Source: Clostridia bacterium
Lineage (GTDB): Bacteria > Bacillota > Clostridia > Christensenellales > Aristaeellaceae
Direction: 5' to 3'
Length of the DNA stretch: 64,000 nucleotides
NCBI GenBank assembly: GCA_017524615.1
Contig: JAFXVJ010000007.1
Span: 62,001-126,000 of the forward strand
This document shows, piece by piece, positions 1 to 64,000 of this stretch. The notes beneath the pieces were generated by a model. The model saw only the letters and a program-made list of their open reading frames with translations, ran no database searches and had not been told where the DNA came from. Made by a program: the position numbers and the translations under genes. How positions within the stretch are numbered: position 1 is the first letter of the stretch; every line of letters starts with the position of its first letter.

Positions 1-234
1 ATTGCCCGATCCATTCAACCGCCTGCTCAGCCCGCCGCTCCTTCAGCGCCCACGCCGGAGCCCCGGCGGGCCGCATCGGGCAAGCCGTATGAGGACATGA
101 CCGTCAGCGAACTGCAGGCGGAGATCCTGGCTAAAATGGCGGCCAACGGCCCTGTTACCGACCGCATGCGTCAGGACGTGCTTGAAAACGTGTATCACAA
201 TTCCCTGCTGAACTGGGTGCGCAGCTTCCGATAA
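1..234 (+). CDS. 3' end of an unidentified protein (partial)
   Basis: The reading frame is open from the window edge to a TAA at 232-234, giving 77 residues of a C-terminus. It starts with a Pro/Ala-rich linker (residues about 5-24), followed by a charged helical segment that ends in LLNWVRSFR. The start and the main domain lie outside the window. I do not recognise the tail and assign no function. A strong hairpin follows at 308-345, which fits the end of a transcription unit. Confidence 0.6.
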   Translation: MARSIQPPAQPAAPSAPTPEPRRAASGKPYEDMTVSELQAEILAKMAANGPVTDRMRQDVLENVYHNSLLNWVRSFR

Positions 235-307
235 CAAATCGCTTATGCCTGCCGCTTGAGGATGCGTGCGCGCAAGCGATTCTGCTTCCGGATACAAAAA
301 AAGACGA

Positions 308-345
308 TGACCCATGGGAAAGTATTTGCGCTTTCCCATGGGTCA
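308..345. terminator. Perfect 15-bp hairpin, probable bidirectional terminator
   Basis: The arms at 308-322 and 331-345 are perfectly complementary (TGACCCATGGGAAAG) around an 8-nt loop. On the minus strand the hairpin is followed by a T-rich run (complement of the A7 at about 296-303), so it can terminate the minus-strand acetyltransferase gene. The plus-strand gene ending at 234 may share it, but the plus-strand T tract is weak. Confidence 0.7.
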
Positions 346-419
346 TTCGTTATAGCGGTCCGCGATGATCATACGGTGATTTCCACGGATGGCGGGCCCG
401 GGGCCGCGTTCAGAAAGCG

Positions 420-433
420 ATAAACTGGGATTT
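420..433. repeat. 14-bp direct repeat, copy 1
   Basis: The sequence ATAAACTGGGATTT here recurs exactly at 1055-1068. The two copies bracket the AT-richer acetyltransferase gene, and both follow a GCGA. This could be the scar of an insertion or duplication. Confidence 0.55.
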
Positions 434-440
434 GAACGAT

Positions 441-983
441 TTACTTCCAATTTATCATATCATGTAATTTTATCCCCATCTCTATCCGCATATTGTGTTC
501 TTCAGGTCCATTGTTTGAATAAGCGTATCGGTCAAAGCCGATGATCTCAAACCCTTTCTTCTGATAAAAAGAAACAGCTTTGAAGTTGAAGCTCTGTGTT
601 TCAAGCACCGCCATCCTTGCACCGCTGTCCACAGCGTCAATCATAATTCTTTCCATAAGCAGCGTTCCAATCCCACGTTTACGGTCTGATTCGTCAAAAA
701 CACAGATGTTTGAAATCCGAAAGCGGTTATTCCATTTCTCCAAGAAACCCTCGACAAATCCAACCATCCTTCCATGTTCGAACGCGCCATAGGCTACCGG
801 GGCTTCCAGCCAGTCTGACAACATACTGTCGTGAATTGACATCTTTAAATCAATCTCGGCGTAAACCCATTTCATTTCAAAACCATTATTCCTGGGTTCA
901 ATGGATAAATATTGATCTGAGTGGATTTCAGCATCGTATTCCTTGCCCTTGTACTCATTGTAATTCAGCTGAGTGATCTCCAT
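441..983 (-). CDS. GNAT-family N-acetyltransferase, streptothricin-acetyltransferase-like
   Basis: The 180-residue protein is a cytoplasmic Gcn5-type enzyme that moves acetyl from acetyl-CoA to an amine. The acetyl-CoA loop RKRGIG is near residues 101-106, preceded by the strand NICVFDE, and the family motif FYQKKGFEIIGFD is near 139-151. The overall pattern resembles Sat-type streptothricin acetyltransferases, but the substrate cannot be proved. The start at 983 is chosen because GGAGAG lies 6 nt upstream; an in-frame GTG at 1001 is the alternative. The base composition is clearly more AT-rich than the neighbours, and 14-bp direct repeats flank the gene, suggesting acquisition. A terminator hairpin lies just downstream at 308-345. 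Confidence 0.85.
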   Translation of the reverse strand: MEITQLNYNEYKGKEYDAEIHSDQYLSIEPRNNGFEMKWVYAEIDLKMSIHDSMLSDWLEAPVAYGAFEHGRMVGFVEGFLEKWNNRFRISNICVFDESDRKRGIGTLLMERIMIDAVDSGARMAVLETQSFNFKAVSFYQKKGFEIIGFDRYAYSNNGPEEHNMRIEMGIKLHDMINWK

Positions 984-1054
984 TATTTTCTCTCCATTCA
1001 CGGATTATTTCATTGGGGGCTGCGTAAAGACTAATCCCGATCTGCCGCGAATCT

Positions 1055-1068
1055 ATAAACTGGGATTT
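1055..1068. repeat. 14-bp direct repeat, copy 2
   Basis: Exact second copy of the 420-433 sequence. It lies in the gap between the acetyltransferase and the orphan gene. On the minus strand this gap also has a GGAAGGAG site followed by very short open frames of 11-19 codons, which look like debris or a leader peptide. Confidence 0.55.
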
Positions 1069-1171
1069 CACGCTCTACTGATTCGATAATACTTGAAGCA
1101 TGCTGTCCATTTGACTTCTCCTTCCATGCAGCCATTGATACATTGGTGGCAAGCATCTGCCAATTATCCTC

Positions 1172-2020
1172 TCATGGATTCAACTTCGCAAGGGCCTTTC
1201 TGTATAATTCGGTAGCGGACGGTTTTCCTTGTTCTGAACACTGAGAATACAGTTCGATCCATTTTTCCACTCCGCTAAAGAGCGTATTCCCGGTTAGTTT
1301 CTTCAGATAGTATTCTGCCAATGCTTCTGTCGGTTCCCATGTCTCAAAGCGCCGAAAAGCGTCTTCTTCCCGTAACGCCTGTTTCAGCAGGTAGATAATA
1401 AACTCATGCCCGATAAAAAGGAAGCTGTCTTCCGGACTCCTGCAAATTCCGAAAATATCATGTGTTTCAGAAATATCTATGGCTTCAGCACCGTGATGAA
1501 TCGATGCGACCATAGATGGATGAAATGCTTCCACGGATAATGTACAGCCCACAACTGTCTCCGCCCGTTCGGTAAAGTCACTCTGCTCAAAAAGAGGCAT
1601 CACTTCGGCAATGTAATCTTCCAGTAATTTCTTGTCCTCCGGCCATATATCGTTGATATAGTGATCGTAATTTCTGACCATGACATCTGCTATTTCTCGC
1701 GCAGCTGGGGCAAGAGCAAGATAATGCTCCGGCACGTCTCCGCTGTCTGCCTGGCGGATAATCTCCTGATAATACGATTTTGCGTCTCCAGCCCATTGCG
1801 CAGCAGGATAGCAAAGCATAAGGGTATACAGTTCTCCCCAGTGTGATCCCCCTGCGCACGTAATCAGGCGCTCATGCCTCTTTAACGCAGCAAGATCTTC
1901 CTCCGGATAATCACCGCGATATTTTGCACCGTAGTCGTTGTCATAACCGCACCTGGCTACTGATAGCATATGATAAATATAATTCGTTTCGCGGTCAGCA
2001 ATCATTCTGATCTTATTCAC
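1172..2020 (-). CDS. Hypothetical protein, AT-richer orphan
   Basis: I do not recognise this 282-residue protein. It has no signal peptide and no clear membrane segment, and looks soluble and mostly helical, rich in Tyr, Trp and acidic residues. The GHEFIIYLL stretch is not a HExxH metalloprotease motif. The start is taken as GTG at 2020 because a clean GGAGG lies 6 nt before it; the frame is open further upstream, but those starts have no ribosome site. Base composition is lower in GC than the downstream core genes and resembles the neighbouring acetyltransferase gene, so the two may have arrived together. Confidence 0.6.
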   Translation of the reverse strand: MNKIRMIADRETNYIYHMLSVARCGYDNDYGAKYRGDYPEEDLAALKRHERLITCAGGSHWGELYTLMLCYPAAQWAGDAKSYYQEIIRQADSGDVPEHYLALAPAAREIADVMVRNYDHYINDIWPEDKKLLEDYIAEVMPLFEQSDFTERAETVVGCTLSVEAFHPSMVASIHHGAEAIDISETHDIFGICRSPEDSFLFIGHEFIIYLLKQALREEDAFRRFETWEPTEALAEYYLKKLTGNTLFSGVEKWIELYSQCSEQGKPSATELYRKALAKLNP

Positions 2021-2167
2021 TTGTAACCTCCACAAATCCCGATTTGTCGCTATCATCATATCATGGGGAAGAATAGAAAACAAGGGCGCAAGTATACACC
2101 GTACCGGTGAAATTGCGTCCATTTGTATTTTATCGCTCAATAAATGTGAGCGGAGGCGACGCGCCCC

Positions 2168-2533
2168 TCACTCCTCCCGAACGATCTTTATCTCCGCCGG
2201 CAGCAGTGCGCGCACGCGGCTGGCTGTGCCGCTCCGGTCCGGGCCCAACACCAGGGTGTCCGCGCCGTATTCTGCGGCGTAGCCGGCAATGGCGGCGGGC
2301 ACGTCGATTTCGTACAGGACGCTCATCTCCGCGTCGGCCTCATGGGCCAGGGAAAACAGTTCGTCCAGAATGGCCGCTGTGTCAGGGCTGCTCAGCATGT
2401 TTTTGCCGAGGCACACATGCAGCACCCGCAAGGGGATGCCCGCCTCCCGGGCCAGCTCCTGCCCCCGGCGGATCAAGCGGGCGCAGTCCTTCTGCACCGT
2501 CACGCAGGCAAGCACACAATGCTTTCCGTCCAT
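2168..2533 (-). CDS. Universal stress protein (UspA-like) domain protein
   Basis: The 121-residue protein has a single Usp-type nucleotide-binding fold. It begins with a strand (CVLACVTVQ), then a helix rich in basic residues and a second strand (LRVLHVCLG), and ends with GADTLVLGPDRSG, which resembles the Usp ATP-binding loop. It is close in layout to the Usp domain found in sensor kinases such as KdpD. The ATG at 2533 has GAGG upstream; an in-frame start at 2557 would overlap the preceding gene. It is the last gene of a likely miaA operon. The role is not inferable beyond a small ligand-binding or stress protein. Confidence 0.7.
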   Translation of the reverse strand: MDGKHCVLACVTVQKDCARLIRRGQELAREAGIPLRVLHVCLGKNMLSSPDTAAILDELFSLAHEADAEMSVLYEIDVPAAIAGYAAEYGADTLVLGPDRSGTASRVRALLPAEIKIVREE

Positions 2534-2541
2534 AAGCTGCC

Positions 2542-3006
2542 TCACTTCCGTTCCCATTTGCCCACGGCCTTATCGTGGGCGGTGACGGTGAGCATATCGC
2601 CCACCTGCCAATCCGGTCTGGGCAGATTGGCGTCGTAGTACAGCAGGCGGTCATCGTTGGGATCATCCATTTTCCCAACGCTGAGGGTCATGGGGTAATA
2701 CCTGACGCCGTCCCGGATGGCAATATCTTCTTCCATGTCCTTGAATGCGCCGGTGAGGACATGGGTGCGGCCATGGAGCACGCCGTCCAGATGCCGGCGG
2801 TACGCCGCTACGGGATGCACCAGCAGGCCGTAAACGAAGACGCAGTAGAAGCCAATGAGCACCGTGCCCACGATGGCGGCCCACTGGATACGATGAACGA
2901 AGGCGGCGATGACCCCTGCGGCCAGCAGCGCCGATGGCACTGCCATCCACAGGATCCGGGAATGCAATTGCTTTGAGATGTCCTGATAATCCTGCTCAGT
3001 ATACAA
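2542..3006 (-). CDS. Small membrane protein, two TM segments plus soluble C-terminal domain
   Basis: The 154-residue protein has a membrane hairpin (about residues 19-39 and 43-65), then a roughly 80-residue beta-rich domain on one side of the membrane. TTG at 3006 is taken as the start, with a GGGGG stretch 8 nt upstream; a longer frame also begins with TTG, at 3078. The start choice is supported by alignment to the protein at 45835-46329, which shares the N-terminal LY-(T/S) pattern, the Tyr-Arg linker after TM2 and the C-terminal G-x-x-(L/V)-x-V strand. The two appear to be paralogs of an uncharacterised family. The gene lies between miaA and the Usp gene and is probably co-transcribed. 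Confidence 0.6.
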   Translation of the reverse strand: MYTEQDYQDISKQLHSRILWMAVPSALLAAGVIAAFVHRIQWAAIVGTVLIGFYCVFVYGLLVHPVAAYRRHLDGVLHGRTHVLTGAFKDMEEDIAIRDGVRYYPMTLSVGKMDDPNDDRLLYYDANLPRPDWQVGDMLTVTAHDKAVGKWERK

Positions 3007-3115
3007 ACACGGTACCCCCGTTTCTGTTGTTGGTTCTTTCTTATGATACCGCAAACCGTCCCCGTTGTACAGCCCCAAACGATGGCGGCCGTGTGACAGG
3101 ATGCGCTGTTTGGGC

Positions 3116-4015
3116 TTACGCTTTCTCCGGAGCGAGCAGAAACGCTTCGATCAGCGCGGCGGCCTCGGCGACGGGATCGGCGCGCATATCCAGCCAGTGC
3201 AGGTTTTCTTCCTTCCGGAACCAGGTCATTTGGCGCTTGGCGAATTTTTTGATGGCGTTGCCCAGCTCTTCCACCATCTGCGGATAGGGGATTTCTCCCA
3301 GCAGATAGCGGGTCAGATAACGGTATTCCAGGCCCAGCTTCATCAGGAACCCGGCGCTGACGCCCTGATCCATCAGGCCCTGCACCTCCTGCACCATGCC
3401 CTGATCCAGGCGCCGCTGCAGCCGTTCGTCAATGCGCGCTTTCAGTGTTTCCCTGTCCCAGGTGACGCCCAGCTTCAGGGTGTCGTACCGGGGGGAACGC
3501 TTTCCCGGATGGTAGTCGTCCGCGGCCAGCCGCTCCAGCGCCCGCATCACCCGGTTGCGGTTGCGGGGATCTATTTCGGTATCCGGCAGCTTTTCTTTGA
3601 GCATTCCGTACAGCGCCGGGGTATCGAAGGTTTCCAGATGGGCGCGAAGGGCCAGGTCCGGCGCTTGATCGGACAGCTCATATCCGTCCGCCACCGCGTC
3701 CACATACAGCCCGGTGCCGCCCACCAGGAAGGGAATCCTTCCCCGGGACAGGATGCCGTCGATGGCGGCATAGGCCATGCGCTGAAAATCCGCCATGGAG
3801 AAGAAATCTCCCGGCTGGCACACGTCGATCAGGTGATGGGGCACGCCGCGCATTTCATCCTTCGTGATTTTACCGCTGCCCAGATCCAGGCCCCGGTAGA
3901 CCTGCCGGGAATCGGCGGACACGATCTCCCCGCCGTATTGGGCGGCCAGTTCCACCCCCAGTCCGCTTTTGCCTGAGGCGTTGGTGCCGGCGATCACGAT
4001 CAGCTTACCCCGCAT
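3116..4015 (-). CDS. miaA: tRNA dimethylallyltransferase
   Basis: MiaA attaches a dimethylallyl group from DMAPP to N6 of A37 in tRNAs that read codons starting with U. The 299-residue length is normal. The P-loop GTNASGKS is at residues 10-17, the DSRQVYRGLDLGSGK catalytic and tRNA-contact region at about 36-50, then PHHLIDV and the GGTGLY motif. The C-terminal KRQMTWFRKE segment is the tRNA-binding end. The ATG is preceded by a purine-rich AAGGGAGA. It is the first gene of a minus-strand unit with the two small genes downstream, driven by the promoter at 4051-4080. MutL and Hfq, common neighbours elsewhere, are not seen here. Confidence 0.97.
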   Translation of the reverse strand: MRGKLIVIAGTNASGKSGLGVELAAQYGGEIVSADSRQVYRGLDLGSGKITKDEMRGVPHHLIDVCQPGDFFSMADFQRMAYAAIDGILSRGRIPFLVGGTGLYVDAVADGYELSDQAPDLALRAHLETFDTPALYGMLKEKLPDTEIDPRNRNRVMRALERLAADDYHPGKRSPRYDTLKLGVTWDRETLKARIDERLQRRLDQGMVQEVQGLMDQGVSAGFLMKLGLEYRYLTRYLLGEIPYPQMVEELGNAIKKFAKRQMTWFRKEENLHWLDMRADPVAEAAALIEAFLLAPEKA

Positions 4016-4050
4016 GCCCCTGTCTCCCTTCCGTTCCTTTCCGTCCTGCT

Positions 4051-4080
4051 ATTGTATCATACTTTCATCCCGCATGTAAA
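4051..4080 (-). promoter_or_regulatory. Sigma-70 promoter for miaA
   Basis: On the minus strand TTTACA (4075-4080) and TACAAT (4051-4056) are 18 bp apart. The predicted start of transcription is about 30 nt upstream of the miaA ATG. Confidence 0.65.
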
Positions 4081-4185
4081 GCCGGGTCATTCCTTGGCCG
4101 ATGCGTACATATACCGACGAAATATGCATAAATATTTCGTAAAAGCAGTATAATATTCATATATCGGATGAAATCAGAAAAAATC

Positions 4186-4199
4186 TGAATAAAAATTCA
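4186..4199 (+). promoter_or_regulatory. ARG box (ArgR/AhrC operator)
   Basis: TGAATAAAAATTCA is a perfect palindromic match to the bacterial ARG box (TGAAT-WWWW-ATTCA). It ends 9 bp before the -35 box of the amino-acid transporter promoter. A weaker, imperfect box lies at 4125-4138. This placement fits ArgR control and points to arginine, ornithine or lysine as the transported substrate. Confidence 0.7.
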
Positions 4200-4208
4200 T
4201 TTTGGGTG

Positions 4209-4237
4209 TTGACAATCAGGAAAATCGGTGCTATACT
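4209..4237 (+). promoter_or_regulatory. Sigma-70 promoter for the amino-acid ABC operon
   Basis: A consensus TTGACA (4209-4214) and TATACT (4232-4237) are separated by exactly 17 bp. The leader is about 50 nt and the ribosome site is CAGGAGG. Confidence 0.85.
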
Positions 4238-4292
4238 GGATCCGTGCTTGGGAAATCAAGGAAACATTCCGTTTTTACAGGAGGATGGAACA

Positions 4293-5036
4293 ATGAAAAA
4301 GATGCTTGCGATCGCCCTGGCCCTGTGCCTGATGATTCCCGCCCTGACCGCGTTTGCCGCCGACGGCAAGCTGGTGATGGGCACCAACGCCGCATTCCCG
4401 CCCTATGAATACTACGATGGCGACAAAATCGTGGGGATTGACGCGGAGGCCGCCGCGGCCATCGCTGAGAAACTGGGCCTGGAACTGGAAATTGTGGATA
4501 TGGATTTCAGCGCGATCATTAACGCTGTCGCCAGCGGCAAGGTGGATATCGGCATGGCCGGCATGACCGTCACCGACGAGCGGCTGCAGAGCGTGAATTT
4601 CTCCGATTCCTACGCTACCGGCGTGCAGGTGATCATCGTGAAGGAGGATTCGCCCATTGCCTCGCTGGATGATCTGTACGCGGAGGGCGCGTCCTACAAG
4701 ATCGGCGTGCAGGAAGCCACCACCGGCGACATTTACTGCACCGACGATTTCGGAGAGGATGCCGTGCTGAAGTACAAGACCGGCCCCGACGCCGTGCTGG
4801 CGCTGCTTTCGGGCAAGGTGGACTGCGTGATCATCGACAACGAGCCCGCGAAGGCGTTTGTGGCGGATAACGAAGGCCTGAAGATCTTGGAGACCGCTTA
4901 CGCGGTGGAAGAATACGCCATCGCCATCGCCCTGGATAACGTGGATCTGCTGGAAAAGATCAACGATGCCTTGAATGAACTGATGGAGGACGGCACCCTG
5001 GACGCCATCGTAGCAAAGTATATTTCCGCGAAATAA
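4293..5036 (+). CDS. Amino-acid ABC transporter substrate-binding protein
   Basis: This is a family 3 periplasmic-type binding protein of 247 residues that captures an amino acid and delivers it to the permease. Residues 1-22 are a signal peptide with a signal peptidase I site (ALTAFA-AD); the only cysteine (residue 12) is inside the hydrophobic core, and there is no lipobox. The mature protein opens with the typical MGTNAAFPPYEY motif, followed by VGIDAEAAAAIAEKLG and GMTVTDERLQSVNFS. The start at 4293 is set by CAGGAGG; the longer open frame upstream covers the promoter. The ARG box upstream suggests a basic amino acid. A weak attenuator hairpin at 5059 separates it from the permease gene. 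Confidence 0.92.
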   Translation: MKKMLAIALALCLMIPALTAFAADGKLVMGTNAAFPPYEYYDGDKIVGIDAEAAAAIAEKLGLELEIVDMDFSAIINAVASGKVDIGMAGMTVTDERLQSVNFSDSYATGVQVIIVKEDSPIASLDDLYAEGASYKIGVQEATTGDIYCTDDFGEDAVLKYKTGPDAVLALLSGKVDCVIIDNEPAKAFVADNEGLKILETAYAVEEYAIAIALDNVDLLEKINDALNELMEDGTLDAIVAKYISAK

Positions 5037-5058
5037 GGACCGGATGTCCATCGCATCA

Positions 5059-5082
5059 GGGAGCGAGCAATCGCCCCCTTTT
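5059..5082 (+). terminator. Weak intrinsic terminator or attenuator between binding protein and permease
   Basis: GGGAGCGA (5059-5066) pairs with TCGCCCCC (5071-5078) with one mismatch across a GCAA tetraloop, then TTTT follows. It is a likely way to make more binding protein than permease. Confidence 0.5.
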
Positions 5083-5125
5083 GCTTGTATATCGGCATGA
5101 TCAATCAATCAAAGGATGAGCGCGG

Positions 5126-6430
5126 ATGGAGAAAAAGAAAAAGCGGCTGATCTCGCTGGCTGTGGCGCTGGTGCTGATCGGCGCGGCGACGGCGGGCTAT
5201 TTCGCCCTGATCAACGAGGATGACGCGCTGAAGCTGCAGGAGGACGGCCGCCTGTCGGATTTTACCATGACCCGGCTGGTGGGCCGCTTTGGCAAAAGCG
5301 ACGGCGAGGAAAAATACTATAAGGTGGCCGATGTGAGCCAGGAACGCAGCGGCCGGCCGGAGGGGTACAGCAAAGCCCGGAAGATCGAAGACCCCGACGG
5401 CGACCCACTGACCAATTTCTTCGCTTACGCGGCGGAGGGCGGCGCGGAAAACGGCCTGATCCTGGTGGACGCCGTGCCCACGGCTGAAATCGGGGAGCAG
5501 GCGGGCGACGTCGCCCAGGAATGGGCGGATCAGACGGGCCTGCTGCGCTTTGAACAGGGCAGCGACGGCAGCCGCACCGCGATCTACTATATGGATTCCC
5601 TCTATGACGAGGCCAAGATCCGCGTGCGCGTCACCCTGCCTGAAGGGGCGGAAGAGGCGGACCTGCTGGAGCTGTGCGCCTTCATGGCGGGAAAAATCAC
5701 GCCCGATCGGAAGATTTCTCCCATCGTGAAGGATTTTCGCCGGAATTTCATAAATGGCGATCGGTGGCGGTATTTATGGAACGGTCTGCTGGTCACCCTG
5801 GAAATCACCTTGTTTGCCGTGATGCTGGGCATCGCGCTGGGCTCCTTTGTGGCCATGGTGCGCTCCACCTGGGACCAGAACAGCGAAAACATGCGCCCGG
5901 GAGCGGGCCGCTTCCTGCTGAATGCGGGGAATAAGCTGTGCCAGATCTACCTGACCGTCATCCGGGGCACGCCGGTGCTGATCCAGCTGATGATCATGTA
6001 TTTTATCGTGTTTGCCTCCTCGGATAATGGCCGGTTCGTGGCCATCCTGGCCTTCGGCATCAATTCAGGCGCGTACGTGGCGGAAATCATCCGGGGCGGC
6101 ATCATGAGCATTGATCACGGGCAATTGGAAGCGGGGCGCAGCCTGGGCTTCAATTATGTGCAGACCATGGGCCACGTGGTCCTGCCTCAGGCGCTGAAAA
6201 ACGTGCTTCCCGCCCTGGCCAACGAATTCATTGTGCTGCTGAAGGAAACCAGCGTGGTGGGCTACGTGGCGGAAAAAGACCTGACCAAGGGCGGCGATAT
6301 CATTCGCAGCGTCACCCATTCGCCCTTCATGCCCCTGCTGGCTGTGGCGGCCATTTATCTGATCCTGGTCATGTTCTTTACCTGGCTGGTGGGCAAGCTG
6401 GAAAGGAGGCTGCGCAGCAGTGACCACTGA
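5126..6430 (+). CDS. Amino-acid ABC transporter permease with added N-terminal extracytoplasmic domain
   Basis: The 434-residue protein has a HisM/GlnP-type permease core from about residue 212 to the end, with five membrane segments and the ATPase-contact (EAA) region around [32 protein letters not shown]. It differs from standard family members (about 220-250 residues) by an extra N-terminal membrane anchor (residues 8-28) and about 180 residues outside the membrane (29-209), mixed alpha/beta and acidic. The extra anchor keeps the HisM core in its usual orientation. I do not recognise the domain; since the partner binding protein lacks a lipid anchor, it might dock or retain it (inference). 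The ATG has AAAGGA upstream, and the gene overlaps the ATPase gene by 11 bp. Confidence 0.88.
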
Positions 6431-7163
6431 TGTGATTATTTCCGTTCAGGGGCTGGAAAAGCATTTCGGCGGCGGGGACATCAAGGCCCTGCGCGGCGTC
6501 AGCGCCGATATCCACCGGGGCGAGGTGGTGGTGGTCATCGGCCCCTCCGGCAGCGGGAAATCCACCTTTCTGCGGTGCCTGAACTTGCTGGAAACGCCTA
6601 CGGCGGGCACCGTCACCTTCGAGGGAGTGGACATCACCGATCCCAGGGTGAACATCAACACGCACCGCCAGAAAATGGGTATGGTATTCCAGCATTTCAA
6701 TCTGTTTCCCCACATGACCGTGCTGAAAAACATGACGCTGGCTCCTGTGAAACTGCTGAAAAAGCCCAGGGCGGAAGCGGAAGCCAAGGCCCGGGGGCTG
6801 CTGAAGCGCGTGAACCTGGAAAACCGTGCCGATGCCTATCCCAGCCAGCTGTCCGGCGGGCAGAAGCAGCGCATCGCTATCGTCCGCGCTCTGTGCATGG
6901 AGCCGGAGGTGATGCTTTTTGACGAGCCCACCTCCGCGCTGGACCCCGAAATGGTGGGCGAGGTGCTGGACGTGATGAAGCAGCTGGCCCGGGACGGCAT
7001 GACCATGGTGGTTGTCACCCATGAAATGGGCTTCGCCCGGGAGGTGGCCGATCGGGTGCTGTTCATGGATGAGGGCCAGATCGTGGAAGAGGGCACGCCG
7101 GAGAAGATTTTCACCCATCCCGAGCAGCAGCGCACCCGGGATTTCCTGAATAAAGTGCTGTGA
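6420..7163 (+). CDS. Amino-acid ABC transporter ATP-binding protein
   Basis: The 247-residue ATPase powers the importer from the cytoplasmic face. The Walker [10 protein letters not shown] is at residues 41-49, the Q-loop near [10 protein letters not shown], the signature LSGGQKQR at about 144-151, Walker B VMLFDEP at 164-170, and the switch His in VVVTHEM. Similarity is to the GlnQ/HisP/ArtP group. The start is GTG at 6420, inside the end of the permease gene, with GGAAAGGAGG upstream. It is the last gene of the ARG-box operon. No clear terminator directly follows, although the hairpin inside the repeat at 7175-7279 may serve. Confidence 0.95.
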
Positions 7164-7174
7164 TACCTGTTCAG

Positions 7175-7279
7175 ACTAATTCTCATCTAAGATCCAAATT
7201 GGCAAGGATGAAAAAAAGCAAAGGGACGACGGGGTATTCTCTTTAGCCCGAAAGAGAACCAGAAAGGGCGCCATGACGG
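7175..7279 (+). repeat. Dispersed repeat, copy A
   Basis: About 105 bp that recur, inverted and roughly 90% identical, at 35315-35425. Features include an A-rich run, GCAAAGGGACG, and a central hairpin (TTCTCTTT paired with AAAGAGAA; 11 bp and perfect in the other copy). No coding capacity is conserved. It begins 12 bp after the ABC operon stop codon. Confidence 0.75.
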
Positions 7280-7294
7280 CTGCGTTGTCCTACA

Positions 7295-7421
7295 GCTTCT
7301 GGCCCGGCCGCTGAAAGCGGCCAACCCGGATGCATTGCATCCGGGGAAAGCCGGGGAACCATCCCCAGGGAAAAGCTCGCTTTCCCCTGGGGATTTCCCT
7401 GGCTTTCTCTGGGCCAGAAGC
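7295..7421. other. Multi-branched inverted-repeat structure
   Basis: An outer 11-bp stem (GCTTCTGGCCC at 7295-7305 with its complement at 7411-7421) encloses a hairpin at 7306-7322 (7-bp stem, GAA loop), a hairpin at 7325-7345 (9-bp stem, ATT loop), and a long imperfect arm at about 7347-7410 that folds back at a TCG loop near 7376. This could be a structured RNA or a palindromic mobile-element remnant. It adjoins repeat copy A. Confidence 0.6.
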
Positions 7422-7813
7422 ATCAGACATTCGCAATCCCAGCGTAACACGCGACGATTCCTTGGGTCTATCGATCAAGCAGCTTCGCGAGGAGTGGGTC
7501 CAGGGGATCATCCCCTGGCGCGGGGTTCAGGGGCCGCGTAGGCCCCTGCCTCGTCCTCCTGATTTTATGTCACTCTTTGAAAGATTGAAAGATACGGAGC
7601 GTATTTTTCGTGCTGGCTAAGCTGAATGAGGGGAGGCGCAGCACCGCTGCGTTGACCGGAATGATGCAACGCCAGCGCGGAAAAGACACCCGTAGATTCA
7701 AGATTTTAGGTGAAAACCAGTATCGGACAGAAAAAATGGAAAAGCGGGGCGAAACGCGCTTGCGGGGGATGCAATCCCCATCCGGGCTCAAGCCTCATTT
7801 TTCTGAATGAAAA
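7422..7813. other. Non-coding intergenic stretch with short palindromes
   Basis: No credible gene is seen. Two hairpins occur at 7500-7518 (9-bp arms with one central base) and 7528-7548 (CAGGGGCC with GGCCCCTG, 5-nt loop). A shared motif CGCGCTTGCGGGGG lies at 7755-7768 and recurs inverted at 61775-61788. Open frames here lack ribosome sites and recognisable protein content. Confidence 0.5.
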
Positions 7814-7866
7814 CGGCACGGGATCCTGCCCATCCGGTTGGGAACCCGTGCCGATTCTTTGTTTTT
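7814..7866 (+). terminator. Intrinsic terminator with no obvious upstream gene
   Basis: CGGCACGGG (7814-7822) pairs with CCCGTGCCG (7845-7853), followed by ATTCTTTGTTTTT. The T-run is on the plus strand, but the nearest plus gene ends at 7163. It may end a long 3' UTR or an unannotated small RNA. Confidence 0.6.
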
Positions 7867-7968
7867 CACGGATTGTCAGGGAAACGAACGCCCTTCGGCG
7901 TCATCCCGCGTGAGGCGAAGCCTTCTGGCCCGCCGTCAGGCCGGTGTCATTCAAACACGGTGAAGGCG

Positions 7969-9021
7969 CTATTCCTTATCGCCTTCGTCGTCCTCCTCGT
8001 CGGCCAGGAGTTCGTCGGGATCGTTCTCGGCAATTTCCTCGATTTCGGCCAGCGCCTCGTCTTGGGTCAGGCCCTCTTCGGCGGCGTACTCCATGATGGA
8101 TTCCTCGTCCGGGGCGTCGGAATCCAGATCTGGGTCGCCGTCGGGAGCGGCATTGGCCGCGGCCGATGCATCCGCCTCATCGCCCTTGAGCTTTTTGGCG
8201 GGCCTGACCGCGGCCGGCGCCCGCTGCACGTCGGTCAGGGGATAATCCTTCTGCTCGAAGCTGTCCCCCTTGGGCAGGCGGACCCGCACCGTTTCTTTCA
8301 GGATGTTCAGGTCGATCACGATGCCGGCCCCGTCGGGGGTGATGACCTCCTTGCCCACCCGGGGCATGCGCTTGCGGGTGGCCTCGTAGTGATCTTCCTC
8401 GTATTTGAGGCAGCACATCAGCCGGCCGCACACGCCGGAAATCTTGGTGGGATTGAGGGACAGGCTCTGCTCCTTAGCCATTTTGATGGACACTGGCTGG
8501 AAATCGCCCAGGAACTGAGCGCAGCACACCGGCCGGCCGCACAGGCCCAGACCGCCCATCATCTTGGCCTCGTCCCGCACGCCGATCTGGCGCAGCTCGA
8601 TGCGGGTGTGGAACTGGGAGGCCAGATCCTTGACCAGCGCGCGGAAATCCACCCGCTTGTCAGAGGTGAAATAGAACAAGATCTTGGAATTGTCGAAGGT
8701 GTATTCGCAGCCCACCAGCTTCATTTGCAGCTTGTGCTCGTCCACCTTTTTCTGGCACGTGGCCATGGCGTCCTTTTCCCGGGCGCGATTGTCCAACTGG
8801 TGCTGGGCATCCTCCGGCGTGGCGATGCGGATCACCCGGCGCAGCGGCGGGGTGATTTCCTCGTCGCCGACCTCCTTTACGCCCGTTACCACCTCGCCGT
8901 ATTCCATGCCGCGCACTGTTTCCACAATGACGGCGTCCCCGGCGGTGGGCCACAGGGGGCCGGGATCGAAATAATAGAGCTTGCCTGCGTTCCTGAACCG
9001 AACGCCGATTACACTTGCCAT
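7969..9021 (-). CDS. ricT: PSP1-domain protein RicT (YaaT), RNA-processing regulator
   Basis: RicT belongs to the Y-complex (RicA-RicF-RicT), which in Bacillus carries 4Fe-4S clusters and directs RNase Y maturation of mRNAs. Residues 1-205 are the PSP1 domain, with cysteine groups GLCGRPVCC (C161, C166, C167) and GVCGRLMCC (C198, C203, C204). A basic linker near 229-250 is followed by an acidic, low-complexity tail (about 260-350) that is longer than in Bacillus. It overlaps the holB end by 13 bp, and the gene order darA-holB-ricT matches other Firmicutes. The ATG at 9021 is preceded by GGAGGAAGC. Confidence 0.93.
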   Translation of the reverse strand: MASVIGVRFRNAGKLYYFDPGPLWPTAGDAVIVETVRGMEYGEVVTGVKEVGDEEITPPLRRVIRIATPEDAQHQLDNRAREKDAMATCQKKVDEHKLQMKLVGCEYTFDNSKILFYFTSDKRVDFRALVKDLASQFHTRIELRQIGVRDEAKMMGGLGLCGRPVCCAQFLGDFQPVSIKMAKEQSLSLNPTKISGVCGRLMCCLKYEEDHYEATRKRMPRVGKEVITPDGAGIVIDLNILKETVRVRLPKGDSFEQKDYPLTDVQRAPAAVRPAKKLKGDEADASAAANAAPDGDPDLDSDAPDEESIMEYAAEEGLTQDEALAEIEEIAENDPDELLADEEDDEGDKE

Positions 9022-9971
9022 TTGCTTGCTTCCTCCGATATGGTTTGCAAAAGTCCTTCCGACAGAGCGGCCCAGCCCACGTTGGCGTTTTTTTGCCGCC
9101 GGGCGTCCATGATGGCCGTCAGAATATTCAGCAGGCTTTCCGGCGGCGCGGTCCGCCAGCGGGAAGGGGCTTCTTCCCCCTCCAGGGGCGCGCCGGCCAG
9201 CTTTTCATGCAGCAGCGCGCGGATTTCCTGCTCCAGAATATTCAGCAGCCGGCTGCCCGCGTCTTTCTGATCCCGGAGTACCTGGGCGGCGCCGGGCAGA
9301 TCCGCGGCGCTTTCCACCGATAAAAAGCTGCGCCGCACCGTGTCCCGTGCAGCCCAATAGCTTTCATCCTCCTGCATTTGCAGGGCCAGGCCCGGGCTGC
9401 CCTCGCAGTAGAGCGCCAGGGCGTGGACCCGTTCCGCGGGGATGCCGCGGCCGCGCAGTAATTCCGCGATGCGCTCCTGGGACCATGGCTGCATGCGGAT
9501 CACCCGGCAGCGGGAGCGGATGGTGGGCAGCAAAGCCGTTTCAATATCCGCTGTCAGCAGGAAATACGTGTCCTCCTGGGCCTCTTCCAGGGTTTTGAGC
9601 AGGCAGTTTTGCGCCTGCGGGGTCATTCTTTCCGCGTTTTCGATGACCACCACCCGCCGTCCGCCCTCCAGGGCATGACGGCTGAGGGTGTCGATCATTT
9701 CGCGCAGGGCGTCGATTTTGATGGTCTTTTCCCGGGGCGCCGGAGCGGGAAACAGGGCGTCCGGATGGGTGCGGGCGGCAAACCGGCGGCAGTCCCGGCA
9801 TTGGCCGCAGGGCCTGTCCCCACTGCCGGTGCACAGCAAACCCTGCGCCAGCAGCCCGGCCAGCGTTTTTTTGCCGATGCCGGCCTCGCCGATCAGCAGG
9901 GTGGCGTGGGCCATGCGCCCGGAAAGAAAATCGTGATAAAGGGCGAGGAGCGCGTCACTCCCCGCTGTCAT
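9009..9971 (-). CDS. holB: DNA polymerase III delta' subunit (clamp-loader)
   Basis: HolB is part of the clamp loader that places the sliding clamp on DNA. The 320-residue protein has the P-loop-like GEAGIGKKT near residues 29-37, a four-cysteine zinc module (first Cys in LLCTG, then CGQCRDC), NAERMTPQAQNCLLKTLEE (sensor/AAA+ region) and PTIRSRC with the arginine-finger-like SRC motif. The C-terminus is the collar domain. The start is uncertain: ATG at 9971 is chosen, but TTG at 10013, overlapping darA by 14 bp, is possible. It sits between darA and ricT in one minus-strand unit. Confidence 0.92.
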   Translation of the reverse strand: MTAGSDALLALYHDFLSGRMAHATLLIGEAGIGKKTLAGLLAQGLLCTGSGDRPCGQCRDCRRFAARTHPDALFPAPAPREKTIKIDALREMIDTLSRHALEGGRRVVVIENAERMTPQAQNCLLKTLEEAQEDTYFLLTADIETALLPTIRSRCRVIRMQPWSQERIAELLRGRGIPAERVHALALYCEGSPGLALQMQEDESYWAARDTVRRSFLSVESAADLPGAAQVLRDQKDAGSRLLNILEQEIRALLHEKLAGAPLEGEEAPSRWRTAPPESLLNILTAIMDARRQKNANVGWAALSEGLLQTISEEASKWQV

Positions 9972-9999
9972 GGACCGGATCGTCGGCCCCTGACACGCG

Positions 10000-10329
10000 T
10001 CAATACTTAACAAATTGATCCACCGTCATCACAAACACCGTCGCGCCGCCCACCGTCACCTCAATGGGAAAGGAAGCATACATGCCCGCCGTGCCGCCCA
10101 TGGTGATGGGGGAGGTGGCGATCTGCTTGCGGCTTTTGCACACTTTTTCAATGATACCCATGCAGGTCTGCAGCCGGGCGTCCTCCACGCCCGCCAGCAG
10201 GGTGGTGTTTCCGGATTTGAGGAAGCCGCCGGTGGTGGCCAGTTTGGTTACGCCGAAGCCTTCGTCCATCAGCGAATTGATCAAACGGGACGCGTCCTCG
10301 TCCTGAACGATCGCAATCACCAGCTTCAT
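10000..10329 (-). CDS. darA: Cyclic-di-AMP receptor DarA (PstA/YaaQ)
   Basis: The 109-residue PII-like protein binds cyclic di-AMP as a trimer. Sequence hallmarks are the opening MKLVIAIVQDEDA, the FGVTKLATTGGFLKSGNTTLLAGVED loop region and the C-terminal GGATVFVMTVDQFVKY. The ATG is preceded by AAGGAGG. The gene is first in an operon with holB and ricT; the YaaR gene usually found between darA and holB in Bacillus is absent. Its output partner in this organism cannot be told from the sequence. Confidence 0.95.
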   Translation of the reverse strand: MKLVIAIVQDEDASRLINSLMDEGFGVTKLATTGGFLKSGNTTLLAGVEDARLQTCMGIIEKVCKSRKQIATSPITMGGTAGMYASFPIEVTVGGATVFVMTVDQFVKY

Positions 10330-10398
10330 GGGCTTTCTGCCTCCTTATCAGCAAAATCAATGCGCTGTTCACGCGGAAAAGAAGGAATCCTTGGGGCC

Positions 10399-10427
10399 AT
10401 TATACAGCATTTTTGCAAAAATATCAA
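10399..10427 (-). promoter_or_regulatory. Sigma-70 promoter for darA-holB-ricT
   Basis: On the minus strand TTGATA (10422-10427) and a perfect TATAAT (10399-10404) are 17 bp apart. Confidence 0.75.
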
Positions 10428-10440
10428 TGGGGGAAGCAAC

Positions 10441-10469
10441 TTGACATCGGCGGCCTTTTCCGCTACAGT
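10441..10469 (+). promoter_or_regulatory. Sigma-70 promoter for the first PIG-L gene
   Basis: TTGACA (10441-10446) and TACAGT (10464-10469) with a 17-bp spacer. It diverges from the darA promoter, with only 13 bp between their -35 boxes. Confidence 0.65.
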
Positions 10470-10516
10470 ATGGAAGGGCTGCCCCACTCAAAAGAACAAG
10501 GAGATGCGATGAAGCG

Positions 10517-12271
10517 ATGCGTATGGGATTTTTACGGCACGGCGCTGCGGGAAAGCGGGCGCTTTGCCTGACGGCGGCGCTGCTGACGGCGCTGCTGCTG
10601 TGTGCCCCGGCGCTGGCCGATGACAGCCAGCCTGCGCCGCCTTCCTACCGCCATGTGTGCATGCCGTCCAAAAGCGCCGGCGGCGCCACCGTTTATGCCC
10701 AACCCGGCACGTCCTCTGCGGTGATCACCAAAATTTCCGCCGCGGGAGAACTGGTGGTGGTGGGCGAAACCAGCAATTATTACCGCGTGCTGGTGGGCGA
10801 CCAATTGGGCTATGTGCAGAAAGAAATGGTACGCCTGACTGCGCGGGCGGACAGCGAAGCGCTGCCGGAGGCCATCCTGGGCACGGCGGCGCTGGAGGAT
10901 CCCATTCCCAAATTGTTCAGCAATTACCTGGTCCTCACGGGCAGCATCGTATCGGACGTGCCGGTGGACACGCTGTTCGCCTATCTGTGGGATGAAAGGC
11001 ATTTCACGGTGGAAAAGGCGTATATGCGCACGCTGGAACGGCCGGCCGCTTCCATTTCCGCCTCCACCCTGAAAAGCTTCCTGCCCATCGGCAACGTGGA
11101 TGGCGGACGCAAGACCCTGGTGATCCAGGGCGCCGCCAACGGGGAGCTGCGGGTGCTGTTCCGCTCGCCGGTTTACATCCGGGGCAAGCAGGAGGATCCC
11201 TCCAGCGTGACGGGCATGTGCGCGGGCCTCAATGACGCGTTGCTGGATACCAAAGTATCCACCGCCTGGATGCCCACCAAGAGGCAGCCCGCGCTGACGG
11301 TGACCATTCCGGAGGCGGCCGACGCCACGCTGATGACCATCGAGTGGAAGGTGATCCCCGACAGCTTCACGGTGGAACTGTACGGCGACGGGAACCGGCT
11401 GATTTCCAGCGATATCCGGGAAACGGGGCGCTATGTCGACTGGGTGGCCTTGACCCGGGAGGTGCGCACGGTGACGGTTGCTCCCGTGGGCGAGGAGGCG
11501 GGCATATCCACCCTGCGGGTCTACGGGCAGACCTATTCCCGCCACGCGGTGCAGCAGTGGGAGGATATTCCGGAAAAGATCGACATCCTGGCGGTGTCCA
11601 CCCACCAGGATGACGAATTCCTGTTCCTGGGCGGCACCATCCCCTACTACAGCTGGCGGGACGATGTGACGCTGGCGGTTATGTACATGACCGACGGCGG
11701 CCGCATGCGCATGCGCGAGGCGCTGGAAGGCCTGTGGACGGCGGGCCTGCGCTATTATCCCATCACCCTGGGCATGGAGGACAAGTATTCCCTGAACAGG
11801 GATCAGGCCGGAGGCCGATGGAAAAAATACGATCCGGCAGCCCTGGTGGTGCGCGCCCTGCGGCGCTATAAGCCCGAAGTGATCGTGTGCCAGGATTTTA
11901 ACGGCGAATACGGCCATGGGCAGCACCAGTATACGGTGCAATTGCTGTCGGAATGCCTGGCGCTGGCCAACGACCCCACTTTCGATCCCGCATCCGCCGC
12001 GCAGTACGGGGTGTGGCAGGTGAAGAAAATGTACAGCCACCTGTATCCGGAAAACCAGATCAGGATGAAATGGGATCAGCCCCTGGATTCCACCGGGGTG
12101 ATCACGCCCATGTTCCTGGCCAAGGAGGCCTATGACAAGCACCGCACCCAGCAGGCCAGCTTCAGCATGGAATACCACGGCGAACTGTACGACAACACCA
12201 TGTTCGGCCTGTATTACAGCGCTGTCGGGCCTGATGTGGAAAAGAACGATTTCATGGAGAACGTCCGCTGA
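10517..12271 (+). CDS. Secreted PIG-L family deacetylase with SH3-like domain
   Basis: The 584-residue protein has a signal peptide (residues about 14-35, ending ALA-DD), a bacterial SH3-like domain (about 48-110) that often binds cell wall, a beta-rich middle region, and a C-terminal PIG-L/LmbE-type domain. The metal motif reads HQDDE (H363-E367) where the family usually has HPDDE; a later His cluster in NGEYGHGQHQ may supply the third metal ligand. Family members deacetylate N-acetylglucosamine-containing substrates; the substrate here is unknown. A paralog with HPDDE is at 36824-38020. The start at 10517 has AAGGAG 13 nt upstream, rather far; ATG at 10523 is the alternative. Confidence 0.87.
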   Translation: MRMGFLRHGAAGKRALCLTAALLTALLLCAPALADDSQPAPPSYRHVCMPSKSAGGATVYAQPGTSSAVITKISAAGELVVVGETSNYYRVLVGDQLGYVQKEMVRLTARADSEALPEAILGTAALEDPIPKLFSNYLVLTGSIVSDVPVDTLFAYLWDERHFTVEKAYMRTLERPAASISASTLKSFLPIGNVDGGRKTLVIQGAANGELRVLFRSPVYIRGKQEDPSSVTGMCAGLNDALLDTKVSTAWMPTKRQPALTVTIPEAADATLMTIEWKVIPDSFTVELYGDGNRLISSDIRETGRYVDWVALTREVRTVTVAPVGEEAGISTLRVYGQTYSRHAVQQWEDIPEKIDILAVSTHQDDEFLFLGGTIPYYSWRDDVTLAVMYMTDGGRMRMREALEGLWTAGLRYYPITLGMEDKYSLNRDQAGGRWKKYDPAALVVRALRRYKPEVIVCQDFNGEYGHGQHQYTVQLLSECLALANDPTFDPASAAQYGVWQVKKMYSHLYPENQIRMKWDQPLDSTGVITPMFLAKEAYDKHRTQQASFSMEYHGELYDNTMFGLYYSAVGPDVEKNDFMENVR

Positions 12272-12286
12272 CCGCCCGGACGGCAC

Positions 12287-12315
12287 TTGTCAATTCCTTG
12301 CTTATATGATAAAAT
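12287..12315 (+). promoter_or_regulatory. Sigma-70 promoter for the plsX operon
   Basis: TTGTCA (12287-12292) and TAAAAT (12310-12315) separated by 17 bp, about 43 bp before the plsX start. Confidence 0.7.
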
Positions 12316-12358
12316 AATATGTCTTTTTGCAAGGCTTTTTTGCGAAGGAGTGGAAGCC

Positions 12359-13369
12359 ATGGTTCATGTGTATCTGGATGCCATGGGCGGGGACGACGCC
12401 CCGCAGTGTGTGGTGGACGGCGCGGCGGAGGCCCTTCGGGCGGACAGCGACCTGAAAATAACCCTGGGCGGCCCTGCGGCACAGGTGGAAAAGCTGCTGG
12501 TGAATATGGACGATGTGCGTTCCCGCATCACCGTGGACGACTGCCCCGAAATCATCACCAACCACGACGCGCCGGTGATGGCCATCCGGCAGAAAAAGCA
12601 GTCTGCCCAGGTGAAGGGGATGCTGCTGGTGCGGGACGGGGGAGCGGACGCCTTTGTGTCCGCAGGATCCACCGGGGCCACCCTGGCCGGCGGGATGTTC
12701 CGGCTGGGCCGGATCCCGGGGGTGGAGCGCCCGGCCCTGGCGCCTTTGCTGCCCAATGGCAAGGGCCATTTCTGCCTCATTGACTGCGGCGCCAATGTGG
12801 ATTGCCTGCCGGCCTACCTGCCCCAGTTCGGGGTGATGGGCGCGGCTTATGTGAGGTGCGTGCTGGATATCGCCGATCCCCGGGTGGGCCTGGTGAACAT
12901 CGGGGCGGAGAGTGAAAAGGGCAACGCGCTGGTGAAGTCGGCCTATCCCCTGATGGAAAAGGCGCCTTTCCGGTTCATCGGCAACGTGGAGGGACGGGAC
13001 ATCACCGCGGATCTGGCCGATGTGGTGGTGTGCGATGGCTTTTCCGGCAACCTGATCCTCAAATTCATGGAGGGCGTGGCCGGCACGCTGATGGGCATCA
13101 TCAAAAAAGAAATGATGGCTGACTTCCGGGGGAAAATGGGCGGCCTGATCGCCAAGCCCGCTTTCCGTCGGGTAAAAAAAGTGATGGATTACACCGAGGT
13201 GGGCGGCGCGCCCCTGCTGGGCGTGAAAGGCGTGGTGGTCAAAGCCCACGGCTCCAGCAATGCCCACGCCATCGCATGCGCGATCCGCCAGGCCACGACC
13301 ATGAAGCGCCGGGGCCTGGTTGATGCCATAGAGAACGAGATTTCAAAGCAATTGCAGCAAGCGGAATGA
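12359..13369 (+). CDS. plsX: Phosphate acyltransferase
   Basis: PlsX makes acyl-phosphate from acyl-ACP, the first step of phospholipid synthesis with PlsY. The 336-residue protein begins YLDAMGGDDAP, contains the loop SAGSTGATLAGGMFRLGRI near residues 101-119, and CDGFSGNLILKFMEG near 227-241, all PlsX hallmarks. The start at 12359 has GAAGGAGT upstream; the earlier in-frame codons overlap the promoter. Here plsX is followed directly by acpP and then rnc-smc-ftsY; fabD and fabG, which sit between plsX and acpP in Bacillus, are absent. Confidence 0.96.
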   Translation: MVHVYLDAMGGDDAPQCVVDGAAEALRADSDLKITLGGPAAQVEKLLVNMDDVRSRITVDDCPEIITNHDAPVMAIRQKKQSAQVKGMLLVRDGGADAFVSAGSTGATLAGGMFRLGRIPGVERPALAPLLPNGKGHFCLIDCGANVDCLPAYLPQFGVMGAAYVRCVLDIADPRVGLVNIGAESEKGNALVKSAYPLMEKAPFRFIGNVEGRDITADLADVVVCDGFSGNLILKFMEGVAGTLMGIIKKEMMADFRGKMGGLIAKPAFRRVKKVMDYTEVGGAPLLGVKGVVVKAHGSSNAHAIACAIRQATTMKRRGLVDAIENEISKQLQQAE

Positions 13370-13389
13370 AAAAAGGAGGAAAAAGGATC

Positions 13390-13617
13390 ATGGTGTACGA
13401 AACAGTGGCCGGCATGATTGCCAAGCAGTTGAAGATGGATGTGAAGGATATCACCCCCGACAAGCGCCTGGTGGAGGATCTGAAGGCCGACAGCGCCAAC
13501 GTGATGGTGCTGATCATGGACCTGGAGGACGAGTTCAACATGACGGTGGACGATTCCGCCATCACCACCCTGCGCACGGTGGGCGATGTGGTGAAATATA
13601 TCGAAGAGCGGCAATGA
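13390..13617 (+). CDS. acpP: Acyl carrier protein with variant phosphopantetheine site
   Basis: The 75-residue protein carries growing acyl chains on 4'-phosphopantetheine attached to Ser35. The attachment site reads KADSANVMVLIMDLEDEF; the serine is present, but the residues after it (Ala-Asn) differ from the usual DSL(D). Helix lengths and the acidic character are otherwise normal. The start at 13390 follows AGGAGGAAAAAGGATC; the frame continues upstream to 13366, which would overlap plsX. It is probably co-transcribed with plsX and rnc. Confidence 0.9.
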   Translation: MVYETVAGMIAKQLKMDVKDITPDKRLVEDLKADSANVMVLIMDLEDEFNMTVDDSAITTLRTVGDVVKYIEERQ

Positions 13618-13678
13618 TCTTGTCCGCGGCGGATCTGGGCGGCGCGTTCACGGGTGCGTGGACGCGCCGTCCGTCAGG

Positions 13679-13737
13679 CTGCTTTCAGATAAGGCTGAGC
13701 CCAGGGATGCGCCCCGGTCAGCCTTATCTGAGCGCAG
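13679..13737 (+). promoter_or_regulatory. Long hairpin in the rnc leader
   Basis: A perfect 13-bp stem (13686-13698 with 13718-13730) is extended by a 3/3 internal loop and four more pairs (CTGC with GCAG). It lies 21 nt before rnc and has no T-tract, so it is not a typical terminator. Its position suggests an RNase III target in its own mRNA, as known for E. coli rnc (inference). Confidence 0.5.
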
Positions 13738-13758
13738 AAACAAACGGAGGACAGCAAT

Positions 13759-14421
13759 ATGGCGGATTTTTCGGCGCTGCAGCAGGCCATCGGCTACCGA
13801 TTCACCCGGCAGGGGCTGCTGAAGCAGGCGCTGACCCATCCTTCCCTGGGGCACAATCATAACCAGCGCCTGGAATTCCTGGGCGACGCGGTGCTGGAAT
13901 TGTGCGTCAGCGAGAAAATATACGAAAACCATCCGGAAATGCAGGAAGGCGCCATGACGCGCCTGAGGCAGAAGCTGGTGCGGGAAGAAAAACTGGCGCA
14001 GATCGCCCGGGAAATCCGGCTGGGGAACGCGCTGCTGATGGATAAAAGCTGCGTGGTCACCGGCGGGCGGGACAACCCCTCCGTGCTGTGCGACGCCTTT
14101 GAGGCGGTGCTGGCGGCTGTATACCTGGACGGCGGCATCGAAGAGGCCCGGGCCATGGTCGCCCGCCTGATCGGCGACTGTACGGAAAGCGGGGAAAACG
14201 ACGCGAAAAGCGCCCTGCAGGAGTATTTGCAGGGCAAGGGCCATCCCATGCCGGCCTATGAAACCGTGGGGGAAGAGGGGCCGCCCCACGAGAGGATCTT
14301 CACCTCTGCCGTGCTGGTGGAGGGAAAAGAAATCGCCCGGGGCCAGGGCACCAGCAAAAAACGCGCCGAGCAGGAAGCTGCCCGGATCGCGCTGCAAATG
14401 ATCACACGTGCGGGGGAATAA
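13759..14421 (+). CDS. rnc: Ribonuclease III
   Basis: RNase III cuts double-stranded RNA, including rRNA precursors. The 220-residue protein has the signature NQRLEFLGDAVLE at residues 35-47, the second acidic cluster DAFEAVLAAVYLDGG near 115-129, and a C-terminal double-stranded RNA-binding domain (about 152-218) with SKKRAEQEAARIAL. The ATG at 13759 has GGAGGACAG upstream. It lies 6 bp before smc, in the conserved rnc-smc-ftsY order. A long hairpin in its leader may be a self-cleavage site. Confidence 0.97.
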   Translation: MADFSALQQAIGYRFTRQGLLKQALTHPSLGHNHNQRLEFLGDAVLELCVSEKIYENHPEMQEGAMTRLRQKLVREEKLAQIAREIRLGNALLMDKSCVVTGGRDNPSVLCDAFEAVLAAVYLDGGIEEARAMVARLIGDCTESGENDAKSALQEYLQGKGHPMPAYETVGEEGPPHERIFTSAVLVEGKEIARGQGTSKKRAEQEAARIALQMITRAGE

Positions 14422-14427
14422 AGGGAA

Positions 14428-17400
14428 ATGCGCCTGAAAAAGCTGGAAATCAACGGGTTCAAATCCTTTGCCGACCGGACGGAGATCGTGTTCAACCAGG
14501 GCATCACGGGCATCGTGGGCCCCAACGGATCGGGAAAGAGCAACATAGGCGACGCGGTGCGCTGGGTGCTGGGCGAGCAAAGCGCCCGGGTGCTGCGCGG
14601 CGCGAAAATGGAAGACGTCATCTTCGGCGGCACCGCCAAGCGCAAGCAGGCCTCCTATTGCGAGGTTTCTTTGGTATTCGATAACGAGGACGGCGCCCTG
14701 AAATCCAATTTCGCCGAGGTGGCGGTCACCCGGCGCGTGTACCGCAACGGGGACAGCGAATACTATCTGAATAAAACCGCCTGCCGCCTGAAGGACATTC
14801 TGGAGCTTTTCCGGGACACCGGCATCGGCCGGGACGGCTATTCCCTGATCGGCCAGGGCCGGATCGACGAGATCCTGTCCGCCAAGAGCGAGGATCGGCG
14901 CCAGGCCTTTGAAGAGGCTGCCGGCGTGATGACCTACCGTGTGCGCAAGGAGGAAGCGGAAAGAAAGCTGGCCCGCACCCGGGATAATCTGAGCCGCGTC
15001 AACGATATCCTGGAGGAGCTGGGCTCCCGGGTGGAGCCGCTGGAAAAGCAGGCGGCGGTGGCCAAGGAATACCTGGAACTGGCAGATCGTCTGCGCACCC
15101 TGGAAATCAACATCTTCCTGATCCGCCATGACAAGGTGAAGGAGCGCATTTTCGCCCTGGATCAGACGCTGGAAGGGCTTCGGGATATACTGCTGCATCA
15201 TGAAGCCCGGCTCAATGAAAACACGCATGAGCGGGAACAGCTGGACGAGGCTATTTCCTTGCTGGAGGAAGCGGTGGCCGGGGCCCGGCGGGAGCATCTG
15301 GCCGCCAATGATCTGCTATACGGGGCGCAGGCGGAGCGGGAGCGCACCGCGCACCTGATCCGGTCGGCCCGGGAAAACCTGGAGCGCATCACCGCCGAGC
15401 GCACGGAGGCGGAGCGCAAGCGGGAGGAGCTGCAGGCCCTGTTTGATCAGGGCGAGCAGGACGCCCGGGAAAGCGGCGACGCCCTGGAAAAAGCCCGGCA
15501 GGAGCTGGGACGGGAGCAGGACCGGCTGGATGCGTTCGTCACCGACGTTCAGGAAAAGGAACAGATCCTGGAAACCCACAAGGCGGACATCCTGTCGGCC
15601 ATGAACCGCCTGTCCGATGTACGCAGTCAGCAGGCCCGCCAGCAGGCCACCTGCGCCCAGATGAAAAAGCGGCTGGGCGAAATCGAGCAGGCGGTGAAGG
15701 AGAGCGGCGATAAGCAGCAGAGCCTGGTAAGCGCCCTGCGGGCAGCGGAGAGCCAGGCGGCGGAGGTGGAGGAGGGGCTCACGGCGCTGAAAAACGACGC
15801 CGCGGCCTGCGAAGGCCGGCTGCGCGCCCTGACCGCCCAAACCCAGGAAACCGCCGAGCGGGCCCAGAGCTTGAATGTAAAATATCAGGGGGATGTGAGC
15901 CGCCTCCGCCTGATGGAGGAAATGAGCCGGGAAATGGAGGGATACAACCAGTCCGTCCGCAAGGCTTTGGCTTACGCCCAGGGGGATAAAAGCGTCCGGG
16001 GCGTGGTGGCCCGGCTCATGCAGGTGCCCAAGGAACTGGAAACCGCCATTGACATGGTGCTGGGCGGCGCCCTGCAGAATATCATCACCGAGGATGAGGA
16101 GGCGGCCAAGCGCCTGATCGATTACCTGCGGGTGAATCGCCTGGGCCGCGCCACCTTCCTGCCCATGACCAGCGTCACCAGCCGGGTGCTGACACGGGAT
16201 GAACGGCGGCTGCTGTCCATGCCCGGGTGCCTGGGCGTGGCAAGCGAACTGATTTCTTATGCGCCGGAATACCGGGGCGTCATGGAGAACCTGCTGGGCC
16301 GGACCGTGATCGCCCGGGATCTGGACAGCGGCATTCCCATCATGCGGGCGGGGCATCACGCCTTCCGCCTGGTCACCCTCAGCGGCGACGTGATGCATTC
16401 CGGCGGCTCCATGACCGGCGGCACGGCGCAAAAAAGCGCCGTCAGCCTGCTGGGCCGGGAGCGGGAAATGAAGGAGCTGCAAAAGAACCTGGAGGGCGAA
16501 CGAAAGGATCTGGCCGCCCTGCGGGATCAGCTGACCCACATGCAGTCCCAGCGCGAGGATCTCAAGCGCCTGCGCAACGAGGCCATGGAAAGGGTGCACC
16601 AGGAAGAAATCGCCGTGGCCAGGGAGCAGGAGCGCGTGTTCAACGCCAAGGCGGAGCTGTCTGCCGCGGCGGAGCAATTGCAGCGCACCCGCGCCGCCCG
16701 GGAGCAATTAACCGAAAGCATCGCCGAAATTGAGCAGGATCTGGCCCGGGCCCAGTCCGCCGCCGACAGCCAAAGCATCGACCAGGAGGCCATGAACCGG
16801 AAAACCGAGGCGCTGCAAAAGGCCCTGTTTGACGCCCGGGAAAAGGCGGAAACGCAGCGGGACCTGGTGACAAAAATGCGTTTGCAGTACGCGGAGCTTT
16901 CCTATGCCCTGGATACCCTGCAGCGGGATAAGCAGCGCAGGGATCGGGAAATGGACGCCCTGTCACAGACGCTCATGCGTCTGGATGGGGAAAAGGAAGA
17001 ACGGGAACGCCAGATACGCGAGGCCGAACAGCAGCTGCGGCTTCAGGAACAGGACTGCCGGGAGCAGGAAAAGCAGGTGGCCCTGTGCCAGGAAAAGGTG
17101 GACGGCCTGGAAGCCCGCCGCCAGGAAAAGGCGGCCCGCCAGCGGGAATGCGTGCGCCTGAGCGAGGAAATCCATCAGGCGTACGACGAGGACAGCATGA
17201 AGCTGCATCGCACCGAGCTGAGCCGCGACCGGGCAGACAGCGAGCTGAAGGTGATGACCGACCACATTTTCAACACCTACGATCTCACCTATGCCAGCGC
17301 GGAGGAATTCCGTGCCGAGGGCAAATTTGAATTGGGCGCGGCGGATAAGGAGGCGGCGGGCCTGCGCAGCCGCATCCGGGAGATGGGCAACGTGAACGTG

Positions 17401-17985
17401 GGCGCCATCGAGGAGTACGCCGCCACCAAGGAGCGCTTTGACGGCCTCACGGCCCAGCAGCAGGATCTGACCCGGGCGGAGGAGGACCTGCAAACGCTGA
17501 TCGCCCGGCTGCTGTCCCAGATGGAAAAGCAGTTCGTGGCGGAATTTACCAAGCTGGGCGGGTTTTTCAAGGAAACCTTTGCCCGCCTCTTCGGCGGCGG
17601 CCAGGCGGAGCTGCGCCTGACCGATCCGGACGATGCCCTGAACTGCGGCATCGAAATCATCGCCCAGCCCCCGGGAAAGAAGCTGCAATTGCTCAGCCTT
17701 CTGTCCGGCGGCGAGCGGGCGCTGACCGCCATCGCCATCCTGTTCGCCATGCTGAAACTGAAGCCTACGCCGTTTTGCATCCTGGACGAAATCGAAGCGG
17801 CGCTGGACGAGGCCAATATCGGCTATTTTGCCGACTACCTGTCCGAGTACGCCAAAACCACCCAGTTCGTGGTGGTCACCCACCGCAAGGGCACCATGGA
17901 GCGCTGCGACGCCCTGTACGGCGTAACGATGCAGGAGCGGGGGATCAGCGGCATGGTATCGGTGAATCTGCAGGACTATGAGTAA
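14428..17985 (+). CDS. smc: Chromosome segregation protein SMC
   Basis: SMC is the ATPase of the condensin-like complex that compacts and separates chromosomes with ScpA and ScpB. The 1185-residue length is typical. Walker A GPNGSGKS is at 31-38, followed by a long coiled coil, a hinge at about 505-665 (KSVRGVVARLM to GDVMHSGGSMTGG), a return coiled coil, the ABC signature LSGGER near 1092, and Walker B CILDEIEAALDEAN near 1117. It is flanked by rnc and ftsY, as in Bacillus. Several long antisense open frames over this gene are GC-driven shadows. Confidence 0.98.
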   Translation: MRLKKLEINGFKSFADRTEIVFNQGITGIVGPNGSGKSNIGDAVRWVLGEQSARVLRGAKMEDVIFGGTAKRKQASYCEVSLVFDNEDGALKSNFAEVAVTRRVYRNGDSEYYLNKTACRLKDILELFRDTGIGRDGYSLIGQGRIDEILSAKSEDRRQAFEEAAGVMTYRVRKEEAERKLARTRDNLSRVNDILEELGSRVEPLEKQAAVAKEYLELADRLRTLEINIFLIRHDKVKERIFALDQTLEGLRDILLHHEARLNENTHEREQLDEAISLLEEAVAGARREHLAANDLLYGAQAERERTAHLIRSARENLERITAERTEAERKREELQALFDQGEQDARESGDALEKARQELGREQDRLDAFVTDVQEKEQILETHKADILSAMNRLSDVRSQQARQQATCAQMKKRLGEIEQAVKESGDKQQSLVSALRAAESQAAEVEEGLTALKNDAAACEGRLRALTAQTQETAERAQSLNVKYQGDVSRLRLMEEMSREMEGYNQSVRKALAYAQGDKSVRGVVARLMQVPKELETAIDMVLGGALQNIITEDEEAAKRLIDYLRVNRLGRATFLPMTSVTSRVLTRDERRLLSMPGCLGVASELISYAPEYRGVMENLLGRTVIARDLDSGIPIMRAGHHAFRLVTLSGDVMHSGGSMTGGTAQKSAVSLLGREREMKELQKNLEGERKDLAALRDQLTHMQSQREDLKRLRNEAMERVHQEEIAVAREQERVFNAKAELSAAAEQLQRTRAAREQLTESIAEIEQDLARAQSAADSQSIDQEAMNRKTEALQKALFDAREKAETQRDLVTKMRLQYAELSYALDTLQRDKQRRDREMDALSQTLMRLDGEKEERERQIREAEQQLRLQEQDCREQEKQVALCQEKVDGLEARRQEKAARQRECVRLSEEIHQAYDEDSMKLHRTELSRDRADSELKVMTDHIFNTYDLTYASAEEFRAEGKFELGAADKEAAGLRSRIREMGNVNVGAIEEYAATKERFDGLTAQQQDLTRAEEDLQTLIARLLSQMEKQFVAEFTKLGGFFKETFARLFGGGQAELRLTDPDDALNCGIEIIAQPPGKKLQLLSLLSGGERALTAIAILFAMLKLKPTPFCILDEIEAALDEANIGYFADYLSEYAKTTQFVVVTHRKGTMERCDALYGVTMQERGISGMVSVNLQDYE

Positions 17986-18059
17986 CCGGGGCGCGTCGCG
18001 GCGATTGCCGCGCACCACTGCCAATCCTCTTTGAAACGAATATAAAGGAGGCTATCAAC

Positions 18060-18956
18060 ATGGGCTTTTTTCAACGCTTGAAGCAGGGCCTGTTCAAAAC
18101 CAGATCGGGACTCACGGACAAGGTGGACGAGCTGGTGAAAAACACCCGGGAAATCGACGATGATTTCTATGACGAGCTTACCGACATCCTGATCCTGGCG
18201 GATGTGGGCGTGGCCGCCACCACCGACATCATCCAAAAGCTGCAGCAACAGGTGCAGACCCAGAAAATCAAGGACGCGGATCAGGCCCGGGAAATCCTCA
18301 AGCAGATCATCGTGGAGGAAATGAACATTCCCCGGCCGGTGCTGCGCTGGCCCATGGTGATGTTCGTGGTGGGCGTCAACGGCGTAGGGAAAACCACCAC
18401 CATCGGCAAGCTGGCCCTGCGCTTCCAGGAAATCGACCGCACCGTGATGCTGGCCGCGGCCGACACCTTCCGCGCCGCCGCCGACGAGCAGTTGGCCGTG
18501 TGGGCGGAGCGGGCCAACGTGCCCATCATCCGCGGCCAGGAGGGCGGCGACCCCGCTTCCGTGGTGTACGATGCGGTGCAGAGCGCCAAAGCCCGGAAAA
18601 CCGATCTTTTGATCGTTGATACGGCGGGCCGCCTGCACAACAAAAAGAACCTGATGGATGAGCTGTCCAAAATGCGCCGGATCATCGACCGGGAATACCC
18701 GGAGGCGGAAATGCGCTGCATGCTGGTGCTGGACGCCACCACCGGTCAGAACGGCATCCAGCAGGCCAAGCAGTTCAAGGAAGCGGCGGAAATCAACGGC
18801 ATCGTGCTGACCAAGCTGGACGGCACCGCCAAGGGCGGCGTGGCCATCGCCATCCGGAAGGAACTGAATATCCCCGTGTGGTACATCGGCGTGGGCGAGG
18901 GGATCGACGATCTGCAGGCCTTCGACGCCAAGGAATTCGTGAACGCCTTGTTCTGA
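18060..18956 (+). CDS. ftsY: Signal recognition particle receptor FtsY
   Basis: FtsY is the membrane-associated GTPase that receives SRP-ribosome complexes. The 298-residue protein has a short N-terminal helical domain and lacks the long acidic A domain of E. coli. GTPase motifs are GVNGVGKTTT (105-114), DTFRAAADEQL, DTAGRLHNK and TKLDGTAKGG. The ATG at 18060 has AAAGGAGG upstream. It is the last gene of the rnc-smc-ftsY unit; ffh, often next, is not here. A long GC-rich inverted repeat without a T-tract follows the stop. Confidence 0.97.
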   Translation: MGFFQRLKQGLFKTRSGLTDKVDELVKNTREIDDDFYDELTDILILADVGVAATTDIIQKLQQQVQTQKIKDADQAREILKQIIVEEMNIPRPVLRWPMVMFVVGVNGVGKTTTIGKLALRFQEIDRTVMLAAADTFRAAADEQLAVWAERANVPIIRGQEGGDPASVVYDAVQSAKARKTDLLIVDTAGRLHNKKNLMDELSKMRRIIDREYPEAEMRCMLVLDATTGQNGIQQAKQFKEAAEINGIVLTKLDGTAKGGVAIAIRKELNIPVWYIGVGEGIDDLQAFDAKEFVNALF

Positions 18957-19054
18957 ATAAAGGCGGGATGCGAATGGGGAAGAGGGGAAGCGGCAGGCGC
19001 TGCGCGCCAATGAACCCCTCATCCCGTCTGTCCGCCGCGCGATTCCCTGCCAAC

Positions 19055-19083
19055 TTGTCCTTTTCTTCGCTTTATGCTACAAT
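19055..19083 (+). promoter_or_regulatory. Sigma-70 promoter with very short leader
   Basis: TTGTCC (19055-19060) and TACAAT (19078-19083) are 17 bp apart. Transcription would start near 19090, at the ribosome site of the acetyltransferase gene that begins at 19102. Confidence 0.6.
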
Positions 19084-19101
19084 GCCTGAGGTGTCTGCGT
19101 G

Positions 19102-19569
19102 ATGAAGCTGCTGCGGCTGTTTTCCAGAAAACCCATGTTTTCCGATGGGGAGATCGACCTGGTGCTGAGCAATCAGGATGTGGCCGATCCGTCCTGCGGC
19201 ATCGAGGATGGGTATCTCTTTTCCATATATCGGTGCCAAACCCGGGATTATGTGGGGTACGTCAGCCTGCGGCTGGGAGAAAGCCCGGGGCTCTATTATC
19301 TGGGCCATATCGGCTACCGCATCGAGGAGAACCACCGGGGCCACCATTACGCGGAAAAAGCCTGCCGGCTGCTTGAGCCGCTGATCCGGCGGCTGCGCCT
19401 GGGCAGCGTGGTGATCACCGCCAACGTGGAAAACACCGCCTCCCGGAGAACCTGCGAACGGCTGGGCTGTGAACTGGAGCGCATCGCCCCCGTGCCGCCG
19501 GAGCAGCGGACGCTCTGCGCCGGGGCGCTGCAGAAATGCCGCTATATCTGGCGCATGGATCAGCCCTGA
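19102..19569 (+). CDS. GNAT-family N-acetyltransferase
   Basis: The 155-residue protein resembles RimJ/RimL-type acetyltransferases. Its core has YYLGHIGYRIEENHRGHHYAEKAC (acetyl-CoA loop NHRGHHYA) and the later TANVENTASRRTCERLGCEL, which in this family positions the substrate and CoA. The substrate is unknown. ATG at 19102 is chosen with GAGGTG 8 nt upstream; the adjacent GTG at 19099 is the alternative. It has its own promoter and precedes a hydrolase gene by 42 bp. Confidence 0.88.
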   Translation: MKLLRLFSRKPMFSDGEIDLVLSNQDVADPSCGIEDGYLFSIYRCQTRDYVGYVSLRLGESPGLYYLGHIGYRIEENHRGHHYAEKACRLLEPLIRRLRLGSVVITANVENTASRRTCERLGCELERIAPVPPEQRTLCAGALQKCRYIWRMDQP

Positions 19570-19611
19570 TCAACATACAATAGATGGAAGAAGCCGGAAA
19601 GGAGCAAGCCC

Positions 19612-20385
19612 ATGTTTTTGACCGCGAAGGGCGTGAGCATCCACTATGAGCAAAGCGGCGCGACGGGAAAAAACGTGCTGCTGCTTCATGGCTGGGGCTG
19701 CTCTGTGCAGCATTTCGCCCCGATTGCCCAGGAACTGGCGAAGGATAGCCGGGTGACGGCGATCGATTTTCCCGCCCACGGGGAATCGGGCCGCCCGCCG
19801 GAACCCTGGGGCGTGGCGGAGTTTGCCGACTGTGTGAAGGATGTGATCAGCCAGCTGCATCTGGCCCCTTGCGATATCATCGCCCATTCCTTCGGGGGCC
19901 GGGTGGCGCTGTATCTGGCGGCCCACGAGCCGCAATGGGTGAACCGGCTGGTGATCACCGGCGGAGCGGGCATCAAAAAGCCGCAAACGGAAGAGCAGAA
20001 AAGGCGAAGCGAGGAATACCGGAAAAAGAAGCAGACCCTGATGGGGCTGACGAAGCTGCCGCTGTTTGGCGCTATGGCGCAAAAGGGGCTGAAAGCCTTG
20101 CAGGAAAAGTACGGCTCTCCTGACTACAACGCCCTGGACGACGAAATGAAAAAGACCTTTGTGAAGGTGATTTCAGAGGATCTGTCGCCCCTGCTGCCTC
20201 AGATCCAGGCGTCCACGCTGCTGATCTGGGGGGAAAACGACACCGAAACGCCGCTGTGGATGGGCCAGAAGATGGAGAAAGAAATCCCCGACGCGGGCCT
20301 GGTGATTTTTGAAAACGGCGATCATTTCGCCTATTTGCGCCAGTGGCCCCGGTTTGTGACCGTGGTGCGGGCGTTTTTGACGTGA
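19612..20385 (+). CDS. Alpha/beta-fold hydrolase
   Basis: The 257-residue protein has the classic fold. The oxyanion loop is LLHGWGC (residues 24-30), the nucleophile elbow AHSFGG holds Ser, an acid residue follows in the late strand LLIWGENDTETP, and the catalytic His is in FENGDHFAY. A cap region at about 120-185 is charged (KKPQTEEQKRRSEEYRKKK). There is no signal peptide, so it acts in the cytoplasm. Candidate activities are esterase, peptidase or C-C hydrolase, and the sequence does not choose among them. The ATG has GGAAAGGAGC upstream. Confidence 0.88.
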   Translation: MFLTAKGVSIHYEQSGATGKNVLLLHGWGCSVQHFAPIAQELAKDSRVTAIDFPAHGESGRPPEPWGVAEFADCVKDVISQLHLAPCDIIAHSFGGRVALYLAAHEPQWVNRLVITGGAGIKKPQTEEQKRRSEEYRKKKQTLMGLTKLPLFGAMAQKGLKALQEKYGSPDYNALDDEMKKTFVKVISEDLSPLLPQIQASTLLIWGENDTETPLWMGQKMEKEIPDAGLVIFENGDHFAYLRQWPRFVTVVRAFLT

Positions 20386-20492
20386 GGGAAGGGGCGAAGC
20401 ATGGCGTTCCCGCCGGCGCGTTTCGCCCTGCTTCTCTGTTCCGTGACGAACCGTTACCGTAGATCATTGACCAAAGGAGAAAAGGAGAAGGT

Positions 20493-22133
20493 ATGCAAAG
20501 GATTTGGCCGCACCTCCTGCTATGCCTGGCCGAAGCCACCGCCATGGTGCTGGCGGCCCGTGGTCTGCTGCACTATTTTCAATTGGAAAGCTATCAGTTC
20601 CGGGGTTATTTCAAAACTGTTTCGCGGCAATGGCGCAAAGCGTGGCTGCCGGGACTGATACTCGGAATCGGATTTGCGGTCTGCTGCGTCCCGGTGATCC
20701 TGCTGGGGAAGGGGAGCTATCCACCGCCGGCTTTTATCATGCTCGCGGCTGTGCAGGCGCTGCTGGGTTTTCTGCTGTACAGGCAGGCGGTGAAAACGCC
20801 GCAGAAAAAGAAATTCGTCATGACCGCCCGGATGAAGCGGCTGTACGCCGTCCTGGCGCTGGTCTGCGCCGGCGCTGTGGGCCTGAATATCTGGATCGCC
20901 GTGCGCCGCTGCGGTTTGGCCATGGAGGATCCAAGCGGCGCATGGGAAGCGTGCCTGTGGTATATCCGCCCCTCCCTGTTCCTGCCGTTGCTGACGGCGC
21001 TGGCGGGGCTGATCGCCTGGCCCATCGAGCGGCTGATCTTCCGCCTGTATTTCAGGGACGCGGAAAAGAAGCTGCTGGAAAACCCCCGGCTGATCCGCAT
21101 CGGCATCACGGGCAGCTACGGGAAAACCTCCACCAAATTCATCCTGGCGGAGATCCTGGGGCAGAAATACAACGTGCTGGCCACCCCCGCTTCCTTCAAC
21201 ACCCCCATGGGCGTCACCCGCATCATCCGGGAGCGGCTGAGCCCCTCCCACCAGGTGTTCATTGGGGAAATGGGCGCGCGGCACGTGGGGGAGATCAAGG
21301 AACTGTCCCATTTGGTGCACCCGCAAATCGGCATTCTGACCGCCGTGGGGCCCCAGCATTTGGATACGTTCAAAACCGTCGAGCGAATCGAGAAAACAAA
21401 ATATGAATTGATCGACGCCCTGCCGCAGGACGGGCTGGCGGTTTTCCTGCATGACGGCGGCATCGTGAGCAAATTATATGAAAAGACGGAGAAGCCCAAA
21501 ATGCTAGCGGGACGGGAAAACGCCGACGCCTGGGCCACGGACATATCGGTTTCGCCCAGCGGCAGCCATTTCACCCTGCATCTGCTGGGCTGGGAGCCGT
21601 TCCCGTGCGAAACCGTGCTGCTGGGCCGTCACAACATCGGCAATATCCTGGCTGCCTGCTGCGTGGCGAAGCATCTGGGCCTGAACCGGGAACAGATCAA
21701 GCGGGGCATTCAGCAGCTGAAGCCCGTGGAGCACCGGCTGCAATTGCTGAAAACCGCCGGAGGCGTGACGGTGATCGACGACGCCTTCAACACCAACCCC
21801 ACCTCCAGCAAGGAAGCGCTGGCGGTGCTTTCCTCCTTCCCGGGCCGTAGGGTGATCGTTACCCCCGGCATGGTGGAATTGGGCCCGGAAGAAGAAAAAT
21901 TCAATGAAGAATTCGGCCGGGCCATGGCGGAGTGCGTGGACGTGGCTGTGCTGGTGGGCAAAAAGCACACCGCACCCATCAGGGCGGGGCTGGAGGCAAC
22001 GGGCTTCCCAACGGAACACATCCATACCGCCGCCGGCCTGGATGAGGCCATCCGCATCGTGAACGGCATCCTGCGGCCCGGCGACGTGGTGATGTATGAA
22101 AACGATCTGCCGGATCATTACAGCGAATCCTGA
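20493..22133 (+). CDS. Membrane-anchored Mur ligase family protein (MurF-like)
   Basis: The 546-residue protein has an N-terminal membrane part with about four segments (residues 5-25, 51-70, 78-95, 113-135, and perhaps 160-180), then a Mur-ligase domain from about 200. The ATP loop is GSYGKTST (207-214), and the central domain has FNTPMGVTRII, GEMGARHVGEI and the IDDAFNTNPTS motif typical of MurF-type ligases. MurF adds D-Ala-D-Ala to the UDP-MurNAc peptide. The ddl and alr genes directly downstream make the D-Ala-D-Ala substrate, supporting a cell-wall role. The membrane fusion is not in standard MurF; this could be a second MurF or a different amide ligase. The ATG follows AAAGGAGAAGGT. 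Confidence 0.85.
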   Translation: MQRIWPHLLLCLAEATAMVLAARGLLHYFQLESYQFRGYFKTVSRQWRKAWLPGLILGIGFAVCCVPVILLGKGSYPPPAFIMLAAVQALLGFLLYRQAVKTPQKKKFVMTARMKRLYAVLALVCAGAVGLNIWIAVRRCGLAMEDPSGAWEACLWYIRPSLFLPLLTALAGLIAWPIERLIFRLYFRDAEKKLLENPRLIRIGITGSYGKTSTKFILAEILGQKYNVLATPASFNTPMGVTRIIRERLSPSHQVFIGEMGARHVGEIKELSHLVHPQIGILTAVGPQHLDTFKTVERIEKTKYELIDALPQDGLAVFLHDGGIVSKLYEKTEKPKMLAGRENADAWATDISVSPSGSHFTLHLLGWEPFPCETVLLGRHNIGNILAACCVAKHLGLNREQIKRGIQQLKPVEHRLQLLKTAGGVTVIDDAFNTNPTSSKEALAVLSSFPGRRVIVTPGMVELGPEEEKFNEEFGRAMAECVDVAVLVGKKHTAPIRAGLEATGFPTEHIHTAAGLDEAIRIVNGILRPGDVVMYENDLPDHYSES

Positions 22134-22258
22134 CAGGCTGAATCCGGAGGAATGGGCCCGGAGCATCTGCATGGCTATTTTTGCAGGGGAGATGGAAAAA
22201 ACCGTTCATGGACATCCAAAGAACGGCTTTTCCCGGATGGCTCCCAAAAGGAGGAACG

Positions 22259-23470
22259 ATGACAAAAATCCAATTGGGCGTGGCTTTCGGCAGCCGCACC
22301 TGCGAGCATGAGGTATCCATCATCAGCGCGGTGCAGCTGATGTGGAACGTGAACCGGGAGAAGTACGACGTGATCCCCGTGTACATCAGCCAGAAGGGCG
22401 AATGGTTCACCGGGGAGCCGCTGAAGGATATCAAAACCTTCACGCCCTTTGATCCGTTTCGAAAAGGCATCCTGCCGGTGCACCTGGATTTGACCGCGGG
22501 CTCCGGGGCGCTTTTGCATTACGTCCCGCCCAAGGGATTGCTGGGCGGCGGGAAGGAAGAGGTGGTGGCCCGGCTGGACGCGGTGATCCCGGTGATGCAC
22601 GGCCTGCACGGGGAGGACGGCTCCCTCCAGGGCGTCCTGGAGCTGGCGGGCATCCCTTATTCCTCCACGGGGGTCACAGGCTCCGCGGTGGGCATGGATA
22701 AAATCGTCATGAAGCAGTTTTTCCGGGGCTGCGGTTTCCCCGTGCTGCCGGATTGCGCGATGACCCGCACGGAATTTGAGCGGGACGCTGAAGCCGCCAT
22801 GAACAAAGTGGAAGCGGCGCTGCCCTATCCCGTGTTTGTCAAGCCTGCGTGCCTGGGCTCGTCCATCGGCGTCAGCCGGGCGGACGGGCGGGAGAAACTG
22901 CGCGGCGCCCTGGAATTGGCTTTCTCCTACGATCGCCGGGTGCTGATCGAGCAGGGGCTGGATCGTCCCATCGAGGTGAACTGCTCGGTGCTGGGGTTTG
23001 ACGGGGAAAGCAAAGCCTCGGTGCTGGAAATGCCCAACAGCGGCGAGGGATTCCTGGACTTTTCCGAAAAATACCTGGCGGGCAGCGGCGGCAGCAAGGG
23101 CATGGCCAGCCTGAAGCGCATCGTGCCCGCGCCCATTGGGGATGAGATGACGCAGACCCTGCAGGCCCTGTCCCGGCAGGTGTTCGACGCCATGGACTGC
23201 AAGGGCGTGGTGCGCATCGACTACATGCTGGACCGCCACAGCGACCGCTATTACATCACCGAAATCAACACCATCCCGGGCTCTTTGGCCTATTATCTGT
23301 GGCAGGAAACGGGCATGCCCTACAGTCAGCTCATTGATGAAATGGTGGACTGTGCCCTGCGGGCTCACCGGGAAAAGGAGCGCAATTCCTTTGCCTTTAC
23401 CTCCGACATCCTGTCCGGCGTGCAGCTGGGCGGCGCGAAAGGGGCCAAAGGCGGCAAGCTGAAGCTGTAA
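22259..23470 (+). CDS. ddl: D-alanine--D-alanine ligase
   Basis: Ddl joins two D-alanines using ATP, forming the dipeptide used by MurF. The 403-residue protein begins QLGVAFGSRTCEHEVSIISA, includes MHGLHGEDGSLQGVLELAGIPYSSTGV, the ATP-grasp region VFVKPACLGSSIGVSR and the metal-binding end ITEINTIPGS. The start is the ATG at 22259, preceded by AAAGGAGGAACG. The serine in SSTGV rather than a lactate-type motif is consistent with D-Ala-D-Ala, not D-Ala-D-Lac, specificity, although I would not rest on this. The protein is somewhat longer than usual because of a loop around residues 55-85. alr follows after 12 bp. Confidence 0.95.
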   Translation: MTKIQLGVAFGSRTCEHEVSIISAVQLMWNVNREKYDVIPVYISQKGEWFTGEPLKDIKTFTPFDPFRKGILPVHLDLTAGSGALLHYVPPKGLLGGGKEEVVARLDAVIPVMHGLHGEDGSLQGVLELAGIPYSSTGVTGSAVGMDKIVMKQFFRGCGFPVLPDCAMTRTEFERDAEAAMNKVEAALPYPVFVKPACLGSSIGVSRADGREKLRGALELAFSYDRRVLIEQGLDRPIEVNCSVLGFDGESKASVLEMPNSGEGFLDFSEKYLAGSGGSKGMASLKRIVPAPIGDEMTQTLQALSRQVFDAMDCKGVVRIDYMLDRHSDRYYITEINTIPGSLAYYLWQETGMPYSQLIDEMVDCALRAHREKERNSFAFTSDILSGVQLGGAKGAKGGKLKL

Positions 23471-23482
23471 CGGAGGCAGATT

Positions 23483-24604
23483 TTGCAGTATCGCGGAACG
23501 TATATTCGGGTGGATCTGGACGCCATCGCGCACAACGCCCGGGCGCTGAAAGCGTCTGTCGCGCCCACGCCCCACATGATGGCGGTGGTGAAGGCCAACG
23601 CCTATGGCCACGGACTGGTGCCGGTGGCGGAAACGGCCCTGAAAAACGGGGCGGACTGGCTGGGCGTAGCCATTCCAGAGGAGGGGGAGACCCTGCGCCA
23701 GGCGGGGATCACCGCGCCGATCCTGGTGCTGGGCGCCGTCAACCGAAGGGGCGCGGAGGCCAGCGCGCGGTGGGGCCTGACCCAAACCGTGTTTGACCCG
23801 GAACGGGTGCGGATGCTGGAGGACGCGGCGGCCCTGCAGCAAAAGACCGTCAGCGTGCACCTCAAATGCGACACTGGCATGGGCCGCATCGGCGTGCGCA
23901 CAGCGCAGGAGGCCCGGGCGGTGCTGGATGAAATCGGCCGCTGCTCCCACGTGCGCCTGACCGGCGCGTTCACCCACTTCGCCGACGCGGACGGGGAGGA
24001 CGACGCCTATTCCCTGGAACAGATCCGGCGGTTTGATTCCCTGCGTGCCGTGCTGCCCCGGGATCTTCTGATCCATGCGGCGGCCAGCGCCGCGGGCCAG
24101 CGCTACCCCCAGGCCCGGTACGATATGGTGCGGGAGGGCATCGCCCTGTACGGCTGCGCGCCGGTCAACGGATGCCCGGCCCTGCGGCCCGCCCTGAGCT
24201 GGCATACCGAAATCGTGTTCGTCAAAACCGTACCGGCGGGGGCCTGCGTCAGCTATGGGTGCACCTGGCGGGCCCCAAAGGAGGCCCGTGTGGCCACGCT
24301 GCCGGTGGGCTACGGCGATGGATACCATCGGGCCTTATCCGGCAAAGCGTTCGTGCTCATCGGCGGCCATCGCTGCCCCGTGATCGGCCGGGTGTGCATG
24401 GATCAGATCATGGCGGATGTGACCGACGCGCCGGAAAATGCTTGCCGGATCGGCGCGCCTGTGGTATTATTGGGGCGGCAGGGGAGCGAAACCATCACCG
24501 CGGAAGAGCTGGCTGCCTGGGCAGGCACCATCAGCTATGAAATGCTGCTGGCCGCCACGGCCCGGGTACCCGTGATGTTCGGCCCGTCGCCCGCGGCGGA
24601 GTGA
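23483..24604 (+). CDS. alr: Alanine racemase
   Basis: Alr converts L-alanine to D-alanine with PLP. The 373-residue protein has the PLP lysine in VKANAYGHG (K37) and the second catalytic residue in SYGCTW (Tyr258), followed by VATLPVGYGDGYHR. The start is TTG at 23483, with CGGAGG at 23471-23476 giving normal spacing. It closes the murF-like, ddl, alr cell-wall unit. The 155-bp gap downstream shows no terminator with a clear T-tract. Confidence 0.96.
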   Translation: MQYRGTYIRVDLDAIAHNARALKASVAPTPHMMAVVKANAYGHGLVPVAETALKNGADWLGVAIPEEGETLRQAGITAPILVLGAVNRRGAEASARWGLTQTVFDPERVRMLEDAAALQQKTVSVHLKCDTGMGRIGVRTAQEARAVLDEIGRCSHVRLTGAFTHFADADGEDDAYSLEQIRRFDSLRAVLPRDLLIHAAASAAGQRYPQARYDMVREGIALYGCAPVNGCPALRPALSWHTEIVFVKTVPAGACVSYGCTWRAPKEARVATLPVGYGDGYHRALSGKAFVLIGGHRCPVIGRVCMDQIMADVTDAPENACRIGAPVVLLGRQGSETITAEELAAWAGTISYEMLLAATARVPVMFGPSPAAE

Positions 24605-24759
24605 TGCGTTTGCCCGATAAAGGCCATCCGCCTTGCCGGTCTTTTTCCGCTCCGGCCTGAGCCGGAACGAAAATCCATTCCAAATCCTTTGACGTTTTGA
24701 TCTGAGAAACAGACAGGTACAGCAGAGCCTTCTATAAGGACGGACAAAAGGGGACAGCT

Positions 24760-25572
24760 ATGCAGAATCAGGCAAAAAAGAACAAGAACAAAACATTGGT
24801 GTACAAGCCTTATCAGAAGGGCATCTGGCATAGCGGCCTGGCCGTAAAAAAGGGCCTGAAGCTGCTGGCGTATTTCGCGCTGTTCGCATTCATTTATCTG
24901 GTGCCGGGCAGCGCCCTGCAATTTGACAGCGTCATCCTGCGCGTGCTGTTCAATCTGGTGATGGTGCTGATCTGCGCCGCCATCATTTATGTGGACGGCG
25001 CGCGCCTGGGCGAAAACGAAGTGGCTTACGGGGAAATCGTTTACAACCGCCGGGAAGCGGGCGGAGAGGTGAGCCGGAAAGACCTGGAGAGCTGCTATCA
25101 TCCCTTCAAGGGTGTGTTCATCATGCTGCTGGCCGCCATTCCCCTGGCGCTGCTGGCCCTGCCCCACGCGATCCTGGCGGAAAAGCAGGTGTACGTTCTG
25201 CAGGCGCTGCCCTCCTGGCTCACCCGTTCCATGGGCAACAACGAGGAAATCATGGCCCCCCTGCAGTATTACCAGACGGATATCAGCGTGGGCGCCCTGG
25301 ATATTCTGCACATCGTGATCCGGCTTTTGACCTTCCCCTTCGTGAATGTGGCCAGCACCAGCAGCGCGGACGCAGTGCTGATGGTGGACAGGCTGAGCCC
25401 CATTCTGTGCTGGCTGCCCGCCGCCGCTTTTCCCATGGGGTATTGGACCGGCCCCCGAAACCGGGCCCAGATCCACGGGAATATCAAAACCAACCGCAAG
25501 CGCTACAACAGCCGGCAGCGGAAAGCCGCCAAGGCCCGGAACCGTACGGAAAAGAAGAACGAGTTGATTTGA
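24760..25572 (+). CDS. Hypothetical integral membrane protein
   Basis: The 270-residue protein has about four membrane segments (near residues 31-47, 55-75, 120-142 and 210-230), a Lys-rich N-terminus and a strongly basic tail (NRKRYNSRQRKAAKARNRTEKKN). I do not recognise a family. Basic ends and positive-inside logic put both termini in the cytoplasm. It starts after AAAAGGGGACAGCT and ends 1 bp before rsmD, so it is probably co-transcribed with rsmD and coaD. The tail could contact nucleic acid or ribosomes, but that is only a guess from charge. Confidence 0.75.
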   Translation: MQNQAKKNKNKTLVYKPYQKGIWHSGLAVKKGLKLLAYFALFAFIYLVPGSALQFDSVILRVLFNLVMVLICAAIIYVDGARLGENEVAYGEIVYNRREAGGEVSRKDLESCYHPFKGVFIMLLAAIPLALLALPHAILAEKQVYVLQALPSWLTRSMGNNEEIMAPLQYYQTDISVGALDILHIVIRLLTFPFVNVASTSSADAVLMVDRLSPILCWLPAAAFPMGYWTGPRNRAQIHGNIKTNRKRYNSRQRKAAKARNRTEKKNELI

Positions 25573-25573
25573 A

Positions 25574-26140
25574 ATGCTGCGGATCATTGCCGGTGAAATG
25601 CGCTCCCGGAGGCTGAAATCGCCGGAGGGCATGGATACCCGCCCCACCCTGGATCGGGTGAGGGAATCCCTGTTTTCCATCCTGCAAAACGAGGTGAGAG
25701 GCGCCCGGGTGCTGGATCTGTACGCTGGCAGCGGGGCCCTGGCCCTGGAGGCGCTGAGCCGGGGGGCGGAAAAAGCCGTGCTGGTGGACTGCGCGCCCCG
25801 GGCGTGCCAGGCCATTCGGGAGAATATCGAGGCGCTGGGCTGTCAGGATCGGGCGACGCTCCTGCATATGAAGGATACGGCTGCCCTGGATGCCCTGGCC
25901 CGGGCGGGCGAATCCTTTGACCTGATTTTTCTGGATCCCCCCTATCGCATGGATCCCGCTCCCATCTGCGCCGCACTGGCGGAAAAGGGGCTGCTGAGCC
26001 GGGATGGCGTGATCGTAACGGAGCACAGCCGGGAGCGGACGCCCGATGTGCCGCTGCCCCTGGCGCTGTCCGATCGGCGGAATTATGGCATCGTGGGGCT
26101 GAGCTTTTATCGTTGGTCAGGAGAGGAAGAGGCGAAATGA
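25574..26140 (+). CDS. rsmD: 16S rRNA (guanine(966)-N2)-methyltransferase
   Basis: RsmD methylates G966 of 16S rRNA in the small subunit. The 188-residue protein starts MLRIIAGEMRSRRLKSPEG, has the substrate segment TRPTLDRVRESLFSIL, the SAM-binding VLDLYAGSGALALEALSRGA, and the catalytic DPPY motif in LIFLDPPYRM. Its stop overlaps the coaD start (ATGA), a pairing seen in many bacteria. Confidence 0.96.
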   Translation: MLRIIAGEMRSRRLKSPEGMDTRPTLDRVRESLFSILQNEVRGARVLDLYAGSGALALEALSRGAEKAVLVDCAPRACQAIRENIEALGCQDRATLLHMKDTAALDALARAGESFDLIFLDPPYRMDPAPICAALAEKGLLSRDGVIVTEHSRERTPDVPLPLALSDRRNYGIVGLSFYRWSGEEEAK

Positions 26141-26634
26141 GCAATTTGCGCTGCCTGTATCCCGGCAGCTTCGACCCGGTCACGCTGGGACATATGGACA
26201 TGATCCGCCGGGCCGCCCGGATCTTTGATACCGTGGTGGTGGGCGTGCTGCACAACCCGGACAAGCAGGGCTGTTTTCCGGTGGAAAAGCGGGTGGACAT
26301 GCTGAAAAAGGCCTGCCGGGGCCTAAAGCATGTGGAAATCATCGCCTATGACGGCTTGTTGGCCCGCTTCACCCGGGAGCAGGACATCCGCGTGGTGGTA
26401 CGCGGGGTGCGGGGCGGCGCGGACCTGGAAAGCGAAACGGCCATGGCCCGGATCAACGGCCAGCTTCATCCCGGGCTGGAGACGGTGCTGCTGCCCGCCG
26501 CGCCGGACAAGGAGCAGATCAGCGCCAGCATGGTGCGTCAATTGGCCGCCTTCGGGGCGGATATATCCCCCTACGTTCCCGCTGAGGCGCTGCCGGATAT
26601 CCTGGCCGCCTTTGCTTCACAGGATCACAACTGA
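26137..26634 (+). CDS. coaD: Phosphopantetheine adenylyltransferase
   Basis: CoaD catalyses the penultimate step of coenzyme A synthesis, transferring AMP to 4'-phosphopantetheine. The 165-residue protein has YPGSFDPVTLGH near residues 8-19 (nucleotide-binding TxGH motif), then RGVRGGADLESE and the late ISASMVRQLA motif. The ATG at 26137 overlaps the rsmD stop and has AGGAAGAGG upstream; the frame extends to 26113, but that start is less likely. Confidence 0.96.
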   Translation: MSNLRCLYPGSFDPVTLGHMDMIRRAARIFDTVVVGVLHNPDKQGCFPVEKRVDMLKKACRGLKHVEIIAYDGLLARFTREQDIRVVVRGVRGGADLESETAMARINGQLHPGLETVLLPAAPDKEQISASMVRQLAAFGADISPYVPAEALPDILAAFASQDHN

Positions 26635-26654
26635 TGTTCAAGGAGGGCCTGAGC

Positions 26655-27281
26655 ATGTCATCGAACAAATTGCCCACGTTTGGATTGCTGGATCAGATGG
26701 ACCTGATGGTCAGCAATGCGCGCGCCATCCCGCTGTCCGGAAAGGTCATGCTGGAAAAAGAAGAAATCGCCAGGCTGATACGGCAGCTGCAGGACAGCAT
26801 CCCCGTGGATCTGCAGCAGGCCAGGCAGCTGCTGGAGGTGGAGCAGCAAATCATCAGCGAAAGCAAGCGCCAGGCGGAGGAAACCACCAGGGACGCCACG
26901 AAAAAAGCCACGGATATGCTGGAAGACGCCACCAACAAAGCCAACGCCATGGTGACCGACGCCCAGAGCCGGGCGGGGGAGACCCTGCGCTCCGCCACCG
27001 ACCAGGCCAACGCCATGCTGGCCGACGCGCAGGCTCGCGCCAATGCCTTGGTGGCCGACGCGCAGGCCCGCGCGCAGCAAATGGTGTCCGACAGCGAAAT
27101 CGTAGCCCGGGCGCAGGCCGAGGCCCAGGAAATGCTGGAGAGCGCCCATCGGGAATGCGAGGAGTATTCCGCCCAGGTACAGTCCACCGTGAATCAATTG
27201 ATGGAAAACGCCGACGCCGCCCTGGCTCAGCAGTTGGATTCCCTCCGCGCCATGCGCCAGGAGCTGGCTGCCAATCCGTGA
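26655..27281 (+). CDS. Coiled-coil protein, function unknown
   Basis: The 208-residue protein has a short N-terminal segment (FGLLDQMDLMVSNARAIPLSGKVMLEKEEI) and then one long, Ala/Glu/Gln-rich coiled coil (about residues 35-200). Inside it, an 11-residue pattern of the type (A/T)-(D/N)-A-Q-A-R-A-x-x-L-V is repeated about five times. There is no signal peptide or membrane segment. The layout resembles V-type ATPase stalk (E/H) or DivIVA-like scaffold proteins, but no family can be named. AAGGAGG at 26640-26646 sets the start at 26655. It follows coaD by 20 bp. Confidence 0.75.
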   Translation: MSSNKLPTFGLLDQMDLMVSNARAIPLSGKVMLEKEEIARLIRQLQDSIPVDLQQARQLLEVEQQIISESKRQAEETTRDATKKATDMLEDATNKANAMVTDAQSRAGETLRSATDQANAMLADAQARANALVADAQARAQQMVSDSEIVARAQAEAQEMLESAHRECEEYSAQVQSTVNQLMENADAALAQQLDSLRAMRQELAANP

Positions 27282-27442
27282 TTTTGGTTTCGGCGGGGAA
27301 CGCCTGACGGGATTACCGCCTGCGTCGGCCTGTTTCCGGGGAAGAGGGGATCATGCCGCGCACGGGGGCGCGTGATCAGGCCGCCAAAGGCCGCGCCATG
27401 ACCTGTTTTGCGAAAAATCACCAAGAAAAAGCGGAAAATCCC

Positions 27443-27471
27443 TTGACAGGGGCGCCCCTGACGGATATACT
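27443..27471 (+). promoter_or_regulatory. Strong sigma-70 promoter for rpmH
   Basis: TTGACA (27443-27448) and TATACT (27466-27471) are 17 bp apart; an overlapping TATAAT follows at once. The leader is about 80 nt. Confidence 0.85.
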
Positions 27472-27559
27472 ATAATGGCTGTCTTGTGGTGCTTTCTATC
27501 ACAATGCGCAAGATTAAATGCCATCGGCATTTTCGAATTTAGAAGGAGTTGTTGCCGTC

Positions 27560-27694
27560 ATGAAACGTACTTATCAGCCCAAGAAGCGCCAGCGCAATAA
27601 GGTTCATGGTTTCCGTGCCCGCATGAGCACCAAAAACGGCCGTCGGGTGCTGTCCCGCCGCCGCAATCGTGGCCGCAAGGAGCTGACGGTGTAA
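27560..27694 (+). CDS. rpmH: 50S ribosomal protein L34
   Basis: The 44-residue, very basic protein is a universal part of the large subunit. The sequence [20 protein letters not shown] and the C-terminal [11 protein letters not shown] are diagnostic, and the length is exact for the family. The ribosome site is AAGGAG at 27542-27547. It heads the conserved rpmH-rnpA-yidD-yidC-jag cluster. In many bacteria dnaA lies next to rpmH; here the upstream neighbour is the coaD region and no DnaA boxes were seen. Confidence 0.98.
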
Positions 27695-27726
27695 GCCGTT
27701 TCTCCCTTCTTTCTTGCATGGCTTAG

Positions 27727-27774
27727 CCCGCCCCCGACGCTTGCCAACGTGCATGGACCCGTGGGGCGGGTTTT
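27727..27774 (+). terminator. Attenuating terminator between rpmH and rnpA
   Basis: CCCGCCCC (27727-27734) pairs with GGGGCGGG (27763-27770), then TTTT. Partial read-through would give much more L34 than RNase P protein. Confidence 0.6.
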
Positions 27775-27817
27775 CCTGTTGCGCCGGAGCGGAATTCATT
27801 CTTTGCCGGGAGGATCC

Positions 27818-28156
27818 ATGGAAAAGCAGTATCGTCTGCGCAAGAACGGCCAGTTCCGCTACGTCTACAAAAAGGGCAAGGGCGCGGCCTGCCGGGAAAT
27901 GTCGGTGGGTTTCGTGAAGGGCCCCAGGCTGCTGGCCGGATTCGCGGTCAGCAAAAAAATCGGTAACGCGGTGACCAGGAACCGGGTGAAGCGGCGGCTG
28001 CGGGAAGCGTTCCGGGCGGAGATCCCCTTGCTCAGGCGCGGCCTGTATGTGGTCACAGCGCGGGATGCGGCGGCCCAGGCGGATTATGCCCGGCTGGCGG
28101 CCTCGCTCAAGTATCTGCTGCGTAAGCAGGGCCTGTATCGGGAAGAGGCAAAATGA
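27818..28156 (+). CDS. rnpA: Ribonuclease P protein component
   Basis: RnpA is the protein cofactor of RNase P, which matures the 5' ends of tRNAs. The 112-residue protein begins YRLRKNGQFRYVYKKG and has the signature KKIGNAVTRNRVKRRLREAFR with the RNR motif near residue 53. ATG at 27818 follows GGGAGGATCC. The stop overlaps the yidD start (ATGA at 28153). Confidence 0.95.
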   Translation: MEKQYRLRKNGQFRYVYKKGKGAACREMSVGFVKGPRLLAGFAVSKKIGNAVTRNRVKRRLREAFRAEIPLLRRGLYVVTARDAAAQADYARLAASLKYLLRKQGLYREEAK

Positions 28157-28416
28157 AAAAGGTATGTCTGTGGCTGATCCGGCTGTACCGGCGCGGCATC
28201 AGCCCTTACAAGCGGCGGCCCTGCTGCCGCTATATACCCACCTGTTCGGAATACGCGGCCACGGCTATCGAGCGGTTCGGTGCCGCCCGGGGCAGTTATT
28301 TGGCTGCTCGCCGCGTCTTGCGGTGCAATCCCTGGTCCAAGGGCGGCTACGATCCGGTGCCGCCGGGGCCCAGCACCATCATTAGGAGGGACGAAAACAA
28401 TTGTTCGCAGCGATAG
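28153..28416 (+). CDS. yidD: Membrane protein insertion efficiency factor YidD
   Basis: The 87-residue protein has the YidD core: RGISPYKRRPCCRYIPTCSEYA, then the RCNPWSKGGYDPVP motif. It is thought to help insertion by YidC at the membrane. It overlaps rnpA by 4 bp, and its last 16 bp overlap the start of yidC. The tail after DPVP is short and basic-acidic, and the length is normal for the family. Confidence 0.95.
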   Translation: MKKVCLWLIRLYRRGISPYKRRPCCRYIPTCSEYAATAIERFGAARGSYLAARRVLRCNPWSKGGYDPVPPGPSTIIRRDENNCSQR

Positions 28417-29588
28417 GTAATTTTTTGTACGGTGTTCTGGCGGGCATCAACAACCTGGTGCAGAACTATGGCATTTCCATCATTCTGTTTACGATCCTGA
28501 TTCGCCTGATCTGCCTGCCCTTCGATTACAAGAGCCGCAAGGGCATGCGCAAAATGAGCCTGATTCAGCCCAAGCTGAATGAGCTGCAGCGCAAATACGG
28601 CAACGACAAGCAAAAGTACCAGCAAAAGCAGGCGGAATTGATGCGCAAAGAGGGCTACAACCCCCTGTCCAGCTGCCTGCCGCTGCTGCTCACCTGGCCG
28701 CTGATGATCGCCATGTTCTCCGCCATGCGCTCCATCGCCAATGAGCAGACCGCGATGCAGACCCTGCGCTTCCTGGTGGACGGGCAAAACGCCATCCGCC
28801 CCGAGGAGCAATTCCTGTGGGTGAAGAACATCTGGATGACCGATTCCCCCTTCACCTCCATCGCTCCGTCGCTGAAGTACCTGGCCGAGTCCGAACGGAT
28901 GGGCCTGGGGATGGACGTGTGGGCCAAGGCGTTCGGCAACCTGTCCAATGAGGAGATCTTGGCAGTGGTGCGCCAGATGGGCCTGTCCCTGGACAAGCTG
29001 ATCGTCATTCCCCTGGATGATATGGGCAACGCCCTGCTGAACGCGGAAACCTTCTTCCAGCTGCCGGCGGACAGCATGCTGGCCACCCTTCAGGAGGCCA
29101 ATCTGCAGCTGGGCGCCATGATCACCGGCAACAGCCTGATGGCTTCCGGCTTCAATATGACCGACCTGTGCGCGCAGCTGGCCCTGGTTCCGGAATACAA
29201 GGCCGCCATTGAAATGGTGGGCGGCTGGGAAGACATCAACCTGTGGATCACGCACCTGTCCCTGTATAAGAATTACAACGGCCTGCTGCTGTTCCCCATC
29301 CTGGCGGGCGTGTCCCAGATCCTGCAGACCAAGCTGAATCCCCAGATGAAGGAACAGCAGGCGACGCAGCCTGCCAACGGACAGAGCCAGGGCATGAGCA
29401 ACTTCATGAAGTATTTCTTCCCCATCCTGTCCATCTGGTTCTGCCTGACCTCCAATGCCGGTTTCTCTGTGTATTGGGTCACCTCCACCGTCGTTATGTG
29501 GGTGCAGAGCATCCTGATTACCAAGTACCTTGAAAGAAAAGACGCGCAATCCACCGAGAAAGTGATCGGAGAGGGGTCTATAAAATAA
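28401..29588 (+). CDS. yidC: Membrane protein insertase YidC/OxaA with enlarged outside loop
   Basis: YidC inserts proteins into the membrane alone or with Sec. The 395-residue protein has the conserved groove arginine in TILIRLICLP (R35), a basic cytoplasmic hairpin (residues about 42-88), then TM regions LLLTWPLMIAMFSAM, LLLFPILAGVSQIL, MKYFFPILSIWFCLTSNAG and YWVTSTVVMWVQSILI. Between the second and third, about 140 extra extracytoplasmic residues (roughly 150-290) are present that Bacillus homologs lack. No cleavable lipobox was seen at the N-terminus. The start is TTG at 28401 with AGGAGGG upstream. It overlaps yidD by 16 bp and jag by 1 bp. Confidence 0.95.
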   Translation: MFAAIGNFLYGVLAGINNLVQNYGISIILFTILIRLICLPFDYKSRKGMRKMSLIQPKLNELQRKYGNDKQKYQQKQAELMRKEGYNPLSSCLPLLLTWPLMIAMFSAMRSIANEQTAMQTLRFLVDGQNAIRPEEQFLWVKNIWMTDSPFTSIAPSLKYLAESERMGLGMDVWAKAFGNLSNEEILAVVRQMGLSLDKLIVIPLDDMGNALLNAETFFQLPADSMLATLQEANLQLGAMITGNSLMASGFNMTDLCAQLALVPEYKAAIEMVGGWEDINLWITHLSLYKNYNGLLLFPILAGVSQILQTKLNPQMKEQQATQPANGQSQGMSNFMKYFFPILSIWFCLTSNAGFSVYWVTSTVVMWVQSILITKYLERKDAQSTEKVIGEGSIK

Positions 29589-30595
29589 TGAAAGAATATG
29601 AAGTTTCGGCCCGCACCATTGAGGAAGCTATCTCCAAGGGCCTGGAAGAACTGGGCGTTTCTATTTCCGATGTGACGGTGGATGTGCTGGAGGAGGGCAG
29701 CAAGGGCCTGTTCGGCCTGTTCGGCTCCCGGCCCGCCAAGATCCGCCTGACCATGAAGGAAGATGAGGATCAGCAGGGGATCGCGCACGCCATCCTGGCC
29801 GACGCCCTGAAGGAAGAGGAGCCAAAGCCCAAGAAGCAGCCCAAGGCGGAAAAGAAAGAGAAACCTGCTGAAAAGCCGGAAAAACCGGAAAAGCCGGAAA
29901 AGCCGGAAAAACCGGAAAAGCCGGAAAAACCGGAAAAGAAGGAAAAGCCGGCGGAGAAGAAGGAAAAGCCCGCCGAAAAGAAAGAAAAAGCCGAAAAGGC
30001 GGAGAAGCCCGAAAAAGCAGAAAAGCCTGCCGCTGAAAAGGCCGAAAAGCCCGCGCCCAAGGCCCGCAAGCCCCGGGAAAAGAAGGAAGCGCAGGCGCCT
30101 GCCGAGCCCAAGGAAATCGTGCCCGCCGAGCAGGCGGACCGGGCCACTGCCGCCGGCCGCGCGCAGGAATTCCTGCAGGAATTGACCAAGCGGATGAATG
30201 TGAACGTGTCCGTGGCGGTGAGCACCGATGAAGAAGGCAACGTGCGCGTGAACATGGAAGGGGACACCCTGGGCATCCTGATCGGCCGCCGGGGCGAAAC
30301 CCTGGACGCGCTGCAGTACCTGACCAGTTTGCAGGTGAATAAGGGCCAGGAAGGCTACACCCGCGTGACGCTGGACACCGAGGGCTACCGCGCCAAGCGC
30401 GAGGAAGCACTGGTGCGCCTGGCCAACCGCATGGCCAACCGGGCCCAGAAGACGGGCCGCAAGGTGAGCCTGGAGCCCATGAATCCCTACGAACGGCGGA
30501 TCCTGCACTCTGCGCTGCAGGATCATCCCGCCGTCACCACCCATTCCGAGGGCGAAGAGCCCAACCGGCACGTGGTGATCACCCTGAAAAACTGA
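29588..30595 (+). CDS. jag: RNA-binding protein Jag (KhpB/EloR) with long charged linker
   Basis: Jag/KhpB is a KH-R3H RNA-binding protein tied to cell elongation in Firmicutes. The 335-residue protein has a Jag_N domain (1-55; ISKGLEELGVSISDVTVDVLEE and SKGLFGLFGSRPAKI), a low-complexity linker at about 75-180 rich in Lys-Pro-Glu triplets, a KH-II domain (GRRGETLDALQYL near 235-248) and a C-terminal R3H domain (ERRILHSALQDHP). The linker is unusually long. It starts one base into the yidC stop, with GGAGAGGGG upstream. A terminator follows at 30694. Confidence 0.95.
   Translation: MKEYEVSARTIEEAISKGLEELGVSISDVTVDVLEEGSKGLFGLFGSRPAKIRLTMKEDEDQQGIAHAILADALKEEEPKPKKQPKAEKKEKPAEKPEKPEKPEKPEKPEKPEKPEKKEKPAEKKEKPAEKKEKAEKAEKPEKAEKPAAEKAEKPAPKARKPREKKEAQAPAEPKEIVPAEQADRATAAGRAQEFLQELTKRMNVNVSVAVSTDEEGNVRVNMEGDTLGILIGRRGETLDALQYLTSLQVNKGQEGYTRVTLDTEGYRAKREEALVRLANRMANRAQKTGRKVSLEPMNPYERRILHSALQDHPAVTTHSEGEEPNRHVVITLKN
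29869..29937 (+). repeat. In-frame short tandem repeat in jag
   Basis: Repeats of a GAAAA(A/G)CCG-type 9-bp unit encode a run of Lys-Pro-Glu triplets in the Jag linker. The run is prone to copy-number change. Confidence 0.7.
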
Positions 30596-30693
30596 TTGGC
30601 CGGCATTTGTTCAGCCGAGGCCGGACAGATACGCGCGGGCATTGCATCCCCCCGCGTCCTTGACCGACTGGCCATATTGATTGAGAAGAGTAT

Positions 30694-30733
30694 AAAACGG
30701 CGCTGCGTCCGGCTGGACAGCGCCGTTTTTCTA
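30694..30733 (+). terminator. Intrinsic terminator after jag
   Basis: AAAACGGCGCTG (30694-30705) pairs with CAGCGCCGTTTT (30718-30729), then a T-rich end. It closes the rpmH-jag unit. Confidence 0.9.
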
Positions 30734-30793
30734 CAGAATCCTAACAATTTTCTCAATTTTTTTGGAATTATTCGGAAATCAGCCATTTTCTCG

Positions 30794-30822
30794 TTGACAA
30801 TCCGCCGGAAACCGGCTATACT
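30794..30822 (+). promoter_or_regulatory. Sigma-70 promoter for the uracil permease
   Basis: Consensus TTGACA (30794-30799) and TATACT (30817-30822), 17-bp spacer. Transcription should begin near 30829, just before the attenuator. Confidence 0.85.
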
Positions 30823-30830
30823 TTCCACGG

Positions 30831-30939
30831 TTCATCTTTAAGGCGGTACAGAGAGACCGGCAAGAGACGATGAAGCGCTTTTGCGCGGGGTGAAACGCGC
30901 CCCGACGGGATCTTGCTGTGCCGGCAAGACCCTTTTTTT
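30831..30939 (+). promoter_or_regulatory. PyrR-type transcription attenuator
   Basis: An outer stem (TTCATC 30831-30836 with GATGAA 30869-30874) holds a hairpin CGGT-ACAGAGAG-ACCG (30844-30859), matching the PyrR loop consensus (UCCNGNGAGG class) with two changes. A terminator follows: GGGATCTTGC (30907-30916) with GCAAGACCC (30924-30932), one bulged A, then T7. A second GCAAGA at 30860-30865 can pair with the same TCTTGC, giving a competing antiterminator. This predicts shut-off when UMP/UTP is high. Confidence 0.75.
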
Positions 30940-30992
30940 CGGTATTGACGCGGTAAGCGTTGATATAAAAAATCGATTGGGGGAACGTACCA

Positions 30993-32444
30993 ATGAAACT
31001 GGTGTACGACATTGCGGACAAGCCGCCGATCAAAAAGAACCTCATCTATGCGTTTCAGCAATTGCTGGCCATCATGGCCGCCACGCTGCTGGTGCCCATC
31101 CTGGTGAACGTCAACTCCGGAGCAAGCTATATGAGCCAGCCCGCCGCGCTGCTGGGCGCAGGCGTGGGCACGCTGTTTTACCTGTTCATGACCAAGCAGA
31201 AGAGCCCCGTATTCCTGGGTTCCTCCTTTGCCTTCATCAGCCCCCTGGTGGGCGCGGTATCCTTCGGCTACCTGGGCATCTTCCTGGGCGCCGTGTTCGC
31301 GGGCCTGGTGTACGTGGTGATCGCCCTGATCATCAAAAAGACCGGCTCCGCCTGGGTCAACAAGCTGCTGCCCCCCGTGGTCATCGGCCCCACGGTGGCC
31401 CTGATCGGCCTTTCCCTGTGCGGCAGCGCCGTGACCAACCTGATCAACGGCAACGGCAATGAAACCATCCTGAACCTGGCCAATCTGAATCTGGACAGCC
31501 TCAAGGACGGCCTGCTGAACGTGAGCAAGTTCCTGGCCGGCACGGCTGCCTATGAAGGCGTTGAGAACGCCAGCACCAATTTCTACAGCCTGATCCACAT
31601 CGCCGTGGGCCTGTTCGCCTTCTTTATGACGGTCTGGGCTTCCGTCAAGGGCAGCAAGGGCATGAAGATGATCCCCTTCATCATCGGTATCGTCAGCGCC
31701 TACGTCGTCGGCCTGGTGCTGACCCTCATCGGCAACGCCGCCAACGTGGATGCCCTGAAGGTCATCAACCTCTCCGCCTTTGACACAATGCAGATTTTTG
31801 AAGTGCCCAAGTTCACCTTCCTGGGCATGTTTGAGGAAGGCGCCTCCAAATTTGAAAGCTTCGGCCAGGTGTTCAACGTGTTCATGCTCTTCGCGCCGGT
31901 GGCCTTCGTGGTGCTGGCCGAGCATATCGCCGACCATAAGAACCTGGGCTCCATCATCAACCGCGACCTGATCACCGATCCCGGCCTGGACCGCACCCTG
32001 GTGGGCGACGGCGTGGGCAGCATCATCGGCTCCTTCTTCGGCGGCTGCCCCAACACCACCTACGGTGAAAGCGTGGGCTGCGTGGCCATCACCGGCAACG
32101 CTTCCGTCAGCACCATCGTCATCGCGGCGATCTACTGCATCGTGCTCAGCTTCTTCGGGCCCTTCACCGCGTTCGTCAATTCCATCCCCTCCTGCATCAC
32201 CGGCGGCGTGTGCATCGCCCTCTACGGCTTCATCGCCGTCAGCGGCCTCAAGATGCTCCAGCCCGTGGACCTGAACGACAACCGCAACCTGTTCGTGGTG
32301 GCCGCCATCCTGGTGACCGGTATCGGCGGGCTGACGCTGAACCTGGGCCCCATCACCATTTCCTCCATTGCCACCGCCCTGATCCTGGGCATCATCGTCA
32401 ACGTGATCTTCAACAAGCGCTCCGCTGATGAAAAGGCCCAATAA
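30993..32444 (+). CDS. uraA: Uracil/xanthine permease, NCS2 family
   Basis: The 483-residue membrane protein belongs to nucleobase-cation symporters. It has about 14 membrane segments, the early motif FQQLLAIMAATLLVP, PVFLGSSFAFISP, the NCS2 signature region AEHIADHKNLG, and GCPNTTYGESVGC, where family members bind substrate. The PyrR-type attenuator in its leader strongly favours uracil over purines. The ATG follows GGGGGAACGTACCA. A roughly 40-residue insertion after LCGSAVTNLINGNG is not in E. coli UraA. Confidence 0.9.
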   Translation: MKLVYDIADKPPIKKNLIYAFQQLLAIMAATLLVPILVNVNSGASYMSQPAALLGAGVGTLFYLFMTKQKSPVFLGSSFAFISPLVGAVSFGYLGIFLGAVFAGLVYVVIALIIKKTGSAWVNKLLPPVVIGPTVALIGLSLCGSAVTNLINGNGNETILNLANLNLDSLKDGLLNVSKFLAGTAAYEGVENASTNFYSLIHIAVGLFAFFMTVWASVKGSKGMKMIPFIIGIVSAYVVGLVLTLIGNAANVDALKVINLSAFDTMQIFEVPKFTFLGMFEEGASKFESFGQVFNVFMLFAPVAFVVLAEHIADHKNLGSIINRDLITDPGLDRTLVGDGVGSIIGSFFGGCPNTTYGESVGCVAITGNASVSTIVIAAIYCIVLSFFGPFTAFVNSIPSCITGGVCIALYGFIAVSGLKMLQPVDLNDNRNLFVVAAILVTGIGGLTLNLGPITISSIATALILGIIVNVIFNKRSADEKAQ

Positions 32445-32479
32445 TCACAGAAATCCCTGAAAAAACTTGAAAATACCGG

Positions 32480-32508
32480 TTTACAAACCGCGCCTGTCAT
32501 GTTAAAAT
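32480..32508 (+). promoter_or_regulatory. Sigma-70 promoter for rpsO
   Basis: TTTACA (32480-32485) and TAAAAT (32503-32508), 17 bp apart. The roughly 105-nt GC-rich leader could fold for S15 autoregulation, but I cannot define a known S15 motif. Confidence 0.65.
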
Positions 32509-32620
32509 GATAGGCGTGGTTTTTAGAACCGCACTCTCGGATCCGCGATCCCTCGACGGGCATCTGAGGGCGACGGCGATTGAAGCAGGGGCCGCCACAC
32601 CCCAAAAGGAGGAAGACACC

Positions 32621-32884
32621 ATGGATAAGGAACTCAAGACTCAGATCATGCAAACCTACGCCCGCCACGAAGGCGACACCGGCTCCCCCGAAGTGCAGGT
32701 CGCTCTGCTCACCGAGCGGATCAACCACCTGAACGAGCACCTGAAGCTCAACAAGAAGGATCACCATTCCCGCCGGGGCCTGCTGCTGATGGTCGGTCAG
32801 CGCCGCGGCCTGCTGGATTACCTGAAAAAGACCGATATCGAGCGTTACCGTGAATTGATTGCCAAGCTGGGTCTGCGTAAGTAA
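32621..32884 (+). CDS. rpsO: 30S ribosomal protein S15
   Basis: The 87-residue protein binds 16S rRNA early in small-subunit assembly. Motifs include [38 protein letters not shown] and the end [25 protein letters not shown] at 32621 follows AAAGGAGGAAGACACC. The gene has its own promoter and terminator and lies just upstream of pnp, as in most bacteria. Confidence 0.98.
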
Positions 32885-32894
32885 TGACGCATGG

Positions 32895-32934
32895 GGCTAT
32901 CGGCTGGAGGAATTTCAGCCGATAGCCTTTTGTT
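32895..32934 (+). terminator. Intrinsic terminator between rpsO and pnp
   Basis: GGCTATCGGCTG (32895-32906) pairs perfectly with CAGCCGATAGCC (32916-32927), then TTTTGTTT. Confidence 0.9.
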
Positions 32935-32992
32935 TCAGCCGTCCGGCAGGGGCTGGGCGGCATGTGTGTGTGAGGAGAAGGAGAAAAAAACA

Positions 32993-35149
32993 ATGGATTA
33001 CAAAGCGTATTCAATGGAATTTGCGGGCCGTACATTGACCCTGGAATTCGGCAAGTATGCCCAGCAGGCCGGCGGCAGCTGCCTGGTTCGTTACGGCGAC
33101 ACCGCGGTGCTGGTCAACGCCACCGCGTCGGACAAGCCCCGGGAGGGCGTGGATTTCTTCCCCTTGACGGTGGATTTTGAAGAAAAGCAGTATGCCGTGG
33201 GCAAGATCCCCGGCGGCTTCATCAAGCGGGAAGGCCGTCCCACCGAAAAGGCGACCCTGACCTGCCGCCTGATCGACCGGCCCCTGCGCCCCCTGTTCAA
33301 TAAAGGCATGCGCAACGACGTGCAGGTGGTGGCCCAGACCCTGTCCGTGGATCCCAACACCCCGCCGGAATTCCCCGCCATGCTGGGCTCTTCCATCGCC
33401 CTGATGGTCAGCAACATCCCCTGGGGCGGCCCCACCGCCGCCGTGGTGGTGGCCCGGGTGAACGGCCAGTTCATCATCAATCCCGACGAGGCCCAGGAAG
33501 CCGCATCCGATATGCACGTCACCGTAGCCGGCACCAAGGACGCCATCATGATGGTGGAAGCGGGCGCCAAGGAAGTCAGCGAGGACGCCATGATGGACGC
33601 CATCCTCTACGGGCATCAATTCATCAAGCAGCTGGTGGAATTCCAGGAAAAGATCACCGCTGAAATCGGCAAGCCCAAGTCCGATTTCCCGCTGATCACC
33701 ACGGGCGACGACGTGAAGGCCGCCGTGCGGGAATACGCTTTGGAAAAGTGCGAATACATTTATTCCACCTATGTGCGCAAGGAACGGCAGGCCCGCGACG
33801 CGGAAGTTTCCGCCGACGTGGCCGCCCATTTCGCCGATATCTTCCCCGGCCGGGAAGGCGAGGTGGCCGACGCCCTGTATTATCTGGGCAAAGAGGTCAT
33901 GCGGAAAAAGATCCTGGAACAGGGCATCCGTCCCGACGGCCGCAAGGTGGACGAGGTGCGGCCCATCTGGTGCGAAGTGGGCGTGCTGCCCCGCACCCAC
34001 GGCAGCGCCGTGTTCACCCGCGGCGAAACCCAGGCGCTCACCATCACCACCCTGGGCATGGTTTCCGAAGCCCAGCAGCTGGACGGCCTGAGCAACGAAG
34101 ACAGCAAGCGCTACATGCATCAGTACAATATGCCCTCCTACGCCACCGGCGAGGCGGGCCGCCTGCGCAGCCCCAACCGGCGCGAGATCGGCCACGGCGC
34201 GCTGGCCGAACGGGCGCTGGTGCCTGTGATCCCCTCCGAGGATGAATTCCCCTACGCCCTGCGCCTGGTGAGCGAGATCCTGGGCAGCAACGGCTCCTCC
34301 TCCATGGCGTCTGTGTGCGGCAGCACCCTGAGCCTGATGGATGCGGGCGTGCCCATTCACGCGCCGGTGGCCGGCGTGGCCATGGGCCTGATCCAGGATC
34401 CGGAAACGGGCAAGATCGAAGTGCTCACCGACATCCAGGGCCTGGAAGACTTCCTGGGCGATATGGACTTCAAGGTGGCCGGCACCATGAACGGCATCAC
34501 CGCCATTCAGATGGATATCAAGATCAAGGGCATCAACCGCGAGATCCTCTCCCGTGCCCTGAATCAGGCGCTCAAGGGCCGGCTGCATATCCTGGGCATC
34601 ATGCTGGATACCATTGGCCGGCCGCGTGAGAACCTGAGCAAGTTCGCGCCCAAGATCATCACCTTCTCCATCAACCCCGAAAAGATCAGCGAGGTCATCG
34701 GCCCCCGCGGCAAGATGATCAACAAGATCATCGACGAAACCGGCGTCAAGATCGACATCGAGGACGATGGCCGCGTGTTCATCTCCACCACCGATCAGGC
34801 CGCCGCCGACAAGGCCAAGTCCATCATCCTGGGCATTGCCAAGGATATCGAAGTGGGCGATGTGTTCACCGGCAAGGTGGTGCGCATCATGAACTTCGGC
34901 GCTTTCGTGGAGCTGGTGGGCGGCAAGGACGGCATGATCCACATTTCCAAGCTGGATAACAAGCGCGTGGAAAAGGTGGAGGACGTGGTGAAAATCGGCG
35001 ACGAGCTGGAGGTCAAGGTGTGCGAAATCGACGCCCAGGGCCGCATCAACCTGATCCGCAACGATATCACCTACGATAATCCCAATTTCACCCGCTCCGC
35101 GCCCGCGGGCGCCCGTCCGCCGCGCAGGGACGGCCGGGAGCGGAAATGA
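32993..35149 (+). CDS. pnp: Polyribonucleotide nucleotidyltransferase (PNPase)
   Basis: PNPase degrades RNA 3' to 5' using phosphate. The 718-residue protein has two RNase PH domains (about 1-230 and 315-550, the second with RTHGSAVFTRGETQALT and GSNGSSSMASVCG), a linking helical domain, a KH domain (GPRGKMINKIIDETG near 568-582) and an S1 domain (GDVFTGKVVRIMNFGAFVEL onward). The start is ATG at 32993 after AGGAGAAGGAG; earlier codons would run through the rpsO terminator. A strong terminator follows. Confidence 0.98.
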   Translation: MDYKAYSMEFAGRTLTLEFGKYAQQAGGSCLVRYGDTAVLVNATASDKPREGVDFFPLTVDFEEKQYAVGKIPGGFIKREGRPTEKATLTCRLIDRPLRPLFNKGMRNDVQVVAQTLSVDPNTPPEFPAMLGSSIALMVSNIPWGGPTAAVVVARVNGQFIINPDEAQEAASDMHVTVAGTKDAIMMVEAGAKEVSEDAMMDAILYGHQFIKQLVEFQEKITAEIGKPKSDFPLITTGDDVKAAVREYALEKCEYIYSTYVRKERQARDAEVSADVAAHFADIFPGREGEVADALYYLGKEVMRKKILEQGIRPDGRKVDEVRPIWCEVGVLPRTHGSAVFTRGETQALTITTLGMVSEAQQLDGLSNEDSKRYMHQYNMPSYATGEAGRLRSPNRREIGHGALAERALVPVIPSEDEFPYALRLVSEILGSNGSSSMASVCGSTLSLMDAGVPIHAPVAGVAMGLIQDPETGKIEVLTDIQGLEDFLGDMDFKVAGTMNGITAIQMDIKIKGINREILSRALNQALKGRLHILGIMLDTIGRPRENLSKFAPKIITFSINPEKISEVIGPRGKMINKIIDETGVKIDIEDDGRVFISTTDQAAADKAKSIILGIAKDIEVGDVFTGKVVRIMNFGAFVELVGGKDGMIHISKLDNKRVEKVEDVVKIGDELEVKVCEIDAQGRINLIRNDITYDNPNFTRSAPAGARPPRRDGRERK

Positions 35150-35168
35150 CCCGCGATAAAACCTGACC

Positions 35169-35206
35169 GCAAGAGGGATACTGACGCTGTATCCCTCTTG
35201 CTTTTA
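35169..35206 (+). terminator. Intrinsic terminator after pnp
   Basis: A perfect 13-bp stem GCAAGAGGGATAC/GTATCCCTCTTGC (35169-35181 and 35189-35201), 7-nt loop, then TTTTAT. Confidence 0.92.
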
Positions 35207-35314
35207 TCATCAGCCCGGACGGGAGGACGGTTTCACGGTGGCGTCCGCGAGAAAATGCAAAAACTGCGGGGCGAAGCTCCAGTCCGCCCTGGCCAGATGC
35301 TATACGATGACCAC

Positions 35315-35425
35315 CGCCGTTATAGCGTCCTTTCTGGTTCTCTTTCGGGCTCCGAAAGAGAATACCCCGCCGTCCCTTTGCTCTTTTTTCATCCTTGCCA
35401 ATTTGGATCATAGATGAGAATTAGT
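35315..35425 (-). repeat. Dispersed repeat, copy B
   Basis: Inverted copy of 7175-7279, about 90% identical. The central hairpin is a perfect 11-bp stem with a 3-nt loop (TTCTCTTTCGG/CCGAAAGAGAA). It fills most of the 402-bp gap between pnp and the M16 peptidase gene. The remaining parts (35207-35314 and 35426-35551) show no gene, only a GAAGGAGAA ribosome site near the end. Confidence 0.75.
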
Positions 35426-35551
35426 GTAAGACGTACCAGGACACCCACTCTTCCTCTTCCTCCGATTGCAACAGCTGGAACATTGGGGATACGGACTGGG
35501 ATTCGGACTGGTGGCCCCTTGCCCGGCATCAACAGGCGGAAGGAGAACCGA

Positions 35552-36796
35552 ATGGAAAAATTCGCGCTGAACAACGGTCTGACCGTTCTGGTGGAATCCA
35601 TGCCTTATTTGCGCTCCGTGTCCATCGGGGCATGGGTGAAGGCGGGCAGTATGCTGGAAACCCCGGCGGAAAACGGATTGTCCCACTTCATGGAGCACAT
35701 GGCCTTCAAGGGAACAGAAAAGCGCACCGCCCGGCAAATCGCCGAGGAAATGGACATGATCGGCGGGCAGCTGAACGCTTCCACCAGCAAGCTGTGCACG
35801 AATTACTACGCCAAGGTGATTGACGAGGATCTGCCCCTGGCGGCGGATATCCTGGCGGACATCGTATGCCATCCCGCCCTGGACCCGGTGGAAACGGACA
35901 AGGAACGGGGCGTGGTGCTGGAGGAAATCGCCATGGTGGAGGATTCGCCGGAGGACGTGGTCTATGACGTGCTGGCGGAGGCGGTGTTCGGCGGGCAGTC
36001 CCTGGGCCAGACCATCCTGGGCCCCAGAGACAAGCTGGAACAGTATACCCCGGACGATCTGCGCGCCTTCCGGCATCGTCACTACGGCCCGCGCAACGCC
36101 GTGGTGGCCCTGGCGGGCAACATTGACGCAAACCGTGCCCGGGACGTTTTGGAAAAAACGTTCGGCGACTGGCAGGGCGCGGAGGGAGAGGATTTCCCCG
36201 ACGCCCGGGCCATCGACGTCCCCCGGAAGCTGTTCCGGGATAAGGATACCGAGCAGGTGCATCTGTGCGTCTCATTCCGCAGCCATGAAATGGGCAGCCC
36301 GGAGGTGTATCCCACGGCAGTGCTGAATAACATCCTGGGCGGCGGCATGTCCTCCCGTCTGTTTCAGCGCATCCGGGAGGAACTGGGCATGGCCTATTCC
36401 GTTTATTCCGGCCCGGCCAGCTACCCCCACTGTGGGGAGTATACCATCTATGCCGCCGCCAGCCCCCGGCATTTTGGCCGGGTCATGGAGGAAATTGACG
36501 GCGAAATCGAAAAACTGCTGAAAAACGGCGTGGAAGAAAAGGAATTCCAGATGAGCAAAGCCCAATTGAAGGGAAGCTTCATCCTGGGGCTGGAGAGCGC
36601 CTATAACCGCATGAGCGCGCTGGGCCACAACCAGATCCTGCTGAACCGCGTGATCCCGCCGGAGGAGACCATCGCCGCCATCGAAGGGGTGACCATGGAG
36701 GATGTCCGGCTGGCTGCCGAAAAAATCCTGACCGGCCCCCGGGCTTATGCTGTGGTGGGACGCAAGGCGGAAAAATATCTGCAGTATATGCGCTGA
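35552..36796 (+). CDS. M16 family zinc peptidase (processing-peptidase-like)
   Basis: The 414-residue protein resembles the Bacillus peptidase encoded next to pnp. The inverted zinc motif HxxEH is HFMEH (H45, E48, H49), and the third ligand is expected in ERGVVLEEIAMVEDSPED. The second half holds the inactive-type homologous domain with GGGMSSRLFQRIREELGMAYSV. It has no signal peptide, so it is likely cytoplasmic. Its natural substrate is unknown. ATG at 35552 follows GAAGGAGAACCGA; upstream in-frame codons run into the repeat. Confidence 0.92.
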   Translation: MEKFALNNGLTVLVESMPYLRSVSIGAWVKAGSMLETPAENGLSHFMEHMAFKGTEKRTARQIAEEMDMIGGQLNASTSKLCTNYYAKVIDEDLPLAADILADIVCHPALDPVETDKERGVVLEEIAMVEDSPEDVVYDVLAEAVFGGQSLGQTILGPRDKLEQYTPDDLRAFRHRHYGPRNAVVALAGNIDANRARDVLEKTFGDWQGAEGEDFPDARAIDVPRKLFRDKDTEQVHLCVSFRSHEMGSPEVYPTAVLNNILGGGMSSRLFQRIREELGMAYSVYSGPASYPHCGEYTIYAAASPRHFGRVMEEIDGEIEKLLKNGVEEKEFQMSKAQLKGSFILGLESAYNRMSALGHNQILLNRVIPPEETIAAIEGVTMEDVRLAAEKILTGPRAYAVVGRKAEKYLQYMR

Positions 36797-36823
36797 CATC
36801 CGGCGTGAAGGAGGGAACGACCG

Positions 36824-38020
36824 ATGAAAAGAATCATGGCGCTGTGCCTGATGCTGGCGCTGGCCGCGCCGCTGCTCTGCCCGTCGGCCAGGGCGGAGGA
36901 AAGCCGGGATATTACGGGCCAGTGCGTCATCCGCGTGTCCGCGTACAAAAACGACAAGGACAAAATGCTGGATGAAAGCAACATGACCATGTGGTATCAG
37001 CCTGAAAAAAACGCCTGGGTGGAGGTGCAAACCCCGGAGGGCGTCCCGGGCGCGGGGATCGTGATGCGCTGGGGCGTAGCGCCGGTGGATGTGGTGATCG
37101 AGCGGGCCGGAGAGGCCAAGGGCGAATGGATCCCCGTACAGACGCATTTGGCGTCGTATTTTACGGAATACATCGCCTTTGATCAGCCCTTGTCTCATTT
37201 CCGCGTACGCCCGGTGGAAAAAGAGGTGCGCTACGGCATCATCAAAATACAGGTGATGAGCGAAGGCGACCTGCCCGCGTGGGTGCAGACCTGGCAGCCC
37301 TTTGAGGACAAAGCGGACATGATGGTGCTGGTGGCCCATCCCGATGACGAACTGCTGTACATGGGCGGCGTGATCCCCTACTACACCTCGCAGATGGGGA
37401 AAAAAGTGGTGGTGATGTACGTGGCACGCATGAGCGGCTTCCGCCTGGTGGAAGCGCTGGACGGGCTGTGGCACTGCGGCGTCCGGCTGTATCCTGAGCT
37501 GCCTAACGGGAAATTCAGGGACGAGTGGTGTAGCAGCCTGAAAAAGTGCCTGAGTATCTGGGACGATGAAAAACTGCTGGATTATGTGACAGAAATGATC
37601 CGCAAATACCGGCCCGATGTGATCGTCACCCACGACGTGAACGGCGAATACGGCCACGGGGCGCACCGCGCCTGCTGCTGGGCCGTGCAGAAATGCATCA
37701 CGCGGGCGGCGGATCCCGATCAGTCTCCCGTTTCTGCGGCGCAGTACGGCCCCTGGCAGGTGAAAAAGGCCTATATCCATTTGTACCGGGGAGAACTGGG
37801 CCAGATTGACTTTGACTGGCGCCAGCCGCTCAGCGCCTTTGATGGGAAAACCGCCTTTGAGGTGACCGACGAGGCTTTCCATAAGCATCGCAGCCAGGCG
37901 GCATCCGGCAAATATGTGGTGGAGGATTTTGGGAAATACGATAATTCCCTGTTCGGCCTGTACTATTCCACTGTCGGCCCGGATACCGGCGAAAACGATA
38001 TGCTTGAGCATTTGGAATGA
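36824..38020 (+). CDS. Secreted PIG-L family deacetylase, HPDDE type
   Basis: The 398-residue protein has a signal peptide (1-24, ending SARA-EE), a beta-rich N-terminal part (about 25-155) and a PIG-L domain with the standard metal motif HPDDE (H172-E176), followed by GLWHCGVRLYPEL and the His motif NGEYGHGAHR. It shares the PIG-L half, including the tail AAQYGPWQVKKAYIHLY and the FGLYYSTVGPD end, with the protein at 10517-12271 but lacks the SH3-like domain. The substrate is unknown, possibly wall or glycan amino sugars. ATG follows GAAGGAGGGAACGACCG. A terminator follows at 38133. Confidence 0.88.
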   Translation: MKRIMALCLMLALAAPLLCPSARAEESRDITGQCVIRVSAYKNDKDKMLDESNMTMWYQPEKNAWVEVQTPEGVPGAGIVMRWGVAPVDVVIERAGEAKGEWIPVQTHLASYFTEYIAFDQPLSHFRVRPVEKEVRYGIIKIQVMSEGDLPAWVQTWQPFEDKADMMVLVAHPDDELLYMGGVIPYYTSQMGKKVVVMYVARMSGFRLVEALDGLWHCGVRLYPELPNGKFRDEWCSSLKKCLSIWDDEKLLDYVTEMIRKYRPDVIVTHDVNGEYGHGAHRACCWAVQKCITRAADPDQSPVSAAQYGPWQVKKAYIHLYRGELGQIDFDWRQPLSAFDGKTAFEVTDEAFHKHRSQAASGKYVVEDFGKYDNSLFGLYYSTVGPDTGENDMLEHLE

Positions 38021-38132
38021 TTCGATTCTCTGTCTGGGCTATGCTTCGTCCCGGTCGGCGCAGCGCAGCCGTGCCTGCGCATGACCGTCATTGCACGTGC
38101 CGGGAGACACAATGGGAAAATTTATCAGCACT

Positions 38133-38168
38133 GCAAAAAGCCGGGACGCACGCGTCCCGGCCTTTTGC
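38133..38168 (+). terminator. Intrinsic terminator after the second PIG-L gene
   Basis: A 16-bp stem with one mismatch (38133-38148 with 38153-38168) and a CACG loop; the 3' arm contains the TTTT. Confidence 0.8.
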
Positions 38169-38248
38169 ATACAGAGAAGGAATACAGGGCTATCCGGTAT
38201 CATACTATTCTCAAATAAAATCGGCAAGGAAGATAGACGAAGTTACAA

Positions 38249-38388
38249 TGTCATCCCGACCGAAGCGGAGCGAGAGCGAAGCGGAGTGGAGGGATCTGGA
38301 AACTGGGTAATATGCTGCTGGAAGGAATCTGTTTCTCAAAGATCCCTCGACTTCGTTCCGCTCTCGCTCCACTCCGCTCGGGATGACA
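38249..38388. mobile_element. Palindromic MITE-like element
   Basis: Two 49-bp inverted arms (38249-38297 and 38340-38388), about 80% complementary, begin TGTCATCCCGA and end AGGGATCT toward the centre, with a 42-bp core. There is no coding content. This style of element (GTCATCCCGA... GGGATCT) is a common intergenic palindrome in bacterial genomes. The flanks show no clear target duplication. It occupies the gap between the PIG-L terminator and the pfkA end; the rest of 38021-38432 shows nothing else. Confidence 0.7.
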
Positions 38389-38432
38389 GGAGCGTTTTAC
38401 TTTTTTCTTGCTATTTTAATTTGAATATAGTA

Positions 38433-39506
38433 TCAGTCGCCGAACAGGATCCCCATATCCCGCGCCACCTTCACCATCTGGTGATCGACGGGCACGGGCT
38501 TGGGAACGCCGGCGATTTCTGCAAGGCGGTTGTGGGTGATGGTGTTGCCTGCCAGCGCCACGGTGTAGCCGTATTCGCCGCGCTCGATCAGCTGAGCCGC
38601 GTGAACGCCGAACTGGGTGGCCAGCACGCGGTCATAGGCGCTGGGAGAGCCGCCGCGCTGGATATGCCCCGGCAGCACGGCCCGCGCTTCTACGCCCACC
38701 ATTTCAGAAAGCTGCTTGGCGATGCGGTTGGCGACGCCGTTGAAGCCCTCCTCCTGCCGGGCGGCTTCGCGTTCCTTTTTCTTCATTTTGGCTTCTTTCT
38801 TTGTCATGGCGCCTTCCGCCACGGCGATGATGGAGAATGCCTTTTTATTCTTCGCGCGCTGCTCCACCACCTTGGCCACTTCCTTGATGTCGTAGGGGAT
38901 TTCAGGCAGCAGCACCACGTCGGCCCCGCCGGCCAGGCCGGAATACAGGGTGAGCCAGCCGGCCTTGTTGCCCATGATTTCGATCACCATGGTGCGGCCG
39001 TGGCTGGCGGCGGTGGAATGGATGCGGTCGATCACCTCGGTGGCAATGTCCACGGCGGTGTGGAAGCCGAAGGTGAAATCCGTGCCGTAAATATCGTTGT
39101 CGATGGTCTTGGGCAGGCCGATCACGTTCAGGCCCTCCTGAGAGAGCAGATTGGCGGTTTTGTGGGTGCCGTTGCCGCCCAGGGTGACCAGGCAGTCCAG
39201 CTTCATTTCGCTGTAATGCTTCTTCATGGCGGCCACTTTGTCCACGTTGTCCTCGCCGATTTCCCGCATGTTGCGGAAGGGCGTGCGGCTGGTGCCCAGG
39301 ATGGTGCCGCCCAGGGTGAGGATGCCGGAAAACTGGCTGCGTTTCATTTCCTGCCATTCGCCTTCGATCAGCCCGCGATAGCCGTCGGCGATGCCCACGA
39401 TTTCCGCGTCGAACATTTCATAGGCCGCACGGGCCACACCCCGAATGGTGGCGTTCAGGCCGGGGCAATCCCCGCCGCTGGTGAGAATACCGATTCTGCG
39501 CTTCAT
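38433..39506 (-). CDS. pfkA: 6-phosphofructokinase
   Basis: Phosphofructokinase commits fructose-6-phosphate to glycolysis. The 357-residue protein has GILTSGGDCPGLNATIRG (6-23), the phosphoryl-donor site GGNGT (110-114) and the catalytic region PKTIDND (132-138), then MGNKAGWL and the effector or substrate segment PGHIQRGGSPSAYDR. The glycine in GGNGT (E. coli G104 position) suggests ATP use; the lysine in PKTIDND (E. coli G124 position) is usual for pyrophosphate enzymes. The donor is therefore uncertain. A charged insertion (KKEAKMKKKEREAARQEE) lies near 244-261. The ATG follows AAAGGAGGACACACAC. Confidence 0.9.
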   Translation of the reverse strand: MKRRIGILTSGGDCPGLNATIRGVARAAYEMFDAEIVGIADGYRGLIEGEWQEMKRSQFSGILTLGGTILGTSRTPFRNMREIGEDNVDKVAAMKKHYSEMKLDCLVTLGGNGTHKTANLLSQEGLNVIGLPKTIDNDIYGTDFTFGFHTAVDIATEVIDRIHSTAASHGRTMVIEIMGNKAGWLTLYSGLAGGADVVLLPEIPYDIKEVAKVVEQRAKNKKAFSIIAVAEGAMTKKEAKMKKKEREAARQEEGFNGVANRIAKQLSEMVGVEARAVLPGHIQRGGSPSAYDRVLATQFGVHAAQLIERGEYGYTVALAGNTITHNRLAEIAGVPKPVPVDHQMVKVARDMGILFGD

Positions 39507-39566
39507 GTGTGTGTCCTCCTTTGTGATCGTATGATGGAAAAATGAACAGACATGGAATCGAGAGGG

Positions 39567-41228
39567 TCATTTTCTCCTTCTCCGGCCGGCGCCCAGCCCC
39601 AGCACGCCCAGCAGGGAACGGGTGAAATCCCGCCCCAGCTCCCGGCCCACGCTGGACACGGTGGAGTTGATGAAGGAATCGACCAATTGCTCCCCCTTGG
39701 TCATTTCGCTGCGCTTTTTGGCGGGCTTTTTCGCGGGCTTTTGGGCCGGCGACGCGGGCGCGGGGGCAGGAGCGGAAATTTCTGCCTGCACGGGCACGGG
39801 ATACTCCGTCTGGGCTGGCGCGGCGAACTGGCTCAGGGTGGGGATGGGCTTTTCCTCATATTCCCCGGTTTCCGCGTTGTACACCCGGAAGGTGACGGGG
39901 GCGTAGGTGGCCTGCATCACCTGGGTCTGCGGCACGCCGGCCTGCTGATACTGGCCGGAGAGGACTTCGTAAGCGCTGATCCGGTCCACACAGGCGTCGT
40001 ACGCGTCGCCGATGGGATCCGCGTCCATCAGCGCGCGGCGCAGATCGGGGGAGATGGCGCCGATGCGGGACTGCGGGGGCAGGATGATGGCCCGCTGCAC
40101 CGGCGCGGGGCTGCCGTCCGATTGCAGGAAGGAAAGCAGCGCTTCACCGGTGCCAAGCTCCGTCAGCGCCCGTTCGGTATCGAAGGCGGGATTGGGCCGG
40201 AAGGTCTGCGCCACGGAGCGCAGCAGCTTTTGCTCCTGGGGCGTAAAGGCCCGCAGGGCATGCTGCACCCGGCCGGACAGCTGCGCCAGCACGGAGGCGG
40301 GAACGTCCGCGGGGGACTGGGTGACGAAATACACGCCCACCCCCTTGGAGCGGATCAGGCGGATGGTCTGCTCGATGCGCTCCAGCAGGGCTTTGCTGCA
40401 ATCGTCAAACAGCAGGTGCGCCTCGTCGAAAAAGAACACCAGCCGGGGCTTGTCCTCATCGCCCCGCTCCGGCAGATATTCGTAGAGCGCGCCCAGCAGC
40501 CACAAAAGGAACGTGGAATACATGACGGGCCTAAGGAACAGCCGGTCAGCCGCCAGGATATTCACCGTGCCCTGACCGTTTTCATCCAGGGTCAGCCAAT
40601 CGGAAAGATCCAGGGCAGGCTCGCCGAAAAACCTGTCGCCGCCCTGATCCTCCAGGATGGCGACAGCCCGCTGAATGGCGCCCACGGTCGCCCGGGAAAT
40701 ATTGCCGTAATTCAGGGTGTACTGGGCGGCGTTTTCTCCCACATAGGCCAGCATGGCCTTTACGTCTTTCAGGTCCAGCAGCAGCATCCCTTCCGCGTCA
40801 GCGATGCGGAACAGGATGTGCATGACCCCGGTCTGGGTGTCGTTCAGCCCCAGCATCCGGGACAGGAGCAGCGGCCCCATTTCACTCACCGTGGTGCGCA
40901 CCGGGTGCCCGCCTTCGCCGTACACGTCCCAGAAGGTGACGGGACAGCCCCGGAAGGGAAACCGTTCCACCCCGCACTGGCCCAGGCGCTTCTCGATTTT
41001 TGCGCTGTTTTCGCCCGGCGCGCACAGCCCCGCCAGGTCGCCCTTCACGTCCGCCAGGAACACCGGCACGCCCAGCTGGGAAAAGCCCTCGGCCAGCACC
41101 TGCAAGGTCACCGTTTTGCCGGTGCCGGTCGCCCCGGCGATCAGCCCGTGGCGGTTGGCCATTTCGGGCAGCAGGCAAACCGGCCCCTCCGCGGACGTGC
41201 CCACATGGATGTTGCCATTTGACAGCAT
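39567..41228 (-). CDS. HerA/VirB4-like ATPase, DUF853 family
   Basis: The 553-residue protein has Walker A GATGTGKT (32-39), a LADVKGDLAGL segment, and Walker B LVFFFDEAHLLFDD near 264. Downstream, VYFVTQSPADVPASVLAQLSGRVQHALRAFTPQEQ matches the helicase HerA-like (DUF853, E. coli YjgR) group. A Pro/Ala/Lys-rich linker (about 470-520) precedes a basic tail ending GAGRRRRK. The family's role is not settled; DNA translocation is assumed from fold. It sits between pfkA and an SDR gene in a minus-strand unit. Confidence 0.88.
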   Translation of the reverse strand: MLSNGNIHVGTSAEGPVCLLPEMANRHGLIAGATGTGKTVTLQVLAEGFSQLGVPVFLADVKGDLAGLCAPGENSAKIEKRLGQCGVERFPFRGCPVTFWDVYGEGGHPVRTTVSEMGPLLLSRMLGLNDTQTGVMHILFRIADAEGMLLLDLKDVKAMLAYVGENAAQYTLNYGNISRATVGAIQRAVAILEDQGGDRFFGEPALDLSDWLTLDENGQGTVNILAADRLFLRPVMYSTFLLWLLGALYEYLPERGDEDKPRLVFFFDEAHLLFDDCSKALLERIEQTIRLIRSKGVGVYFVTQSPADVPASVLAQLSGRVQHALRAFTPQEQKLLRSVAQTFRPNPAFDTERALTELGTGEALLSFLQSDGSPAPVQRAIILPPQSRIGAISPDLRRALMDADPIGDAYDACVDRISAYEVLSGQYQQAGVPQTQVMQATYAPVTFRVYNAETGEYEEKPIPTLSQFAAPAQTEYPVPVQAEISAPAPAPASPAQKPAKKPAKKRSEMTKGEQLVDSFINSTVSSVGRELGRDFTRSLLGVLGLGAGRRRRK

Positions 41229-41246
41229 GGCGAATCCTCCTTGCGT

Positions 41247-42041
41247 TCAGCTTTTCAGAATGCCGCGGATGATGCGAAGCTGGAGCCGCCTGGGCATCCG
41301 GTTCATGATCCGCAGCAGGGGATTCAGGTTGATGGAATAGGTCAGGCGGGGCCTTTTTGCTTTCAGCGCCTTCAGGATCAGGCCGGCCACCTTGTCCGGC
41401 GGCACGTGCCGCGCCTCCACCCGGCCCACGATCCGGCGGAATTTTTCCGCGTTGCAGGGATACAGCCGGGTGTTTTCGCAGAAGGCGTCCAGACAGCGTG
41501 TGGAGGCGGGCAGCAGGGGCGTGTCCACCGCGCCGGGGCGGATCACCGCCACCCGGTGGCCCAGCAGCTGCACTTCCATCCGCAGCGCGTCCGCGTATTT
41601 TTCCACCGCCGCCTTGGTGACGGCGTAAACGCCGGTAAAAGGCAGCGGATGCAGGGGCGCCAGTTCGCTGGACACGATCACGATGCGGCTGTTTTTGGCG
41701 AGCAGCGGCAGAAACAGCCGATTCACGCGGAACATGCCGAACAGGTTCACATTGAAATCCCTGAGAAAATCCGCTTCCGGCATTTCCACCAGGGAGTTCA
41801 GATCGTAAACACCCGCCGTGTGGATCAGGCCGTTCAATTCCCCCGCCTCTTTGCTGACCAGGGAAAACGCCGCCTCCAGTTCCTCCGGGCGGGTCATGTC
41901 GGCCCGGATCAGCTTCCAGGAAACGTCCTCCGGGCAGGCGGCCCGGTCAACGCCCCACACCTGATGCCCTTCGCGGCAAAGGGCGCGGCAGACGGCGCTG
42001 CCCATGCCCCCCGACGCGCCGGTGACGAGATACTTGGCCAT
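41247..42041 (-). CDS. Short-chain dehydrogenase/reductase
   Basis: The 264-residue protein has the cofactor loop TGASGGMG (7-14), then a first acidic residue after strand 2 (VWGVDRA), suggesting NAD(H) preference. The active site is Ser in IVIVSSELAPLH and the Tyr-Lys pair in YAVTK. The C-terminus is basic (RMPRRLQLRIIRGILKS), perhaps membrane-associated. The substrate cannot be told. It starts 13 bp after ispDF and has GGAGGGAAAAG upstream. Confidence 0.9.
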   Translation of the reverse strand: MAKYLVTGASGGMGSAVCRALCREGHQVWGVDRAACPEDVSWKLIRADMTRPEELEAAFSLVSKEAGELNGLIHTAGVYDLNSLVEMPEADFLRDFNVNLFGMFRVNRLFLPLLAKNSRIVIVSSELAPLHPLPFTGVYAVTKAAVEKYADALRMEVQLLGHRVAVIRPGAVDTPLLPASTRCLDAFCENTRLYPCNAEKFRRIVGRVEARHVPPDKVAGLILKALKAKRPRLTYSINLNPLLRIMNRMPRRLQLRIIRGILKS

Positions 42042-42054
42042 CTTTTCCCTCCGC

Positions 42055-43182
42055 TTACCGGAACACGACGGCCACAGCCTGGGCGCTGATGCCCTCCCCC
42101 CGGCCCTCGTAGCCCATGCGCTCGGTGGTGGTGGCCTTCACGGACACCTGATCCACGGGGATTTGCAGCGCTTTTGCGATGCTTTCCCGCATCTGGGGAA
42201 TGTAAGGCGCCAGCTTGGGGGCCTGGCATACGATGGTCACATCCACATTGCCGATGGAAAATCCGAGCTCCGTGATCACCCGGCGCGCTTCCTCCAATAA
42301 AATGAGAGAAGAAATCCCCTTGTATTTCATATCGCTGTCAGGGAACAGCTGTCCGATATCTCCTATGGCTGCCGCGCCCAGCAGCGCGTCCGTCAGGGCA
42401 TGAAGGGCCGCGTCCGCGTCGCTGTGGCCCAGCAGTCCCTTTTCATACGGGATTTTCACGCCGCCCAGCCACAGCTGCCGTCCTTCTGTCAGCCGGTGAG
42501 CGTCAAAGCCCGTGCCGACGCGTGGGGTGAGCATTCCGTGTGCCATGCGCAGATCCTCCGGGGATGTCAGTTTGATATTGTCCGGGCTGCCCATCACCAA
42601 TTGCACCGGATAGCCCGCGGCCTCCATCAGCGCCGCGTCGTCGGTGCAGCGGGCTGACACGGCATCATGCGCGGCCAGCAAATCGCGCACATAAAACCCC
42701 TGGGGCGTCTGCATGTGCCACAGCTCCGCGCGATCCAGGGTTTCGATCACCCGGCCTTCCCTGTCCGCCCGTTTGACGGTGTCCCGGGCGGGCACGGCCG
42801 CCACGCCGCTGCCGCAGGCGGTCACGCTGCCAATCACCCGGCGGATGATTTCTTTCGTGACGAATGGCCGGGCCCCATCGTGGATCAGGGCGATTTCGGC
42901 GTCCGCCGGCAGGGCCTGCAATCCGCGCAGGGAGGAAGCCTGGCGGTCCTCTCCGCCCGGCACGACGGCCAGGGGGAAGCAGCCGTATTGCCGCATGGTA
43001 TCGGCAAACAGCCCTTCTTCGCCCGCCCGGGTCACCAGCACCGCGCCGTCCGTCAGCCCCTGAAAGGCCCGGAAGCAGCGCACGATGGCGGGCTCCCCGC
43101 CGATGGTCAGCAGGGTTTTATTCTCCTTTGCGCCCATGCGGGTGCCGCTGCCGCCGCTCAGAAGAATCGCGTAGATGCTCAT
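42055..43182 (-). CDS. ispDF: Bifunctional IspD/IspF isoprenoid enzyme
   Basis: The 375-residue fusion carries out two steps of the MEP pathway: CDP-ME synthesis (IspD) and cyclisation to MEcPP (IspF). The IspD half (1-220) has [10 protein letters not shown] with ENKTLL, and IHDGARPFV. The IspF half (about 222-375) has GTGFDAHRL, the metal and active-site region [31 protein letters not shown], and [15 protein letters not shown]. IspE, between the two steps, is not here. The start at 43182 overlaps the DUF4364 stop (ATGA), with GGAGGAGGACGA upstream. Confidence 0.96.
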
Positions 43183-43718
43183 TCGTCCTCCTCCGACAGC
43201 AGCCGGATCACCGTTTCGTAGATTTCCGCCGCTTTCTGCGGCCATTTTTCGGCCATGCGCCGGGCCAGGTCCCGGGCGGGCAGGGTGAAGCGCAACTGCA
43301 GCATGTCCATTTCCTGCTCCACCGCCGTCAGCGTCAGGTCATATTCGCCTCGCTCCGTTTGACGGATGGCGTGCTGATACTGCATTTCCTGCCGGAAACG
43401 GCGTTTCCACTCCTCCGCGGAATCCTTCAGCAGCTTTTTGATGCTGCCCGGCACGCGGCTGCCGAACAGGGAAAGCGCCTCCCGGCCCGCGTCCGTCAGT
43501 TCATACAGATACCCTGCGCGTTTTTTCGTGCGCACGGCCTGCCCGCCGGCGCACAGGTCGTTGAGCGAAAACATCATATCAAAATAATTCATCGTGTCCC
43601 GCTCGGTCAGGAATTGCAGCAGCTGCAGTTCCGTGCAGGGGCCCAGCTTGTCCAAACAGGCCAGCACGATCAGCCTTTGCTCGTTGTCCGGTGAGCGGCG
43701 GGGCGGTTGAAGCGTCAT
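43179..43718 (-). CDS. DUF4364 family winged-helix protein
   Basis: The 179-residue protein has an N-terminal winged-helix-like domain ([44 protein letters not shown], then [14 protein letters not shown]), followed by a helical and beta C-terminal part. This matches the DUF4364 family of clostridia as I remember it. A DNA-binding regulator is plausible but not shown. It is the first gene of the ispDF-SDR-ATPase-pfkA run; the stop overlaps ispDF by 4 bp. Confidence 0.75.
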
Positions 43719-43846
43719 GATCGGCCTCCCACTTCATGATGATGGCATCCACCATTCTTATTCTGAGCAGGCAGGGAAAAATCCTGCAAAAGACGGCCTG
43801 CAGCCCGGGCGGCTTTTGGACGCGGGCCCGGGCACGCGCGGCATGC

Positions 43847-45493
43847 TCAGTCCCCGGTCCTCAGGACGACGCTGGTCTGCCCATCCAGGTGCAGATGGGT
43901 GCCGTCCAGGGTGGCCTCGCCGTCGCCGATAACGGCGCTGATGACGGTGAAGGGCAGATCGGTGGCCTGGCGCAGATCCACGGTCTTCCCGCTGCCGGTG
44001 GTGTTATGCAGCACGGCGACGGTGCTGCCTTGCCAGGTGCAGGTGAAGCCGCCCAGCTTGGAATCCGGGAACAGGAGGGCCGCGTAATCGCCCCGGGCGA
44101 TTTCCGGGTTGGCCTTGCGGATCATGATGAGCTTTTTATAGTGGTTATACAGCCCATCCCCAAAACGGAACATGTCCGTTACGGGATAGGGGGTCTGCTT
44201 GGAGGAATCATACGTGGCGCCGATGGGATCGCGAACGGTATCCCCGTCTCCCCACAGCATGGCCAGGCGGCGGTTGGCGTCGGTATTGGCGCCGCCGCGG
44301 GAGCCCCTGAGGCCGATTTCTTCACCATAATAGATGAAGGGAGAACCGGGGGAGAGCAGATACAGATTGGCCGCCATCTTCATCCGCCCGCTGGCGGCGG
44401 TCAGGTAGCCGGCGGCGCGATCCATATCGTGATTGGACACGAACAGGATGTTCATGGCGTCTGCGTTCAGGGCATGGATCTGATCCAGATACTGCTGGAT
44501 ATAGGCGGTGTACCGGTTCACATTGCCGCCTTTGGCCGTTTCGGCGATGATGCCGTCAGCCTGGCTGGCAGAAAAATTGAAGCAGTTGGTGACGGGAATG
44601 TACTGGTCGATCACGGCCCCTCCGTCCCACACCTCCGCCACGGTATACACGTCGCTTTTGACCTTTCGTATTTCTCCGATGTACCAGCGCCAGAAATCCA
44701 CCGATTGGGCGTTGTCGCCAAAGTAGATATATTTGGCCGCGTCAAACCGGAACCCGTCCACCCCCAGATCCAGATAATACAGCGCCACCTTCAGCAGGGC
44801 CTGGCGAACGGCGGGCTGATCGAAATCCAGTTCGGGCATATCGTCGGAAAAATTCGCTTCATAAAGCAGCTTCTGATTGGCAACCCGGGAAAAATGCCGG
44901 CCGGCCGGCAGAACGCTATCCAAATCCTGCCAGACATAGAAATTGTAGTATTCGTGATCGGGATTGTGCATCAAATGCGCGTTGAGGAAGCTTTTGAACC
45001 AGCGGTTCTGGGTGCTGGTATGGTTGATGGGCAGATCCAGGATCAGTTTCACGTCCCGGGCATGGCACAGGGCGATCAGCTCCTTTAGGTCCTCCATGGT
45101 GCCAAAGGCCGGGTCGATGGCGTAAAAATCGGCCACGTCATATTTGTGGTAGGATGGGGAGGCGAAAATCGGCGTCAGCCACAGGCCCTCCACCCCCAGG
45201 CTCAGCCCGGACTGGGGGTCGCCGTCGTTCAGGTAATCCATGCGGTTGATGATGCCCCGCAGGTCGCCCACGCCGTCGCCGTTGGAATCGGAAAAGGAAC
45301 CGACGAAAATTTCGTAAAACACACGGTTGTTGTCGTTGGCGTTTTCGCTGCCGGGCTGGAATTCCACGTCGTCCACGATGGCCTCGCCGCTGTCCGAAAG
45401 GCGATAGCGGCCGGTGGAATCCAGGGCGGGTTCGGCTGCGGCGCACGCGCAGAGCAGAACCAGAATGAAACCGATACAGAATAACCGTTTCAT
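43847..45493 (-). CDS. Exported glycoside hydrolase family 13 (alpha-amylase type)
   Basis: The 548-residue enzyme has an N-terminal signal with a lipobox-like LCAC (cysteine near residue 17), so it may be a lipoprotein. GH13 conserved regions are visible: VKLILDLPINHT, GFRFDAAKY (nucleophile Asp), VAEVWDGG (acid-base Glu), and FVSNHDMDR (third Asp). The C-terminal all-beta domain C ends at VVLRTGD. The likely action is on alpha-1,4-glucans or oligosaccharides. The ATG has GAAAGAAGGCGACCGCTC upstream. It has a divergent promoter pair with the plus-strand carbohydrate genes. Confidence 0.94.
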   Translation of the reverse strand: MKRLFCIGFILVLLCACAAAEPALDSTGRYRLSDSGEAIVDDVEFQPGSENANDNNRVFYEIFVGSFSDSNGDGVGDLRGIINRMDYLNDGDPQSGLSLGVEGLWLTPIFASPSYHKYDVADFYAIDPAFGTMEDLKELIALCHARDVKLILDLPINHTSTQNRWFKSFLNAHLMHNPDHEYYNFYVWQDLDSVLPAGRHFSRVANQKLLYEANFSDDMPELDFDQPAVRQALLKVALYYLDLGVDGFRFDAAKYIYFGDNAQSVDFWRWYIGEIRKVKSDVYTVAEVWDGGAVIDQYIPVTNCFNFSASQADGIIAETAKGGNVNRYTAYIQQYLDQIHALNADAMNILFVSNHDMDRAAGYLTAASGRMKMAANLYLLSPGSPFIYYGEEIGLRGSRGGANTDANRRLAMLWGDGDTVRDPIGATYDSSKQTPYPVTDMFRFGDGLYNHYKKLIMIRKANPEIARGDYAALLFPDSKLGGFTCTWQGSTVAVLHNTTGSGKTVDLRQATDLPFTVISAVIGDGEATLDGTHLHLDGQTSVVLRTGD

Positions 45494-45529
45494 GAGCGGT
45501 CGCCTTCTTTCTATATTGTAGCTACGCTT

Positions 45530-45558
45530 ACTATCTCATGAATTCCCTTGCTTGTCAA
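45530..45558 (-). promoter_or_regulatory. Sigma-70 promoter for the amylase gene
   Basis: On the minus strand TTGACA (45553-45558) and GATAGT (45530-45535), 17-bp spacer. The -35 box overlaps that of the plus-strand promoter within a GCTTGTCAAGC near-palindrome. Confidence 0.65.
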
Positions 45559-45580
45559 GCACGAAAAATCATGCTATAAT
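45552..45580 (+). promoter_or_regulatory. Divergent sigma-70 promoter
   Basis: TTGTCA (45552-45557) and a perfect TATAAT (45575-45580), 17 bp apart, facing the small membrane genes and galactanase. It shares -35 bases with the amylase promoter, so RNA polymerase binding should be mutually exclusive. Confidence 0.65.
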
Positions 45581-45610
45581 CATTCGGAAAAATCATGCTG
45601 TAATCATTCG
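45563..45610 (+). repeat. 24-bp tandem duplication over the promoter
   Basis: Two adjacent 24-bp units (45563-45586 and 45587-45610) differ at one base; the first contains TATAAT, the second TGTAAT, a damaged -10. The rest of the gap, 45611-45834, is GC-rich with no gene seen. Confidence 0.8.
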
Positions 45611-45834
45611 TAACTGTTTATTCACGGAATAGAAAAGCAAGGCAATCCGCTTTGGCCGCGTGTGCGCCGGGAGGACGGATGTTTCGGGCGGGCGCGACGG
45701 CCGGAGGAAAAACCGGGGGGTGCAAGGCCCCGCCCGCGCGTATCCGTTCAAGCCCCCGACTGAACAGATATGATCCTCCGGGGTTTTCAGGAAGAGCGGT
45801 CCAGCGCGGCGGAGACGGGAAAGGATGAAAGCAT

Positions 45835-46329
45835 ATGACGGAGCTTTACAGCCCGGAAGAGGAAAGGCGGTTCCGGCGGCGGGACAGGATCAGCCGCGCG
45901 ACGGCATGGACGGTGCTGCTCGGCGGGCTGGGGGCCTGCGTATGGATGTGCTGCCATGCGCGCACGGGAAACGCCGGACAGCTGCTGAAGGCCTCCATCC
46001 TCGTTTCCACGCTGGCGGGATGGGTTTTCGCGCCGCTGCTCATATGCGCAGCCGGTCCGGCCCGGGCGGAATACCGGCATATCGCGGGCATCCTGGCGGG
46101 ACAGCCGGAAGCCTGCGAAGGGACGCTCACCGTGGAAAAGGAAAGCATGTGCCTGCCCCGGAGCATTGCGGTGCGGCGGGCCCTTTTGACGGAAAACGGG
46201 GAAACGACCGCCCTCAGCCTGAATGCCCGCCTGGCCCGGCGCATGCCGCCTGACGGCACCCGGGTGCGGGTGCGGACCGTGCGGCGGTACATCACGGCCT
46301 TTGAGGTGTGCGATGAAGAGAGCATTTAG
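45835..46329 (+). CDS. Small membrane protein, paralog of the 2542-3006 product
   Basis: The 164-residue protein has a basic N-terminus, two membrane segments (about 24-41 and 53-73), then a beta-rich domain with GTLTVEKES, an ALSLNARL strand and the end GTRVRVRTVRRYITAFEVC. The layout and several positions match the protein at 2542-3006, including N-terminal LY(S/T), the AEYRH/AAYRRH linker after TM2, and the final strand. No known family is recognised. The ATG has AAAGGATG 9 nt upstream, and the gene overlaps the next gene by 17 bp. Confidence 0.7.
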   Translation: MTELYSPEEERRFRRRDRISRATAWTVLLGGLGACVWMCCHARTGNAGQLLKASILVSTLAGWVFAPLLICAAGPARAEYRHIAGILAGQPEACEGTLTVEKESMCLPRSIAVRRALLTENGETTALSLNARLARRMPPDGTRVRVRTVRRYITAFEVCDEESI

Positions 46330-46903
46330 GCGCGGCCTGGCCTTGCTGCCTCTGATGGCGATGTGGCTGATCTGCTGCGCGGTTTTCTGGACCTTTGTGT
46401 TCAGCCGCGTGACGGATACGTCGGCGGACGGAAAAATCGTGCTGTATGTGGATGCGCCGGTGCCTGGAAGCACGGACCTGGCCGTGGCCCTGGAGGAAGA
46501 AAGGGCGGAAGGCATCCGGATGGTGCATGCGCGCCCATTTTCCTATGCCATGTTCAGCGGTCAGGAGCTGCAGACGGCCGATTTGTATATTCTGCCCCGC
46601 TCCCACGTGGAAAAGTATCAGGCATGGCTTTGCCCCTTGCCGGAAAATGACTGGCGGGAAGCGGCCGGCGCAGAGGAAACCGATTTTCTGCTGCTGGACG
46701 GCGCCGCCTATGGCATCCGGGTGTACCGGGCGGAGGACGGCTGGGCAGCGGCGGGCCGGTATATCGCTTATGAAGAGGAAGATACGCGCGAGGATTATTA
46801 TCTGTTCTTCGGGGCCGCCTCGCTCCATGTAAAGGATCATGAAGGCGCGGTGGATCATGCGGCGGTCCTGTACGCGGAAAGACTGCTGTCGCTGACGGAC
46901 TGA
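46313..46903 (+). CDS. Membrane-anchored protein of unknown function
   Basis: The 196-residue protein has one N-terminal membrane segment (residues about 8-31; a possible uncleaved anchor) and a 165-residue extracytoplasmic domain with MVHARPFSYAMFSGQELQTADLYILPRSHVEKY. The phrase pattern resembles the ligand-binding lobes of small sensor or binding domains, but I recognise no family. ATG at 46313 has GAGGTG upstream. It is 22 bp before the galactanase gene and probably shares its transcript. Confidence 0.65.
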   Translation: MKRAFRRGLALLPLMAMWLICCAVFWTFVFSRVTDTSADGKIVLYVDAPVPGSTDLAVALEEERAEGIRMVHARPFSYAMFSGQELQTADLYILPRSHVEKYQAWLCPLPENDWREAAGAEETDFLLLDGAAYGIRVYRAEDGWAAAGRYIAYEEEDTREDYYLFFGAASLHVKDHEGAVDHAAVLYAERLLSLTD

Positions 46904-46925
46904 TACACAAGAAAGGGGAAGGCTC

Positions 46926-48878
46926 ATGATGAAGCAATGGATGACCCTGCTGCTGGCGATGACGCTGTTGGTTTCCTTGCTGCCCTCCGCCATGGCGGAG
47001 GAGGCGGTCAGCACGCTGTATGTGAAAAAGGTGGAAAACCTGCCGGAGGATTTCATATTCGGCATGGATGTGTCCAGCGTGCTGGCGGAGGAAAGGAGCG
47101 GCGTCATATACCGCGATTTTGACGGCAGCGAGGCGGATCTGTTCCGGGTGCTGGCGGACAACGGCATCAATTACATCCGCGTGCGGGTGTGGAACGACCC
47201 CTACGACGCCCAGGGCCGGGGCTTTGGCGGCGGCAACTGCGATACCGCGGCGGCGGTGGAAATGGGCCGCAGGGCCACGGCCAACGGCATGAAGCTGCTG
47301 GTTGATTTCCATTATTCCGATTTCTGGGCGGATCCCGGCAAGCAGATGGTGCCCCGGAGCTGGAAGGGCATGGATATCGAAACGAAAACCGAGGCGGTGT
47401 ACCAGTTCACCCGGGACTGCCTGCTTCAGATGAAGGATGCCGGGGTGGACGTGGGCATGGTGCAGGTGGGCAACGAAACCAACGGGCGCCTGTGCGGGGA
47501 ACGCACCTGGTTCAACATTCAGTATCTGATGCAGGCCGGGGCCCGGGCCACCCGGGAGGTATATCCCGGCGCGCTGGTGGCGCTGCATTTCGCAAATCCC
47601 GAAAAAGAGGGCAGCTACGCCACATATGCCGGCAAAATGGCCTACTACAACGTGGATTACGACGTCTTTGCCACTTCCTATTATCCTTACTGGCACGGCT
47701 CGCTGGATAATCTGTCCCGGGTGCTTACCGAAATTGCCGAAACCTATGGCAAAAAAGTGATGGTGGTGGAGACCTCCTATGCCTTCACTCCCGAGGACAG
47801 CGATTTTTCCGGCAACACCATCGGCGAGGGGGGCGGCATCGTGAAGGATTACCCCTTCACCGTGCAGGGTCAGGCCAACTGCATCCGGAATATCACCGAA
47901 ACCGTGGTGAACCGTACCGGAGGCGCGGGCATCGGCGTGGTGTACTGGGAAGGCGCGTGGATCACCGTGGGCGGCCAAAGCTGGGAGGAAAACCACGAAA
48001 AATGGGAGGCCTTCGGATCCGGCTGGGCCAGCAGCTATGCCGCGGTATACGATCCCGATGACGCAGGCAGGTATTACGGAGGCAGCGCGGTGGACAATCA
48101 GGCGATGTTTGACGCTCAGGGCCGCCCGCTGGAGAGCCTGAAGGTGTTTTCTCTCATGCGGACGGGCAACGATATCCCCCCCGTGGCGGACGCCCTGGAG
48201 GAGGTGACCCTCATTTGCGACCTGAACGCGCCGCTGCGCCTGCCCCAGACGGTGAACGCCGTCATGACCGACGACAGCCGGGCTGCCGTGCCTGTTCAAT
48301 GGCATTTGAGCGCGGCGGAGGAAAGCAGGATGCACACCTCCGGCCCCGCCCAATACGATGTCATTGGCACGACGGGCGGCATGACGGCCCATTGCTACGT
48401 ATCCATGGTGGAATACAATTATCTGACCGATTACAGCTTTGAGGAGGGCGGCGTCGGCTGGGAAATCACCGACCTGAAGAACGCGGACGAGCTGTACGTG
48501 GAGGATAAATCCACCGACTCCCTCACCGGCACCAGGCATATGCATTTCTGGAGCGCCAGAAAGGACAGCGTGGAATTCACCGTGGAGCAAACGGTGCGGG
48601 ACCTGCCCGCCGGCAAATACAGGTTCACCGTCTCCATCATGGGCGGCGACGCAGGCGATACCGATATTTATGCGTATGTGAAGCTGGATGGGCAGATCGT
48701 GGGCACGGCCCCGATGCGGATCACTTCCTATGGAAACTGGGACACCACCACCGTGCCGGCCTTTGATTATCAGCCGGGACATACCGTTGCCGTGGGCGTA
48801 TATGTGAAATGCCAGGGCGCTGGAAACGGCGCCTGGGGCAAGATCGACGACGCGCTGCTCAATTCCGTGCAGGAATGA
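46926..48878 (+). CDS. Secreted GH53 endo-beta-1,4-galactanase with Ig-like and carbohydrate-binding domains
   Basis: The 650-residue enzyme cuts beta-1,4-galactan of pectin side chains. A signal peptide (1-24) is followed by the GH53 domain (about 40-420), with FIFGMDVSSVLAEE at its start, acid-base Glu184 in QVGNETNGR, and nucleophile Glu282 in VVETSY. Next is a bacterial Ig-like domain (about 425-495), then a beta-sandwich (about 497-650; NYLTDYSFEEGGVGWEI) that resembles the CBM61 galactan-binding family. No sorting signal is seen, so it is released or held by its CBM. It lies upstream of the sugar importer, which has its own promoter. Confidence 0.93.
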   Translation: MMKQWMTLLLAMTLLVSLLPSAMAEEAVSTLYVKKVENLPEDFIFGMDVSSVLAEERSGVIYRDFDGSEADLFRVLADNGINYIRVRVWNDPYDAQGRGFGGGNCDTAAAVEMGRRATANGMKLLVDFHYSDFWADPGKQMVPRSWKGMDIETKTEAVYQFTRDCLLQMKDAGVDVGMVQVGNETNGRLCGERTWFNIQYLMQAGARATREVYPGALVALHFANPEKEGSYATYAGKMAYYNVDYDVFATSYYPYWHGSLDNLSRVLTEIAETYGKKVMVVETSYAFTPEDSDFSGNTIGEGGGIVKDYPFTVQGQANCIRNITETVVNRTGGAGIGVVYWEGAWITVGGQSWEENHEKWEAFGSGWASSYAAVYDPDDAGRYYGGSAVDNQAMFDAQGRPLESLKVFSLMRTGNDIPPVADALEEVTLICDLNAPLRLPQTVNAVMTDDSRAAVPVQWHLSAAEESRMHTSGPAQYDVIGTTGGMTAHCYVSMVEYNYLTDYSFEEGGVGWEITDLKNADELYVEDKSTDSLTGTRHMHFWSARKDSVEFTVEQTVRDLPAGKYRFTVSIMGGDAGDTDIYAYVKLDGQIVGTAPMRITSYGNWDTTTVPAFDYQPGHTVAVGVYVKCQGAGNGAWGKIDDALLNSVQE

Positions 48879-48938
48879 ACACGGGAAAGCAAAAACGCAA
48901 CGCATGCACATTTTTTCAGTAAAAAGCGCAAAAAAAGA

Positions 48939-48967
48939 TTGACAAATATCGAACAAAACTATACAAT
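48939..48967 (+). promoter_or_regulatory. Sigma-70 promoter for the sugar ABC importer
   Basis: TTGACA (48939-48944) and TACAAT (48962-48967) are 17 bp apart in an AT-rich stretch, about 100 bp before the binding-protein gene. Confidence 0.8.
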
Positions 48968-48974
48968 ATTCGAT
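48948..48974 (+). promoter_or_regulatory. Operator-like dyad over the importer promoter
   Basis: ATCGAA (48948-48953) and its complement TTCGAT (48969-48974) are centred two helical turns apart and cover the spacer and -10 box. It could bind a LacI or other repressor, but no regulator gene is adjacent. Confidence 0.4.
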
Positions 48975-49064
48975 GCATAGAGAAAAGAACGCATTCATAC
49001 GTTCCATAATGATTCAAAGGCATTTTGCCTGTGAATATGAATATGCAGAAAGGATGATACCTCT

Positions 49065-50594
49065 ATGAAAAAGTTCCTTGCGATGCTGCTTGCCATGATC
49101 ATGGTGCTGTCCATGGCCGTGACCGCCAACGGCGAAAGCCTGGAAGGTGAATACGATATCACCATCTGGGTGGCCGAGGAAATCGCGGACCTGACCCGCC
49201 AGCAGGTGGAAAACTTCAACGATGACAATGAAGACGGCATTTACTTCAACGCCACCGTGGAGCCCGTCTCTGAAGCGGACGCCGCCACCCAGATGATCAC
49301 CGACGTGGAAGCGGGCGCCGACATCTTCTGCTTCGCGCAGGATCAGTTCGCCCGTCTGGTGCAGGCCGGCGCCGTGGCCCGTCTGGGCAAGGCTGCCAGT
49401 GATTTCGTCGTTGAGAACAACGCGGCCGGCGTTGTGGCCGCCGCCACCTCCGGCGATGCCATCTATGCCTATCCCCTGACCGCCGATAACGGCTACTTCC
49501 TCTACTACGACAAGACCATCATCCCCGATGAGGATGTGGACTCCCTGGAAGCCATCATCGCGGACTGCGAAGCGGCCCAGAAGTATTTCGCCTTTGAAAT
49601 GCAGTCCTCCGCTTGGTATCTGGCGTCCTTCTTCTTCGGCACCGGCTGCGTGTCCGAATGGGTCACGGACGAAGATGGCGAATTCATCGAAGTGCATGAC
49701 ACCTTCAACAGCCCCCAGGGCCTGATCGCCGTCAAGGGCATGAAGAAGTTGGTGGATTCTCCCTTCCATCTCAGCTCTTCCAGCGGTTCTGAATTCGCCA
49801 ACGGCGCTGCCGCCGTGGTGACCGGCACCTGGGATTACGTCACTGTGGAAGGCATCCTGGGCGACAACATGGGCGTTGCCGATCTGCCCTCCTTCGAAGT
49901 GGAAGGCCAGACCTATCACCTGGGTTCCTTCAACGGCTGCAAGCTGATGGGCGTGAAGCCCCAGGTGGACAGCCAGAAGGCCGCTGCCCTGAACAAACTG
50001 GCCCAGTACCTGACCGGCGAAGACTGCCAGATGGAGCGCTTCGAAGCCCGCGCTTGGGGCCCCTCCAACGTGGCTGCTCAGGCTTCTGACGCTGTGCAGG
50101 CCAACCCCGGCCTGGCCGCCCTGCTGGCCCAGAGCCCCTATTCCATTCCTCAGGGCCAGATCCACGGCTCCTGGTGGGATATCGCCAAGGTCATCGGTGA
50201 CGACGTGAAGGCCGCTGCCGACGAAGACGGCCTGAAGCAGGCCCTGCAGAACTACGAAGACAAGATTTCCAGCCTGTTCACCATGAGCGACGATGTGAAG
50301 TACGCCTGGACCGTCATCGGCACCTGCAACCTGACCGACGGCTTCTTCTACACCGATTACAACAATGAAACCCGCAGCAACTGGAGCGAGGATATCCCCA
50401 TGGTGAAGGTTTCCGCCAGCGAGTGGAAGACCGAACAGGCCTGGGACATGGAAGCTGGCGTGCAGTTCAAGGTCCGCCAGGGCCTGAGCTGGGATAACGC
50501 TTTCCCGGCTGACAACTTTGTGGTGGAAGAAGCGGGCACCTACTATGTGCTCTTCAACGAAACCACCGGCGAAGTGAGCCTGACAGCCGAGTAA
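49065..50594 (+). CDS. Sugar ABC transporter substrate-binding protein with C-terminal SusE/SusF-like module
   Basis: The 509-residue protein is a MalE-type binding protein. The signal peptide (1-23) has no lipobox cysteine. The binding core spans about 28-405 (YDITIWVAEE, YAYPLTADNGYFLYYDK, ADLPSFEVEG). A separate beta-sandwich at about 410-509 (VIGTCNLTDG, WSEDIPM, W-x-tail) resembles the SusE/SusF starch-binding modules of Bacteroidetes. It therefore may bind polymer as well as oligosaccharide. The GH53 gene upstream argues for galactan oligosaccharides; the module and the nearby GH13 argue for maltodextrins. AGAAAGGATGATACCTCT precedes the ATG. A strong terminator separates it from the permease genes. 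Confidence 0.9.
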   Translation: MKKFLAMLLAMIMVLSMAVTANGESLEGEYDITIWVAEEIADLTRQQVENFNDDNEDGIYFNATVEPVSEADAATQMITDVEAGADIFCFAQDQFARLVQAGAVARLGKAASDFVVENNAAGVVAAATSGDAIYAYPLTADNGYFLYYDKTIIPDEDVDSLEAIIADCEAAQKYFAFEMQSSAWYLASFFFGTGCVSEWVTDEDGEFIEVHDTFNSPQGLIAVKGMKKLVDSPFHLSSSSGSEFANGAAAVVTGTWDYVTVEGILGDNMGVADLPSFEVEGQTYHLGSFNGCKLMGVKPQVDSQKAAALNKLAQYLTGEDCQMERFEARAWGPSNVAAQASDAVQANPGLAALLAQSPYSIPQGQIHGSWWDIAKVIGDDVKAAADEDGLKQALQNYEDKISSLFTMSDDVKYAWTVIGTCNLTDGFFYTDYNNETRSNWSEDIPMVKVSASEWKTEQAWDMEAGVQFKVRQGLSWDNAFPADNFVVEEAGTYYVLFNETTGEVSLTAE

Positions 50595-50640
50595 TATTTC
50601 TTCCGATGCTTGATTGAAAAATCCAGCAATCGGTAACTGG

Positions 50641-50678
50641 ACGGCCGGAGCCAATTCCGATTGGTTCCGGCCGTTTTT
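50641..50678 (+). terminator. Strong attenuator between binding protein and permease genes
   Basis: A 15-bp stem with one G-U pair (50641-50655 with 50660-50674) closes a TCCG loop, followed by TTTT. Outer bases CCAGCA/TGCTGG can extend it. It should keep permease levels below binding-protein levels. Confidence 0.9.
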
Positions 50679-50719
50679 GTCCAACTGCTGGTTATTCTGA
50701 GAGGGAAGTGAACAAGAGC

Positions 50720-52498
50720 ATGAGCGAAACGAAACAAACGGGACAGGAAATGCAGGGAGTGGGTCATCAAGTCAAGCGCGTCCTGGTCTTTCTGGGGCTG
50801 CTGCTGCTGGGCTGCCTGATCTTCCTCATTTTCGGCGGTATTTTTTCCGGCATCGGCGTGCCCATGTATTGGACCGGCATCATCGCGGCGATCATATTCG
50901 CGCCGCTGGCGATCATCTGCCTGGTCAAGTGGGATAAGCTGTACGGCGTGTACAGCAGCGGAAACGAGCAAAACACCCTGCGGCTGAGCAAGTCGGAACG
51001 GCTGGCCTACAAGCTGATGAAGCGCATCCTGGGGATCCCGGCGGCTTTCCGGAACCTGGGCGTGAAGATCGGCAAGGGCTGCGCGAACCTGGTCAAGCGC
51101 GTCGGCGCGGAGATCAGGGATATCGTGATGACCTTTGTACACGGAGATTGGAAAACCAAGCTGAGCTACCTGGTGATGGGCTTTGGCAACATTGCCCGGG
51201 GCCAGATCCTGCGAGGCGTGCTGTTCCTGGTGTTCGAGATCGTATTCATCGGGTATATGATCCTCGCCGGTGGGTACTGGCTGAGCATGCTGCCTTCTCT
51301 GGGCAAGGTGGCCCCCATCCCCAACGGACGGTACAATGAGGCCCTGGACGTGTATGAGCCCATCTATGGGGACAACTCGTTCAAGATCCTTTTGTACGGC
51401 GTGCTGACCATCTTTTTCATCATCGCTTTCATTTATACCTGGCGCCAGAATGTGAAGCAGAACCAGCTGGCCGAAAAGATCCTGGCTTCCGGCAAAAAGC
51501 TGCGCAGCGGCAAGGACGACCTGCGCTCCATGGTGGACGATCAGTTCCACAAGACGCTGCTGGCCCTGCCCCTCACCGGCATCCTGATTTTCACGGTGAT
51601 GCCTATCGTGTTCATGGTGCTGGTGGCCTTCACCAACTATGACGGCGCGCACAACGGCTTTTCCAACAACCTGTTCGGCTGGATGGGCATGACCAACTTC
51701 AACACCCTTTTGTCCTGGGAGGTGAAGGGCGGATCGGGCACCCAGTCCTATGCCGCCACGTTCGGCGAGGTGCTGTCCTGGACGCTGATCTGGGCCTTCT
51801 TTGCCACCTTCACCAACTACTTCCTGGGCATGCTGGTGGCCATGGCCATCAACAAGAAGGGTATCCGGTTCAAGAAGGGCTGGCGTACCATCCTGGTGCT
51901 CACCATCGCCATTCCCCAGTTCATTTCCCTGCTGTACGTATCCAAAATGTTCGCCCGCAACGGCCTGGTGAACCAGTTCCTGATGGATATGGGCTGGATC
52001 AAGGAGGCCCTGCCATTCTGGGAAAAGGCCACGTGGGCGCGAGTCACCGTCATCATCCTGAATATCTGGATCGGCATTCCCTATCTGATGCTGATCACCA
52101 CCGGCATCCTGATGAACATCCCGGCGGACCTGTACGAATCCGCCCGCATCGACGGCGCCAACGCATGGCAGCAGTACCAGAAAATCACGCTGCCCTATAT
52201 GCTGTTCGTCACCGGCCCGTATCTGCTCACCAGCTTTACGGGCAACATGAATAACTTTAACGTCATTTATCTGCTCACCGGCGGCGCGCCTACCAACGCG
52301 GCCGCATCCTCGGCCGCAGGCACCGTGGGGTATACCGACCTGCTGATCACCTGGCTGTTCAAGATCACCACCGGCGCCGAATCCCAGTACTATATGGCTT
52401 CTGTGGTCGGCATCCTGGTGTTCGTGGTGGTGGCCGTTATCTCGCTGGTGGTATACAATCTGCTGCCGTCCATCAAGAATGAGGAGGATTTCCAGTGA
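50720..52498 (+). CDS. MalF-like sugar ABC permease
   Basis: The 592-residue permease has eight or more membrane segments. Two lie near the N-terminus (about 21-41 and 50-70), a basic loop follows, then another pair around a short outside loop (about 165-245), and the MalF core from about 280 with TLLALPLTGILIFTVMPIVFMVLVAFTNYD and the EAA-loop segment DLYESARIDGANAWQQYQKITLPYM, which contacts the ATPase. This extended N-terminal form is common in clostridia. GTG at 50708 would leave no room for the ribosome site, so ATG at 50720 is chosen. The stop overlaps the next start (TGATG). Confidence 0.93.
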   Translation: MSETKQTGQEMQGVGHQVKRVLVFLGLLLLGCLIFLIFGGIFSGIGVPMYWTGIIAAIIFAPLAIICLVKWDKLYGVYSSGNEQNTLRLSKSERLAYKLMKRILGIPAAFRNLGVKIGKGCANLVKRVGAEIRDIVMTFVHGDWKTKLSYLVMGFGNIARGQILRGVLFLVFEIVFIGYMILAGGYWLSMLPSLGKVAPIPNGRYNEALDVYEPIYGDNSFKILLYGVLTIFFIIAFIYTWRQNVKQNQLAEKILASGKKLRSGKDDLRSMVDDQFHKTLLALPLTGILIFTVMPIVFMVLVAFTNYDGAHNGFSNNLFGWMGMTNFNTLLSWEVKGGSGTQSYAATFGEVLSWTLIWAFFATFTNYFLGMLVAMAINKKGIRFKKGWRTILVLTIAIPQFISLLYVSKMFARNGLVNQFLMDMGWIKEALPFWEKATWARVTVIILNIWIGIPYLMLITTGILMNIPADLYESARIDGANAWQQYQKITLPYMLFVTGPYLLTSFTGNMNNFNVIYLLTGGAPTNAAASSAAGTVGYTDLLITWLFKITTGAESQYYMASVVGILVFVVVAVISLVVYNLLPSIKNEEDFQ

Positions 52499-55143
52499 TG
52501 AAGAAAAAAATCGCTTTGAAAACGCTGGCAATCGCTGTCATCCTGGTGGGCGTGGTCCTGCTGGGCTTCACAGCGCAGGGCATCATCGAAGGCAACAAGA
52601 TTTACGATCTGTTCCGGAAAATCCGGGTCAATGTGCATGACGTATATAAGGACGTGGACAACAAGGGCCTGGAACAGGTGAAGGAAGAATACCGCGATGT
52701 GTTCGCGGCGGTGGATCAGATTGACGCCCTGGGCGGAGAAAAGGCCAAGACGTATTTGAACAATGTCAACACCGCCTATGGCCTGGTGGACACCATCGAG
52801 GCCACGGAAAGCATCGTCGGCTCCATCAACCGCATGGGTGCGCAGCAGGCGCAGCAGAGCCTGGCCGAGGTGTTCGACACCATTGACGAGGCCGGCAAGG
52901 CGTTGAGCGCGGTCAAGGCAGCCGGCGCGGAGAACGCCGAGACCTACCTGGTGGACGTGGAAGCCGCCCTGGCGGATCACGAGGATCTGGACGAAGCCCG
53001 GGCACAGCTGGACGCGGGCTATGCTGATATGGACGAGGACACGGCCAAGCAGGTGAAGGCCTTCTTCAATTTCGTGTTCCAGATGGCGAAGGACAAGGGC
53101 AGCGAAGAAGCGCTGCGGTACATGGAAGCGGTCATTGAATCGGCGGATGTGACAGCCGAGGAATTCGCCGAGCAGAGGATCGCGGACCGCTACGCGGATC
53201 CGGAACTGGAAAACGCGGAGCAGCTGCGCCAGTACAGCGGCGATGTGTTCCGCCTGATCAGCGACCAGGGCACCGCCCAGGCCAAGACCTATATCCAGCA
53301 GCTGCTCAAGACCATGGAACAGAAGGATATCCCGGACGCCCGGGCTTATCTGGATGAAGTGTACGAGGACAATGACGACAATCGGGTCACCCGGAAATAC
53401 CTGGACGCCATCTTCCAGACCATCGACGCGCAGGGCATGGAATATGCCAAGCTGCACGGCGGTGATATCTGCGCGGTAGTGGGTCAGGAGGACGTGGAGC
53501 AGGCCCAGGCCTTCCTGGACGCGCTGAACGCCGCCCCGGCGGGGGACGCCGGCGCTTCTTTGGAGAAGCTCAGCCAGTTCCGCGCCGCCATCGAGGCAGC
53601 CGGCAAAGGATTTGACGGCAGCGCCAATCCGTATCTGTCCGGGTTGTACGCGGTGAACGCGGAGGTGGACAAGGCTGTTTCGGCGGCGGAGAGGGCCCAG
53701 AAGAAGGCGGATAAATCCGCTGCGGCCATCGACACTGCCCGGGAAAAGGCGGAAGCCGCCAAGGCGGCTGTGGCCGCCGCTGCCACGGAAGAGGAAAAGG
53801 CGGCTGCCGCGGAGGAATCGGACGCGGCCCAGAAGGCTTATGATACCGCCGTGGCCAAGGCCCAGAAGGATCGGGAGGATGCCGACAAGAAACAGCTGGA
53901 CGAAGAAAAAGCCCGGCAGTATATGGCCAGGATGGAGGAAGCTCTGGACCAGGCCAAATCCGGCGTGGCCCCGGAAAGCCTGGATCGGGTGAAGAAATTC
54001 CAGGATGACGTCTGCGCGCTGATGAGCAAGGTGGGCATGGAAAAGGCGAAAAAGTACATGGAAAATGCCTGCAAGGCTTACAGCGATAAAACGCTGCGCA
54101 TCACCCGGCTGGGCGACGACAACGCCCAGAAGCTGGAGGACCTGGATGACACCAAGCTGTCCCGCACCCGGAACAAGGCCAGGCTGATGATGCTGACGCT
54201 GGCCTGCCTGATCATCGGCGTGGTGCTGCTGTGCATCAAGGTCAATGAAAACGCCCAGCCCAGGCTGACGCGGGAGGAAAGGGCGCAGATGGGCCGCCAT
54301 ATGGGCCTGAAAACCTCCAGGATGATTGCCAATTCAGCCATTCACGCGGTGCTGATCATCATCAGCGTGGTGTGGCTGATCCCGTTCATCTCGATCGTGC
54401 TGCAATCCCTGCGCGTGGAATCCACCCATCAGGTGGGCTATATCATGCCGGATAAGCTGCACTTCTACAACTACGCGGATCTGTTCGGAACGGATTTCCC
54501 CAGGTGGTACGCCAACACCTTCATCATGGCCCTGATCGTGGCTCTGCTGCAAACGGTCATCGTGCTGTGCATGAGCTACACCCTGTCCCGTTTCCGCTTC
54601 AAAATGCGCAAGCCTCTGATGCGCTTCATGCTGATCCTGGGCATGTTCCCCGGCATGCTCACCATGATCATCCTCTATCGCGTGCTCAGCGACCTGGGCC
54701 TGACCCAGGAACACGCGGTGCCCGGATTGATCCTGGTGTATATCGCTTCCTCCGGGATGGGCTATTATGTGTCCAAGGGCTTCTTTGACACCATTCCCAA
54801 ATCACTGGATGAGGCGGCCCGGGTGGACGGCGCCACGCGGTTCCAGGTGCTGAAAAAGATCATCCTGCCGCTGTCAAAGCCCATCGTGATCTACACCATC
54901 CTGACGGCCTTCATGGGCCCATGGGGCGATTATGTGTTCGCGCGTTATATCTCCTTCGGCAAATCCGTCGGCATGAACGTGGCCGTAGGCCTGTACAGCT
55001 GGCTGAGCAAGGATCAGATCGCCTCCCGCTATACCATGTTCTGCGCCGGCGGCGTGCTGGTGGCCATTCCGGTGGCCGTGCTGTTCATGTGCCTGCAGAA
55101 GTACTATGTGGAAGGCGTTACCGGCGGCGCCGTCAAGGGATAA
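52498..55143 (+). CDS. MalG-like sugar ABC permease with giant extracytoplasmic repeat domain
   Basis: The 881-residue protein is three times the normal MalG length. The core (608-881) is typical: WLIPFISIVLQSLR, FPRWYANTFIMAL, the EAA-loop SLDEAARVDGATRFQVLKKIILPL, and the end KYYVEGVTGGAVKG. It is preceded by membrane segment 1 (about 8-28), about 530 residues outside (30-560) and membrane segment 2 (about 562-583), which keeps the core's orientation. The outside part holds about seven copies of an 18-residue motif with G-x3-A-x2-Y, such as DVFRLISDQGTAQAKTYI (249-266), and an Ala/Lys/Glu coiled coil (about 385-480). I know no family for it. GAGGAGG precedes the ATG. Confidence 0.9.
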   Translation: MKKKIALKTLAIAVILVGVVLLGFTAQGIIEGNKIYDLFRKIRVNVHDVYKDVDNKGLEQVKEEYRDVFAAVDQIDALGGEKAKTYLNNVNTAYGLVDTIEATESIVGSINRMGAQQAQQSLAEVFDTIDEAGKALSAVKAAGAENAETYLVDVEAALADHEDLDEARAQLDAGYADMDEDTAKQVKAFFNFVFQMAKDKGSEEALRYMEAVIESADVTAEEFAEQRIADRYADPELENAEQLRQYSGDVFRLISDQGTAQAKTYIQQLLKTMEQKDIPDARAYLDEVYEDNDDNRVTRKYLDAIFQTIDAQGMEYAKLHGGDICAVVGQEDVEQAQAFLDALNAAPAGDAGASLEKLSQFRAAIEAAGKGFDGSANPYLSGLYAVNAEVDKAVSAAERAQKKADKSAAAIDTAREKAEAAKAAVAAAATEEEKAAAAEESDAAQKAYDTAVAKAQKDREDADKKQLDEEKARQYMARMEEALDQAKSGVAPESLDRVKKFQDDVCALMSKVGMEKAKKYMENACKAYSDKTLRITRLGDDNAQKLEDLDDTKLSRTRNKARLMMLTLACLIIGVVLLCIKVNENAQPRLTREERAQMGRHMGLKTSRMIANSAIHAVLIIISVVWLIPFISIVLQSLRVESTHQVGYIMPDKLHFYNYADLFGTDFPRWYANTFIMALIVALLQTVIVLCMSYTLSRFRFKMRKPLMRFMLILGMFPGMLTMIILYRVLSDLGLTQEHAVPGLILVYIASSGMGYYVSKGFFDTIPKSLDEAARVDGATRFQVLKKIILPLSKPIVIYTILTAFMGPWGDYVFARYISFGKSVGMNVAVGLYSWLSKDQIASRYTMFCAGGVLVAIPVAVLFMCLQKYYVEGVTGGAVKG

Positions 55144-55164
55144 TGTGAAAGGAGAGATGAGACA

Positions 55165-56292
55165 ATGGCAAGCGTAAAGCTGACCGACGTGAAGAAGGTC
55201 TATGATAATAACGTGACGGCAGTGCACGATTTTAACCTGGATATCAAGGACAAGGAATTTGTGGTGTTCGTAGGGCCCTCCGGCTGCGGCAAATCCACCA
55301 CCCTGCGCATGATCGCCGGCCTGGAGGACATTTCCGGCGGCACCGTGGAAATCGACGGCGTGGTGGTGAACGACCTGCAGCCCAAGGACCGCGACATCGC
55401 CATGGTGTTCCAGAATTACGCCCTGTACCCCCACATGACGGTTTATGACAACATCGCCTTCTCCCTGCGGCTGAAGAAAATGCCGGAGGATGAAATCTAT
55501 GAAAAGGTTACCAACGCCGCGGAAATCCTGGGCATCACCCAGTATCTGACCCGTAAGCCCCGCGCCCTGTCCGGCGGCCAGCGCCAGCGTGTGGCCATCG
55601 GCCGCGCCATGGTGCGCCAGTCCAAGGTGTTCCTGATGGACGAGCCGCTTTCCAACCTGGATGCGAAGCTGCGCAATCAGATGCGCGCCGAAATCATCCT
55701 GCTGCGGCAGAAGCTGGACACCACCTTCATCTACGTCACCCATGACCAGACTGAGGCCATGACCCTGGGCGACCGCATCGTGATCATGCGGGACGGTATC
55801 ATCGAGCAGGTGGGCACCCCCATGGAAGTGTTCGAAATGCCCCGGAACATCTTCGTGGCCGAGTTCATCGGCGCGCCCAAGATGAACATGATCGAAACCC
55901 GGCTGGAAAAGGAGGGCGACCGGTACTTCGTGCGGCCCTTCGGCGCGAAAATCGAGGTAGACGGCTCTAAGCGCGAAGAACTGCTGCAAAAGAACATCGA
56001 CAGCCGCGACGTGGTGCTGGGCGTGCGCCCGGAGCATATCGTGCTCAGCTGGCAGCCCGGTGAGCACGCCATCCCCTGCACCCTGGAGGTCAACGAAATG
56101 ATGGGCAGCGAGCTGCACCTGCACGTGTATACCGAGGATGAAACCCGCCTCATCGTCCGCGTGCCCACCATCGACCTCGCCCCCGATCAGCGCAGGCAAA
56201 TGGTATACGGCGCTAAGCTGTTCATCACCTTCGAGGGCAAGGTCATGCACTTCTTCGACAAGGAATCCGGACTCAACCTGATCTACGGCTGA
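55165..56292 (+). CDS. Sugar ABC transporter ATPase (MsmX/MalK/UgpC type)
   Basis: The 375-residue ATPase has Walker A GPSGCGKST (37-45), Q-loop FQNYALYPHM, signature LSGGQRQR (about 134-141), Walker B VFLMDEPLSNLD and the switch His in VTHDQTEA. A C-terminal OB-type regulatory region (about 240-375) includes GVRPEHIVL. In Bacillus, MsmX serves many importers; here it directly follows the permeases, so it is at least theirs. ATG follows GAAAGGAGAGATGAGACA. A bidirectional terminator follows. Confidence 0.95.
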   Translation: MASVKLTDVKKVYDNNVTAVHDFNLDIKDKEFVVFVGPSGCGKSTTLRMIAGLEDISGGTVEIDGVVVNDLQPKDRDIAMVFQNYALYPHMTVYDNIAFSLRLKKMPEDEIYEKVTNAAEILGITQYLTRKPRALSGGQRQRVAIGRAMVRQSKVFLMDEPLSNLDAKLRNQMRAEIILLRQKLDTTFIYVTHDQTEAMTLGDRIVIMRDGIIEQVGTPMEVFEMPRNIFVAEFIGAPKMNMIETRLEKEGDRYFVRPFGAKIEVDGSKREELLQKNIDSRDVVLGVRPEHIVLSWQPGEHAIPCTLEVNEMMGSELHLHVYTEDETRLIVRVPTIDLAPDQRRQMVYGAKLFITFEGKVMHFFDKESGLNLIYG

Positions 56293-56316
56293 TTTACGGC
56301 CGATCCATAACGCAAA

Positions 56317-56354
56317 AAGCAGCCATGCCGGACATCTGTCCAGCATGGCTGCTT
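56317..56354. terminator. Bidirectional terminator between convergent genes
   Basis: AAGCAGCCATGC (56317-56328) pairs with GCATGGCTGCTT (56343-56354), with A5 upstream and TTTA downstream. It serves the ABC operon (plus) and the transglutaminase operon (minus). Confidence 0.85.
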
Positions 56355-56426
56355 TATTCTCTGCTATATTTTCATACTGACGGAAGAACCAGCGGGCGCC
56401 GTCGAGCCGGCGGGACGCTGGGCGGT

Positions 56427-58679
56427 TCACAGCATCCGGCGCAGCAGCAGGCGGAATCGCGTCCAGGGGGAGGCGGCCTGGCGCAGGGCCAAGTAGCAAT
56501 CCCGGAAGGGGGCCACGGGGGCGGCGTGCTTGCCGTATACCTGGGCCGCATAGGTGTGAACCAGCGGCGATACGGGGGACAGGCCGGCCTGAGAGAGTGC
56601 CCGGTCTGCCCGAAGCGCGTAATCGTGCAAGGTCTCCTGAGGCTGACGGGTGACGCCCCGGCAGGCGATGAACCGTTGGATAGCGGCAAAGAGGATGTCC
56701 GCAGCCCGGGAGGGATGACGCTTTGCCCGTCGCAGGGGATCAGTGGCCAGAGCGCGCCAGACGATCAAAGCGATGAGCAACAGGATCAGCAGCGGAATCC
56801 ACCAGGGGAAGGGCGGCTGGGGATCGCTGCCGTCCGGCTGCGCCTGGGGCGGCACGGAAGGCTCCGGCGTCGGGGTGGGGGCCTCGTCACTGCCGCCGGG
56901 GGGCGGCGTGGGGGTCGGCGCGTCGCCGGGAGCGTCTTCCGGCTCCCGGGTGGGTTCCGGAGAGGGCGAGGGCGACGGCGAGGGCGACGGCGTGGCGTCC
57001 GGGGTCTGATCATCGGGGGACGGCGGCGCATCGCCGTCCTGGCTGCGGTCGTTGTCCGTGCGGGGCGTGGCGTCAAAATCCAGCCAGCCAAAGCCGTTCA
57101 GATAGACTTCCGTCCAGGCGTGAGCGTCCCGGCCCGCCACTACGGCCACGCCGTTTTCGTCCGGAACCGCCAGATATCCGGTCACGTACCGGGCGGGCAG
57201 ACCCGCGATGCGGCACAGCATGGTCATGGCGCTGGCGAAATAGGTGCAGTAGCCCTCCCGTTCCCCGATCAGGAACCAGGCCACGAAATCCACCCCCTCC
57301 GGGGGATTCCGCACCTGTAGGGTATAGGTGTAATGGCTGCGCAGGTAATTCTGAATGCCCAGGGCTTTTTCATAGGGTGACTGGGCTCCGGCGGTGGCCT
57401 GGGCGACGATGTCCTCCAATTCCCGCTGGGCATGCATGTGGGAGGGAATGGTCAGATAATCCCGGGCGACCTGTTCATACCGCGGATCCGTGCTGCCGGC
57501 GCTGGCTTCCACTGCCTGCCGGGTGAGGGCGCTGCCGGGGGCATAGGGCAGGTAAGTGAGGGAATAGGTGTCTCCGGCTGCCAGATCCCGGGTCAGGAAC
57601 AATTCCGCCGCCTGGTTATAATACAGCACCATGCGCTTGCTTTCCAATTGCAGCGTCTGAACGCGGGCAGGCGCGAAAAGGGTGGTGGGGCTGCTGCCCA
57701 GCATATGAACGGTGATGGGCTGGGCGGCGATGTTTACCCCGGACAGGGGCCGGTTCAGGTCAAACAATTCATCCCGCAGGCTGCGGGTGCGGGAGGCGTT
57801 GTACAGATATTGGCGATTATTCAGGGTATCCACCCAATTGAGGCCGGTGTATTCATTGAAGGTGCGGCCCCGCAGCAGCACGGTGCGGTCGGTGCTCACC
57901 TCCATGACGGCGTGATTCCGGGGCTCGGCCGGGCCGCCCAGGCGATCCCGCAGGGGCTGATAGCCCTCGTCGACCAGGGAGAAGGAGGTGCGGAATTCGT
58001 TAAAGAACAGGTAATCGTTGGCAAAGTCCCGGATATCCTGGGCCAACTGCTCCAGGGCAGGCACCGTGGGGGATTTGGCGGGCAATGCCCAAAAGGCGGT
58101 GACGGTCAGCACCGCGGCCACCAGCAGGGCCACGGCGCGCTTTCCGTTTTCATCCGCCAGCAGCAGCAGCAAGCCCGCCGCGGCAGGCAGCGCGTACAGC
58201 AAAAGCCCCGCCTGACCTGACAACACAAAGGCCATGGCGACCACGGTCAGCACCACGAACACGGCCAGGGGCAGGGTGCGATCCCAGGCCAGGGCGGCGC
58301 CCAGCAGGGAAAAGAGCAGGCACAGGCCCAGGCGCGCTGCATCGGCATAGGGGAGCGCTGCTTCCGGCACGCCCTGAAAGGAGAGAAACGCGGCCTTGAC
58401 GGCCTGAAACGCGGTGAACACCGGCCCGCCGCCCAGCGCCCCCCAAAGGCCGAAGCCCAGCAGAAGGATCAGCGGCAGCAGCCATTTGAATTTCAGATGA
58501 ACGGAAAAGAACCCGTAAATCAGCAGAGAAAACAGCCCGCAGAGCAGAACCGCGGGCCACAGGGCCAATTGGGGGAAAAGCGCGCCCAGCGAGGGCAGCG
58601 CCATGCCCAGGCTCAGCAGCAGCGCCGTGCAGGCTCCCATCACAGCCGCCGGTATGGCAGTTTTAAGCGGGCGTGACAT
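56427..58679 (-). CDS. Membrane transglutaminase-like protein
   Basis: The 750-residue protein has about seven N-terminal membrane segments (to about residue 200), an extracytoplasmic region and a transglutaminase-type core with the triad Cys478 (EGYCTYFASA), His520 (DAHAWTEV) and Asp536 (WLDFDATP). A Pro/Ser/Thr-rich linker (about 548-620; PSPSPSPSPSPEPT) leads to a last membrane segment (WWIPLLILLLIALIVW) and a cytoplasmic DUF4129-like tail. Such proteins are usually encoded next to MoxR and DUF58 proteins, as here. The role is unknown; wall peptide processing is one idea. ATG at 58679 with GGAGGTATGCT upstream; it overlaps the DUF58 gene by 17 bp. Confidence 0.9.
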   Translation of the reverse strand: MSRPLKTAIPAAVMGACTALLLSLGMALPSLGALFPQLALWPAVLLCGLFSLLIYGFFSVHLKFKWLLPLILLLGFGLWGALGGGPVFTAFQAVKAAFLSFQGVPEAALPYADAARLGLCLLFSLLGAALAWDRTLPLAVFVVLTVVAMAFVLSGQAGLLLYALPAAAGLLLLLADENGKRAVALLVAAVLTVTAFWALPAKSPTVPALEQLAQDIRDFANDYLFFNEFRTSFSLVDEGYQPLRDRLGGPAEPRNHAVMEVSTDRTVLLRGRTFNEYTGLNWVDTLNNRQYLYNASRTRSLRDELFDLNRPLSGVNIAAQPITVHMLGSSPTTLFAPARVQTLQLESKRMVLYYNQAAELFLTRDLAAGDTYSLTYLPYAPGSALTRQAVEASAGSTDPRYEQVARDYLTIPSHMHAQRELEDIVAQATAGAQSPYEKALGIQNYLRSHYTYTLQVRNPPEGVDFVAWFLIGEREGYCTYFASAMTMLCRIAGLPARYVTGYLAVPDENGVAVVAGRDAHAWTEVYLNGFGWLDFDATPRTDNDRSQDGDAPPSPDDQTPDATPSPSPSPSPSPEPTREPEDAPGDAPTPTPPPGGSDEAPTPTPEPSVPPQAQPDGSDPQPPFPWWIPLLILLLIALIVWRALATDPLRRAKRHPSRAADILFAAIQRFIACRGVTRQPQETLHDYALRADRALSQAGLSPVSPLVHTYAAQVYGKHAAPVAPFRDCYLALRQAASPWTRFRLLLRRML

Positions 58680-59817
58680 AGCATACCTCCACCAAATGAT
58701 GCTGCAGTCGCGTGACGAAGGGCTGGTATTCAGCCAGTTCCGGGGTATAGGTGACCAGATACAGCCGGGCGCTGGGGCCCATGCGGCGGATGCGGCTGAC
58801 GCCATCCACGATTTGGGCATCCAGCCGGGTGGTGATGATGATGGTGGCGCCGGTGCGGCGCATGCGGCGCAATTCCAGATTCAGCACCCGGGAAAAATCC
58901 TCTCCGCCGCGGAAGGATTGGCAGGCCAGCATTTCCTGCAAAAGGGAGAGGCTGGCGGCGTTGTCGCTGGAAAACTCATTGGCGCGGTCACCGTAAATGG
59001 GCAGGCGGACGGGGCTGCCGTCCTCCATTTGCATGTTGGCCACGGCCACCGCCGTTTCGCACAGGGCGTCCCGCAGGCATTCCTTGCCTTCGGGGATGCC
59101 CTCGCCGCCCAGGGGCGCGTCACAGTCCAGCAGGATCAGCGTATCCGGCGGCGCGGGGGTTTCAAACCGGCGCACCAGCAATTCCCGCTTCCGGGAACTG
59201 AGCTTCCAGTGGATGCGCTTCATGGCGTCGCCGGGCTGATAGGAGCGCACATCCTCAGGGGCGTTGTAATCCTCCTGGGTGCGGGCCAGGGCGGCTCTGC
59301 CGTCGTCCCCCAGGGTGAAGCGGGGCTTGTCGATATCAAAGGGCCGGGGCAGCACCGTCAGCGGAGCGGAGGCATGGGCCGGCGCTTTTTTCATGCGGAA
59401 CAGGCCAAACAGATCCCGCACCGTCAGGTGGGTGAGCCAAGCGTCGTAAAGCCCCACGTGGCGGGCGTTCAGGATTACCTGCTGATCGTGCCATTGAAAG
59501 GGGCGGGCAGGGAAAACGCACGATCCATCCTGATCGGTCAAGCGATACGTCCCCTCCAGGGGAGACACCGGCAGAGGGCAGCGATGGCGGGCGCGCAGAA
59601 AGAGCCGGGCGGATTCCCCCCGGGAAATGGTGGGGCTGCTCAGCGATTGCTCGCATTCCAGCGTGGCGCGGGCCCACAGGCAGCTGACGAAGCTGTACAG
59701 CAGCACGATGATCAGCAGCAGGGCGATATATGTATACAGCGGGCTCCCCAGGGACAGGGCGCACAGCCCGCTGGTGATAAGGGCGGCTGAAACCGCCAGG
59801 CCGCGGCGGGTCATCAT
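58663..59817 (-). CDS. DUF58 domain protein
   Basis: The 384-residue protein has two N-terminal membrane segments (about 8-25 and 28-47), a beta-rich region, and the DUF58 signature DVRSYQPGDAMKRIHWKLSSRKRELLVRRFE near 190-220, followed by a von Willebrand A-like part with LILLDCDAP. It is the middle gene of MoxR-DUF58-transglutaminase, a set thought to form a membrane-linked chaperone and effector system. ATG at 59817 or 59814; the stop of MoxR overlaps (TGATG). Confidence 0.92.
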   Translation of the reverse strand: MMTRRGLAVSAALITSGLCALSLGSPLYTYIALLLIIVLLYSFVSCLWARATLECEQSLSSPTISRGESARLFLRARHRCPLPVSPLEGTYRLTDQDGSCVFPARPFQWHDQQVILNARHVGLYDAWLTHLTVRDLFGLFRMKKAPAHASAPLTVLPRPFDIDKPRFTLGDDGRAALARTQEDYNAPEDVRSYQPGDAMKRIHWKLSSRKRELLVRRFETPAPPDTLILLDCDAPLGGEGIPEGKECLRDALCETAVAVANMQMEDGSPVRLPIYGDRANEFSSDNAASLSLLQEMLACQSFRGGEDFSRVLNLELRRMRRTGATIIITTRLDAQIVDGVSRIRRMGPSARLYLVTYTPELAEYQPFVTRLQHHLVEVCYVTPA

Positions 59818-60779
59818 GCCCTGCCCGCGGGCACCGGCACGGTGTCGATCAGCTGGGACAGCACCTGCTGGGCTGATACGCCCTTCATCCGGGCCTCGGG
59901 GGTCAGGATCAGCCGGTGGGACAATACGGGCAGCGCCATGCGCCGGATGTCGTCCGGCAGCACATAATCCCGGCCGGACAGCAGCGCGCTGGCCTGGGCA
60001 GCCCGCAGCAGGGCAATGGAACCGCGGGGAGAGGCGCCCAGCTGCAGCGCGGCATGATTGCGGGTCATGGCCACGATGGTGGCCACGTAGCTTCGGGCTT
60101 CATGACTGGCGTATACGGTGCCCACCTGCTCCTGCATGGCGATGATTTCTTCTGCCCTGCATACCGGCGCCAGGGTTTGCATGGGGGTCACCTGGCCGGA
60201 GTAGCGCTCCAGCACGTCAATTTCCTCCTCCAGGGAGGGATAGCCGATGGCGATGCGCAGAAAAAAACGATCCATTTGCGCTTCCGGCAGGGGATAGGTG
60301 CCCACGAATTCCACGGGGTTCTGGGTGGCCATCACCATAAAGGGCTGGGGCAGCCGGTGGGTGACGCCGTCCACGGTCACCTGGCCCTCCTCCATCACTT
60401 CCAGCAGTGCGGATTGAGTCTTGGGGGAGGTGCGGTTGATTTCGTCCGCCAGCACGATTTGGCTCATCACCGCGCCGGGCTTGAATTCCATGTCGCCGGT
60501 CTGCAGATTCACCATGGTGAAGCCCGTCACGTCGGAGGGCGTCACGTCCGGGGTGAACTGGATGCGCTTAAAGGAGCATTGCAGGGATTTGGCCAGGGCG
60601 GCGGCCATGGTGGTTTTGCCCACCCCGGGCACGTCCTCGATCAATACATGGCCCCGGCATACCAGGGCGATCAAAAGCAATTCAATGGCTTCGTCCTTGC
60701 CCACGATCACCCGGCGGATGTTTTGCTGCAGGGCGTACACCATGGGACGGGGCTGAGCCGGAGCGGATATAGGCTGCAT
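59814..60779 (-). CDS. MoxR-family AAA+ ATPase
   Basis: The 321-residue ATPase has IVGKDEAIELLLIAL, Walker A VPGVGKTT (about 51-58), the MoxR signature FTPDVTPSDVTGF, Walker B IVLADEINRTSPKTQSALLEVMEE and sensor 1 VMATQNPVEFVGTYPLPEAQMDRF. MoxR proteins remodel partner proteins, often VWA-domain proteins like the downstream DUF58 product. ATG at 60779 has GGAAGGAG upstream; earlier in-frame codons run through the promoter at 60862. Confidence 0.95.
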   Translation of the reverse strand: MQPISAPAQPRPMVYALQQNIRRVIVGKDEAIELLLIALVCRGHVLIEDVPGVGKTTMAAALAKSLQCSFKRIQFTPDVTPSDVTGFTMVNLQTGDMEFKPGAVMSQIVLADEINRTSPKTQSALLEVMEEGQVTVDGVTHRLPQPFMVMATQNPVEFVGTYPLPEAQMDRFFLRIAIGYPSLEEEIDVLERYSGQVTPMQTLAPVCRAEEIIAMQEQVGTVYASHEARSYVATIVAMTRNHAALQLGASPRGSIALLRAAQASALLSGRDYVLPDDIRRMALPVLSHRLILTPEARMKGVSAQQVLSQLIDTVPVPAGRA

Positions 60780-60861
60780 CAGGAAAGCACTCCTTCCAAA
60801 TGATACGCGTTCGTTCTGAAGGCGCCGGGCTCCCGGCATCATTGTGCCCGGTTCATAGGTC

Positions 60862-60890
60862 AGTATACCAAAAACTGTGCCGGATTGCAA
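60862..60890 (-). promoter_or_regulatory. Sigma-70 promoter for moxR
   Basis: On the minus strand TTGCAA (60885-60890) and TATACT (60862-60867), 17-bp spacer. Confidence 0.6.
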
Positions 60891-60998
60891 TAAAATCCGA
60901 CACAGAAATGTAAACAATTCGCAACAATTAAAGGGTTCTTTGCCGCTTGGATCGGGACTTGCCGGCGGGCATGACCGCCGCTGCGGCGGGCTATGCGA

Positions 60999-61517
60999 TC
61001 AGTCCTCGAAGGTGTTGGCCGCGCCGGGAGTGGGCAGGGCGGTGAAGCGCCAGGCACGGTCATCCAGGCGGGCGAAGGAAACGTCTTTTTCCTGGGCGTC
61101 AAAGCTGATGATATCCAGGATTTCCCCGCCAAAGGACAGCACCACCCGTTCCCCCTCGGCGCTGAGCTTGAAGCCAACGTGGATTTCATCGTCCGTTACA
61201 TCCTCAACGCCGCTGGCGAACACCACCAGATACCCGTGGGCGGGCAGGATCCAATCCGGAAAGACAAATTTTTCCAGATTCTTTTTTCCGTCGCTGAGGC
61301 ACAGGCCTTTCAGGTTCACCGGCTGATCGGACGTGTTGTATAGTTCGATCCAGTCGGATGATTCGCCGAAGCGGTCGGTCAGCGTATCGCCGTTGGAAGC
61401 CATCAATTCGTTGATGCGGATGGCGGTGAGATCGGCGGACACCGCGGCTTGCTCTGCCGCGGCGCAGGAGCAAAGCAGACAGCACAGCAACAGGCAGATC
61501 AGCACAGCTTTCTTCAC
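60999..61517 (-). CDS. Secreted lamin-tail domain protein
   Basis: The 172-residue protein has a signal with a possible lipobox LCSC (cysteine near 18), then one lamin-tail (LTD) domain from about 32 to 168, shown by IRINELMASNGDTLTDRFGESSDWIELYNTSDQPVNLKGLCLSD and the late SFARLDD and PTPGAANTF. LTD domains in bacteria are often on secreted nucleases or phosphatases; here the domain stands alone. No catalytic partner is seen nearby. ATG follows AAGGAGGAATGCTCCGTG. Confidence 0.88.
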   Translation of the reverse strand: MKKAVLICLLLCCLLCSCAAAEQAAVSADLTAIRINELMASNGDTLTDRFGESSDWIELYNTSDQPVNLKGLCLSDGKKNLEKFVFPDWILPAHGYLVVFASGVEDVTDDEIHVGFKLSAEGERVVLSFGGEILDIISFDAQEKDVSFARLDDRAWRFTALPTPGAANTFED

Positions 61518-61546
61518 GGAGCATTCCTCCTTGGACGGTTTTGATC

Positions 61547-61576
61547 AGTATACCACAGAAAGCCCCGGCTTGTCAC
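61547..61576 (-). promoter_or_regulatory. Sigma-70 promoter for the lamin-tail gene
   Basis: On the minus strand GTGACA (61571-61576) and TATACT (61547-61552), 18 bp apart. Confidence 0.55.
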
Positions 61577-61844
61577 GAAAATATCGCGCGGGTGGGAAAA
61601 TTACGTCCCCTGCGTGCGCGTGGTTTTGCTTATCGGGCGGAAAAAAACGAAACAAACGCGAAAAGCGCAAGGAAAGAGAGTTTTCTCCGGCCGTCTGTGC
61701 TCCCGCCGTGATTTTTCGTTCTCCCGGCGAGTACAGGTCAGGTCGCCATCAAGGGCAGTGCCCCTCCTGACACCCCCCCGCAAGCGCGGTTCCCCCTGCT
61801 TTCTGACCGGTTGCCGGGATCCAGAAAAGGCCGTGGATCCCCTG
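61577..61844. other. Intergenic stretch, no gene seen
   Basis: The stretch is GC-rich with no supported gene. It contains the 14-bp motif CCCCCGCAAGCGCG (61775-61788), the inverse of one at 7755-7768, and resembles other GC-rich spacer sequence here. It is downstream of rubrerythrin, but no T-tracted hairpin was found. Confidence 0.4.
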
Positions 61845-62396
61845 TCAATAATTGGTGGCGTTGATTTGGAAATAGGTTTGCGGATATGCGCACACGGGGC
61901 AGGGATCAGGCGCCTGCACGCCGGTATGCAGATGCCCACAGAAGCGGCAGCGCCACACGGCGGCGGGGTCGTCCGGCCGAACGAACAGGGATTGCCCCTG
62001 CAGCCGGGTGAGCAGGGTGCGGAACCGCGCCTCATGGGAGGCCTCAATGGCAGCCACACCGTCGAACTGCTTTTCCAGGGCGGTTTCGCCCTCCTTTTTT
62101 GCGTCCCGCGCACATTCCTTGTACTGCGTTTCCCATTCGCTGTGCTCGCCCTGAATGGCGGATTGCAGGTTCTTTGCCGTGTCGCCGGGCTGACTGCCGT
62201 CCGGGAACGCGTTCAGGGCGGTGAGCCACAGCCGGGCATGGGCCTGCTCGTTCTTGGCGGTTTCCTCGAAAATGTCGGCGATTTGCTGATACCCCTCCTG
62301 CCGGGCAGCCTGGGCATAGAAGGTGTATTTCATATACGCGGCGCATTCGGCGGCAAAGGCATCCCATAAACGCTGGGCGGTCAGTGGCTTGGGCAT
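61845..62396 (-). CDS. rbr: Rubrerythrin
   Basis: Rubrerythrin removes hydrogen peroxide in anaerobes with a di-iron centre. The 183-residue protein has diiron helices with AFAAECAAYMKY, EETAKNEQAHARLW and AIEASHEARF, then a C-terminal rubredoxin-like iron knuckle: CRFCG and CPVCAYP. ATG at 62396 is chosen with AAGGAGG about 12 nt upstream; ATG at 62405 lies too close to it. This supports a strict anaerobe. Confidence 0.95.
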   Translation of the reverse strand: MPKPLTAQRLWDAFAAECAAYMKYTFYAQAARQEGYQQIADIFEETAKNEQAHARLWLTALNAFPDGSQPGDTAKNLQSAIQGEHSEWETQYKECARDAKKEGETALEKQFDGVAAIEASHEARFRTLLTRLQGQSLFVRPDDPAAVWRCRFCGHLHTGVQAPDPCPVCAYPQTYFQINATNY

Positions 62397-62475
62397 GGCA
62401 TTCATTCCTCCTTGACAGTGAGTGTCTGCGTGCAGTATGCCCGAAAAAGGGAAAGCGTATACTCTTTTTCTTAAG

Positions 62476-63609
62476 TCACGTGCGCCGGCTCTTTGAGATA
62501 TCCTCCACCGCGTTGAGCAGGGCATCCACATCCTGCTCCGTATTATAGGGCCCCAGACTGGCCCGGACAGCGCCTGACGTGCCCAGCCAGGCGTGAATGG
62601 AGGGGGCGCAGTGCAGCCCGCCCCGGACGGCTATGCCCCTGCGGTTCAGTTCATCCGCCGTTTCACCGCTGTCCAGGCCGCGCACATTAAAGCTGACAAC
62701 CGCCGTCCTGGGCAGATCGGAAGGCCCGGAATAATCGTCGACGCCGGGAATACGCCGCAGGCCCCGCAGCAGACGCAGCGTCAGCGCCTGCTCATATTCC
62801 GTCATGGCGGCCCGGTGCCATCCCGTGAATTTCAGCCCCTGGAGCAATCCGGCGATGCCCGGCAGGTTGTGGGTGCCGCTCTCCAGCCGATCCGGCAGCA
62901 GGCTGGGCTGACGCAGGCTGTCGGAGGCTGATCCCGTGCCGCCTTCCCGCAGGGGCCGGGGCAGCATGCCTTCGCCCAGGCAGAGCAGTCCCGTGCCCAT
63001 AGGCCCCATCAGCCCCTTGTGGCCCGGCATGGCGATCATGTCCGCGCCCACGGCTGCCAGGTCTTCGGTGCCGGCGGTTTGGGCCGCGTCCAGCAGCAGG
63101 GGAATGCCAAATTCGTGACAGGTCCGGGTGATCTCCCGGGCGGGCTGGATGATGCCGGTGACGTTGCTGGCATGGCAAAGCACCATCAGCGCCGTCTGGG
63201 GCGTGACGGCTGCCCGGACAGTGGCGGGGGAGAGCAGGCCCCGCTCATCCGGCGGCAGGATGCGCACGTTGATTTTGCCCGCGTCGTGATAGCCCATCAG
63301 CGGACGCATCACGGCGTTGTGCTCGGCATGGGATACCAGCACCTCGTCGCCCGCGTGCAGGGTGCCCCGGATGGCCATGTTCAGGGCGTCCGTGCAGTTC
63401 AGGCAGAAAATCACCCGCTCCGGCGCGGATACGCCCGCGTAGGCCGCTGCCGCTTCTCGGCACGCTTCCAGGATCCTTCCGCCCGCCAGCGCGCCTGCGT
63501 GGCCCGCGCGGCCCGGATTGCCCCCGATCTTTTCCATGACGCCTTTCACAGCCCGGATCACCTCCGGGGGCTTGGGAAAACTGGTGGCGGCGTTGTCCAG
63601 ATAGATCAT
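62476..63609 (-). CDS. Cysteine desulfurase-like class V aminotransferase
   Basis: The 377-residue PLP enzyme has the pattern of the SufS/CsdA-like group found beside DUF3343 genes. MIYLDNAATSFPKP opens it, the PLP Lys is K198 in MPGHKG, and a catalytic-type cysteine is C334 in GLHCAPSIH. DAAQTAGT holds the cofactor aspartate. It probably mobilises sulfur (or selenium) from cysteine (or selenocysteine). It is divergent from the DUF3343 gene with 66 bp between. ATG follows GGGAGGAATGAGGC. Confidence 0.9.
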   Translation of the reverse strand: MIYLDNAATSFPKPPEVIRAVKGVMEKIGGNPGRAGHAGALAGGRILEACREAAAAYAGVSAPERVIFCLNCTDALNMAIRGTLHAGDEVLVSHAEHNAVMRPLMGYHDAGKINVRILPPDERGLLSPATVRAAVTPQTALMVLCHASNVTGIIQPAREITRTCHEFGIPLLLDAAQTAGTEDLAAVGADMIAMPGHKGLMGPMGTGLLCLGEGMLPRPLREGGTGSASDSLRQPSLLPDRLESGTHNLPGIAGLLQGLKFTGWHRAAMTEYEQALTLRLLRGLRRIPGVDDYSGPSDLPRTAVVSFNVRGLDSGETADELNRRGIAVRGGLHCAPSIHAWLGTSGAVRASLGPYNTEQDVDALLNAVEDISKSRRT

Positions 63610-63642
63610 GCCTCATTCCTCCCTGCACGGCGGCAAGCCGAT

Positions 63643-63661
63643 TCTCATAGACTGTATGAGA
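63643..63661. promoter_or_regulatory. Inverted repeat in the divergent spacer
   Basis: TCTCATA (63643-63649) and its complement TATGAGA (63655-63661) with a 5-bp centre, just before the DUF3343 ribosome site GAGGAGGG. Possible operator. Confidence 0.35.
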
Positions 63662-63675
63662 GAGGAGGGAAAAGC

Positions 63676-63951
63676 ATGACCAGCCATGAAACTTTCGGCA
63701 TCGCGGCCTTTCGGTCCCGCCAGCAGGTGATGCGCTTTGACAGCGCCTTGCGCCGGGCGGGCATTCACAGCGAGGTCATTTCTACGCCGCGGGATGTGGC
63801 CGTGGGCTGCGGCCTGTCTGTGCGGTTTGACCTGCGGGACGCCCAGCAAGCGGCGCAGGTGTATCAGCGCGCCCGCCCGGGCAACCTGATCGGCTTTTAC
63901 CGCGTGGACCGCGCGCCGGGGGATCGGCCCCGGGTGTCTGCTCTGTGGTGA
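63676..63951 (+). CDS. DUF3343 family small protein
   Basis: The 91-residue protein matches DUF3343, described as putative sulfur/selenium carriers. The opening FGIAAFRSRQQVMRFDSALRRAG and the motif STPRDVAVGCGLSVRFDL, with one conserved-looking cysteine (residue 45), are as expected. It faces the desulfurase-like gene across a 66-bp spacer, so the cysteine may receive sulfur from that enzyme (inference). ATG at 63676 follows AGGAGGGAAAAGC. The window ends 49 bp later. Confidence 0.88.
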   Translation: MTSHETFGIAAFRSRQQVMRFDSALRRAGIHSEVISTPRDVAVGCGLSVRFDLRDAQQAAQVYQRARPGNLIGFYRVDRAPGDRPRVSALW

Positions 63952-64000
63952 ACGGAGCCGCCTCTATCGGAGAAACGCGGATAAACGTGAAAAGCGTGAA

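Follow-up and report, generated by a model that had tools for sequence, protein, structure and literature searches.

Importers that work with a binding protein are textbook machines whose permease plan is fixed, and the locus described here raises the question of what a large N-terminal addition may be doing on a permease subunit of the MalG type. The window, which is the whole stretch of 64,000 nucleotides analysed (G000:C19:62001-126000), belongs to a Clostridia genome, G000, of 2.55 Mb in 59 contigs. Its malG gene (52498..55143, forward strand, as are all features given below) is a single uninterrupted open frame of 881 codons, while CUT1 MalG-type proteins have a length of about 270-300 aa. 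The ATG at 52498 overlaps the malF stop (TGA at 52496-52498), a GTG at 52495 being overlap only, and GAGGAGGA lies directly 5' of the start. GC3 is 0.80 in the added domain and 0.83 in the MalG core; the original prediction had described start signal and base composition as normal. Its two added membrane segments are also found, as hydrophobic stretches beyond those of the core: aa 5-23 (52510..52566, hydropathy 2.59, preceded by KKK) and aa 564-582 (54187..54243, hydropathy 2.67). They bracket the ectodomain, aa 29-557 (52582..54168), which is all-alpha with repeats according to motif counts, an alignment of three carriers and AlphaFold.

The MalG core occupies aa 598-881 (54289..55140). In it, Pfam places BPD_transp_1 at aa 698-871 (72.3 bits, the cut-off being 26.4), as is characteristic of CUT1 MalG-type permeases, and the EAA region can be read directly from the sequence. 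With E 4.7e-9 and a TM by target of 0.79, the best PDB match in Foldseek is 3puv_G, one of the MalG chains solved for the maltose transporter, and the score against the NCBIfam maltose MalG equivalog PRK10998, 124 bits, lies below the curated 261. At the start of the core (54272..54291) the Shine-Dalgarno-like GGGAGGAA is followed by an ATG at 54289, a possible internal start for a candidate short MalG, on sequence alone; this ATG is not kept in the two other carriers, G026 (where it is ACG) and G886.

The ectodomain had been predicted to be built on a G-x3-A-x2-Y motif, and the motif is indeed enriched: the strict form occurs in 5 copies (aa 79, 143, 201, 258 and 513) where 0.20 are expected, a number reached by 0 of 5000 shuffles, and the G026 homologue has it 4 times, also reached by 0/5000. 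The positions first quoted, nevertheless, fall 6-9 residues early, and the one placed at 127 was not recovered. With a looser motif the signal is less marked (8 copies, with 41/5000 shuffles reaching 8), and in a leave-one-out profile 4 of the 8 copies (79, 258, 313 and 513) score higher than 299 or more of the 300 ectodomain shuffles, while 56, 114, 143 and 201 fail, 56 having been taken out of register. The structure prediction that had been proposed gave helices throughout, both for full-length MalG (pLDDT 76.7, pTM 0.45) and for the ectodomain alone with three sequences (pLDDT 80.6, pTM 0.60); aa 2-41 are predicted as one continuous helix that includes membrane segment 1. The proposed coiled coil is present as a predicted helical hairpin (aa 381-465, 53638..53892, from alignment and AlphaFold, with helices at 381-427 and 431-465), although it is variable and missing in carrier G886. 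No match to the ectodomain was obtained among Pfam, NCBIfam or PDB sequences, TPR, Sel1 and HEAT families included (Pfam, E up to 1), and no description of such an ectodomain-bearing MalG was found in the literature searched. The N-terminal helical domain of about 530 aa is real and, as far as we could find, undescribed, as had been proposed.

As to its position, a pair of spans leaves the core starting on the inner side, so that the core topology would be unchanged, as anticipated, and the bracketed domain is expected to lie outside. The lysines that precede segment 1 are consistent with this placement. A stretch of 5 basic residues just before segment 2, on the supposed outer side, disagrees with it and would suit a cytoplasmic domain whose two segments do not span the membrane. 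Against that arrangement, both segments have a hydropathy of 2.6-2.7 over 19 residues and the core should start inside, and we consider it very improbable.

The same fusion, in the same gene order, was found in G026, of the same genus, and in G886, of another genus, with MalG lengths of 919 and 825 aa counted from GTG. G026 is the MAG RUG10690, presumably from rumen by its RUG prefix, and was the sole locus returned by a public genome scan. In these two proteins the ectodomain is 38-46% and the core 81-87% identical to that of the window. That two separate genes were joined in assembly or through a misread frame, as the fragmented state of the window assembly might suggest, is refuted in practice by the recurrence of the fusion in both genomes and by ectodomain differences that, between G000 and G026, are commonest at third codon positions; the probability of such an artefact is negligible, and the fusion can be taken as genuine, as first proposed. 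The carriers are few. With tblastn the fusion was detected in 2 of 60 relatives (G000 and G026), profile A2 matched 2/29 genomes of the genus, and in a family-wide profile search 4 of 308 genomes exceeded the threshold, one of which (G360) was taken as chance. The order sample (396 genomes) and the class sample (391) gave 2 matches each, the own genome and one chance match; G026 and G886 were not found in these samples and presumably lie outside them. In 41 operon copies, drawn from 40 genomes, the length that precedes the MalG core was compared. It is 538-635 residues in the three carriers, with 597 for the window protein, against at most 26 in 37 of the 38 non-carrier copies; the exception, G012, has about 105, a P1-loop insert included. 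The blocks invariant in the three carriers include both membrane-near ends, GN-x3-DLF-x-KI and LRI-x2-LG.

Between G000 and G026 identity is 87% in the core and 42% in the ectodomain. By the NG86 method, the ectodomain has a dN of 0.52 and a dS of 1.14 and the core 0.08 and 0.59, which gives dN/dS ratios of about 0.46 and 0.14; judged by these rates, the ectodomain is evolving fast yet under constraint. In the MalG-core tree (36 rows, P1 columns removed) the three carriers are joined (97/96), with G886 beside G000. The MalF tree groups G000, G026, G009 and G886 (96/96), places G886 next to G009 (100/100) and rejects a clade of carriers alone, while in the MalK tree G886 falls within its own genus (98/98 with G212) and a carrier clade is rejected. 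The binding-protein tree does not decide the grouping. Although the long branch of G886 in the trees of MalG and MalF makes its placement less sure, the MalG, MalF and MalK trees support a single origin of the ectodomain malG and its entry into G886 together with malF, the malK of that operon being native; malF and malG thus seem to have come to G886 separately from malK.

The gene order of the window, GH53, CUT1-type binding protein, malF, malG and MalK/UgpC-type ATPase, provides the partner genes expected of a CUT1 importer. The GH53 glycosidase (46926..48878, Pfam) is a same-strand upstream neighbour, placed in the operon by order only, and would point to galactan oligosaccharides as the substrate. 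MalK (55165..56292) was assigned by Pfam and NCBIfam. MalF (50708..52498, 596 aa; Pfam, hydropathy) carries two additional membrane segments at its N-terminus, aa 25-43 and 55-73; such extra spans exist in all three carriers (by eye in G026 and G886) and also in some non-carriers. In G886, L133 6201-8252 encodes a MalF with an N-terminal span, an outside domain of about 165 aa and a second span, by eye, in which no Pfam match exceeded the cut-off; the MalF of G009, where the contig ends, seems to share the second span of the G886 MalF. The binding protein (SBP_bac_8, 49065..50594, Pfam) has a signal peptide in which, by eye, the canonical lipobox is missing, as in 15 of 16 orthologues, that of G012 being borderline; Lgt is present in 29/29 genus genomes. 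In sister species an ordinary MalG is served by the same kind of unlipidated protein, which means that the ectodomain is not needed to keep such a protein near the cell. The C-terminal 105 aa or so of the window binding protein (50271-50591) have no Pfam match and a sole PDB match covering 28 residues (Tako8, E 1e-5), and the homologues of G018 and G012 are shorter; L036, in G023, has an in-frame stop within its binding-protein match, either a sequencing error or a broken gene.

Co-change was counted over sites at least 90% constant in 33 non-carriers. Those changed in all three carriers number 2 of 304 in MalF and 3 of 189 in MalG, against 0/192 in the binding protein and 0/236 in MalK. Of the three sites in MalG, two lie in the P1 loop, namely 654 (W) and 657 (D); the window protein reads LHFY at 654-657 (54457..54468, from the alignment of operon copies). 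Tryptophan stands at 654 in 34 of the 38 rows from non-carriers, and the other four are the distant G850, G808 and G832, and G012, which is not aligned there. The enrichment in P1 is weak (hypergeometric P 0.03) and represents one event on one branch; moreover, one of 8 control clades (G001/G008/G024) has 2/2 changes in P1, the carriers having 2/4 by the same count. When G000 and G026 alone are set against 16 others, 5 sites are obtained in the binding protein, 2 in MalF, 5 in MalG (3 of them in P1) and none in MalK. In E. coli, MalE contacts MalG P1 and MalF P2, by the title of Daus 2007 as given in PMC3150292, and co-change in the P1 loop may be a sign, a hint and not a proof, of a link between ectodomain and docking.

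From this material a tentative answer can be built. The MalG subunit of a galactan-oligosaccharide importer would have gained, once, an N-terminal module composed of a span, a helical-repeat ectodomain of about 530 aa and a second span, fixed in the membrane at either end next to the permease mouth. Outside the membrane, in contact with MalF/MalG loops, the ectodomain would act as a scaffold that keeps near the docking site the unlipidated binding protein that the cell secretes, or the loaded form of it, a role that could be likened to that of the E. coli MalF P2 domain acting on MalE. Favourable to it are the predicted position, the binding protein without lipobox, the changed P1-loop residues and the membrane-near invariant blocks, as expected for permease contact, together with trees compatible with a joint transfer of malF and the ectodomain malG, the malK of G886 being native, the dN/dS constraint and the same fusion and gene order in G026 and G886. 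The orthologous G012 importer, in addition, instead has a MalF insert of about 400 aa, and MalE can bind MalFGK2 with high affinity, according to the available text of PMC3328499. The scaffold is weakened by the lack of co-changed sites in the binding protein in all three carriers, by the unlipidated proteins of sister species with ordinary MalG, by the weak P1 enrichment with its parallel in a control clade, by the long branch of G886 and by the fast evolution of the ectodomain. Furthermore, ectodomain and binding protein are both acidic (pI 4.5 and 4.05), the basic stretch precedes segment 2, and the presence of low-complexity loops at this place in other MalG groups suggests a less specific role. 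All considered, the scaffold is the reading that we prefer, with a confidence that stays short of even.

There are other explanations. Membrane-hairpin modules might simply accumulate on the N-termini of MalF and MalG because they do little harm, without a specific role, as several unrelated modules in one slot and the patchy spread (3/308 family genomes, the chance match set aside) would suggest; a dN/dS below 1, blocks shared by three genomes, another module (group A) kept at 39-80% identity to that of L107 in five further genomes, and an apparent transfer between genera make such neutral accretion rather doubtful. A further alternative, unlikely in our view, is that the ectodomain reaches the wall or a surface layer as a spacer or anchor, placing the transporter without touching the binding protein. 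It would accommodate the fast divergence, the changes in length, the G886 protein without hairpin, the A/E-rich loops of low complexity that occupy this slot elsewhere among MalG proteins and the absence of a site co-changed in all three binding proteins; nevertheless, Pfam found no wall-binding domain, and with both ends anchored in the membrane a long reach needs the very hairpin that one carrier is missing. The predicted outside placement beside a GH53 gene would also fit a ligand-binding or sensing domain in its own right, for galactan pieces or wall signals, but aa 1-597 gave no SBP or CBM match in Pfam at E up to 1 and the prediction is all-helical, so that we judge this improbable. Accretion and spacer both rank behind the scaffold.

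The window protein is not an isolated case. G000 encodes two further MalG-type permeases with N-terminal modules, L107 (704 aa) and L108 (580 aa), each with two span-loop-span units before the MalG core. The L107 module was found in 3 of 392 order genomes, its own included; the remaining two are G212 and G413, which come from a different genus and are assembled in 1-2 contigs. A profile of this module gave no match to the ectodomain of the window. L108 belongs to a group with loops of widely differing length and low complexity, and a third MalG group has two loci with two short hairpins each, by eye. Open-frame lengths overstate the number of extended MalGs, since 3 of 20 fetched loci, among the matches listed, were read-through. 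N-terminal addition of a span, an ectodomain and a span is a recurrent architecture in the MalG proteins of this family, which we take to consist of gut and rumen Clostridia. It might be, as an unlikely but wider version of the scaffold, that MalG and MalF of the family repeatedly gain modules of unrelated fold that retain or dock unlipidated binding proteins, and that malF-malG pairs move between genera as units.

Other transport proteins of these genomes are also enlarged. In G012, in the orthologue of the window operon, MalF (L052 3998-6772) has 924 aa, its insert being beta-looking by eye and presumably at the P2 position, and MalG (L052 6772-7950) has two extra spans in the P1 loop. L108 4930-7944 (G000:C39) encodes a 1004-aa binding protein with an N-terminal span and a CBM_35 just under the cut-off before the SBP domain, and L133 15740-18849 (G886) an OppC-type permease and a second BPD_transp_1 permease; both of these carry long inserts, and by eye one shows repeat units and the other has two CxxC pairs. 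L106 2881-6396 (G000:C4), which runs off the contig, is a permease fused to SBP_bac_3 domains in four matched stretches; for comparison, GlnPQ has two substrate-binding domains, in the available text of PMC8025302. A family whose permease subunits acquire large outside domains again and again, with three MalG examples in a single genome, would illustrate how importers become retuned, and by what means binding proteins that are secreted without a lipid anchor may stay near the permease. The effect of the module is open to test in closely related genomes that differ in having it (G000/G026 against G019/G023/G003, and G886 against G009), and the broader pattern deserves a survey.

Compared with the MalG of E. 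coli and other CUT1 systems, the core fold, the EAA region and the partner genes are alike, while the window protein has an N-terminal ectodomain in place of the at most 26 extra residues of ordinary orthologues; we know of no such domain in the usual MalG. Like enterobacterial MalF P2, the added part would be a sizeable domain outside the cytoplasm, carried by a permease of the maltose type and predicted to lie close to the docking face. P2, however, is an insert inside MalF, whereas the all-helical domain of the window precedes MalG between two extra spans. In GlnPQ and OpuA, substrate-binding domains are fused to the permease, according to the available texts of PMC8025302 and PMC11065425, and a covalently joined extracytoplasmic domain is likewise predicted here; unlike in those systems, the added part has no SBP match and a separate binding protein is encoded. 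There is also a likeness in plan with the extended MalGs of the family: although their loop sequences are unrelated to that of the window (hhalign probability 1.5% for group A against the window ectodomain), L107, L108, L110-L119 and L121 have the same succession of N-terminal span, outside loop, span and core, read by eye with hydropathy peaks in the loci beyond L107 and L108.
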